Shown here: in pieces, positions 1 through 36,614 of the stretch | Layout: every line of letters begins with the position of its first letter | Position numbering within the stretch: the stretch's first letter is position 1 | Assembly (NCBI GenBank): GCA_013290125.1 | Contig: JABCYQ010000028.1 | Span: 1 to 36,614 of the forward strand | DNA length: 36,614 nucleotides | From: Vulcanimicrobiota bacterium | GTDB lineage: Bacteria; Vulcanimicrobiota; Vulcanimicrobiia; Eremiobacterales; Eremiobacteraceae | Direction: 5' to 3' | Position numbers and translations under genes: made by a program | Notes under the pieces: model-generated | Told to the model about the DNA's origin: nothing | Databases searched by the model: none | What the model saw: the letters and a program-made list of their open reading frames with translations, nothing else

Positions 1-1
1 C

Positions 2-238
2 GTGGCGCGGGACGCAAAGCCCGAGCCGGCGCTCTTCGGCGAGGCGGGCGGCTTCGTCGTGGAAGTTCCGCCGACTCGCGTGGGCGCTTTTGAAGCGGTC
101 TGCACCGCGATGGGCGCGCGGCCGGTGGCGATCGGCGTCACCGGCGGCTCATCGCTCGCCATCGAGGGGCACTGCGACATCCCGCTCGACCGCCTCGCCG
201 CGGCGTGGTCATCGACCCTGCGCGAGCTCTTCGACTGA
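2..238 (+). CDS. purL: phosphoribosylformylglycinamidine synthase, PurL subunit (3' end only)
   Basis: Only the last 78 residues are in the window; the true start lies upstream. The fragment has the PurL tail pattern: a PALFGEAGGFVVEV strand where most PurLs have FGES, then a short helix and a conserved IGVTGG turn. It ends without a fused glutaminase domain. A separate purQ starts one base after the stop, so this is the small PurL, which works as a PurL/PurQ/PurS complex. The complex converts FGAR, ATP and glutamine to FGAM in the cytoplasm (purine step 4). The small type normally needs PurS; see the PurS-like gene at 2182-2706. Identity is fairly sure from sequence plus context, although the catalytic part is not visible. 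Confidence 0.85.
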   Translation: MARDAKPEPALFGEAGGFVVEVPPTRVGAFEAVCTAMGARPVAIGVTGGSSLAIEGHCDIPLDRLAAAWSSTLRELFD

Positions 239-239
239 T

Positions 240-1001
240 ATGCACGATCCGCGCGTCGCCGTACTCGTGTTTCCCGGAACGAATTCCGAAGAAGAGACGG
301 TCGACGCATGTCGCGACGCCGGGATGGATGCCGGGTTGTTCATGTGGAGCGAGGAGCCCGCCGCGCTGCGCGCGTACGACGCATATGTACTTCCCGGAGG
401 ATTTGCGCACGAAGACCGCGTGCGCGCCGGCGCGATCGCGGCGAAAAATCCGCTCGTCACCTTGATCGTCGAGGAGGCGCAGCGCGGGAAACTCGTGCTT
501 GGGCTTTGCAATGGCGCCCAGATACTCGCCGAAAGCGGGGTGCTCGGCGAAATCGCGATTGCTCGCAATCTGCCGGCTGGACATTTCCAATCGCGCACAG
601 TCGACGTGGTGGTCGGCGCCGCACCGGAGCGATGCGCGTTCACGCGCGGGCTGCAGCCAGGAACCATCGTGAAAATGGCGGCGGCGCACGGCGAGGGCCG
701 CTTTTGCGGCGACCCGTCCGTGTTCGAACGGCTCGAAGCGCGGGGGCAGATCGTCCTCACGTATGGCGGCGGAGCGTTTAATAAGTCTATGCACGCGGCT
801 GCAGGCGTGTGCAATGAGGCCGGCAACGTCCTTGCGTTGATGCCTCACCCGGAACGTCTGGCGTGGGCGTTCAATGTGGCGTATATGAGTTCGTCGGGCA
901 GAGGCGGCGACCCAAATCGAACCGCTGGCGCGCATGTCATCTTCCAGTGTATGGCGAACGCACTGCGCGGCACTCATACGGCGGGTATATCGCCCGTTTG
1001 A
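240..1001 (+). CDS. purQ: phosphoribosylformylglycinamidine synthase, PurQ glutaminase subunit
   Basis: A 253-residue class I glutamine amidotransferase that supplies ammonia to PurL. The N-terminus VAVLVFPGTNSEEET matches PurQ. The nucleophile is Cys90 in LGLCNGAQIL, and the His203/Glu205 pair sits in MPHPER. FNVAYMSSSGRGGD followed by a conserved tail is PurQ-like. The length fits the roughly 230-260 residues of the family. I chose the ATG at 240, one base after the purL stop, because the longer reading upstream lies inside purL and is out of character. It is translationally linked to purL. The next gene is an exported protein, so the purine order is interrupted here. Confidence 0.95.
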   Translation: MHDPRVAVLVFPGTNSEEETVDACRDAGMDAGLFMWSEEPAALRAYDAYVLPGGFAHEDRVRAGAIAAKNPLVTLIVEEAQRGKLVLGLCNGAQILAESGVLGEIAIARNLPAGHFQSRTVDVVVGAAPERCAFTRGLQPGTIVKMAAAHGEGRFCGDPSVFERLEARGQIVLTYGGGAFNKSMHAAAGVCNEAGNVLALMPHPERLAWAFNVAYMSSSGRGGDPNRTAGAHVIFQCMANALRGTHTAGISPV

Positions 1002-1029
1002 TGCCGACATTTTAGCGAGGGGAAGCGCG

Positions 1030-2169
1030 ATGATGAGAAAGCCTGCCGTAAGTATGCGATTCTGGATGGCGATATTGGCGGTTGTAGTCGGGATCTTCCG
1101 ACCAATGCCGGCTCTCGCGTGCGGCTGGGACGTGTTCGCGCCAAATGTCTCCGCAGGTTTCTACAGCGTAGAGTCGCTTTCGCCGACGAGCGTTTGGGTC
1201 GTCGGTGATCGCGTCGTTTCCAGCAACGTACACCGATCATTGGCCGAGCATTGGGACGGGACAATCTGGTCCATCATCCCAAGCAGTGACGAAGGCCAGA
1301 AAGACGGCTTCTTAGGCAGTACGGCTATCGCCGCGAACGATATTTGGGCTGTCGGCAATGCAAATCTTTTAGGCTCAGTTCGACCAATGATCGAACATTG
1401 GAACGGCAGTTCGTGGTCGATTGTCGGAAATCCGAGTTTTCCAAGGTACGCAACTCTTTCCGAAGTGAGTCACGTTTCCAGCAGCGATGTCTGGGCTGTC
1501 GGGTTTTATCAGGCGTCCGATCTCCACTACCGTCCGCTGGTCGAGCACTGGAACGGCAGTTCGTGGTCGATGGTGACGACGCCAGTTGTTCCAAACGTCG
1601 ATAACTACCTGATCGACGTTGCCGTCGAGAATCCAAATAGTGTTTGGGCCGTCGGCTACACGACCGACGCCAGCGGTCGCTTCCAAACGCTTACGCAGCA
1701 CTGGAACGGCAGCGCGTGGTCCATCGTTCCCAGCGCCAACGGTCCGTCCGATACTCTTCTCGACGGCGTCGCGGTGTCGTCGTCAAATAATGTCTGGGCA
1801 TTTGGTCAAGTCGTCGGGAGCGACGGCATTCTGCATACGCTTGCAGAACGTTGGAACGGCACCTCGTGGTCTATCTTCGCCACGCCGGACTTCAACAAGG
1901 TAGCAAATCTCTTGGCCTTTGGTTCGTCAACCGGCAATAATGACGTTTGGGCTGTGGGGGCTTACCTGACAAGCGACAATTTGTTCCATGCGCTCGTCGA
2001 ACACTTCAACGGCGTGAAATGGAGCATCGTGCCTAGTCCTCTTACGAACAGCACGATCAACTGGCGGATCGATGCCAAGGCCATCTCCTCGCGCGAGGCA
2101 TACGTCGTTGGATCCTTCACAGGCATCGATGGTATCATGCACCCGTTCGCCGAGCACTATCACTGCTGA
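1030..2169 (+). CDS. secreted seven-repeat beta-propeller protein
   Basis: This 379-residue protein has a signal peptide: a basic start, a hydrophobic core around residues 11-23, and a probable signal peptidase I site ALA before Cys31. The ATG at 1030 has AGGGGA about six bases upstream. The rest is seven copies of a unit of about 50 residues, with a V/IWAVG strand, then EHWNG, then SSWSIVPS. WNG-type turns occur six times and the last unit ends HYHC. Seven units fit a seven-bladed propeller. The only cysteines in the mature protein are its first residue (31) and its last (379), which suggests a disulfide closing the ring. DNA copies of the WNG stretch recur every 150 bases (1399-1421 and 1549-1571 are identical). 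GC is lower than in neighbours: one sampled line (1321-1380) is 50%, against 72% for 3481-3540 in purP. The function is unknown and it has no obvious purine role. It may be a later insertion into the operon. Confidence 0.8.
   Translation: MMRKPAVSMRFWMAILAVVVGIFRPMPALACGWDVFAPNVSAGFYSVESLSPTSVWVVGDRVVSSNVHRSLAEHWDGTIWSIIPSSDEGQKDGFLGSTAIAANDIWAVGNANLLGSVRPMIEHWNGSSWSIVGNPSFPRYATLSEVSHVSSSDVWAVGFYQASDLHYRPLVEHWNGSSWSMVTTPVVPNVDNYLIDVAVENPNSVWAVGYTTDASGRFQTLTQHWNGSAWSIVPSANGPSDTLLDGVAVSSSNNVWAFGQVVGSDGILHTLAERWNGTSWSIFATPDFNKVANLLAFGSSTGNNDVWAVGAYLTSDNLFHALVEHFNGVKWSIVPSPLTNSTINWRIDAKAISSREAYVVGSFTGIDGIMHPFAEHYHC
1399..1571 (+). repeat. 150-base periodic repeat within the propeller gene
   Basis: The 23 bases at 1399-1421 and at 1549-1571 are identical (starting TGGAACGGCAGTTCG). 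A third, diverged copy starts near 1699. They encode the WNGSSWS turn of successive propeller blades, so they reflect recent blade duplication and not a mobile repeat. Confidence 0.85.
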
Positions 2170-2181
2170 TACGCAGCGCAC

Positions 2182-2706
2182 ATGATTTTTGAAGCCGCGA
2201 TCGATCTAACAATTCCCGACAATACCGCCTACTCGGTCCGGGTCGCGCTTGCTCAGCTCGGATACGCTGGATTGGAACGGGTCGAACGCACCGAAGTCTT
2301 CCGGTTGTCGATCGTCGACGAGCAGACTCGCGCGGAAGATATAGCGCGCGCGCTGACTCGCGCCGAGGTCCTGTTCAACCCGAATAAACATCGCCTGTCG
2401 TACGCGGTCGATGATGCGTCGAGCTTCACGATCGTCGGCGAATGGGAAGCGATCGTGGCCGACCGCGATAGCGATACGAAAAGGTTGCAACGCGTGCTAT
2501 GCGAGCGCTTTGGAATTCGCGGGCTCGAGCGTCTCGATCGATCGATCGCGTGGCGGCTCTACGAAGCCGGGTGCCCGGCGTCGAAGGACAAGTTAGAGTG
2601 GGCATGCCGCGCGCTGCTCTGCAATCCGTATTCCCAGTCGTCGACCGTGCGCATGCGGCCGAATCGGACGCCGGTGGGTGATGGAGCGGTTGCTGTTGAA
2701 ACGTAG
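2182..2706 (+). CDS. tandem (fused) PurS-like subunit of FGAM synthase
   Basis: The protein has 174 residues and no exact family that I can name with certainty. Two halves resemble each other and PurS, which is normally about 80 residues. In half 1 (3-75) LGYAGLERVERTEVFRL precedes a helix ending in VLFNPNKHRLS. In half 2 (82-160) FGIRGLERLDRSIAWRL precedes CRALLCNPYSQSS. The paired pattern G..GLER..R....RL and the terminal L-x-NP motif correspond to PurS's strand and its 'LLANP' helix end. PurS is known to act as a dimer bridging PurL and PurQ, so a fused pair would supply both protomers in one chain (inference). It sits in the purL-purQ-purP run, 3 bases before purP, and no separate purS is visible. 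The tail after residue 160 looks disordered. Naming it PurS-like is moderately secure; activity is unproven. Confidence 0.65.
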   Translation: MIFEAAIDLTIPDNTAYSVRVALAQLGYAGLERVERTEVFRLSIVDEQTRAEDIARALTRAEVLFNPNKHRLSYAVDDASSFTIVGEWEAIVADRDSDTKRLQRVLCERFGIRGLERLDRSIAWRLYEAGCPASKDKLEWACRALLCNPYSQSSTVRMRPNRTPVGDGAVAVET

Positions 2707-2709
2707 GCC

Positions 2710-3831
2710 ATGAGACGCAAATCCGCGCCAACGCCTCACATCCCGCAGCTGTTCACCATCGCAACGCTCGGCAGCCATTCGGCGCTGCAGATCCTAAAAG
2801 GCGCTAAGGACGAGGGTTTTCACACCCTAGCGGTCGTCACGCCGCAAAACGAGCGGCTCTACGCCAGCTTCAATTTCGTCGACGAAGTCATCGTCATCCC
2901 CACGTATAGCGATTTTCCGAAGCTCGAATCAGAACTCAACAAGCGCAAGGTGATCCTCGTGCCCCACGGTTCATTTGTGGCCTATCTCTCGATGGACGAG
3001 CACAAGGCCATGACGACGCCGTATTTCGGGAACAAGGCGGTGCTCGATTGGGAAGCCGACCGGCTTCGTCAACGCGAGTGGCTGCTGCGCGCCGGCTTGC
3101 GGATGCCGCGCCAATTCACGAAGGCCGCAGAGATCGACCGGCCGGTCATCGTCAAGCTGTACGGCGCGCTTGGCGGCAAAGGCTACCTGTTCGTGAAGAA
3201 CACCGAAGATTTCCAGCAGCGCGCGACGCACCTCGTCGAACAGCAATTCATCATGCAGGAGTACATCATCGGCGTTCCGGTGTACATCCATTATTTCTAT
3301 TCGCCGCTCACCGGCAAACTCGAGATCATGTCCATGGATCGCCGCTACGAGTCGAACGTCGACTCGCTCGGCCGCATCCCATCTGCCGATCAAGAAGGTT
3401 GGGATATCCATCCTTCGTACGTCGTCATCGGCAACCAGCCGATCTCGCTGCGCGAGTCGCTGCTGGCAGAAGCCTTCCACATGGGCGAAGCGGTCGTGCG
3501 CGTGAGCCGCGAGATCTGTCCGGACCGCGGCCTCTTCGGCGCGTTCTGCCTCGAGACGATCGTGACGCCTGAAGCAGAGTTCTTCCTGATGGAGATCTCC
3601 GCGCGTATCGTCGCCGGCACGAATCTCTTCATCGACGGTTCGCCGTACTCGTACCTCAACTATGATGAACCGATGTCCACCGGCCGCCGCATCGCGCGCG
3701 AGATCAAAAACGCGCTCTTCAGCGAGAGTCTCGACCTCGTCCTCGATCAGTCCGGCCGGATGACCTTCGACTTGCCCACGCTCGACAACCCCGCCGTCGC
3801 GATCCCCGGTCCGGGCGTGCGCGCGAATTGA
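2710..3831 (+). CDS. purP: formate-dependent AICAR formyltransferase (PurP family)
   Basis: A 373-residue ATP-grasp enzyme. The family, best known from archaea, makes FAICAR from AICAR, formate and ATP without folate. Motifs in order: TLGSHSALQILKGAKDEGF (19-37, substrate-binding N-domain), VPHGSF (84-89), PYFGNK (104-109), VIVKLYGALGGKGYLF (146-161, ATP-grasp lysine and glycine loop), QEYIIGVPVYIHYFYS (183-198), DRRYESNVDSLGRIPSADQ (210-228), LRES (247-250), FGAFCLE (276-282) and MEISARIVAGTN (294-305). All key regions look intact, so it is probably active. The ATG is 3 bases after the PurS-like stop. It would replace the formyltransferase half of PurH. The cyclisation enzyme is not in this window. 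The family assignment is strong; the symbol is by homology. Confidence 0.88.
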   Translation: MRRKSAPTPHIPQLFTIATLGSHSALQILKGAKDEGFHTLAVVTPQNERLYASFNFVDEVIVIPTYSDFPKLESELNKRKVILVPHGSFVAYLSMDEHKAMTTPYFGNKAVLDWEADRLRQREWLLRAGLRMPRQFTKAAEIDRPVIVKLYGALGGKGYLFVKNTEDFQQRATHLVEQQFIMQEYIIGVPVYIHYFYSPLTGKLEIMSMDRRYESNVDSLGRIPSADQEGWDIHPSYVVIGNQPISLRESLLAEAFHMGEAVVRVSREICPDRGLFGAFCLETIVTPEAEFFLMEISARIVAGTNLFIDGSPYSYLNYDEPMSTGRRIAREIKNALFSESLDLVLDQSGRMTFDLPTLDNPAVAIPGPGVRAN

Positions 3832-4961
3832 CTCAAGTCGGTCACGCCGCGCTCGCGGGCTATGACCGATCGCGGCTGACCATCTCATGCGTCGGTTCGC
3901 ATTCCGCCCTGGACGTCTGTCTTGGAGCGCGCCGCGAAGGTCTGCGCAACCTCGTCGTCGCCGCGCGCGGCCGCGAGAAGACCTACACGAACTATTTCGG
4001 CGCGCGAGCGGATGGTTCGGGTTGCGTGGACGAGACGCTGCTCGTCGATCATTTCGCCGACATCATCAAACCCGAGGTGCAACGAGAGCTGCTTTCCCGC
4101 AACGCGATATTCGTGCCGAACCGCTCATTTGAAGTGTACGCGCGACAGAAACATGCCTACGCCGAGATCGAGCGGCTCTTCACCGCGCCGATGTTCGGCT
4201 CGCGCAAGTTGCTGCGCGCCGAAGAGCGCGACGAGCCCGCCAATCAATATGCGCTGCTGCAGAGCGCCGGCATCCGCTTTCCGCGGCGCTTCGCAACGGC
4301 CGACGAGATCGACGGTCTCGCGCTCGTCAAAGCAGCACACGCGAAAGTGTCGTTCGAGCGCGCGTTCTTTCTCGTCTCAAGCCCCGCGCATTTCCGGCGC
4401 CGCAGCGAAGAACTTGTAGCAGCCGGCGTAGTCGACGGCAAGGGTCTCGCGACGGCGGTGATCGAGGAATACGTGCTGGGCCCGACGATCAATCTGAACT
4501 TCTTCTGGTCGCCGATTTTGGGTGAGCTTGAACTACTAGGCACGGACACGCGGCGACAGACGAATATCGACGGAGTACGCAGCCTGCTTGCGGCGGATCA
4601 GGCATCGCTCGCGGCGTCATTCGCGCCGTCGATGGAAGAAGCAGGCCACATCGCCGCGACATTGACCGAATCGATGCTGGAGCAGGCGTTTGATATGGGC
4701 GATCGCTTCGTTCGCGCCGCGCGTGAAGCAGAACCGCCCGGCATCATAGGGCCGTTCGCGCTCCAGTGCGTGATCACGTCTGGCCCGCCGAAATCGTTCG
4801 TCGTCTACGACGTGAGCTTGCGCATTCCGGGATCGCCAGGTACGAAATTCACGCCGTATTCCGGCTACCGCTGGGGACGAGAGATCTCGGTCGGCGAGCG
4901 CATCGCGCGCGAGATCGTATTGGCAAGAGATTCAGGCCGGCTTGAGGACGTCTGCACATGA
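3828..4961 (+). CDS. PurP paralogue with degenerate ATP-grasp loop
   Basis: A 377-residue PurP-family protein that begins at a TTG overlapping the purP stop (TTGA), with no in-frame ATG or GTG nearby. It keeps SCVGSHSALDVCLGARREGL (20-39), MFGSRKLLRAE (122-132), EEYVLGPTINLNFFWSP and DTRRQTNIDG. Elsewhere it departs from the purP next door. PHGS becomes PNRS (97-100), and the glycine-rich loop after Lys168 reads AAHAKVSFERAFF in place of YGALGGKGYLF. The GPFCLE equivalent reads GPFALQ. A second, diverged PurP copy also occurs in several archaea. Here it may be a non-catalytic partner of PurP or an enzyme for a different acid or amine (inference). Coupling to purP suggests that the two products act together. 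Confidence 0.8.
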   Translation: MTQVGHAALAGYDRSRLTISCVGSHSALDVCLGARREGLRNLVVAARGREKTYTNYFGARADGSGCVDETLLVDHFADIIKPEVQRELLSRNAIFVPNRSFEVYARQKHAYAEIERLFTAPMFGSRKLLRAEERDEPANQYALLQSAGIRFPRRFATADEIDGLALVKAAHAKVSFERAFFLVSSPAHFRRRSEELVAAGVVDGKGLATAVIEEYVLGPTINLNFFWSPILGELELLGTDTRRQTNIDGVRSLLAADQASLAASFAPSMEEAGHIAATLTESMLEQAFDMGDRFVRAAREAEPPGIIGPFALQCVITSGPPKSFVVYDVSLRIPGSPGTKFTPYSGYRWGREISVGERIAREIVLARDSGRLEDVCT

Positions 4962-4983
4962 CAAGAAAGGCGAGGGCGTGCGT

Positions 4984-6273
4984 ATGCAAACCGTAGAGCT
5001 GACGGTCGCCGACAAATACCGGCACTACGTCAATACGTACTTCCTGAAGAAGGTCCAACCGATCATCATCGACCGCGCGGAGGGCGCGACCGTTTGGGAT
5101 GAGAGTGGTCGCGCGTATGTGGACTTGTTCTCAGGGATATCCGTCGTCAACGCCGGCCACAACCGGCCTGAAGTCATCGACGCCGCAATCGCGCAGATGC
5201 GCAAACTCGTCCACTGCAACTCCTACATCTACCATAACAAACCAACCGCCGATTTCGCGGAAGCGCTCGCCTCGATCATGCCGAGCCAAGATCTGCGCGT
5301 CTCATTTTTCGGCTCGAGCGGCGCTGAAGCGATCGAAGGCGCAATGCGAATCGCCAAACAATACACGAAGCGCACGGAGTTCGTCGCGCTGGAGATGTCG
5401 TTTCACGGGCGAACCGCAGCCACGCTCAGCGTGACCGGGAATTGGAACCGCAAGAAAGGCGGCGGGCCCTACATGCCCGGCGTGGCCTTTGCTCCTGCGC
5501 CGTTCGCGTATCGCAGCGAGCATGGCGCCGACCCAGAGCGGCTTGCGCGGGAATCCGCAAACGCGATCGAACGCGTCATCGACACACAGACGTCGGGCGC
5601 GGTTGCTGCGTTCATCGCGGAGCCGGTCATGGGCGAGGGCGGCATCATCGTTCCTCCACCCAACTATTTCAAGTACGTCAAAGAGATACTCGATCGCCGC
5701 GGCATCTTGTTCATCGCGGACGAAGTGCAGAGCGGATTCGGCCGCACGGGCAAGATGCTTGCCATCGAACATTACGGCGTCGTGCCGGACATCGTCGTCA
5801 CGGCCAAAGGCATCGCCGACGGATTTCCGCTCTCGGCGTTCACCACGCGCGAAGAGATCGCCAAGGCGTTCACGCCCGGCGACCATCTGTCGACGTTCGG
5901 CGGCAATCCGGTCGCGTGCGCGGCGGCTCTTGCAAATCTAGAAGTCCATCGCCGGGAACGGCTCTCCGATGGAGCGGCAGAGAAGGGCGCGCGCGCGATG
6001 ACCGCGCTCCACACGCTCGCCGCCAAGCACAACAGCATCGGCGACGTGCGCGGCGCAGGATTGATGATCGGCATCGAGCTCGTCACCGATAAGAAGACAA
6101 AAACGCCGGATGCAGCGCTTGCGACAAGGATCCAGGACCAGATGCTCGCGGACGGCTTCTTGATCGGGCTTGGTGGATACCATGGGAACGTGCTGCGCCT
6201 GCAGCCGCCGCTCGTCATCTCCGATGAAGATCTCGACCGCGGCGTTCGCGCCATCGACGCGGCACTTGCGTAA
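4984..6273 (+). CDS. class III PLP-dependent aminotransferase
   Basis: The protein has 429 residues and the fold type I, class III signature: FGSSGAEAIEGAMRIAKQYT, SFHGRTAATLSVTG, a PLP-contacting IADEVQSGFGRTGK, the Schiff-base Lys275 in VTAKGIADGFPLSAF, and STFGGNPVACAAA. It is closest by eye to 4-aminobutyrate/AGXT2-like omega-aminotransferases; ornithine-type specificity is also possible. I chose the ATG at 4984 because AAAGGCGAGG lies just upstream. A TTG at 4942 would give 14 extra residues overlapping the PurP paralogue and has no ribosome site. It lies 22 bases after that gene and 36 before guaA. Why an aminotransferase sits among purine genes is unclear; the substrate cannot be read from sequence. 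Confidence 0.88.
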   Translation: MQTVELTVADKYRHYVNTYFLKKVQPIIIDRAEGATVWDESGRAYVDLFSGISVVNAGHNRPEVIDAAIAQMRKLVHCNSYIYHNKPTADFAEALASIMPSQDLRVSFFGSSGAEAIEGAMRIAKQYTKRTEFVALEMSFHGRTAATLSVTGNWNRKKGGGPYMPGVAFAPAPFAYRSEHGADPERLARESANAIERVIDTQTSGAVAAFIAEPVMGEGGIIVPPPNYFKYVKEILDRRGILFIADEVQSGFGRTGKMLAIEHYGVVPDIVVTAKGIADGFPLSAFTTREEIAKAFTPGDHLSTFGGNPVACAAALANLEVHRRERLSDGAAEKGARAMTALHTLAAKHNSIGDVRGAGLMIGIELVTDKKTKTPDAALATRIQDQMLADGFLIGLGGYHGNVLRLQPPLVISDEDLDRGVRAIDAALA

Positions 6274-6309
6274 AAAGGCGCTGCTGCGCCATCGCAGGAA
6301 TTGAGCGAC

Positions 6310-7887
6310 ATGCAGCAAGCCACGCGGGAGGCGACACCGGCGGCGGTCGGCGCGGAGACCGTCATCATCCTCGACTTCGGCGCGCAGTACGCGCAGCTCA
6401 TCGCACGGCGGGTGCGTGAAGCCCACGTCTACTCCGAGATCCTTCCTTTTGACACGCCGTGGGCGGAGATCGAGACGCGCAAACCGGGCGCTTTCATTTT
6501 GACGGGCGGCCCCGAATCGTGCATAGCACCGGGCGCGCCGCATCTCCCGAAAGAGATCCTTGAGAGCGGCAAGCCGATCCTCGGCATCTGTTACGGCATG
6601 CAGGAGCTCGCACGCATTTGCGGCGGTCGCGTTTCGCCCGGTACGACAAGCGAGTACGGTAAGGCCGACCTGAAAGTCAAGGCGGCGGATTCACAGCTGT
6701 TCGACGGCGTGAGCGATCTGACACAGGCATGGATGAGCCACACCGATACGGTGACTGAACTGCCGGCCGGATTCGTGCCGTTGGCTTCGACTGCGCACTG
6801 CGCTCTCGCCGCTGTGGGCGATCCCGAGCGCAGGATCTACGGCGTGCAATTCCATCCCGAGGTGATGCATACGACGGCCGGCCGCGTCGTGTTGGACAAT
6901 TTTCTGCGCCGCATCGCCGGCTTGCGAGATCGCTGGGAGATGTCGTCGTTCGCAACGCGAGCCATCGCAGAGATCCGCCAACAGGTCGGCGATGCACGAG
7001 TGATCTGCGCGCTTTCAGGCGGCGTCGACAGCGCAGTCGCCGCCACGCTGGTCTCTCGCGCGATCGGCGATCGCCTCACGTGCATCTTCGTCGATCACGG
7101 ACTGCTGCGCGAGCGCGAGGCGGAAGAAGTCGTCGAGGCGTTTCGCGACGTTATGCATCTCGACGTGATCGCCGTCGACGCGCGCACGCGATTCTTGGAG
7201 GCGCTGTCCGGCGTCAGCGATCCCGAGGAGAAGCGCAAGATCATCGGTCGCGAGTTCATCGCCGTGTTCGAAGAGCGCGCTAGGGCGATTCCCGGCGTCG
7301 AATTCCTCGTCCAAGGCACGCTTTATCCCGACGTCATCGAGAGCAAGACGGCCGGAAGCAAGAGCGGCGCGAAGATCAAGACGCACCACAATGTGGGCGG
7401 TCTGCCCGACCGCATGGCGCTGCGTCTGGTTGAGCCGCTGCGGTTGCTCTTCAAAGATGAGGTCCGCGCGCTCGGCCGAGAACTGGGACTGCCGGAGACG
7501 ATCGTCGGCCGTCAGCCGTTTCCCGGTCCTGGTCTTGCCGTTCGAGTATTGGGTGCGATCACCGAAGAGCGGCTGACGGTGCTGCGGCGCGCGGACGCGA
7601 TCGCGCGCGAGGAGATCCAACGGGGCGCGTCGCCCGAACCGTGGCAGTACTTCGCCGTGCTGACGCCGATCCAGAGCGTCGGCGTCATGGGCGACGGCCG
7701 CACGTACGCGGATCTCATCGCGATCCGCGCCGTGACCAGCGACGACGGCATGACCGCCGATTGGGCTCGGCTACCCTACGAGGTCTTGCAAAAGATCTCC
7801 ACGCGGATCGTCAACGAGGTTCCCGGCGTGAACCGCGTGGTCTACGACATCACGTCGAAGCCGCCAGCGACGATCGAGTGGGAATGA
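6310..7887 (+). CDS. guaA: GMP synthase (glutamine-hydrolysing)
   Basis: GuaA of 525 residues aminates XMP to GMP with glutamine and ATP. The glutaminase domain comes first, with Cys94 in GICYGMQEL and the His/Glu pair in QFHPEV. The ATP pyrophosphatase domain follows, with the PP-loop [15 protein letters not shown], then [11 protein letters not shown], and the dimerisation domain ending [16 protein letters not shown], the canonical GuaA C-terminus. The ATG at 6310 has AGGA ten bases upstream. A TTG at 6301 is also in frame but lies too close to that site. The stop overlaps the start of the diguanylate cyclase gene (ATGA), so the two are translationally coupled. Confidence 0.97.
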
Positions 7888-9110
7888 TAGATCTCGCCGC
7901 GCTCGCGGCGCCGATCGCCGACACACGCTTCCAAGACTTATTCCGGCTTACGAGCATCATCTCGCTCGTGTTCCAGATCAGCGCAACGGCGCTGATCGCG
8001 CTCGTGTCGTTCATCGTGTCGCGAGCGGTCAGGCGCGGGCTTTTCCCCTACTGGGCGAGCGGCTGGGCATGTTATACGTGCTCGCTCGTGTCCATACTAT
8101 TGGCCAACCGCATTCCGGCGATCGCGCCGCCTCTGTTCTTTGGCTATTTCTTCTTCGAATACGCCGCCGTCGTGTTCATCTTCGCCGCCTGCCGCCATAC
8201 AGCCGGCGCGGATCTGCCCGCCAAGCGCGTCTGGCTCGCGCTCATCCCGGCCGCCATCGTCGCGATCGTCCTTCTGGCGCTGCCGACGGTGTTTCTCTGG
8301 CGCTATACGATTCACAACGGCATTTTCGGCCTTGCTTGGGCTGCATGTCTCGTAGCGCTCTGGCCGGCACTTCGCGATCGCGCGAGCGGACCGGGCGTGC
8401 GCCTCACGGCTGTCGGTCTCGCGCTGCTTTCGCTCGACTATCTGCAACATTGCGCCTCGAACTGGTATCTCTCGGCGCAGCACGTCGCGTTGAGTCCCTA
8501 CTATTATACGGTGACGTCCCTAGTGGACGGGATGTTCGAGCTCATGCTCGGCTTCGGCAGTGTCGTCGTTATCGTGGACAGGGTGCGCGCCGAGTTGGCC
8601 GAGGCGAACGAAGGCCTGCGCGTTGCGCACGATCGTACCGCGACGGCTCTGCTTCGCGATGCGTTGACCGGGGCCCTGAGCCGTTACTCATTCGAACACG
8701 AACATCGCGAAGGCGGGATAAGCGACCGGCGCGGCACGATCGTCGTGGTCGATCTCGATGGCCTCAAGCAGATCAACGATTCACTGGGTCATGCGACCGG
8801 CGATGCCGCGATTCGGGCGGTCGCGCAGGGCCTCTCCGATCTCGTGCGTGGCGAAGACAAGGTCTATCGGCTCGGCGGCGATGAGTTCGTCGTCGTGATG
8901 CCGGGCATGCCGCTCGAATTGGCGCGCAGTCGAATGCAGCGACTCGACGACGCCATCAACGCGCGCATGGAATCTGGATCCGCCTGGCTCACCGTCAGTC
9001 ATGGTCTTTCAGATTTCACCGGCGAGGATATGGAAAGCGCGCTGACGGCCGCCGACGCCGCGATGTACGCCGAGAAGAGCACTCGCAAAGCAGCGCAGGA
9101 GCGCGCGTGA
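7884..9110 (+). CDS. membrane-bound diguanylate cyclase (GGDEF)
   Basis: A 408-residue protein with about seven hydrophobic segments (roughly 22-46, 56-74, 83-103, 116-138, 146-163, 174-188, 205-232), a short linker helix (about 232-255) and a GGDEF domain (about 258-405). The active-site motif RLGGDEF (GGDEF at 331-335) is intact, as is [16 protein letters not shown] at 322-325 is exactly five residues before GGDEF, which is the position of the product-inhibition I-site. It should make c-di-GMP from two GTP at the inner membrane. The input is not identifiable, as the membrane part matches no sensor that I recognise. It overlaps guaA by four bases (ATGA) and purD by four (GTGA), so it is expressed with purine enzymes. 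Confidence 0.93.
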
Positions 9111-10384
9111 AAGTGCTCGTCGTCGGCTCCGGCGCGCGCGAGCATGCTCTGGCGTGGAAGCTTGCGCAATCGCCGCTCGTTGAGTCTGTGTGCGCCGCAC
9201 CAGGTAATGCCGGCACCGCATCGCATGGCGAGAACTGGACCGGCGTCGCCGTCACTGCGTCGCCCACGCTCGTCGAGCGGTCGGCCGCCGAAAAGATCGG
9301 TCTTGCGGTGATCGGCCCCGAGGCGGCTCTGGCGGCGGGCGTCTCGGATGCGTTGCGCGCTGCCGGCATCCCGACTTTTGGACCGGGGCGCGCCGGCGCG
9401 AGACTCGAGTCGAGCAAGGCGTACGCCAAACAGTTCATGGCGAGAAACGGCATTCCTACCAGCCGCTTCCGCATCGCGCATGACGCGAAGCAAGCCCTCA
9501 AGCATTTGAACGAGTGGGAGTGGGGAGGCGTCGTCGTCAAAGCCGATGGTTTGGCGTCGGGCAAAGGCGTCGTCGTATGCGACACGTCAGAAGAGGCCGC
9601 TGCTCTGGTCGAAGGGTGGTATCGCGATCATCGCGTGCCCGGCGGCGGCGCCACGATCGTGTTGGAAGAGCGGTTGTCCGGTCCCGAGGCGTCGGTCATG
9701 GTCGTGACAGATGGAGAGACAGCGCACATGCTGGCGCCCGCGTGCGATTACAAGCGCGCCGGCGATGCGGATTCCGGACCGAACACGGGCGGCATGGGCG
9801 GGTATTCGCCCGCCTCGGACGTCTTAGACGAGCAGGCGCTCGCGCGCATCAGGCGCGAGGTGATCGACCCGGCGCTCGACGGCATGCGGCGCGACGGCAT
9901 CGAATACCGCGGCTGCCTCTACGCGGGTCTCATGATGACCGAGCGCGGCCCGATGGTGCTCGAATTCAACGCTCGCTTCGGCGATCCGGAAACGCAAGTC
10001 GTGCTTCCGCGGCTCGAGACCGATCTCGCTGAATTGCTGCTCGCCGCAGCGACCGGAACGCTTGCGCAAACCAAGCCGCCGACATTTTCAAAAAGCGCTT
10101 GCGTGGGCGTCGTGCTCACGAGTGTCGGTTACCCTGGAACGTCGGCGCCTCTTGTCGGCCTGCCGGATGTCGAAACCTCGGCATTCTGGGGGACATCCAC
10201 GCGGCGCGGCTCGGTCGTGGATTCTGTCGGCGGCCGCGTGTTGACCGTCACGGCGCTCGGTGAAAGCGTAGCCGACGCGCGCATCGCTGCCTATGAAGCC
10301 TGCTCGGCATATGTCGGCAAGCTGCCAGCGGGTGTGACGCTCGCTTTCCGCAGGGATATAGCGGCACGAGTGAAGCTCGAATGA
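9107..10384 (+). CDS. purD: phosphoribosylamine-glycine ligase
   Basis: GAR synthetase of 425 residues (purine step 2) joins phosphoribosylamine and glycine with ATP. The N-domain starts VLVVGSGAREHALAWKL. The ATP-grasp part has VVVKADGLASGKGVVV, LSGPEASVMVVTDG, DADSGPNTGGMGGYSP and VLEFNARFGDPETQVVLPRL, and the C-terminal segment is the usual purD tail. All motifs look intact and the length is typical. It starts at a GTG that overlaps the cyclase stop (GTGA), and its stop overlaps the next start (ATGA), so it is locked into the same translational unit. Confidence 0.97.
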   Translation: MKVLVVGSGAREHALAWKLAQSPLVESVCAAPGNAGTASHGENWTGVAVTASPTLVERSAAEKIGLAVIGPEAALAAGVSDALRAAGIPTFGPGRAGARLESSKAYAKQFMARNGIPTSRFRIAHDAKQALKHLNEWEWGGVVVKADGLASGKGVVVCDTSEEAAALVEGWYRDHRVPGGGATIVLEERLSGPEASVMVVTDGETAHMLAPACDYKRAGDADSGPNTGGMGGYSPASDVLDEQALARIRREVIDPALDGMRRDGIEYRGCLYAGLMMTERGPMVLEFNARFGDPETQVVLPRLETDLAELLLAAATGTLAQTKPPTFSKSACVGVVLTSVGYPGTSAPLVGLPDVETSAFWGTSTRRGSVVDSVGGRVLTVTALGESVADARIAAYEACSAYVGKLPAGVTLAFRRDIAARVKLE

Positions 10385-10875
10385 CGGGACTTTACGTGTT
10401 CGGAAGTGCAGTGCGCAATGTCACGATGACCGCACTTATGCTGTCGGCTATTGGCGCGTCTCCGGGAGCGTGCGGTCAAAGCACGGTCAGACAGAGTCCA
10501 CCGGCGGCAAGTCCTGCGCCTGCGTCAACGAAATGTTGGATTTACAACGAAGTCTACCCGGCGACACGGGCTGCGTTCGAGAGCCAACACGTGTCGCGCG
10601 CGCAACAAGCTGAGATCTTGAAGTGGGCGCGGCCCGCCTCGCCCGCGCAGACGAAGTTGGTGAAGGCGGCGTCGCCCTGGGCATCTCCGCCCACGACGGC
10701 CGAAGTTGGTCTGCTCCGGTGGATGCGAATCGGATCGGACTCGTCGATCGACGTGTTCGTCGCTCGTCCACTCTTCACAGCAGACTCGTCTGGGCATAGT
10801 CCATGGATTGCTCTGAATACAAACGAGTTCATCGACCCGGTGCTTTGCGACATCGGCGCATATCCCACAGCCTAG
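10381..10875 (+). CDS. small exported protein of unknown function
   Basis: I do not recognise this 164-residue protein. It starts with ATGA overlap on the purD stop. Residues about 12-30 are hydrophobic and end ASPGACGQ, which looks like a signal peptide; the residues before Cys31 do not make a good lipobox. A Pro/Ala/Ser-rich spacer follows (about 36-50), then a compact part with KCWIYNEVYP, a helix rich in Ala/Lys and a final PVLCDIGAYPTA, so two cysteines are available for a disulfide. An alternative start is the ATG near 10426. It is the second exported unknown protein carried in the purine run. A gap of 88 bases with the purF promoter follows. Confidence 0.6.
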   Translation: MTGLYVFGSAVRNVTMTALMLSAIGASPGACGQSTVRQSPPAASPAPASTKCWIYNEVYPATRAAFESQHVSRAQQAEILKWARPASPAQTKLVKAASPWASPPTTAEVGLLRWMRIGSDSSIDVFVARPLFTADSSGHSPWIALNTNEFIDPVLCDIGAYPTA

Positions 10876-10925
10876 TTCGGCGGCCTTCTGAAGAGCGGCA
10901 AGCGTCGGATTCCGCAAATGGAACG

Positions 10926-10963
10926 TTGACACTGCCGTGCGCATACGGTAGTGTCTAAAGTAT
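10926..10963 (+). promoter_or_regulatory. purF promoter with a nested inverted repeat
   Basis: A -35 box TTGACA (10926-10931), a 17-base spacer and a -10 box TAGTGT (10949-10954) stand directly before purF. The predicted transcription start (about 10960-10962) is only 2-4 bases before the ATG at 10964 and no ribosome site is visible, so the mRNA would be nearly leaderless. An inverted repeat, GACACTGCCGT / ACGGTAGTGTC around GCGCAT (10928-10955), fills the space from the -35 to the -10. One of its eleven pairs is not Watson-Crick. Its position is that of an operator. It is not followed by a T-run, so it is unlikely to be a terminator. Confidence 0.65.
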
Positions 10964-12427
10964 ATGGATGCCGCGCTGCCGCAAGACTGGAACGGGTACC
11001 TACCTAAGCCGCAGGGCAGCGAGGACGCGCTGCACGATGCCTGCGGAGTCTGCGGCATATTCGCTCCCGGACAGGACGTGGCGCGCGCCACGTTTTTCGC
11101 GCTCTACGCGCTCCAACATCGCGGACAGGAAAGCGCCGGAATGGCGGTTTCGGACGGTGCGACACTGCGGTGCCACAAGGAGATGGGCCTCATCTCGCAG
11201 GTGTTCGACGAAGAACATTTGAGCGCGCTTCCCGGCCATCTCTCGGTCGGCCACACCCGTTATTCCACAAGCGGTTCGTCCGTGGTCTACAACGCGCAGC
11301 CGCTGCTGACGCACTGTGATCTGGGCTGGTTCGCTCTTGCGCACAACGGCAATCTCGTCAACACCGCGGCGTTGCGCGACGGCCTCCACGACACCACAGT
11401 GCCCACGAGCAATTCAGACACCGACATCATGGCGCGCTATATCGCCTCGGAACCCGACGGCGACATGGAAGAGCGCATCGTGCGCACCATGCAGCGCAGC
11501 ATCGGCGCGTTCTCGATCGTGCTCTGCACCGAGACGCAGCTCTTCGGATTCCGCGATCCGTGGGGCATACGCCCGCTTTGCTTAGGAAGGTATGCAGGCG
11601 GTTGGATGCTCGCTTCGGAGTCGTGTGCGCTTTCAACGGTCGGCGCGGAGTTCGTGCGTGAGGTAGAGCCGGGCGAAATCGTGGTGATCGACAGCGGCGG
11701 GCTGCGCAGCCGCATGGTCCCCACCGAACACAAGCGCGCCAATTGCATCTTCGAATACATCTATTTCTCGCGTCCGGATACTGTATACGCTGGTCGCGAA
11801 CTGTATCTCGCACGCTATCGCATGGGTCGCGAACTCGCCAAAGAGCATGCCGTCGAAGCAGACGTCGTGATGGGCGTGCCGGATAGCGCCACTGCCGCCG
11901 CGATCGGTTACTCCGATGAGTCGGGCTTGCCGTACATCGAGGGCCTGATGAAGAACCGGTACATCGGGCGCACGTTCATCCAGCCGGACCAGCAGATCCG
12001 CGCACAAGGCGTTAAACTGAAATTCAATCCGCTGCTTGCTAATCTCAACGGGCGCCGCGTGGTACTTGTGGATGATTCGATCGTGCGCGGCACCACCACG
12101 CGCCAACTCGTCGCGCTGTTACGGCGGTCGGGTGCGAAAGAAGTGCACGTGCGAATCACGAGCCCGCCGATGCGCCATCCCTGTTTCTTGGGCGTGGACA
12201 CTGCCACGTACGACCAGCTCATCGCTGCGAACATGACCGTGCCGCAGATCCGCGAGACGATCGGCGCCGATTCGTTAGGCTATCTCAGCCTCGATGGCTT
12301 GATCGCGGCCACGGAGCGCGATCGCCATGAGATGTGCACCGGCTGTTTCACGGGTAAATATCCGCAGGGCATCGACGAAGAATTAACGGACCTCGTCCGC
12401 CGCCCGACGGCAGAAGCCGCGCTCTAA
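10964..12427 (+). CDS. purF: amidophosphoribosyltransferase
   Basis: PurF of 487 residues makes phosphoribosylamine from PRPP and glutamine, the committed purine step. It is the Bacillus-like Fe-S form with a propeptide. Cleavage before Cys27 (HDACGVCGIF) would expose the N-terminal nucleophile. The glutaminase motifs QHRGQESAG and GHTRYSTSG are present, as is the PRPP loop VVLVDDSIVRGTT (366-378). Four cysteines fit the 4Fe-4S ligands: 261 (ANCIFEY), 407 (RHPCF), 458 and 461 (MCTGC). The ATG at 10964 is preceded by its own promoter and lacks a Shine-Dalgarno, pointing to leaderless translation. It is separated from the upstream run by 88 bases, so it can be controlled independently. Confidence 0.97.
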   Translation: MDAALPQDWNGYLPKPQGSEDALHDACGVCGIFAPGQDVARATFFALYALQHRGQESAGMAVSDGATLRCHKEMGLISQVFDEEHLSALPGHLSVGHTRYSTSGSSVVYNAQPLLTHCDLGWFALAHNGNLVNTAALRDGLHDTTVPTSNSDTDIMARYIASEPDGDMEERIVRTMQRSIGAFSIVLCTETQLFGFRDPWGIRPLCLGRYAGGWMLASESCALSTVGAEFVREVEPGEIVVIDSGGLRSRMVPTEHKRANCIFEYIYFSRPDTVYAGRELYLARYRMGRELAKEHAVEADVVMGVPDSATAAAIGYSDESGLPYIEGLMKNRYIGRTFIQPDQQIRAQGVKLKFNPLLANLNGRRVVLVDDSIVRGTTTRQLVALLRRSGAKEVHVRITSPPMRHPCFLGVDTATYDQLIAANMTVPQIRETIGADSLGYLSLDGLIAATERDRHEMCTGCFTGKYPQGIDEELTDLVRRPTAEAAL

Positions 12428-12450
12428 TCTGACCTCAGCTTCCTGCTGAA

Positions 12451-12476
12451 TGGGCCGACGCTAGTCGGCCCATTTT
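12451..12476 (+). terminator. purF terminator hairpin, repeat-family member
   Basis: A perfect 9-base-pair stem, TGGGCCGAC / GTCGGCCCA, with loop GCTA is followed by TTTT. It starts 23 bases after the purF stop. The same hairpin with the same CTGAA lead-in recurs after pepA (23080-23105), so it is both a terminator and a member of a repeat family. Confidence 0.7.
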
Positions 12477-12487
12477 ACCGTACGTGG

Positions 12488-12528
12488 GGCGAGCCCGGCG
12501 GCTCGCCGGCGGACCATGAAGGTACGCC
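12488..12528. repeat. two adjacent palindromes between purF and the anthranilate operon
   Basis: GGCGAGCC / GGCTCGCC around CGGC (12488-12507, perfect) abuts GGCGGACC / GGTACGCC around ATGAA (12508-12528, one mismatch). No T-run follows. The 180-base gap 12428-12607 contains no gene, only these palindromes, the purF terminator and the next promoter. Confidence 0.5.
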
Positions 12529-12543
12529 CTACATCCGCATTTC

Positions 12544-12601
12544 TTGCCAAATAGCTTTAAATGTAATATATTTAGGCTCAAAGCACTTGTCCCGGGCGGA
12601 G
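12544..12601 (+). promoter_or_regulatory. promoter, putative operator and ribosome site of the anthranilate operon
   Basis: A -35 box TTGCCA (12544-12549), 17 bases and a -10 box TATATT (12567-12572) lie in an AT-rich patch unlike the surrounding high-GC DNA. A 17-base near-palindrome at 12558-12574, with arms TAAAT and ATTTA, covers the -10 box. GGAG at 12598-12601 is six bases before the ATG at 12608. The operon carries a marR-family gene, and such regulators bind short dyads over promoters, so this is the likely autoregulated operator (inference). Confidence 0.65.
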
Positions 12602-12607
12602 TAGCGA

Positions 12608-14905
12608 ATGCGCATCGTCTGCATCGGCGGAGGTCCGGCTGGGCTCTACTTCGCCCTGCTCATGAAACGCGCGCGGCCGGATGCGTCCGTGACCGTCCTC
12701 GAGCGCAATCGCCCCGGCGACACTTTCGGCTGGGGCGTCGTCTTTTCTGACCAGACGCTCGGCAATCTGGCAATCGCCGATGAGCCAAGTTATCGCGCGA
12801 TCATCGACGACTTCGTCCATTGGGACGATATCGACATCCATTTCCGCGGGCGCGTCATCACCGCCGGCGGGCAAGGCTTCTGCGGCATCGCCCGCAAGAA
12901 ATTGCTCGCGATCTTGCAGCACCGGGCGCAAGAGGTCGGCGTCGACCTGCGATTTCAGACCGAAATCACGGATCTCGCCGAATTCAGTGGGGCCGACGTC
13001 GTCGTGCTCAGCGACGGCGCGAACAGCGCGATGCGGCGCCTGCACGCCGACACGTTCCAGCCGGAACTGCAAGAGCGGCGCAACCGCTACGTCTGGCTCG
13101 GCACCCATAAACGCCTCGACGCCTTCACGTTCGCGTTCGAGAAGACCGACGCGGGATGGTTTCAGATCCACGCCTATCGCTTCGATCGCGATATGGGCAC
13201 GGTGATCGTCGAGACGCGCGAGGAGACGTGGCGGGCGGCCGGCCTCGAAGGAGCGGACACTCAACGCACGATCGAATTCTGCGAAGCGCTCTTCGGAAAG
13301 TATCTCGACGGCGGCGGGTTGATGAGCAACGCCGCGCACCTTGCGAGCCCGTGGCTGAAATTCGTCCAGGTGAGCAATAAGCGCTGGCACGCGGGCAATC
13401 TCGTGTTGCTCGGAGACGCCGCGCACACGGCACACTTTTCGGTTGGATCGGGCACAAAACTCGCGATGGAAGATGCGATCGTGCTCGCGCGCGAGCTCGC
13501 GGTCGGCGGCAACACGGTGAAGGCGCTCGAGAATTACGAGGCGGAGCGCCGCATCGAAGTGCTCAAACTCCAGAACGCGGCCCGCAACAGCACGGAGTGG
13601 TTCGAGAATGTAACGCGGTACGCGCGCCTCGAACCCGAACAATTCGCCTATAGCTTGCTCACGCGGAGTCAGCGCGTCGGGCACGCGAACCTCAAGATGA
13701 GAGACGAACGCTACGTAGTCGGCATTGAAGAGTGGGTCGCTCGCCGTGCAGAGACAGATGAAGCGTCCTCATTGCGCCAGCCGGAAGCCGTGCCACCGAT
13801 GTTTACGCCGTTCCGCATCGGCTCGATGCGCGTCGAGAATCGCGTGGTGGTCTCGCCGATGGCCATGTACAGCGCGACGGGCGGCACCCCGAACGAGTTC
13901 CACTTCGTCCACTTCGGTTCGCGCGCGCTCGGCGGCGCGGGCTTGATCTTCACGGAGATGACATGCGTCACCGCGGATGGGCGAATTTCGCCCGGCTGTT
14001 GCGGCATGTACGATCCGGCGCACGAGACGGCATGGCGGCGCATCGTCGACTTCGTGCACGATCGCTCGAACGCGAAGTTCGCGCTCCAGCTCGGGCATGC
14101 GGGTCCGAAAGGGAGCACCCAACTCGGTTGGCAAGACGCGGACGAACCGTTACGCGAAGGCAACTGGCCGCTCATCGCACCGTCGGCGCTCGCCTGGGGC
14201 CCGGCAAATCAGGTTCCGAGGGCGATGACACGCGCGGATATGGACGCGGTCAAGGACGCATTCGTGCGCGCCGCGCAGTCTGGCGCCCGCTGCGGCTTCG
14301 ATATGCTCGAACTGCACTGCGCGCACGGCTATCTGCTTTCCGCATTCATCACGCCCCTCACCAATCGACGCACCGACGAATACGGCGGTTCGTTAGAAGG
14401 CAGACTGCGGTTCCCGCTCGAGGTATTCACCGCGATGCGCGCGGTCTGGCCGCGCGAACGGCCGATGTCGGTGCGCATCTCAGCGACCGATTGGGTCGAC
14501 GATGGTATCTCGGGCGAAGACTCGGTCGCGATCGCCGCCGCATTCAAAGCGGCCGGCGCGGATCTCATCGACGTCTCCGCCGGTCAGACGTCGCGAAACG
14601 CACGGCCCGTCTACGGGCGCATGTTCCAGACTCCATACGCAGACCGGATTCGCAACGAAGTGGGGATCGCCACGATGGCAGTGGGCAATATCACCGAACC
14701 CGATCAGGTCAACGGCATCATCGCGGCAGGCCGCGCGGACCTGTGCGCGCTCGCGCGTCCGCACCTCGCCGACCCCTACTGGACGCTGCACGCCGCGGCA
14801 AGTCTTGGTTACGACGGCGTTACCTGGCCCGATCAGTATCTCACGGGCCGCGACCAGCTGCTGCGAAACCTCGCGCGTGCCGCTCAAGCCGGGAGCGGCG
14901 TATGA
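12608..14905 (+). CDS. 2-aminobenzoyl-CoA monooxygenase/reductase (bifunctional flavoprotein)
   Basis: The protein has 765 residues in two fused parts. Residues 1 to about 375 are an FAD monooxygenase with [19 protein letters not shown] near the start and [24 protein letters not shown] as the second FAD motif. Residues about 398-755 are an Old Yellow Enzyme-type FMN reductase with [40 protein letters not shown] and [15 protein letters not shown]. This fusion matches the Azoarcus enzyme that hydroxylates 2-aminobenzoyl-CoA and reduces the ring to a non-aromatic 2-amino-5-oxocyclohexene carboxyl-CoA. A related salicylyl-CoA hydroxylase/OYE fusion is the main alternative, but the ligase and RidA genes nearby favour the amino substrate. 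It is first in the operon, and its stop overlaps the SDR start (ATGA). Confidence 0.88.
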
Positions 14906-15678
14906 GCGAGATACTCTCCGGCAAGCACGCGCTGATCACGGGTGGCGGCGGCGGGATCGGATCGGCCATCGCGGCGGCACTGCATGGCCTCGGCGCCCGC
15001 GTGACCATCGCCGGCCGCACGCAGGCCACACTTGATGCGAGCGCACAGCGGCTCGGCGAAGCTGCGCGCGTATTCGTCGCGCTGGCCGATGTCACCGACG
15101 AAGCCGCTGTGGCGACGATGTTCGCTAGCGCCCGCGCGGCGTTCGGCCGCATCGACATCCTGGTGAACAATGCGGGAGCCGCATTCAGCATGCCGTTCGG
15201 CAAGACCACGTTGGGCGAATGGGAGCGCATGCTCGCCGTCAATCTCACGAGCGCGTTCTTGTGCTCGCGCGAAGCATTGCCCGCGATGGTCGAAGCGCGC
15301 GACGGCCGCGTGGTAAACATCGCGAGCGTCGCTGGCCTTGTGGGCGCGCCGTACATCAGCGCATACTGCGCCGCAAAACACGGACTCGTCGGCTTGACGC
15401 GCGCGCTTGCCATGGAGGTTGCGGCGAGCGGCGTCACGGTCAACGCGGTTTGCCCGGGTTACACAGACACCGACATGGTCCGCGCCGCAACTTCGAACAT
15501 CGTCGCGAAGACCGGTCGCACTGTTGAGGCGGCTCGCAAACTGCTCGTCGAGCGCAATCCTCAAGGTCGCCTTGTCCGCTCGGAGGAAGTGGCAGATGCA
15601 GTCGCCTGGCTATGTCAACCTGGCGCCTCGGCGATCACGGGGCAAGCGATCGCGGTGGCTGGCGGAGAGACGCAATGA
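14902..15678 (+). CDS. SDR-family NAD(P)-dependent dehydrogenase
   Basis: A 258-residue classical short-chain dehydrogenase. The cofactor loop is [18 protein letters not shown], followed by NNAG. The catalytic Ser is in VNIASVAG and Tyr/Lys in the YCAAK motif. The end, [14 protein letters not shown], is FabG-like. In this operon it probably oxidises a 3-hydroxyacyl-CoA, or reduces a ring ketone, of the 2-aminobenzoyl-CoA pathway (inference from position). It overlaps the genes on both sides by four bases (ATGA each). Confidence 0.88.
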
Positions 15679-16202
15679 TCGCGCGCACCACCCTCGCGCG
15701 ACGAGCGAGGCCGGCACAGGTCGCCGACTCCGAGTCGCGCGCCGCCGATGAACATCATCTCGCGCTGCGGGTCTGGTTGCGATTCTTGGCGTGCGCGAAT
15801 ATCGTGCAGAGCCGGACGCGCGTCTCGCTTCGGCAAGACTTCGACAGCACGTTGCCGCGTTTTGATCTGATGGCGCAACTCGAGCGCGCACCTGAAGGCC
15901 TGAAGATGAGCGATATCTCAAAACGCATGATGGTGACCGGCGGGAACGTCACCGGTATCACTGACCAGCTCGTCAGCGAAGGCCTTGTGAGCCGCCAGAC
16001 AGCGCCGCGTGACAGGCGTGCATACGCCGTGCGCTTGACACCGGCCGGGCGCCGCGCTTTTCGCGAGATGGCTCGCGCGCACGAGCGTTGGATCGTCTCC
16101 CTGTTCGGCGGTCTGACGAAATCCGAGACTTCGCAACTTCACGCGCTGCTCGCCAAGCTCAAGCAGCATCTCACCTCGCAGCCGCATGGGGCCGTATCGT
16201 GA
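15675..16202 (+). CDS. MarR-family transcriptional regulator
   Basis: A 175-residue winged-helix regulator. [23 protein letters not shown] begins the DNA-binding region, the recognition helix is around [19 protein letters not shown], and the wing is [20 protein letters not shown]. It lies inside the operon and is translationally coupled on both sides (ATGA, GTGA). It is probably an autoregulator that responds to 2-aminobenzoyl-CoA or another aryl-CoA, as MarR proteins in aromatic-CoA operons often do (family knowledge). The dyad over the -10 at 12558-12574 is its likely target. Confidence 0.9.
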
Positions 16203-17029
16203 CGGAGGCCAGCCGGATCCCAGACGCAGCGACCTATTCGGCCAAGACTTTTCGGTACGCGGTCAAGGATCGTGTTGCCATGCTCACGCTCGATCGGCCG
16301 GCGCGGAAAAATGCTTTGACGTTTGACTCGTATGCCGAGATGCGTGACCTCTTCCGCGCGCTCGCTATATCGCGAAATGTTCGGGCCGTCGTCCTCGCCG
16401 GTGCGGGCGGAAATTTCTGTTCCGGCGGTGATGTCCACGAGATCATCGCGCCGCTCCTCGATATGGAACCCGCCGAGCAGCTCGCGTTCACCACGATGAC
16501 GGGCGATCTCGTAAAAGCGATGCGCGCGTGCCCGCAGCCGATCGTCGCGGCTGTGGACGGCGTCTGCGCGGGCGCGGGTGCGATCTTGGCCCTTGCGTCA
16601 GATTTGCGCTTCGGTACGTCACGGGCCAAGGTTGCATTTTTGTTCGTCAAAGTCGGGCTGGCCGGCTGTGACATGGGCGCCTGCGCGATGCTCCCCCGCG
16701 TCATCGGGTTGGGTCGCGCGGCCGAACTTCTCTACACCGGCCGGACTCTGAGCGGGGACGAGGGCGCCGCTTGGGGATTCTTCAATACGATATGCGAGCC
16801 CGAGCGGCTGCTCGACGCGGCGACGACTTTGGCCAGCGAGCTTGCTAACGGACCAGCGGCCGCGCATGCGCTGACAAAGAAGATGCTGCACTCCGAATGG
16901 GCGCTGCCGCTGGACGCCGCGATCGATGCGGAAGCGCAAGCGCAGGCGCAGTGCATGCGCGGCAACGATTTCCGCAGGGCGTACGAAGCATTTGCGGCAA
17001 AGCGCGTGCCCGTGTTCGAAGGAGACTGA
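16199..17029 (+). CDS. crotonase-superfamily protein lacking both hydratase glutamates
   Basis: A 276-residue enoyl-CoA hydratase/isomerase-family protein starting at a GTG that overlaps the marR stop. The oxyanion-hole segments are [13 protein letters not shown] (71-82) and [10 protein letters not shown] (121-130). The two glutamates of true enoyl-CoA hydratases are replaced by Ile129 and Lys151, by alignment to the rat enzyme's motifs from memory. Asp158 in [18 protein letters not shown] is a candidate acid/base, as Asp is in several other crotonase branches such as PaaG and MenB/BadI. It may therefore isomerise or open the dearomatised ring instead of only hydrating a double bond (inference). 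It ends with TGATG overlap on the dehydrogenase. Confidence 0.85.
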
Positions 17030-18231
17030 TGAGCGACACGAGTTACCGGACGTGGCCGTTCTTCGACGATGCGCACCGTCGCTTAGCCGAATCGGCTGAC
17101 GCATGGGCGACCGAGCATCTCACCTCGGTCGAAAGCGTCACGGCTGCGACGGTGCACGCGACATGCCGTCGATTCGTGGCACTCTTCGGCAAGGCAGGAT
17201 GGCTTCGCTACTGCGTGCCTCAGGAGTTCGGCGGTACCGCCGAGGGCATCGACACGCGCTCGATCTGTCTCATCCGCGAGGCGTTCGCGCGCCGCGATGC
17301 GCTTGGCGAATTCGCGTTCGCGATGCAGGGCCTCGGCAGTCACCCCATTTCGATGTTCGGCGGCGATGAGGTAAAACGCCGCTATCTGCCGCGCGTCGTC
17401 ACCGGCGACGCCATCGCGGCGTTCGCAATATCCGAGCGCGACGCAGGCACGGACGTCGGCGCGCTCGCGACGAAGGCGAAGCGCGAAGGCGATCGCTACA
17501 TCTTGGACGGCGAGAAGACGTGGATATCCAACGGCGGCATCGCCGACTTCTACGTCGTCTTTGCCCGCACCGGCGAGGCGCCTGGCAACAAGGGTTTGAG
17601 CGCCTTTGTCGTGGATGCGACGGCGCGCGGTCTGCGTGTCGCCGAGCGCATCGACGTCATGGCCCCGCACCCATTGGCCACGCTGCGGTTCGAAAGCTGC
17701 AGCGTTCCGGCGAGCGACATGCTCGGCGAACCCGGCGAAGGCTTCGCCATAGCCATGCGGACGCTCGACGCGTTTCGACCAACGGTTGCGGCGGCAGCTC
17801 TCGGTATGGCGCGCCGCGCGCTCGACGAAGCGATCGATCATGCCGCGCAACGCGAGATGTTCGGGTCGAAACTCATCGACTTCCAGCTGACGCAGGCAGC
17901 GATCGCCGACATGGCGACCGGCGTAGACGCGAGCGCACTTTTGACGTATCGCGCGGCTTGGACGCGCGACGTACTCGCGCAACAAGGCACCCGCGAATCG
18001 GCCATGGCGAAATTCACAGCCACCGAGACCGCGCAAACCGTGATCGACCGTGCGCTCCAGCTGTTCGGCGGAGCGGGGCTCGTCAGCGGCCATATCGTCG
18101 AGCGCCTCTACCGCGAGATCCGCGCGCTCCGCATCTACGAAGGCGCGACCGAGGTGCAGAAGCTCGTAGTGGCGCGCGAAACACTACGCGCCGCGCGCGG
18201 CACAGCTGCGCCGCCGGCCGCAGCGCGTTGA
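17029..18231 (+). CDS. acyl-CoA dehydrogenase
   Basis: A 400-residue FAD acyl-CoA dehydrogenase. [20 protein letters not shown] and [21 protein letters not shown] are the FAD/substrate segments. [20 protein letters not shown] and [16 protein letters not shown] carry the catalytic Glu of the C-terminal domain. It probably introduces the double bond in a ring-derived acyl-CoA of the anthranilate pathway. It starts with TGATG overlap on the crotonase gene and ends the same way into the ligase gene. Confidence 0.92.
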
Positions 18232-19844
18232 TGGGGCGCAGCGCGCACGTCGACCGCTTCGCGGCCGACCACCTTCCGCCGAAAGATCGGTGGCCCGAAT
18301 TCATCTTCGAACTGCCGGAACTTCACTATCCTGAACAGTTGAATTGCGCACCGCGTCTGCTCGATTCGCACGTCGCTGCCGGCCGCGGCGAGCGCCCGGC
18401 GATCGTGGACGCCGCCGGTACGCGGACGTACGCTCAACTGTTGGACGACGCGAATCGGATAGCAAGCGTGCTGCGCAACGATCTCGGGCTTGTGCCAGGA
18501 GCTAGAGTGTTGATCCGCGGCTTCAACAACGCGGTCTTCGCCGCAAGCTGGCTCGGCGTGGTCAAGGCGGGCTGCATCGCGGTGTCAACCATGCCGTTGC
18601 TACGCACCAAAGAACTCACCGAGGTGATCGAAAAGGCGCAGGTAGGCGCGGCGATCTGCGATCGCCGGCTCGCAGATGAGTTCGACCGTGCTGCACAAGC
18701 CTGCCCTTCGATGCAACAGGTCGTCTACAGCCACGACGATGGCACAGATGGTTTAACCGCTCGGATGCACCGCCAGTCGGGAGCGCCGGTCAATGCCGAT
18801 ACCGCCGCGGACGATGTCTGCATGATCGCATTCACCTCCGGCACCACTGGCAAGCCGAAGGGCACGATGCACTTCCACCGCGACGTCCTCGCGGTCTGCG
18901 ACACGTTCTCCGCCAAACTGACCAAGCCGCGCATCGACGACGTCTTCATGGGTTCGCCGCCGCTCGCGTTCACGTTTGGGTTGGGTGGCGTCTTGCTCTT
19001 TCCACTGCACGCGGGCGCATCGGTGGTCATGCTCGAGAAGCCCACTCCGGATGCGATGCTCGAAGCGATCGCTCGCGAGCGTGTCACGACGGTCTACACG
19101 GCTCCAACGGCGTATCGTGCGATGACGCCGCTCGTCGCCGGCTACGGCGTGACGTCGCTGCACACATGTGTGTCGGCCGGCGAAACACTGCCGCTCGCTA
19201 CTCGCGCGGGGTGGCAAGAGAAGACCGGCATCAAGATCATCGACGGCATCGGGTCCACAGAAATGCTGCACATCTTCATCGCCGCGGCCGGAGATGATAT
19301 CCGCCCCGGCGCCACCGGCAAACCGGTTCCCGGCTACAAGGCTTGCGTTTTGGGCGACGACGAGAAGCCGGTGCGTAACGGTACGGTCGGTCGGCTTGCG
19401 GTCAAAGGGCCCACGGGATGCCGCTATCTGGCTGACGATCGTCAGCTCCAATACGTCTCGGGCGGCTGGAATCTCACCGGCGATTCGTACATCGAAGACG
19501 ATGACGGTTATTTCTACTATCAGGCACGCAGCGACGACATGATAATCTCAGCCGGCTATAACATAGCGGGTCCGGAGGTCGAGTCCGCGCTGCTCTCGCA
19601 CGTCGACGTTCTCGAGTGCGCGGTCGTCGGGGTGCCCGACGAGGATCGCGGCCAGATCGTCCAAGCGTTCGTCGTCTTGCGCGACGGCATCGTCGGCGAT
19701 GACGCGCTCGCCAAGCGCCTACAGGATCACGTAAAAGCCGAGATCGCACCGTACAAGTATCCGCGCCGCGTCGCGTTTTTGCCGGCGCTGCCGCGCACGG
19801 AAACGGGCAAACTGCAGCGCTTCAAACTGCGCCAGGGGACATGA
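18231..19844 (+). CDS. 2-aminobenzoate-CoA ligase (AMP-forming)
   Basis: A 537-residue ANL-superfamily ligase. The phosphate loop is IAFTSGTTGKPKGTMHFHRD, followed by GIGSTEMLHIF (A5), SDDMIISAGYNIAGPEVE (A8) and PRTETGKLQRFKLR with the C-terminal lysine (A10). The pattern and length fit benzoate/2-aminobenzoate-CoA ligases. Its neighbour, the 2-aminobenzoyl-CoA monooxygenase/reductase, makes anthranilate the likely substrate; benzoate cannot be excluded from sequence. It activates the acid with ATP and CoA as the first pathway step. TGATG joins it to the gene before, and one base separates it from the RidA-like gene. Confidence 0.87.
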   Translation: MGRSAHVDRFAADHLPPKDRWPEFIFELPELHYPEQLNCAPRLLDSHVAAGRGERPAIVDAAGTRTYAQLLDDANRIASVLRNDLGLVPGARVLIRGFNNAVFAASWLGVVKAGCIAVSTMPLLRTKELTEVIEKAQVGAAICDRRLADEFDRAAQACPSMQQVVYSHDDGTDGLTARMHRQSGAPVNADTAADDVCMIAFTSGTTGKPKGTMHFHRDVLAVCDTFSAKLTKPRIDDVFMGSPPLAFTFGLGGVLLFPLHAGASVVMLEKPTPDAMLEAIARERVTTVYTAPTAYRAMTPLVAGYGVTSLHTCVSAGETLPLATRAGWQEKTGIKIIDGIGSTEMLHIFIAAAGDDIRPGATGKPVPGYKACVLGDDEKPVRNGTVGRLAVKGPTGCRYLADDRQLQYVSGGWNLTGDSYIEDDDGYFYYQARSDDMIISAGYNIAGPEVESALLSHVDVLECAVVGVPDEDRGQIVQAFVVLRDGIVGDDALAKRLQDHVKAEIAPYKYPRRVAFLPALPRTETGKLQRFKLRQGT

Positions 19845-19845
19845 G

Positions 19846-20234
19846 ATGAAGATCCTTACGCCTGCCGGCCTCACCGAGTCTAGAGGATACGCGCACGGCG
19901 TTTCCTGCGACGGCACGCTCGTCTTCGTCAGCGGTCAGATCGGCTGGAACGATGCGCGCGCTTTCACGGCGTCGGACATCGCGGGCCAAGTGCGTCAGGC
20001 GCTCACGAACGTCGTGCGCGTCCTCGCCGTGGCTAGCGCGCGCCCCCACCACATTGCTCGCATGACGTGGTACGTGACGGACAAACAAGCCTACCTCGCC
20101 GCACAAAACGATATCGGCGTGGCATACCGCGAGGTGATCGGCCGCCATTATCCCGCGATGTCGGTGGTGGAAGTCCGCGCGCTGCTGGAAGACGCGGCGT
20201 TGGTCGAGATCGAGGCGACGGCTGTGGTTCCGCG

Positions 20235-20238
<4 letters not shown>
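19846..20238 (+). CDS. RidA/YjgF-family protein without the canonical arginine
   Basis: A 130-residue protein of full RidA length, with [10 protein letters not shown] and a final [11 protein letters not shown]. Archetypal RidA uses Arg105 (in P-A-R-S) for imine/enamine hydrolysis. Here that position reads PAMSVVEV, with Met105. It therefore belongs to a non-archetypal Rid group whose chemistry cannot be assumed. Placement is suggestive: the monooxygenase/reductase makes a ring enamine, exactly the kind of compound a Rid protein could deaminate. It lies one base after the ligase, and its stop overlaps the next start (ATGA). Confidence 0.88.
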
Positions 20239-21404
<1,166 letters not shown>

Positions 21405-21410
21405 TCCGGG

Positions 21411-21425
21411 CGGACGCGTCGTCCG
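21411..21425. terminator. weak hairpin between convergent genes
   Basis: CGGACG / CGTCCG around CGT forms a short perfect stem, 6 bases after the glutaryl-CoA dehydrogenase stop and 14 before the stop of the convergent TPR gene. There is no T-run, so a terminator role is a guess from position. Confidence 0.3.
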
Positions 21426-21439
21426 AATCAATATTCGAG

Positions 21440-22993
21440 CTAGCCGCCGCCGGAGTCGTCCACCGGCGCTTCCGGTTCGGGTGCCGGCTCCGAGTAGGAG
21501 TCGGATGACGTATCAGACGACGCATAGTTCGCGTCGTCCTGGGCTTGCGCTGCTGCAGCCTCTTGGTCGGCCTGATTGTACTGCGCGTCTTGCTGCGCTT
21601 GAGCTGCGTCGTTCTCGGCCTGCTGCTGCGCGTACTGCGCGTCTTCGACCGCGGCCTGCGCCTGATCTTTGTCGTCCTGCTCGCTGGCCTGGGCAGAATC
21701 GAGGCCCCATGTCATACATTCTGAATAATAATCAGAGCCCGAATCGTAGTGGTTGCCGCAGTTCTGCGAGAGTTGCGCGTACGCGTCGCCTGTCGGTTGC
21801 GGCGCTGGTTCTTCCATCGCCGTCGTCAGGTTCGCAAGTTCGGGCTGCCACTGCGGTACGTCGCGGTTCTGGTTCACCCACGAGATGAGCCACGCCCTAT
21901 TCTCTTTCGCAAGCGCGAGATCAGGGGAGTAGTGCAGAGCCATCGCATAGTCGGCGAACGCTCCGCGGACGTCCCCGACCATCTGGCGCGCGTAGCCGCG
22001 GTTATTGTACGCCATCGCGTAGCCAGGAACGTACTTGATCGCGGCTGACGCGTCGGCGATGCCATCGCGGAAGTCGCCCTGATTTATATTCGTCCTGCTT
22101 CGGTCGACGAACGCCTCTGCGAAACGCGGCGCGAGGTGGATCGCACGCGTGCAATCGTACATCGCGTCGCTGTAGTCCGCGACGTCGTTGTAGGCGTCGC
22201 AGCGCTGATCGAAGAGCCACGCGTCGTTCGAGTCGAGATGGAGCGCGGTCGAAAAATCCGCGATGGCATCATTGTAGTCACGCAGGTTCGACTCGGCAAC
22301 GCCGCGATCGGCATACGCCAAGGGATAACGGCGTGCGATGCGCAGCGCCGTGTTGAAGTCGTCGATCGACTGGCGCGAGTTGCCGGTTTGGACGCGCGAC
22401 CAGCCCAACAGTGTGTAGGCCTGCGCCGTGCGCGCGCCCTCACCGATCGCCCTCGCGTATTCGAGGATCGCGTCGTGATAGCGGCCAGTCTGCGCATACG
22501 AGAATCCGATATTCAATCGAGCCAACGCGGAGGACGGCTTCAGCGCTAGGGCGGCACGTTCATCAGCGAGCGCGGAGCTGTAGTCGGCGACGTATTCGTC
22601 GGCGATTCCGCCGTAGAGCTCCGAATAGTAGCGCGTCAGCGACGCGAGAGGAGCGCCTGCGTCGGCTTTGCTCCGAGCGGCGCGGAAATCGGCGATCACC
22701 GCGCGATATTGACCGAGGCGATACTCTACTGCGCCTCTATCGTAGAGGGCGACAGCCGAATCCGGGTCCGCGGACAGCGCGGCGTTGTAATCCGCGAGCG
22801 CACCGTGCGCGTCGCCGCGATTCATCTTCGCCAGCCCGCTTGCGATGAGTGGAGCCGCTTTGTCACGCGCGGCTTTCGCCGCGGCGGTGGAGTTGGCGCT
22901 GTGCGCGCAGCCGGAGGCAAAGAGCGAAGCAGCGAGTGCGCTTACGAGCAACGCTCGACCAGTGTTTATCATGCGAACGAGTTGGGCCGGCAT
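21440..22993 (-). CDS. TPR-repeat lipoprotein with Gln/Ala/Asp-rich tail
   Basis: A 517-residue exported protein. The N-terminus ALLVSALAASLFASGC is a lipoprotein-type signal with Cys29 as the probable lipid site. From about 45 to 370 there are repeated TPR units of 34 residues (for example ADYNAALSADPDSAVALYDRG and ADFSTALHLDSNDAW). After a Pro-rich link, residues about 435-490 are low-complexity, rich in Gln/Ala/Asp, probably coiled or disordered, and the end is acidic and Gly-rich. The start is uncertain. ATG 22993 lies within a palindrome and has AAGGGG upstream, whereas ATG 22972 gives a 22-residue signal peptide but no ribosome site. The partner proteins are unknown. It reads towards the anthranilate operon. 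Confidence 0.8.
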   Translation of the reverse strand: MPAQLVRMINTGRALLVSALAASLFASGCAHSANSTAAAKAARDKAAPLIASGLAKMNRGDAHGALADYNAALSADPDSAVALYDRGAVEYRLGQYRAVIADFRAARSKADAGAPLASLTRYYSELYGGIADEYVADYSSALADERAALALKPSSALARLNIGFSYAQTGRYHDAILEYARAIGEGARTAQAYTLLGWSRVQTGNSRQSIDDFNTALRIARRYPLAYADRGVAESNLRDYNDAIADFSTALHLDSNDAWLFDQRCDAYNDVADYSDAMYDCTRAIHLAPRFAEAFVDRSRTNINQGDFRDGIADASAAIKYVPGYAMAYNNRGYARQMVGDVRGAFADYAMALHYSPDLALAKENRAWLISWVNQNRDVPQWQPELANLTTAMEEPAPQPTGDAYAQLSQNCGNHYDSGSDYYSECMTWGLDSAQASEQDDKDQAQAAVEDAQYAQQQAENDAAQAQQDAQYNQADQEAAAAQAQDDANYASSDTSSDSYSEPAPEPEAPVDDSGGG

Positions 22994-23105
22994 AAAGCCG
23001 GCCCCTTCAGGGAGGTCTCGGCCGCTTCAAAAATAGTCCGAAGGGGCCGACGCCAGTCGGCCCGAGCGAACAAAAACGTGGGCCGACTAGCGTCGGCCCC
23101 TTCAG
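22984..23105. repeat. cluster of three CTGAA-GGGCCG palindromes
   Basis: Three hairpins lie between the TPR gene and pepA: GGGCCGGC / GCCGGCCC around ATAAA (22984-23004), GGGCCGAC / GTCGGCCC around GCCA (23044-23063), and GGGCCGAC / GTCGGCCC around TAGC (23080-23099). Each has a CTGAAG or CCGAAG lead-in on one side. The first and third read on the - strand, the second on the + strand. The hairpin after purF (12451-12472) is a fourth member. No gene lies in this 116-base gap. Confidence 0.75.
23071..23105 (-). terminator. pepA terminator (repeat-family hairpin)
   Basis: On the - strand the pepA stop is followed within a few bases by CTGAAG, the stem GGGCCGAC / GTCGGCCC with loop GCTA, then CACGTTTTTG. 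A GC-rich stem plus a T-run is a standard intrinsic terminator. Its sequence is almost the same as the purF terminator. Confidence 0.7.
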
Positions 23106-23109
23106 TTGG

Positions 23110-24657
23110 CTAGGACCGGCGGAAGCGCGCGTGGGCCTTTTCGTCCGCCTTGCCGTTGAGGCGGAGCGTCGGTAGGAGCTCTGCGAGACGAACGAGTGGG
23201 CGCAATCCCACGCCCGTTGGGCCCTTTGCGAGGTGCCCGTGATCCTTATCGGTCGTAGACGTCCCTGCGATATCGAGATGGATCCAAGGTCTGTCGTCGA
23301 CGAATTCCTTGATGAACATCGCACCGAAAATAGTGCCGGCAGGCCGGCCGCCGCTGTTCTTCATGTCGGCGATCGGGCTGCGGATCAGGTCGGCGTATTC
23401 CGGATACAACGGCAATTCCCAGTAGCGCTCGTCGTACCGGTCGGCGGCGGCGTGGAACGCGTCGACAAACGCGCGGTCGTTGGAGAGCACGCCTGTCGTG
23501 GTATTACCGAGCGCGACCACAACCGCGCCGGTCAGCGTTGCGATATCCACAAGCCGATTCGCCCCGAGCTTGCGAGCATAGCATAGTCCATCTGCCAGTA
23601 CGAGACGGCCCTCTGCGTCGGTATTGATCACTTCGATGCTCTTGCCGTTCATCGCGCGCACGACGTCACCGGGTTTCGTCGCCTTGCCCGACGGCATGTT
23701 CTCCGTCGCGCAGATGACCGCGGTGACGTTGACCTTCGGTTTCAGTTGAGCGATCGCCGCCATGGCCGCGATGACTGTGGCGCCGCCTGCCATGTCGCCC
23801 TTCATCGCATCCATGTCTTGCGCAGGCTTGAGCGAGATGCCGCCGGTGTCGAACGTGATGCCCTTGCCGACGAGTCCGAGAATGTCTTTGCTCTTCTTGT
23901 TCCCTCGATATTCGATCGCGATCATCTTGGGCGGCTCGTCGCTGCCGGCGGCGACGGAAAGCATCGAGCCCATGCCGAGCTTCTTCATGTCGGCGCGCTC
24001 GAGCACGTGGAACTTCATGCCGAATTCTTTGGCGATCTCCTTCGCGCGTTTGGCCATCACTGACGGCGTCATGTCGTTCGAAGGCGTGTTGACGAGACGC
24101 CGGGCGATATTGGCGGCATCGCCCATGACGATGCCCCTGTTCACCCCTGATTTAAGCGCCCGCACCGCGCCGGCTTTTGTGGCGACGAGCGTGACGGATT
24201 TCACCGCGTCCGTGTGCGTCTCGCGCTTGCTTCTGTACGATGCCGGATCGAACGTGGCCATGACGGCGCCTTCGGCCGCGAGTTCTCCTGCGGCCTCGAG
24301 ATCGGACGCCTTGAGCTCCGGCAACGCGAACACGATAGATGAAAGACCACGCCGGGCCGCGGCTCGCACGCCCGCACCGACCGCTGCCGTCAGCGCGGAT
24401 GGCGAAAATTCTGCCTCCGGCCCAAGCCCGACGAGGATCAGTCGCTTCGCGGGCAGCCCGCCCGAGATCGGGACCACGATTTCTTCGCCGCGCCGGCCTT
24501 TGAACTCGTTCGAACGGCGAAGGTCTGTGACGACACCATTGAGGCTCTTGTCGACCGAACGCGCAGCGGCGGGCAGATCGCCATCGGCATGTAGGCTCAA
24601 GACGAGGGCGTCAGCGTGCACGGCCTCCGGCTTGCCGGAGGTGACGGTGATTTTCAT
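23110..24657 (-). CDS. pepA: leucyl aminopeptidase (M17)
   Basis: A 515-residue cytosolic metallo-aminopeptidase. The catalytic region has GLVGKGITFDTGGISLKP, MDAMKGDMAGGATVIAA and the signature NTDAEGRLVLADGLCYA, which together provide the lysine, aspartates and glutamate binding two metals. The N-terminal macro-like domain is present. The ATG at 24657 starts MKITVTSGKP; upstream, GAAAGGA is about 12 bases away. Earlier in-frame starts would add 40 residues of no family character. It releases N-terminal residues from peptides, and some M17 enzymes also bind DNA, which cannot be judged here. It is divergent from lemA. Confidence 0.95.
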   Translation of the reverse strand: MKITVTSGKPEAVHADALVLSLHADGDLPAAARSVDKSLNGVVTDLRRSNEFKGRRGEEIVVPISGGLPAKRLILVGLGPEAEFSPSALTAAVGAGVRAAARRGLSSIVFALPELKASDLEAAGELAAEGAVMATFDPASYRSKRETHTDAVKSVTLVATKAGAVRALKSGVNRGIVMGDAANIARRLVNTPSNDMTPSVMAKRAKEIAKEFGMKFHVLERADMKKLGMGSMLSVAAGSDEPPKMIAIEYRGNKKSKDILGLVGKGITFDTGGISLKPAQDMDAMKGDMAGGATVIAAMAAIAQLKPKVNVTAVICATENMPSGKATKPGDVVRAMNGKSIEVINTDAEGRLVLADGLCYARKLGANRLVDIATLTGAVVVALGNTTTGVLSNDRAFVDAFHAAADRYDERYWELPLYPEYADLIRSPIADMKNSGGRPAGTIFGAMFIKEFVDDRPWIHLDIAGTSTTDKDHGHLAKGPTGVGLRPLVRLAELLPTLRLNGKADEKAHARFRRS

Positions 24658-24824
24658 CGGTGTTGGAAGTCCTTTCGGAAGCCGGCGCGCGAAGCGAAGG
24701 CCGATTCGTAAATTTCGATGGTCGCGAACCCCACGAATTTCGCCGCAGGGCGGATTCCGACCTGGGGATAATCCCAAGCGAACCGCCGTCTAATTCTTAT
24801 GGATTACCTGCCGGAGGGCTAACC
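24658..24824. promoter_or_regulatory. divergent intergenic region pepA/lemA
   Basis: These 167 bases must hold promoters for both genes. I see GGGATAATCCC (24765-24775), a small dyad containing GATAAT, but no convincing -35 partner. GGAGGG at 24813-24818 is the lemA ribosome site. No confident promoter assignment is possible. Confidence 0.35.
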
Positions 24825-25436
24825 GTGGCGAACAAGACCGCGCTCGGATGCGGCGCACTCATCATCATCCTAGCGCTTATCACAGCCGCCGGCGCAGCCG
24901 GAGCATATAACAATCTCGTCACGCTAGATCAGGCGACGCAAGCGCAGTGGGGACAGGTCGAAAACGTCTACCAGCGGCGAGCGGATCTCATACCGAACCT
25001 CGTCGCGACGGTCAAAGGTGTCGCGAACTTCGAGAAGAGCACGTATATCGCCGTCGCCGAAGCGCGCTCGAAAGTGGGTCAAGTCACTGCCGGCGGCACG
25101 GCCGGCATCACGAGCGACCCCCGCGCTTTCGCGCAGTTTCAGCAAGCGCAGGATGGGCTGACGTCTGCGCTCTCGCGTCTGCTCGTCACCGTGGAGCGGT
25201 ATCCCGATCTCAAAGCGAACGAGAATTTCTTGACGCTTCAGGCGCAGTTGGAAGGCACGGAGAACCGGATAGCCGTCGAGCGCATGCGCTACAACGAACA
25301 GGCGCAGGCCTTCAACACGCTGCGCCAGAGCTTCCCCACCGTATTCTTCGCCAATTTCTTCGGCTCGCGTTTCGCGGAGAAACCGTACTTCCAGTCGCAA
25401 AGCGGCGCCGAGAATGCGCCGAAGGTGACATTCTAG
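24825..25436 (+). CDS. lemA: LemA-family membrane protein
   Basis: A 203-residue protein with one N-terminal transmembrane helix (about residues 8-27) and the LemA core: AYNNLVTLDQATQAQWGQVENVYQRRADLIPNL split over 27-59, then VERYPDLKANENFLTLQAQLEGTENRIAVER across about 125-157, and a tail with FPTVFFANFFG. The GTG at 24825 has GGAGGG six bases upstream. LemA proteins are helical and of unknown function, and are commonly next to TPM-domain genes as here. It lies 3 bases before the next gene, so probably one operon with the two TPM genes. Confidence 0.93.
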   Translation: MANKTALGCGALIIILALITAAGAAGAYNNLVTLDQATQAQWGQVENVYQRRADLIPNLVATVKGVANFEKSTYIAVAEARSKVGQVTAGGTAGITSDPRAFAQFQQAQDGLTSALSRLLVTVERYPDLKANENFLTLQAQLEGTENRIAVERMRYNEQAQAFNTLRQSFPTVFFANFFGSRFAEKPYFQSQSGAENAPKVTF

Positions 25437-25439
25437 CGC

Positions 25440-26225
25440 GTGAGATCGACCGCTGTCCGGACATGGATCGCGCTGTTCGCAGCCATCGCGATGTGCGGCG
25501 GCGCGCTCGCTGCGCGCGCTGCCTTGCAGCCAGCTCCTCCCGCCCCCACACGCTGGGTCACAGATCTTAGCGGATTCATTTCGGAACAGACCCGAGCGAC
25601 GTTGGACGCCGACCTGCAAGCGTACGAACGTCGCACCGGGCACCAAGTACTCGTCTATATCGGCACGACGACCGCCGACGTGCCCCTCGAAGACTACACG
25701 ATCAATGCGTTCACCGCGTGGAAAGTGGGGCGCAAAGGACTCGATGACGGTCTCGTCCTTTTCGTGTTTCCGCAAGACCGCACGTTGCGCATCGAGGTGG
25801 GCTACGGACTAGAGTCTTCCGTGACGGACGCATCTGCGTCCCAGATCATCCGCGACGTGATCACGCCGACGATCAAGGCGGGCGACAACGACGCGGCGAT
25901 CACAAACGGCGTCGCACAACTGCTCGCCTTGATCGACGGCAGCCCGGCACCGGAGATGAACGGCGTGCCGGTCCAGCCGCTCGGCGACGACAACGGCTCT
26001 TCGGATACTTCGTTCAACCCGGTAGCGGCCGCGATCTTTGGGTTCATCATCATCGGCTTCATCTTGTTGTTCATCCGCAGCCCGGCCATGGCCATGTGGC
26101 TGCTTTTCAGCATCCTCGGCGGCGGTCGCGGCGGCGGATCATCGAGCGGAGGGTATTCCGGCGGTGGCGGATTCTCCGGAGGCGGCGGTATGGGCGGCGG
26201 CGGAGGCGCTTCGGGATCATGGTGA
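25440..26225 (+). CDS. TPM-domain (YgcG-type) membrane protein
   Basis: A 261-residue protein starting at a GTG. A signal peptide (about 1-27) precedes the exported TPM domain (about 38-165, with WVTDLSGFISEQTRATLDADL and DGLVLFVFPQDRTLRIEVGYGLE). One transmembrane segment follows (about 198-215, FGFIIIGFILLFI), a second hydrophobic stretch comes at about 219-228, and the Gly/Ser-rich C-terminus ends GGGGGASGSW. This is the usual YgcG layout. The biochemical role is unknown; membrane quality control or photosystem-repair roles are known only for distant relatives. It is in an operon with lemA. Confidence 0.9.
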   Translation: MRSTAVRTWIALFAAIAMCGGALAARAALQPAPPAPTRWVTDLSGFISEQTRATLDADLQAYERRTGHQVLVYIGTTTADVPLEDYTINAFTAWKVGRKGLDDGLVLFVFPQDRTLRIEVGYGLESSVTDASASQIIRDVITPTIKAGDNDAAITNGVAQLLALIDGSPAPEMNGVPVQPLGDDNGSSDTSFNPVAAAIFGFIIIGFILLFIRSPAMAMWLLFSILGGGRGGGSSSGGYSGGGGFSGGGGMGGGGGASGSW

Positions 26226-26629
26226 AACATTTCGTACACCGCAGATTGGTGCGGCATATCGATACCAAACGCATCGAGTCGGCCATCGCCGCGGCGGAGC
26301 GGCGCACGTCCGCGCCGATACACGTCTCGCTGGCTCCACATTTCTGGGGAGAACTGAGAAAGACGGCGGAGCGCGCCTTCGATCGCCTCGGGTTAACCGC
26401 CACGCCCGAACGAAACGGGATCCTGTTCTTCGTCGCGCCGACTCGGCGCGAGTTCGTCGTGCTGGGCGACGTCGGCATCCACCAACACGTCGGTCAAGAT
26501 TTCTGGGACCACGTGGCAGCCGCCGTTTCGTCGCGCATCAAGCAGGGCGACCTCACCGATGGATTGGTGCACGGCATAGAAACGGTTACCGACGAACTCG
26601 AACGGCGATTTCCAAAAGTCGCAAGCTAA
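26219..26629 (+). CDS. TPM-domain protein without signal peptide
   Basis: A 136-residue second TPM domain: IESAIAAAERRTSAPIHVSLAPHFWG, ILFFVAPTRREFVVLGDVGIHQHVG split over about 62-86, then DFWDHVAAAVSSRIKQGDLTDGL across about 87-109. It has no signal peptide, so it is probably cytosolic or peripheral. The start is ATG 26219 or the adjacent GTG 26222; both overlap the end of the previous gene. The lemA/TPM/TPM trio is a recurrent bacterial arrangement. The stop is 34 bases before purM. Confidence 0.88.
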   Translation: MVKHFVHRRLVRHIDTKRIESAIAAAERRTSAPIHVSLAPHFWGELRKTAERAFDRLGLTATPERNGILFFVAPTRREFVVLGDVGIHQHVGQDFWDHVAAAVSSRIKQGDLTDGLVHGIETVTDELERRFPKVAS

Positions 26630-26663
26630 ATGACGAGCGTCGGCACCTACCGAACGTGACGGC

Positions 26664-27719
26664 ATGACCGACCGCTACGCCGCAGCAGGCGTGAACATCA
26701 CCGCCGGAAACGAGGCGGTGGCGCGCTATCGCGAGATCGCGGCGCGCGGCCGAGATCCGCGCATCCTCGACGGTATCGGCGGATTCGGCGGCTGCTTCGA
26801 TTTCCGCGGCTATCGCGATCCGGTGCTCGTCGCAAGCACTGACGGCGTCGGCACGAAAGTGCTCGTCGCGGCAGCGCTCCACCGCTACGACACGGTCGGC
26901 CAAGACCTCGTCAATCATTGCGTGAACGATATCCTCTGCGTCAACGCGCAGCCACTGTTCTTCCTCGACTATTACGCCGTCGGCAGGCTCGACCCGGATG
27001 TCGCGGCGCAAGTCGTCGGCGGCGTCGCTAAGGCGTGCAAGGAGAATGGCGCGGCGTTGCTCGGCGGCGAAACAGCCGAGATGCCGGGCGTCTACGCTGA
27101 GACGCACTTCGATATCGCCGGAACGATCGTGGGTGCGGTAGAACGCGATAAGCTCGCGGATCCGTCGACCGTCATCGCGGGCGACGCCATCATCGCGTTG
27201 CCCGCGAACGGTCTGCACACGAATGGCTACTCGCTGGCGCGCAGCGTCCTCCAACCCGAACGCTGGCGTGAACGAATGATAGGCTCGGAGCAGACGATCG
27301 GCGACGCACTGCTCGCTGTGCATCCGAGCTATCTTCGATATGTTCGCGCGGTGCAAGACGCGGGTGTGATCATCAAAGCGATGGCGCACATCACGGGCGG
27401 CGGGTTGATTGAAAACATGCCGCGCATCCTGCCCGAACATCTCGCGGCGCGCTTCGATCGCTCCGCCTGGTCCGTCCCCGCCATCGCAGCGCTGATCGCG
27501 CGCTCTGCCGGACTTTCAGTAGAAGAGGCGCACCGCACGTTGAATATGGGCGTCGGATTCTGCATCGTCGTTTCGGCCGCCGACAAAAACGCTGCGCTCG
27601 CCGCGGCGCGCGGCGCGCTGAGCGAACACCCGGTCACTGATGCGTCCGGCGCCACGGCTTCAGTCGTTGGCGAAGTCGAACCCCGCCACGCCTGCGGACC
27701 GGCGGTCATCATCGCGTGA
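26664..27719 (+). CDS. purM: phosphoribosylformylglycinamidine cyclo-ligase
   Basis: AIR synthetase of 351 residues (purine step 5) closes the imidazole ring using ATP. Motifs: YAAAGVNITAGNEAV at the start, GGFGGCFDF, STDGVGTKVLVAAAL, VNHCVNDILCVNAQPLFFLDYYAVG across 88-112, LLGGETAEMPGVY, NGLHTNGYSLAR, THITGGG-type AHITGGGLIENMPRILP, and NMGVGFCIVV. All are conserved and the length is standard. Its stop overlaps the purN start (GTGA). It lies 17 kb from the other purine genes, behind the lemA operon. Confidence 0.96.
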   Translation: MTDRYAAAGVNITAGNEAVARYREIAARGRDPRILDGIGGFGGCFDFRGYRDPVLVASTDGVGTKVLVAAALHRYDTVGQDLVNHCVNDILCVNAQPLFFLDYYAVGRLDPDVAAQVVGGVAKACKENGAALLGGETAEMPGVYAETHFDIAGTIVGAVERDKLADPSTVIAGDAIIALPANGLHTNGYSLARSVLQPERWRERMIGSEQTIGDALLAVHPSYLRYVRAVQDAGVIIKAMAHITGGGLIENMPRILPEHLAARFDRSAWSVPAIAALIARSAGLSVEEAHRTLNMGVGFCIVVSAADKNAALAAARGALSEHPVTDASGATASVVGEVEPRHACGPAVIIA

Positions 27720-28387
27720 ACCAGACGTCCGCCGCCGCCACCACCCGCGATCGGCGAGTCCCGACCGCGGTGTTCGTCTCCGGCGCCGGCACCAATCTGC
27801 AACACGTGATCGATCTCGCGGCTGCGGGTGCGTTGCCCCTCGATGTTCGGCTGGTCGTCTCAAACGCGCGCGAAGCATTTGCGGTTGAGCGCGCCTCGCA
27901 GGCCAGCATCCCCGTTCTCATCGCGCCGTTCGATCGGCATGCCGAATCGCGAGCGGAATACGGCGCGCGTCTGGCCGCCGACGTGCGCGGGCGCGGCATC
28001 GAGCTCGTGCTGCTCCTCGGCTGGATGCACGTGCTTGACGCATCGTTCGTCAATGCGGGTTTTGCGGGCATCCTCAACCTGCATCCGGCGTTTCTTCCCG
28101 ACGATCCCCAGGCAGACGACGTCATGCTCCCCGATGGAAGCGTGTCTCCCGTTTTTCGCGGCGCCCATGCGCTCCGCGATGCCCTCTCGTACGGCGCGCC
28201 GTCAACGGGCGCGAGCCTGATCCAGATCACGGCCGAGGTCGACCGGGGGCCGGTGCTTGCCCGCCGCGTGTGTGCGCTACTCGCGGGGGATGACGAAAAA
28301 AAAGCGCTCGAGCGTCTGCATGACGTCGAGCGCGAGGTGATCGCCGAAGGCGTCAGCACATGGCTGACGGCGGCTGCCTACTTGTAG
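27716..28387 (+). CDS. purN: phosphoribosylglycinamide formyltransferase, folate-dependent
   Basis: GAR transformylase of 223 residues (step 3, 10-formyl-THF). The N-terminal FVSGAGTNLQHVID, catalytic Asn121 and His123 in GILNLHPAFLP, and Asp176 in VDRGPVL are present. Two deviations stand out. Roughly 18 extra residues (about 129-146) follow the HPAFLP loop. In addition, the histidine of the usual GTSVHF segment is Ile169 (GASLIQIT). A GTG start overlaps the purM stop. The gene converges with the lipoprotein gene on the other strand, and their ends overlap by 10 bases. Confidence 0.92.
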   Translation: MNQTSAAATTRDRRVPTAVFVSGAGTNLQHVIDLAAAGALPLDVRLVVSNAREAFAVERASQASIPVLIAPFDRHAESRAEYGARLAADVRGRGIELVLLLGWMHVLDASFVNAGFAGILNLHPAFLPDDPQADDVMLPDGSVSPVFRGAHALRDALSYGAPSTGASLIQITAEVDRGPVLARRVCALLAGDDEKKALERLHDVEREVIAEGVSTWLTAAAYL

Positions 28388-29061
28388 TTCGGCGGGAAGA
28401 TGTACGTCGGCGGCGTTACGATGGGCGAGCCCACTTCAAGCGTGATCTCTAGAAACGGGCTGAATTGAATCGTGCGTGGATCGACCGATTGCTGGACGCC
28501 GTTGATGAACACGGTGACCTTGCCGATGTAGCCGGCGACGTCCGATGGGCTGAGCGGCTCGCCCCATTCGTAGAAGTAATCGTGAAGATCGTAGAATCGC
28601 GACGTCGGGGCCTCCATGTGGACGATGCCCGTCTCGTCGTGCGTGTGCAACCAGTAGAAGCAGTCGGCGTGGTAGATGTAGTTCCCATGGGCAGGATTCT
28701 TCATACCCGTGCCGCGCGGAATCGCGATCTGTTCACCGTTGACGAAGAGCGACAGATGCACGTGGTGGTGGAAAGTCGCTAAAAGCGATTTCGCGCACCG
28801 GATGCCGTTGACGACCTGACCTTGACCGCCGGTCGACGTATCGCCCTCGGGGAAGACATCGGTCCCGATGGTCGTGCCGGGGACGAGTTGGATCGGCGAT
28901 GCAGTCGCGGCGGGCTGCGCAACCTTCTGCGAGCTTCCGACCGGACTGTGCAGCGCTGGCGTCACGGAGTTTTGGCCACCGCACGATGCGACGGCGAATA
29001 GCGCCGCGGCGATCGCGCTTGCTCCGATGAGCGACCCGAAACGTTGATAGAAAGACGACAT
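28378..29061 (-). CDS. lipoprotein of unknown function with HTHD motif
   Basis: A 227-residue protein with a lipoprotein signal (hydrophobic core, then AVASC with Cys27) and a Ser/Ala/Pro-rich spacer to about residue 60. The conserved part has HHHVHLSLFVNGEQIAIPRGTG, split across about 97-118, then CFYWLHTHDETGIVHMEAP around 133-151, and FYEWGEPLS. This His-rich pattern recurs in uncharacterised exported proteins of Chloroflexota and Actinomycetota (recollection, not searched). The clustered histidines suggest metal binding (inference). The ATG has AAGGAG seven bases upstream. Its 3' end overlaps purN by 10 bases, with both stop codons inside the near-palindrome CTACTTGTAG. Confidence 0.75.
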   Translation of the reverse strand: MSSFYQRFGSLIGASAIAAALFAVASCGGQNSVTPALHSPVGSSQKVAQPAATASPIQLVPGTTIGTDVFPEGDTSTGGQGQVVNGIRCAKSLLATFHHHVHLSLFVNGEQIAIPRGTGMKNPAHGNYIYHADCFYWLHTHDETGIVHMEAPTSRFYDLHDYFYEWGEPLSPSDVAGYIGKVTVFINGVQQSVDPRTIQFSPFLEITLEVGSPIVTPPTYIFPPNYK

Positions 29062-29170
29062 TCGCGCTCTCCTTCGCGGATGGTAGCTTACAAATCCGCT
29101 TCGGGCACACGCACGTCATCACCCGCCGCTATGGAGGCGCATCACTCCCTGTAACGCAAATCATACTTTC

Positions 29171-30628
29171 ATGAAAGACACAGTTAGCGGTTGGGTCCGC
29201 AGGACCAAGATCGTCGCGACGCTCGGTCCCGCTAGCAACGACCAAGCCACCGTCCGCCGGCTCGTCGCAGCGGGCGTCGACGTTTTTAGAGTGAATTTTT
29301 CCCATGCGTCCCATGAGAACTTCGCCCTATCGCTCGATCTCGTGCGCACTGCGGCGCGACAAGCGGATCGACACGTCGCTGTTCTTGCAGATCTTCAGGG
29401 TCCCAAATTGCGCATCGGCGATCTCGTGGACGGTCGTCCGATCACGCTGGCGGACGGCGACGAATTCGAGATCACGACGCTTGCGAGAATCGGCGACGCG
29501 CGTTGCGTCAGCACGCCATACACCGCTCTCGCGCGCGATGTGCGCGCAGGTGACCGCATTCTGCTCGACGATGGGAATCTCGAATTGCGCGTGATCAGCA
29601 CGACGGGCACCGCGGTAAAAACGGTTGTCGTCCACGGCGGCCTGCTCGGCGAACACAAAGGCATCAATCTCCCCGGCGTCAACGTCTCGTCGCCCGCGCT
29701 CACCGAAAAGGATCGCGTCGATCTCGCGTATGCCGTGAAACTCGGCGCAGACTTTATCGCGCTCTCGTTCGTGCGCCACCCGCACGACGTCGACGACGCG
29801 AAGAACGCAGTCCGCGAAGCGGGCGGCGACACTCCCGTGTTCGCGAAGATCGAGAAGCCGGAAGCCATCGAACGGCTTGACGAGATTCTAGATCGCTCGG
29901 ACGGCGCGATGGTGGCGCGCGGAGATCTCGGCGTGGAGATGGCTCCCGAGCGCGTGCCGACGATGCAAAAGCACATCATCACGAAAGCTGGCGAGCATCT
30001 CATCCCCGTCATCACGGCGACGCAGATGCTCGAATCGATGATCCACAGTCCGCGACCGACGCGTGCCGAGGCGTCGGACGTGGCGAACGCGATCATCGAC
30101 GGCAGCGACGGGATCATGCTGTCCGGCGAAACAGCGTCTGGCGAGTATCCTGTGGAAGCGGTAGAGACCATGGTGCGAATAGCGCGCGAGGCGGAGACGG
30201 CCTTTCCGCCCCGCGAGCGCCGGCGCCGCCGCGTGCGTGAAGATTCGCACGCTATCGCCAACGCCGCGTGTCATATAGCCGAACACATGGACGTGAGAGC
30301 GATCGCGGCATTCACGCGCTCGGGTTTTTCCGCGCGCATCGTGAGCAAAGACAAACCGCCGGTTCCAGTATATGCGTACGTGCCGGACGAAATCGTCGCA
30401 CGCCGGCTGGCTACGGACTGGGGTGTGTTCGCCACAGTGACGGATTTCGACCGGACGACGGAAGAGATGATGGAGGCGGTTGAAGCCGACCTGCTCGCGC
30501 GCGACGTCATCCAACACGGCGAGGCTGCGATCGTCGTCGGCGGCACGCCGCTCGGCGTGCGCGGGCGTACGAATTTCCTGAAGATCATGCGCGCCGGCGA
30601 GGGCAAGGATAACGGCGCACCGGCTTAA
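29171..30628 (+). CDS. pyk: pyruvate kinase
   Basis: A 485-residue glycolytic enzyme that makes pyruvate and ATP from PEP and ADP. RRTKIVATLGPAS opens the barrel. It is followed by FRVNFSHASHE, LADLQGPKLRIG, DFIALSFVRHP, VFAKIEKPEAIERLDEI with the catalytic Lys, GAMVARGDLGVEM, ITATQMLESMI and DGIMLSGETASGEYPVEAV. The C-terminal regulatory domain ends GGTPLGVRGRTNFLKI. There is no extra PEP-utiliser domain. No ribosome site is evident before the ATG at 29171, whose upstream region (29062-29170) is shared with the divergent lipoprotein gene. Confidence 0.96.
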   Translation: MKDTVSGWVRRTKIVATLGPASNDQATVRRLVAAGVDVFRVNFSHASHENFALSLDLVRTAARQADRHVAVLADLQGPKLRIGDLVDGRPITLADGDEFEITTLARIGDARCVSTPYTALARDVRAGDRILLDDGNLELRVISTTGTAVKTVVVHGGLLGEHKGINLPGVNVSSPALTEKDRVDLAYAVKLGADFIALSFVRHPHDVDDAKNAVREAGGDTPVFAKIEKPEAIERLDEILDRSDGAMVARGDLGVEMAPERVPTMQKHIITKAGEHLIPVITATQMLESMIHSPRPTRAEASDVANAIIDGSDGIMLSGETASGEYPVEAVETMVRIAREAETAFPPRERRRRRVREDSHAIANAACHIAEHMDVRAIAAFTRSGFSARIVSKDKPPVPVYAYVPDEIVARRLATDWGVFATVTDFDRTTEEMMEAVEADLLARDVIQHGEAAIVVGGTPLGVRGRTNFLKIMRAGEGKDNGAPA

Positions 30629-30639
30629 GCTGTCACCAT

Positions 30640-31431
30640 TCAGCCCTGTTTCGTGACCGGCGCTTGCATACGACGGATGATCCTCGGGATCAGCCAACGT
30701 GGCGAGAATCGCTCGAGCGCGATAAGCACCTGATTGCGCAACCCTGGTATCACGAGCATTTGGCCGCGCAGCATCGCGGCGACGCCGTCTCGCGCAACAG
30801 CTGCGCTATCCAAGACATTGCCTTGGAAGAGTTTGGAATCGTCGAGTCCGCCTCGCTTTTGAAATCCGGTTCGCGTGGCACCTGGGCAGAGCGCGGTAAC
30901 GGTGACGCCTGTGCCACGGACTTCCTCCGCGATCGCCTCGCTGAAATGCAGCACATAGGCCTTGCTTGCGTAGTAGACCGCCATCAAGGGTCCGGGCTGG
31001 AACGCCGCGGTAGAGGCGACGTTGAGGATACGGCCTCTGCCGCGTTTCAACATCCCCGGAAGAAAGAGTCTGGTCAGGTGCGTGAGTGCGACGACATTGA
31101 CTTGCAGCAGGTCGAGGCCCGTCCGCGTGTCGCCATCGGCGAACGGCCCATACATGGCAAACCCAGCGTTATTGATGAGGACGTCCACCACGTGGCCGGT
31201 GGCGGCGACGGCATCGTAGAGCTCGCTCGGCGCGTCAGCAAGAGCAAGATCGTAAGAGAAAGCGTAGGTGTGGATGCCGTGGGCCGATGAGAGTTCGGCC
31301 GCAATGCGCTCGAGGGCGTCGCGCGACCTCGCCGTGAGTATGAGATCGAAGCCTTTGGCCGCAAGATCGCGCGCGATATCGAGCCCGATACCGCTCGACG
31401 CGCCGGTGACGAGCGCGCACAGACGATTCAT
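30640..31431 (-). CDS. SDR-family oxidoreductase
   Basis: A 263-residue short-chain dehydrogenase of the DltE/YqjQ-like group. The start CALVTGASSGIGLDIARDL is the NADP loop, then NNAGFAMYG, catalytic Ser in NVASTAAF and the YxxxK motif in VYYASKAYV. The tail after PGATRTGF is basic (LIPRIIRRMQAPV) and may touch the membrane. The substrate is unknown. The ATG lies 4 bases after the tsaD stop, so it is co-transcribed with it, and it converges on pyk with only an 11-base gap and no terminator. Confidence 0.88.
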   Translation of the reverse strand: MNRLCALVTGASSGIGLDIARDLAAKGFDLILTARSRDALERIAAELSSAHGIHTYAFSYDLALADAPSELYDAVAATGHVVDVLINNAGFAMYGPFADGDTRTGLDLLQVNVVALTHLTRLFLPGMLKRGRGRILNVASTAAFQPGPLMAVYYASKAYVLHFSEAIAEEVRGTGVTVTALCPGATRTGFQKRGGLDDSKLFQGNVLDSAAVARDGVAAMLRGQMLVIPGLRNQVLIALERFSPRWLIPRIIRRMQAPVTKQG

Positions 31432-31435
31432 CCGT

Positions 31436-32452
31436 TTACCATGCGAAGTTCGGGTCGGCGCGCAGCTCGTCAGGACTCACCCGCGCGAGATCGCCGCGGT
31501 AGTAGGCGGCGCAGGCGATCATCGCGGCATTATCCGTGCAGTAGGCGAGCGGCGGCACGAGGACGCGTAACCCTTCGGCCTCGCCGAGCCTGCGAAGCTG
31601 CGACCGTAGCATTGAGTTTGCCGATACGCCGCCGGCCAGTGCGATAGTCCTCACACCAAGTGCGCGTGCGGCGCGCAGCGTCTTTGCGCACAAGACGTCA
31701 ACCACGGCGGCTTGAAAACTGGCGGCGACGTCGGCGGCCCGCGTCTGCGCATCTTCGGGATTCGCGTCGAGATGATAGCGCACGGATGTCTTGAGTCCGG
31801 AGAACGAGAAGTCGAATGTGGAATCGTCCATGAGCGCGCGCGGGAATCGGAACGCGCGCGGGTCCCCATCGCGCGCGAGTGCATCGAGCAGCGGACCGCC
31901 GGGGAATCCCAAGCCGAGCAGCCTAGCAACCTTGTCGTATGCCTCGCCTGCCGCATCGTCGAGCGTTCGACCGATGACGCGGTGACGTCCGGGTTCTTGA
32001 ACCTCGATGAGATCGGTGTGCCCGCCGGATACCACGAGACAGACGAAGGGCGTCTGCGGCAGTGCGCGGTCGGGTTCGTCCGGGTCTGTGAGATAGTTCG
32101 CGAACAGATGACCGTGCAGGTGATTGATCGCGAATGCGGGCAGGTCGCGCGCGTAGGCTAGCCCCTGCGCCGCGGCCACGCCGACCACGAGCGACCCCGC
32201 GAGACCTGGTCCGCACGTGACGGCGACACCGTCGATATCGTCAAACGTGCGATTGGCGCGCGCAAGCGCTGCTTCGATAACCGCGTTCAACGTCTCGACA
32301 TGTTTGCGGCTGGCGATCTCGGGCACGACGCCGCCGTATTCACGGTGGAATTCGTCTTGGCTGGCGAGAACGTTCGACTCTGCGATCCGACCATCCATGA
32401 CTACCGCCGCGGCCGTGTCGTCGCATGAGGTTTCGATGCCGAGCAAACGCAT
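31436..32452 (-). CDS. tsaD: tRNA N6-threonylcarbamoyladenosine transferase
   Basis: TsaD of 338 residues transfers threonylcarbamoyl to A37 of ANN-decoding tRNAs with TsaB/TsaE. LGIETSCDDTAAAVV is the ASKHA phosphate loop. NHLHGHLFANYL supplies the metal-binding His pair, VSGGHTDLIEV and AGGVSANSMLRSQL bind nucleotide, and LAYCTDNAAMIACAA contains the conserved Asp. The length is typical. It is divergent from the small membrane protein gene, with only 27 bases between the two starts. Confidence 0.96.
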   Translation of the reverse strand: MRLLGIETSCDDTAAAVVMDGRIAESNVLASQDEFHREYGGVVPEIASRKHVETLNAVIEAALARANRTFDDIDGVAVTCGPGLAGSLVVGVAAAQGLAYARDLPAFAINHLHGHLFANYLTDPDEPDRALPQTPFVCLVVSGGHTDLIEVQEPGRHRVIGRTLDDAAGEAYDKVARLLGLGFPGGPLLDALARDGDPRAFRFPRALMDDSTFDFSFSGLKTSVRYHLDANPEDAQTRAADVAASFQAAVVDVLCAKTLRAARALGVRTIALAGGVSANSMLRSQLRRLGEAEGLRVLVPPLAYCTDNAAMIACAAYYRGDLARVSPDELRADPNFAW

Positions 32453-32479
32453 AGGTTTCCGATTCGAGAGACGCCCATC

Positions 32480-32884
32480 GTGACCTTGACAGCGCGATCT
32501 TCAGATTTCGTTCGCGCCGGTTGGCTTTCGATCGTATTGCTCGTTGCGACCCTGCCGCACGTGCTTGAAGATTTCGAATTCCGCGAGCCTGCGCGTTTCG
32601 GGATAGCCGTCTGGGTGGCAGTGACGGTGCTCTGCGCGGCGTACGCGGTGCAGATCTTCGGCGCGGTCCTTTGCCTGCAGGGCCGGATCTGGGGTGCGCG
32701 CCTTGTCATCGCCACGGCGCTGATCTGGGCCCTTGGGGCCGTCGCCGTTCATGCGCCGGAGATCGCCGCCGCGCGCACAGCGTGGCGCTTTGGATATACA
32801 TCGATCGCCGACGTCGTCATGATCGTGATACTCGCGGCTGTGACCGCGGCGCTCGGTCTCGCCGCGGCTTCGCGCCGCGCCTAG
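32480..32884 (+). CDS. small four-helix membrane protein
   Basis: I do not recognise this 134-residue protein. It has about four hydrophobic helices (roughly 13-27, 41-66, 72-90, 107-128) and few charged residues outside loops. It begins at a GTG only 27 bases from the tsaD start, with a weak GAGAG upstream. It ends 38 bases before the 3' end of the TRIC gene on the other strand. No signature residues can be named. Confidence 0.6.
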   Translation: MTLTARSSDFVRAGWLSIVLLVATLPHVLEDFEFREPARFGIAVWVAVTVLCAAYAVQIFGAVLCLQGRIWGARLVIATALIWALGAVAVHAPEIAAARTAWRFGYTSIADVVMIVILAAVTAALGLAAASRRA

Positions 32885-32922
32885 ACTTTATACTGAAGCG
32901 GAATTGCGAACGTCGGCGATCG

Positions 32923-33546
32923 TCAGCGCGGCAGCGGCAGCGTGAGGTTGAAGCGGACGGCCGCCAGCCTCAACGCCAATGTGGCAATGACACCGGAAGG
33001 AACAGCGACCTCCGCCGCCACGCCAGCTCGATCCATCACCATAAAGACCAGCGCTCCGAACAACGCGCACGTCGCATACAACTGCGTCCGCGCGAACACC
33101 GTCGGAATCTCGTTGCAGATGACATCGCGCAACACGCCGCCGAACACGCCCGTGATCACGCCCATGAGCAGCGCGATGAAGAATGAGGCGTGGCTCTCCA
33201 ACGCATAAGTCGCGCCGGTGACAGCGAAGAGCCCGAGCCCGAGCGCATCCGGGATCAAGATGGCGCTCTTCGCGAGGCGCGCGGAACGCAGGCTGTAGAA
33301 CGACACGACCGCAACAGCGAATATGTAGATCGCGTAGCGTTGGTCCTGGATCCAAAAAATCGGATAGCGGTCGAGCAGGACATCGCGAACGGTGCCGCCG
33401 CCGACCGCCGTGATGAACGCGACGGCGGTTGCGCCGACGACGTCCATCTCTTTGCGTCTGGCTTCGATGACTCCCGAGATGGTGAATGCGCCGAGGCCAA
33501 GCACCGATACCGCTGTGGCGAGTTGGTCGAGCGAGAGCGCGATCAG
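32923..33546 (-). CDS. TRIC/UPF0126 family cation channel-like membrane protein
   Basis: A 207-residue protein with two copies of the UPF0126 repeat. In the first, GAFTISGVIEARRKEMDVVG and VTAVGGGTVRDVLLDRYPIFWI correspond to FAISG and the GGGxxRD motif. In the second, GLFAVTGATYAL and GVITGVFGGVLRDVICNEIP correspond. There are about seven transmembrane segments. Bacterial TRIC homologues conduct K+/Na+. The start is odd: the first in-frame ATG/GTG/TTG (a GTG near 33504) would cut into helix 1, whereas a CTG at 33546 overlaps the thrS stop as CTGA. I chose the CTG on that basis. Confidence 0.85.
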   Translation of the reverse strand: MIALSLDQLATAVSVLGLGAFTISGVIEARRKEMDVVGATAVAFITAVGGGTVRDVLLDRYPIFWIQDQRYAIYIFAVAVVSFYSLRSARLAKSAILIPDALGLGLFAVTGATYALESHASFFIALLMGVITGVFGGVLRDVICNEIPTVFARTQLYATCALFGALVFMVMDRAGVAAEVAVPSGVIATLALRLAAVRFNLTLPLPR

Positions 33547-35282
33547 GCGCGCGCCGCCACCTCTGCGGCGAGTTCGGCGACGAACGACTCCAACGACATA
33601 GTCCGCTGTTCGCCGGAACGAGCGCGGACGTTGACCGTGCCTTCCGCTGCTTCCGTCTTGCCGACGACGAGCATGTAGGGCACTTTGCGCAGTTGCTGCG
33701 TTCGGATCTTTTTCTGCAGCCGTTCGTTGGAGGCGTCGACTTCGCTGCGGAATCCCTTCTCGAACAGCGTGTCGTTGATGCGGCGCGCATAGTCGAACTG
33801 ACCGTCCGTGATCGGCATGACGACGGCTTGAACCGGGGCGAGCCACGCGGGGAATGCGCCGCCGAAATGCTCGATCAACACGCCGAAAAGCCGCTCGAGC
33901 GATCCGAGCAGCGCCCGGTGTATCATGACCGGCCGGTGATCGGCTCCGTCTGCGCCTGCATACGTCAGTTCGAACCGCTCGGGAAGATTGAAGTCCGCCT
34001 GCACCGTCGAGAGTTGCCAATCTCTGCCGATCGCATCTTTGACGTTGATGTCGAGCTTCGGCCCGTAGAATGCACCGCCGCCTTCTTCGATCTCGTACGC
34101 AAGCCCGACGTTGTCGCACGCGCGCTTTATCGCATCTGTCGCCCGGTCCCACACTTCGGGTTCGCCGATCGCCTTGTCCGGCCGCGTCGCGACGGAGAAA
34201 TGATAACTCTCGAACTTGAACGCCTTGAGGACGGTGAGCGCGGCATCGGCCGTATTCTCGAATTCCTGTTGCAGTTGCTCCGGCGTGCAGAAGAGGTGCG
34301 CGTCGTCTTGCGTGATTCCGCGCACGCGCAGGAGTCCATGAAGCGTACCCGATCGCTCGAATCGATACACGGTCCCGAACTCGGCCAGACGAAGCGGCAG
34401 ATCGCGATACGAACGCGGTCGAGACTTGTAGATGAGGATGTGCCCCGGGCAGTTCATCGGTTTCAGACGATAGCGCTGCTCGTCGACATCGATCGGCGCG
34501 AACATATTCTCAGCGAACGACTGGATATGGCCGGAAATCCGGAAGAGCTCTTCGCTTACGACGTGCGGCGTGTAGACCGGTTCATAGCCGCGTTTGCGCA
34601 ACTCGCCGCGGATGAACTCCTCGAGGACCTGACGCACGCGTCCGCCGTTCGGATGCCAAAAGACCAGCCCAGGCCCTGCGCTCTCCTCGATCGAGAAGAG
34701 ATCCAACTCTTTGCCAAGCTTGCGATGGTCGCGCCGCTCCGCCTCTTCGACTCGTGCGAGGTGCTCGTCCAGTTCGCTCTGCGACGCAAATGCCGTGCCG
34801 TAGATGCGTTGGAGCATCGGCCGATGCTCGTCGCCGCGCCAATATGCGCCCGCCAGCGAGGTCAGTTTTAGTGCGCCGATCTCCTTGCTCGAGGCCACAT
34901 GACCGCCTCGGCACAGATCGGTGAATTCGCCGATCGTGTAGAACGAGAGGGGCTCATCTGCGGGTATTCCGTCGATGAGCTCGAGCTTGAACGGTTGATT
35001 CCTATCCTTATAATACGCGACCGCCTCGGTACGGCTGACCTCTCGGCCGGACATCTTGAGGTCTTTGCCGACGAGTTCTCTCATCCGCTGCTCGATCCGG
35101 GGCAGATCCTCCGGCACGAACGGCGCGGGCTTGCGGAAATCGTAGTAGAAGCCGTCCTCGATCGAGGGGCCGATCGCGAGCTGCACGTCGGATCCGAAGA
35201 GATCGACGACGGCGTGAGCGAGCAAGTGCGCCGCGGTGTGGCGAAGCTGATCGAGGTCTACAGCGGCCCGGTCTGCGTTCAT
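33543..35282 (-). CDS. thrS: threonine-tRNA ligase lacking the TGS domain
   Basis: A 579-residue ThrRS; the family usually has about 640 residues. It starts directly with the editing domain (LRHTAAHLLAHAVVDLFG, GPSIEDGFYYDF, then TDLCRGGHVASSKEIGALKL), so the roughly 60-residue N-terminal TGS domain is absent. The catalytic core is complete: YRLKPMNCPGHILIYK, RGITQDDAHLFCTPEQL, GAFYGPKLDINVKDAIGRDW and MIHRALLGSLERLFGVLIEH carry the zinc ligands and the class II motifs. The anticodon domain ends the protein. The ATG overlaps the methyltransferase stop (ATGA), and its stop overlaps the TRIC start. Confidence 0.96.
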   Translation of the reverse strand: MNADRAAVDLDQLRHTAAHLLAHAVVDLFGSDVQLAIGPSIEDGFYYDFRKPAPFVPEDLPRIEQRMRELVGKDLKMSGREVSRTEAVAYYKDRNQPFKLELIDGIPADEPLSFYTIGEFTDLCRGGHVASSKEIGALKLTSLAGAYWRGDEHRPMLQRIYGTAFASQSELDEHLARVEEAERRDHRKLGKELDLFSIEESAGPGLVFWHPNGGRVRQVLEEFIRGELRKRGYEPVYTPHVVSEELFRISGHIQSFAENMFAPIDVDEQRYRLKPMNCPGHILIYKSRPRSYRDLPLRLAEFGTVYRFERSGTLHGLLRVRGITQDDAHLFCTPEQLQQEFENTADAALTVLKAFKFESYHFSVATRPDKAIGEPEVWDRATDAIKRACDNVGLAYEIEEGGGAFYGPKLDINVKDAIGRDWQLSTVQADFNLPERFELTYAGADGADHRPVMIHRALLGSLERLFGVLIEHFGGAFPAWLAPVQAVVMPITDGQFDYARRINDTLFEKGFRSEVDASNERLQKKIRTQQLRKVPYMLVVGKTEAAEGTVNVRARSGEQRTMSLESFVAELAAEVAARA

Positions 35283-36418
35283 ACGACACTCGTTCGTAAG
35301 CCCGCGCGCACGCCCCTGGGAACCGCTTCGATGATCGACTCCGGCGCGGACGTCGGAATGATCCGCCGGATCGAGAAGCCTTCACTTTCCAGAAGTTCGC
35401 GAAATTCCAGCTCCGTGCGCTCGCGTCCGCTGAGAACCAGCAGCATCTGGATATCGGCGAGTTTGCCTTGCGCAAAGCGGTTGTCAGCTCGGCCGAGTAC
35501 GACGTCCACCACGAGAAGGCGCGCATCGGCGCGCATCGTGCGATGGCAAACGCGAAGTATCTCGCGGCAGCGCGCATCATCCCAGTCGTGCAAGATGTGA
35601 CTGAGCACGTAGGCGTCGGCGCCCGACGGGACTCGATCGAAGAAACTTCCGGCTTCGATACTGCTGCGGTCGGCGACGCCCGCGCGGGCCAGCGCCTCGG
35701 CGGCGGCTGCTCCCACATGCGGCAGGTCGAAGAGGATGCCGCGCAGTTGAGGGTGCTCCGCCAACAGGTGCGACAAGAATATCCCGTTGCCCCCGCCGAT
35801 ATCTGCCAGCACGCCGATTCCGCGGAAGTCGTATGCGCCTGAAACCGCGGCGACGTGGAGCGAGGCCACCGAGGTCATCGCTTCGTCGAATATCTTGGCC
35901 ACATCCGGTCGGCCGGCGGCGTAGTCGAAAAACGGCGCGCCGAAGATTCGATCGAACGCCGGTTTTCCGGTCCGCAGCGTGTATTCGATCTGCGCGTACG
36001 GTTCGGTCTGCCAAGGTTGGCCGTTGTAGACGAGCATCGCCCGCGCGCTGTCTGGGACGTCCGACCGAAGGCGCCGACCAACCGGGGTCAGCGAAAATTT
36101 GCCGTCCCTGCCTTCGCGAAAAACGCCATAGGCGCACAACAATCGCAGCACGCGATAAAGCGACGGCGCGTGAAGGCCAAGTTCTTCCGCGAGTTGCTCC
36201 GCCGACTTCGGCGCCTGTGCGAGACGATCGGCCACGTCGAGGCGGGCTACAACGTTGAGGCACTGCGCGGTCCAAAGCGCCGTGCTCAGCTCGAATAAGT
36301 AGAGCTGCGGTGGGATGATGGCTCGGCGCACCGAGCTGAGCCAACGATGCATCCCATTGACGATCCGCGCGAGCCATGCCGGCGGCGACTTCAACCTTTG
36401 GCGGACTTCGACGGACAT
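35279..36418 (-). CDS. SAM-dependent O-methyltransferase (plant/hydroxyneurosporene type)
   Basis: A 379-residue protein. The N-terminal dimerisation winged helix has LDVADRLAQAPKSAEQLAEELG and YRVLRLLCAYGVF. The Rossmann methyltransferase domain follows, with VLADIGGGNGIFLSHLLAEHP (SAM loop) and YVLSHILHDWDDARCREILR, where His and Asp are the usual catalytic base region. Such enzymes methylate hydroxyls of small aromatic, polyketide or carotenoid compounds; the substrate is unknown. The ATG at 36418 starts MSVEVRQRLK without a clear ribosome site; ATG 36352 is an alternative. It is translationally coupled to thrS. Confidence 0.85.
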   Translation of the reverse strand: MSVEVRQRLKSPPAWLARIVNGMHRWLSSVRRAIIPPQLYLFELSTALWTAQCLNVVARLDVADRLAQAPKSAEQLAEELGLHAPSLYRVLRLLCAYGVFREGRDGKFSLTPVGRRLRSDVPDSARAMLVYNGQPWQTEPYAQIEYTLRTGKPAFDRIFGAPFFDYAAGRPDVAKIFDEAMTSVASLHVAAVSGAYDFRGIGVLADIGGGNGIFLSHLLAEHPQLRGILFDLPHVGAAAAEALARAGVADRSSIEAGSFFDRVPSGADAYVLSHILHDWDDARCREILRVCHRTMRADARLLVVDVVLGRADNRFAQGKLADIQMLLVLSGRERTELEFRELLESEGFSIRRIIPTSAPESIIEAVPRGVRAGLRTSVV

Positions 36419-36554
36419 GCGCAATGCGGTTCGGTCGGTACGAGTCGCGTTCCCGCGATGAGTCGGAGCGCCGCCGCGCCGACGCGGCAAGGAAAGGCGA
36501 ACAAGGTGATTCCGCCGTAAAGCCGCGTGGGTTCACCAGAGAAGGGCGACAGAA

Positions 36555-36614
36555 ATGTTTCTATCAAACCCGTTTGCAGACGATGCCGTCGAAACGCTCT
36601 TGCGGCGGGCGATA
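36555..36614 (+). CDS. start of an unidentified gene running off the right edge
   Basis: An ATG at 36555 with GAAGGG about nine bases upstream opens a frame that stays open to the window end (20 codons, MFLSNPFADDAVETLLRRAI). It is divergent from the methyltransferase gene. Too short to identify. Confidence 0.4.
   Translation, partial: MFLSNPFADDAVETLLRRAI

Follow-up and report, generated by a model that had tools for sequence, protein, structure and literature searches.

An archaeal-type PurP gene pair in the purine operon of the bacterial class Eremiobacteria (Vulcanimicrobiia)

PurP proteins, which include the formate-dependent AICAR ligases (FAICAR synthetases), are called exclusively archaeal in a 2014 survey (PMC4177761). 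Brown et al. (2011; PMC3261824) divided the archaeal proteins into clusters, of which Ia and Ib have a (K/R)GG(K/R)G loop and Asn258, and cluster II has a loop two residues longer, with the glycines lost and His at position 258. Wherever a species has a cluster Ib protein, it has exactly one of cluster II; the two genes are often within purine gene clusters, are sometimes adjacent (in Sulfolobales and Pyrobaculum), and in Methanosarcinales are found beside PurH (PMC3261824). The FAICAR synthetase MJ0136 of Methanocaldococcus jannaschii (cluster Ia; PDB 2r7k-2r7n) acts alone, in an organism that has no PurH. The Pyrococcus furiosus proteins PF1517 (cluster Ib; PDB 2r84-2r87) and PF0421 (cluster II) are reported, as cited in PMC3261824, to be without AICAR formyltransferase activity, and the host of PF1517 is described as having no known IMP cyclohydrolase. 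Brown et al. also noted a partial match in archaea between paired purP genes and a missing cyclohydrolase, and speculated that the cluster II type could fill this role in archaea without PurO and PurH (PMC3261824).

We describe here a pair of this kind in a bacterium. The window, a 36,614-nucleotide stretch of DNA from a Vulcanimicrobiota bacterium (assembly GCA_013290125.1, contig JABCYQ010000028.1), contains two consecutive purP-like genes, A and B, among genes of purine biosynthesis (Table 1). Both products are full length, with the Pfam domains DUF1246 and DUF1297 in order and far above the gathering cut-offs (140 and 220 bits in A, 123 and 194 bits in B), and in sequence searches their relatives of solved structure are archaeal PurPs only (E <= 0.001). 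The closest to A is PF1517 (340 bits, ~51% identity) and the closest to B is MJ0136 (221 bits), to which the A and B sequences of the class are ~42% and ~35% identical, respectively. The named loci nearest to B are in MAGs of Eremiobacterota (63-73% identity), the phylum of this organism, which NCBI lists as Vulcanimicrobiota. Chance is excluded by the domain scores and the class-wide recurrence described below. The first-pass annotation, which reported a PurP pair of archaeal type within the purine operon of a bacterium, is borne out on this point. Both proteins miss the NCBIfam equivalog cut-offs for formate--AICAR ligase (PRK13278; best scores 391 vs 590 for A and 259 vs 556 for B), and neither is therefore filed as a proven FAICAR synthetase.

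Table 1. Features of the purP locus and other purine genes in the window
Feature	Position	Strand	Remarks
purQ (FGAM synthase glutaminase subunit)	243..1001	+	Contig edge; start approximate
Beta-propeller-like protein	1026..2169		Between purQ and purS
PurS-like protein	2182..2706	+	174 aa; Pfam PurS match at residues 13-74
ORF A, PurP-like, cluster Ib type	2710..3831	+	373 aa, ATG start; candidate formate-dependent AICAR ligase (FAICAR synthetase)
TTGA overlap	3828..3831	+	A stop (TGA) / B start (TTG)
ORF B, PurP-like, cluster II type	3828..4961	+	377 aa, TTG start; candidate partner subunit
Class III aminotransferase	4942..6273		
guaA (GMP synthase)	6301..7887	+	Conserved downstream neighbour of B
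GGDEF diguanylate cyclase	7641..9110		
purD	9107..10384	+	
purF	10964..12427	+	
purM	26664..27719	+	
purN-like (folate-dependent GAR formyltransferase)	27716..28387	+	125 bits vs NCBIfam PurN cut-off of 150

The active sites of the two proteins (M. jannaschii numbering) have the features of the two archaeal clusters. In A, the loop is GALGGKGY, with an intact GGKG preceded by Leu where the archaeal motif begins with Lys or Arg, and His27, Ser94, Asn258, Ser266 and Arg314 are present; all of the AICAR, formate and loop residues tested are shared with MJ0136, in agreement with the original description of one copy with a canonical active site. B keeps His27, Ser94, Ser266 and Arg314, which are reported contacts to the formyl group and the AICAR phosphate, has His in place of Asn258, and has the loop HAKVSFERAFF, two residues longer than that of A and without the GG. 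The glycine loop of B had been called destroyed; the glycines are indeed gone, but this is the cluster II signature, found class-wide, and not decay. All 59 A sequences of the class have the GG pair at 162-163, Asn258, His27 and Arg314, with the residue at the first position of the archaeal motif being variable. The GG pair is present in none of the 48 B sequences, all of which have His258 and Arg314, and 47 have His27 (one row is gapped); the loop is longer by two in the B rows shown. Ser94 and Ser266 are kept in A and B sequences alike. B has an invariant set of residues of its own, including Arg93, Arg124, Arg164, Glu199, Asn208, His258, Gln297 and Asp310, which favours selection over decay, and the occurrence of the same signature across the class and the archaea rules out that B decayed in this genome alone. 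As judged from these sequences, A is a member of cluster Ib and B of cluster II; the combination itself is already known from archaea, and it is the bacterial home that is new.

MJ0136 has a two-domain ATP-grasp fold, which is shared here, and the predicted model of B (pLDDT 84.5) has the whole PurP fold and matches MJ0136 over its full length (TM 0.82-0.87 to 2r7l). The AlphaFold model of A is poor (pLDDT 47) because the nine sequences in its input alignment are near-identical, and the fold of A rests on its sequence similarity to 2r84. Since B keeps the AICAR and formate residues with a remodelled nucleotide loop, it would most likely be a non-catalytic or regulatory subunit that A needs, and the earlier suggestion that it is a partner of A is plausible. 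It is distinctly improbable, we think, that B would instead serve chiefly to sense AICAR (ZMP), as a pseudo-ligase that binds this nucleotide and adjusts the activity of A, which alone would be catalytic. The kept AICAR-phosphate contacts and the replaced ATP loop would suit such a role, as would the changes E297 to Q and E310 to D at likely metal positions (a role inferred from ATP-grasp enzymes generally), but the active enzyme MJ0136 also has Q297, so that this residue alone does not show lost catalysis.

The gene order purQ-purS-A-(insert)-B-guaA-purD-purF recurs class-wide (for the few loci of family f2 the stretch compared covers purQ-purS-A-B only). A and B lie between the PurS-like gene, which adjoins A in nearly all of the class loci examined, and a class III aminotransferase gene with guaA, followed by purD and purF. 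This order (purQ-purS-purP-purP-guaA-purD-purF), in a bacterial class, distinguishes the pair from its archaeal counterparts. The TTGA overlap would be expected to couple translation of A and B, as was originally proposed. The overlap is present, but tight coupling is typical of only a few families, among them that of the window. In relatives within this family the junction is overlapping or nearly so and the start codon varies (TTGA in several, TGATG in others), and in f2 too the genes touch or overlap. In most of family f3, and in most of the class, they are ~1-10 kb apart. Strict coupling is therefore not needed. In these f3 loci, a gene for a helical-looking secreted protein lies between A and B, in some cases with genes resembling those of cytochrome bd, labels that we read from the translations.

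Profile searches of 149 genomes of the phylum, 117 of them in the window's class, identified DUF1297 in 112 genomes, including 111 of the 117 in class Eremiobacteria (Vulcanimicrobiia), nearly always in two copies. Vulcanimicrobium alpinum WC8-2, a cultured member of the class, has a closed genome (G118; a single contig of 3,508,363 bp) with PurH and both PurP genes, each with DUF1246 and DUF1297, which removes the worry of contamination for the class. That the pair is a functionless relic or a misassembled archaeal contaminant has very little probability and is already largely refuted by the closed isolate genome, the class-wide presence, the bacterial operon and the invariant active-site residues; what speaks for it is the redundancy of PurH with the pair and the single copy in G146, which may be a stray archaeal contig. 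G146 is the only genome beyond the class with DUF1297, and its cluster I PurP (contig C110, L166 6935-8092) groups with Thermoplasmatota, is beside a HisB-like gene, and is possibly from an archaeal contaminant. The pair in the class is real and well conserved, and places a combination known from archaea in a new, bacterial group of hosts; a literature search found no paper that ties Eremiobacterota to purP. That a class of soil bacteria has the full Ib and II pair at the core of its purine operon changes the known distribution of PurP.

A tree of both genes, a check that the first-pass annotation had suggested, places B with archaeal cluster II and A with PF1517. Its archaea are Thermoplasmatota and two solved archaeal proteins, and it is without Crenarchaeota or Methanosarcina sequences. 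The A and B sequences of the class each form one clade with full support. The B clade (100/100) is nested inside archaeal B and joins a subset of Thermoplasmatota (100/97); a single clade of Thermoplasmatota B is rejected (p-AU 0.0038). The A clade groups with PF1517 (97/91), its sister in this sampling. With this sampling, archaea to bacteria is the likely direction of transfer for B, and A and B may have come from different donors. Within the class, A diverges no faster than GuaA and B about as fast (mean distances among genomes of 0.26 for A, 0.39 for GuaA and 0.42 for B), and the distances of A and B correlate with those of GuaA and PurQ (0.84-0.88), the pattern that vertical inheritance following the gain would give. 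The A-B correlation (0.83) is no higher than among the operon genes generally (all 0.83-0.88) in this mirror-tree comparison, and so gives no sign of special A-B contact.

The genome from which the window comes also encodes a complete two-domain PurH of 520 aa, with MGS and AICARFT domains (contig C8, L003 1300-2862, minus strand), adjoining an smc-like gene. It keeps Lys66, Tyr104, Asp125 and Lys137 and the RY, KH, N, D and R motif positions, covering both halves of the enzyme, and the four named cyclohydrolase residues are conserved in nearly all of the PurH sequences sampled from the class. PurH is present in 109 of the 117 class genomes, 103 of which have both PurP and PurH, and no genome lacks both. 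PurO (PF07826) is absent from this genome and from all 149 phylum genomes, in searches whose positive controls gave matches. The first-pass annotation had counted a complete purH, in combination with a PurP that does not formylate AICAR, against its own proposal. The searches for purH and purO that it recommended return a complete purH, the first of these two conditions, and no purO. It had proposed a hybrid pathway with folate at step 3 and free formate at step 9. The PurN on which the first part depended is there, though below the NCBIfam cut-off; its gene adjoins purM, ~14 kb past purF and ~23 kb from the A/B pair. The second part does not hold as stated: since PurH is complete with its key residues, the hybrid pathway is possible and not required, and the PurP pair, not demonstrated as the sole route, is at most an alternative one. 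Some class genomes (e.g. G055, G079 and G081, 84-93% complete) have the pair and no PurH match, and were considered as cases of PurH replacement; they are fragmented, congeners of G055 and G081 have PurH, and assembly gaps are the simpler reading.

Formate-THF ligase is missing in 114 of the 117 class genomes and over the cut-off in 19 of the other 32 in the phylum, and PurT is absent from all 149, which leaves the PurP pair as the one recognised route by which free formate would enter purine synthesis. The near-absence of formate-THF ligase and the presence of PurP in the class are correlated over what may be a single event. The archaeal pairs differ in this setting, as organisms of this class have folate-dependent PurN and PurH, mostly without formate-THF ligase and all without PurT. 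If active, the pair would provide folate-independent formate use in place of formate-THF ligase and PurT.

We propose that an ancestor of the class gained an archaeal Ib and II pair, which was built into the purine operon, and that A, probably together with B as one enzyme, would convert AICAR, formate and ATP to FAICAR (step 9). This route would be parallel to the folate-dependent half of PurH, an enzyme of unrelated fold, encoded elsewhere, that is predicted to carry out the same formylation with 10-formyl-THF rather than formate and ATP, and whose other half would close the ring of FAICAR to give IMP. We put the probability of this explanation as a whole at about one half (0.5). The occurrence of one cluster II protein in each species with a Ib protein fits a two-subunit enzyme, and joint action of A and B would account for the inactivity reported for PF1517 and PF0421. 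Counting against the proposal are that same inactivity, the missed equivalog cut-offs, the coverage of step 9 by PurH, and the separation of A and B in many genomes. A more tentative version, which we regard as possible but doubtful, is that most of step 9 would be done by a formate-AICAR ligase in which both subunits are obligate. PurH would then be retained mainly to close the ring, and purines would draw on free formate because the class has given up formate-THF ligase. If the heteromer reading is true, the same rule would explain why single archaeal Ib and II proteins were reported inactive. The bacterial pair also makes the archaeal question of the role of cluster II and of this inactivity testable in V. 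alpinum, a mesophile in culture, and with purine mutants of E. coli.

Several of these points apply equally to a different function, in which the pair would be an ATP-grasp ligase whose substrate is AICAR or a similar nucleotide but whose product or acyl donor is a different one, so that it would not be the enzyme of step 9. PurH already covers that step, the equivalog cut-offs are missed, and both P. furiosus proteins are reported to be inactive. We consider this unlikely, as A keeps every formate and AICAR contact residue tested, the genes lie among IMP-pathway genes class-wide, and crystals of PF1517 with AMP and AICAR exist (2r84, entry title).

Among 116 Thermoplasmatota genomes, 93 have PurP and 109 have PurH; none lacks both, and all seven without PurH have PurP. 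Three of the genomes (G160, G171 and G179; loci L139, L140 and L141) have adjacent cluster II and Ib purP genes and no PurH match, and in G160 the pair belongs to a series of genes that also includes AIRS-domain (purM- and purL-like), purE and purF-like members; there it may replace PurH, for the formylation step at least. The pattern agrees with a role of the pair in AICAR formylation; the cases are few and statistically weak, and some of the genomes may be incomplete. The same three genomes also favour the possibility, raised for archaea by Brown et al. (PMC3261824), that B, or the pair, would serve as IMP cyclohydrolase, with FAICAR bound in the old AICAR site and the ring closed without ATP. 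The retained AICAR-phosphate and formyl contacts of B, its lack of a canonical ATP loop, its constant His258, and the partial match in archaea of paired purP with a missing cyclohydrolase are in keeping with this. In the class, however, the pair occurs alongside a PurH that keeps its cyclohydrolase residues, so that no cyclohydrolase is missing, and most Thermoplasmatota likewise have PurH beside PurP; we therefore regard a cyclohydrolase as improbable and favour formylation of AICAR by the pair, in parallel with PurH. The question of the missing archaeal IMP cyclohydrolase could well be studied in G160, G171 and G179.

There are several further features of the purine genes in these genomes. 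In other classes of the phylum, some genomes that are 97-98% complete (e.g. G001, G003, G005 and G011) have no match to PurH, PurP or PurO, and these may be purine auxotrophs or have unknown last-step enzymes. In the PurH of this genome and in 24 of 31 PurH sequences sampled, KHTVPCG takes the place of the usual KHxNPCG next to the catalytic Lys-His in the AICAR formyltransferase half, a class-specific change that might affect folate use by PurH. Within the operon, the aminotransferase gene and the GGDEF diguanylate cyclase gene have matches at the same position in another genome of the genus (G018, L116). The protein encoded between purQ and purS matches no Pfam family over the cut-off, and has a signal-like start and repeated WAVG/EHWNG motifs suggestive of a beta-propeller. 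The neighbouring PurS-like protein has no PDB match in our search, is about twice the normal length of PurS with a second half that is PurS-like by eye, and may be a tandem PurS.
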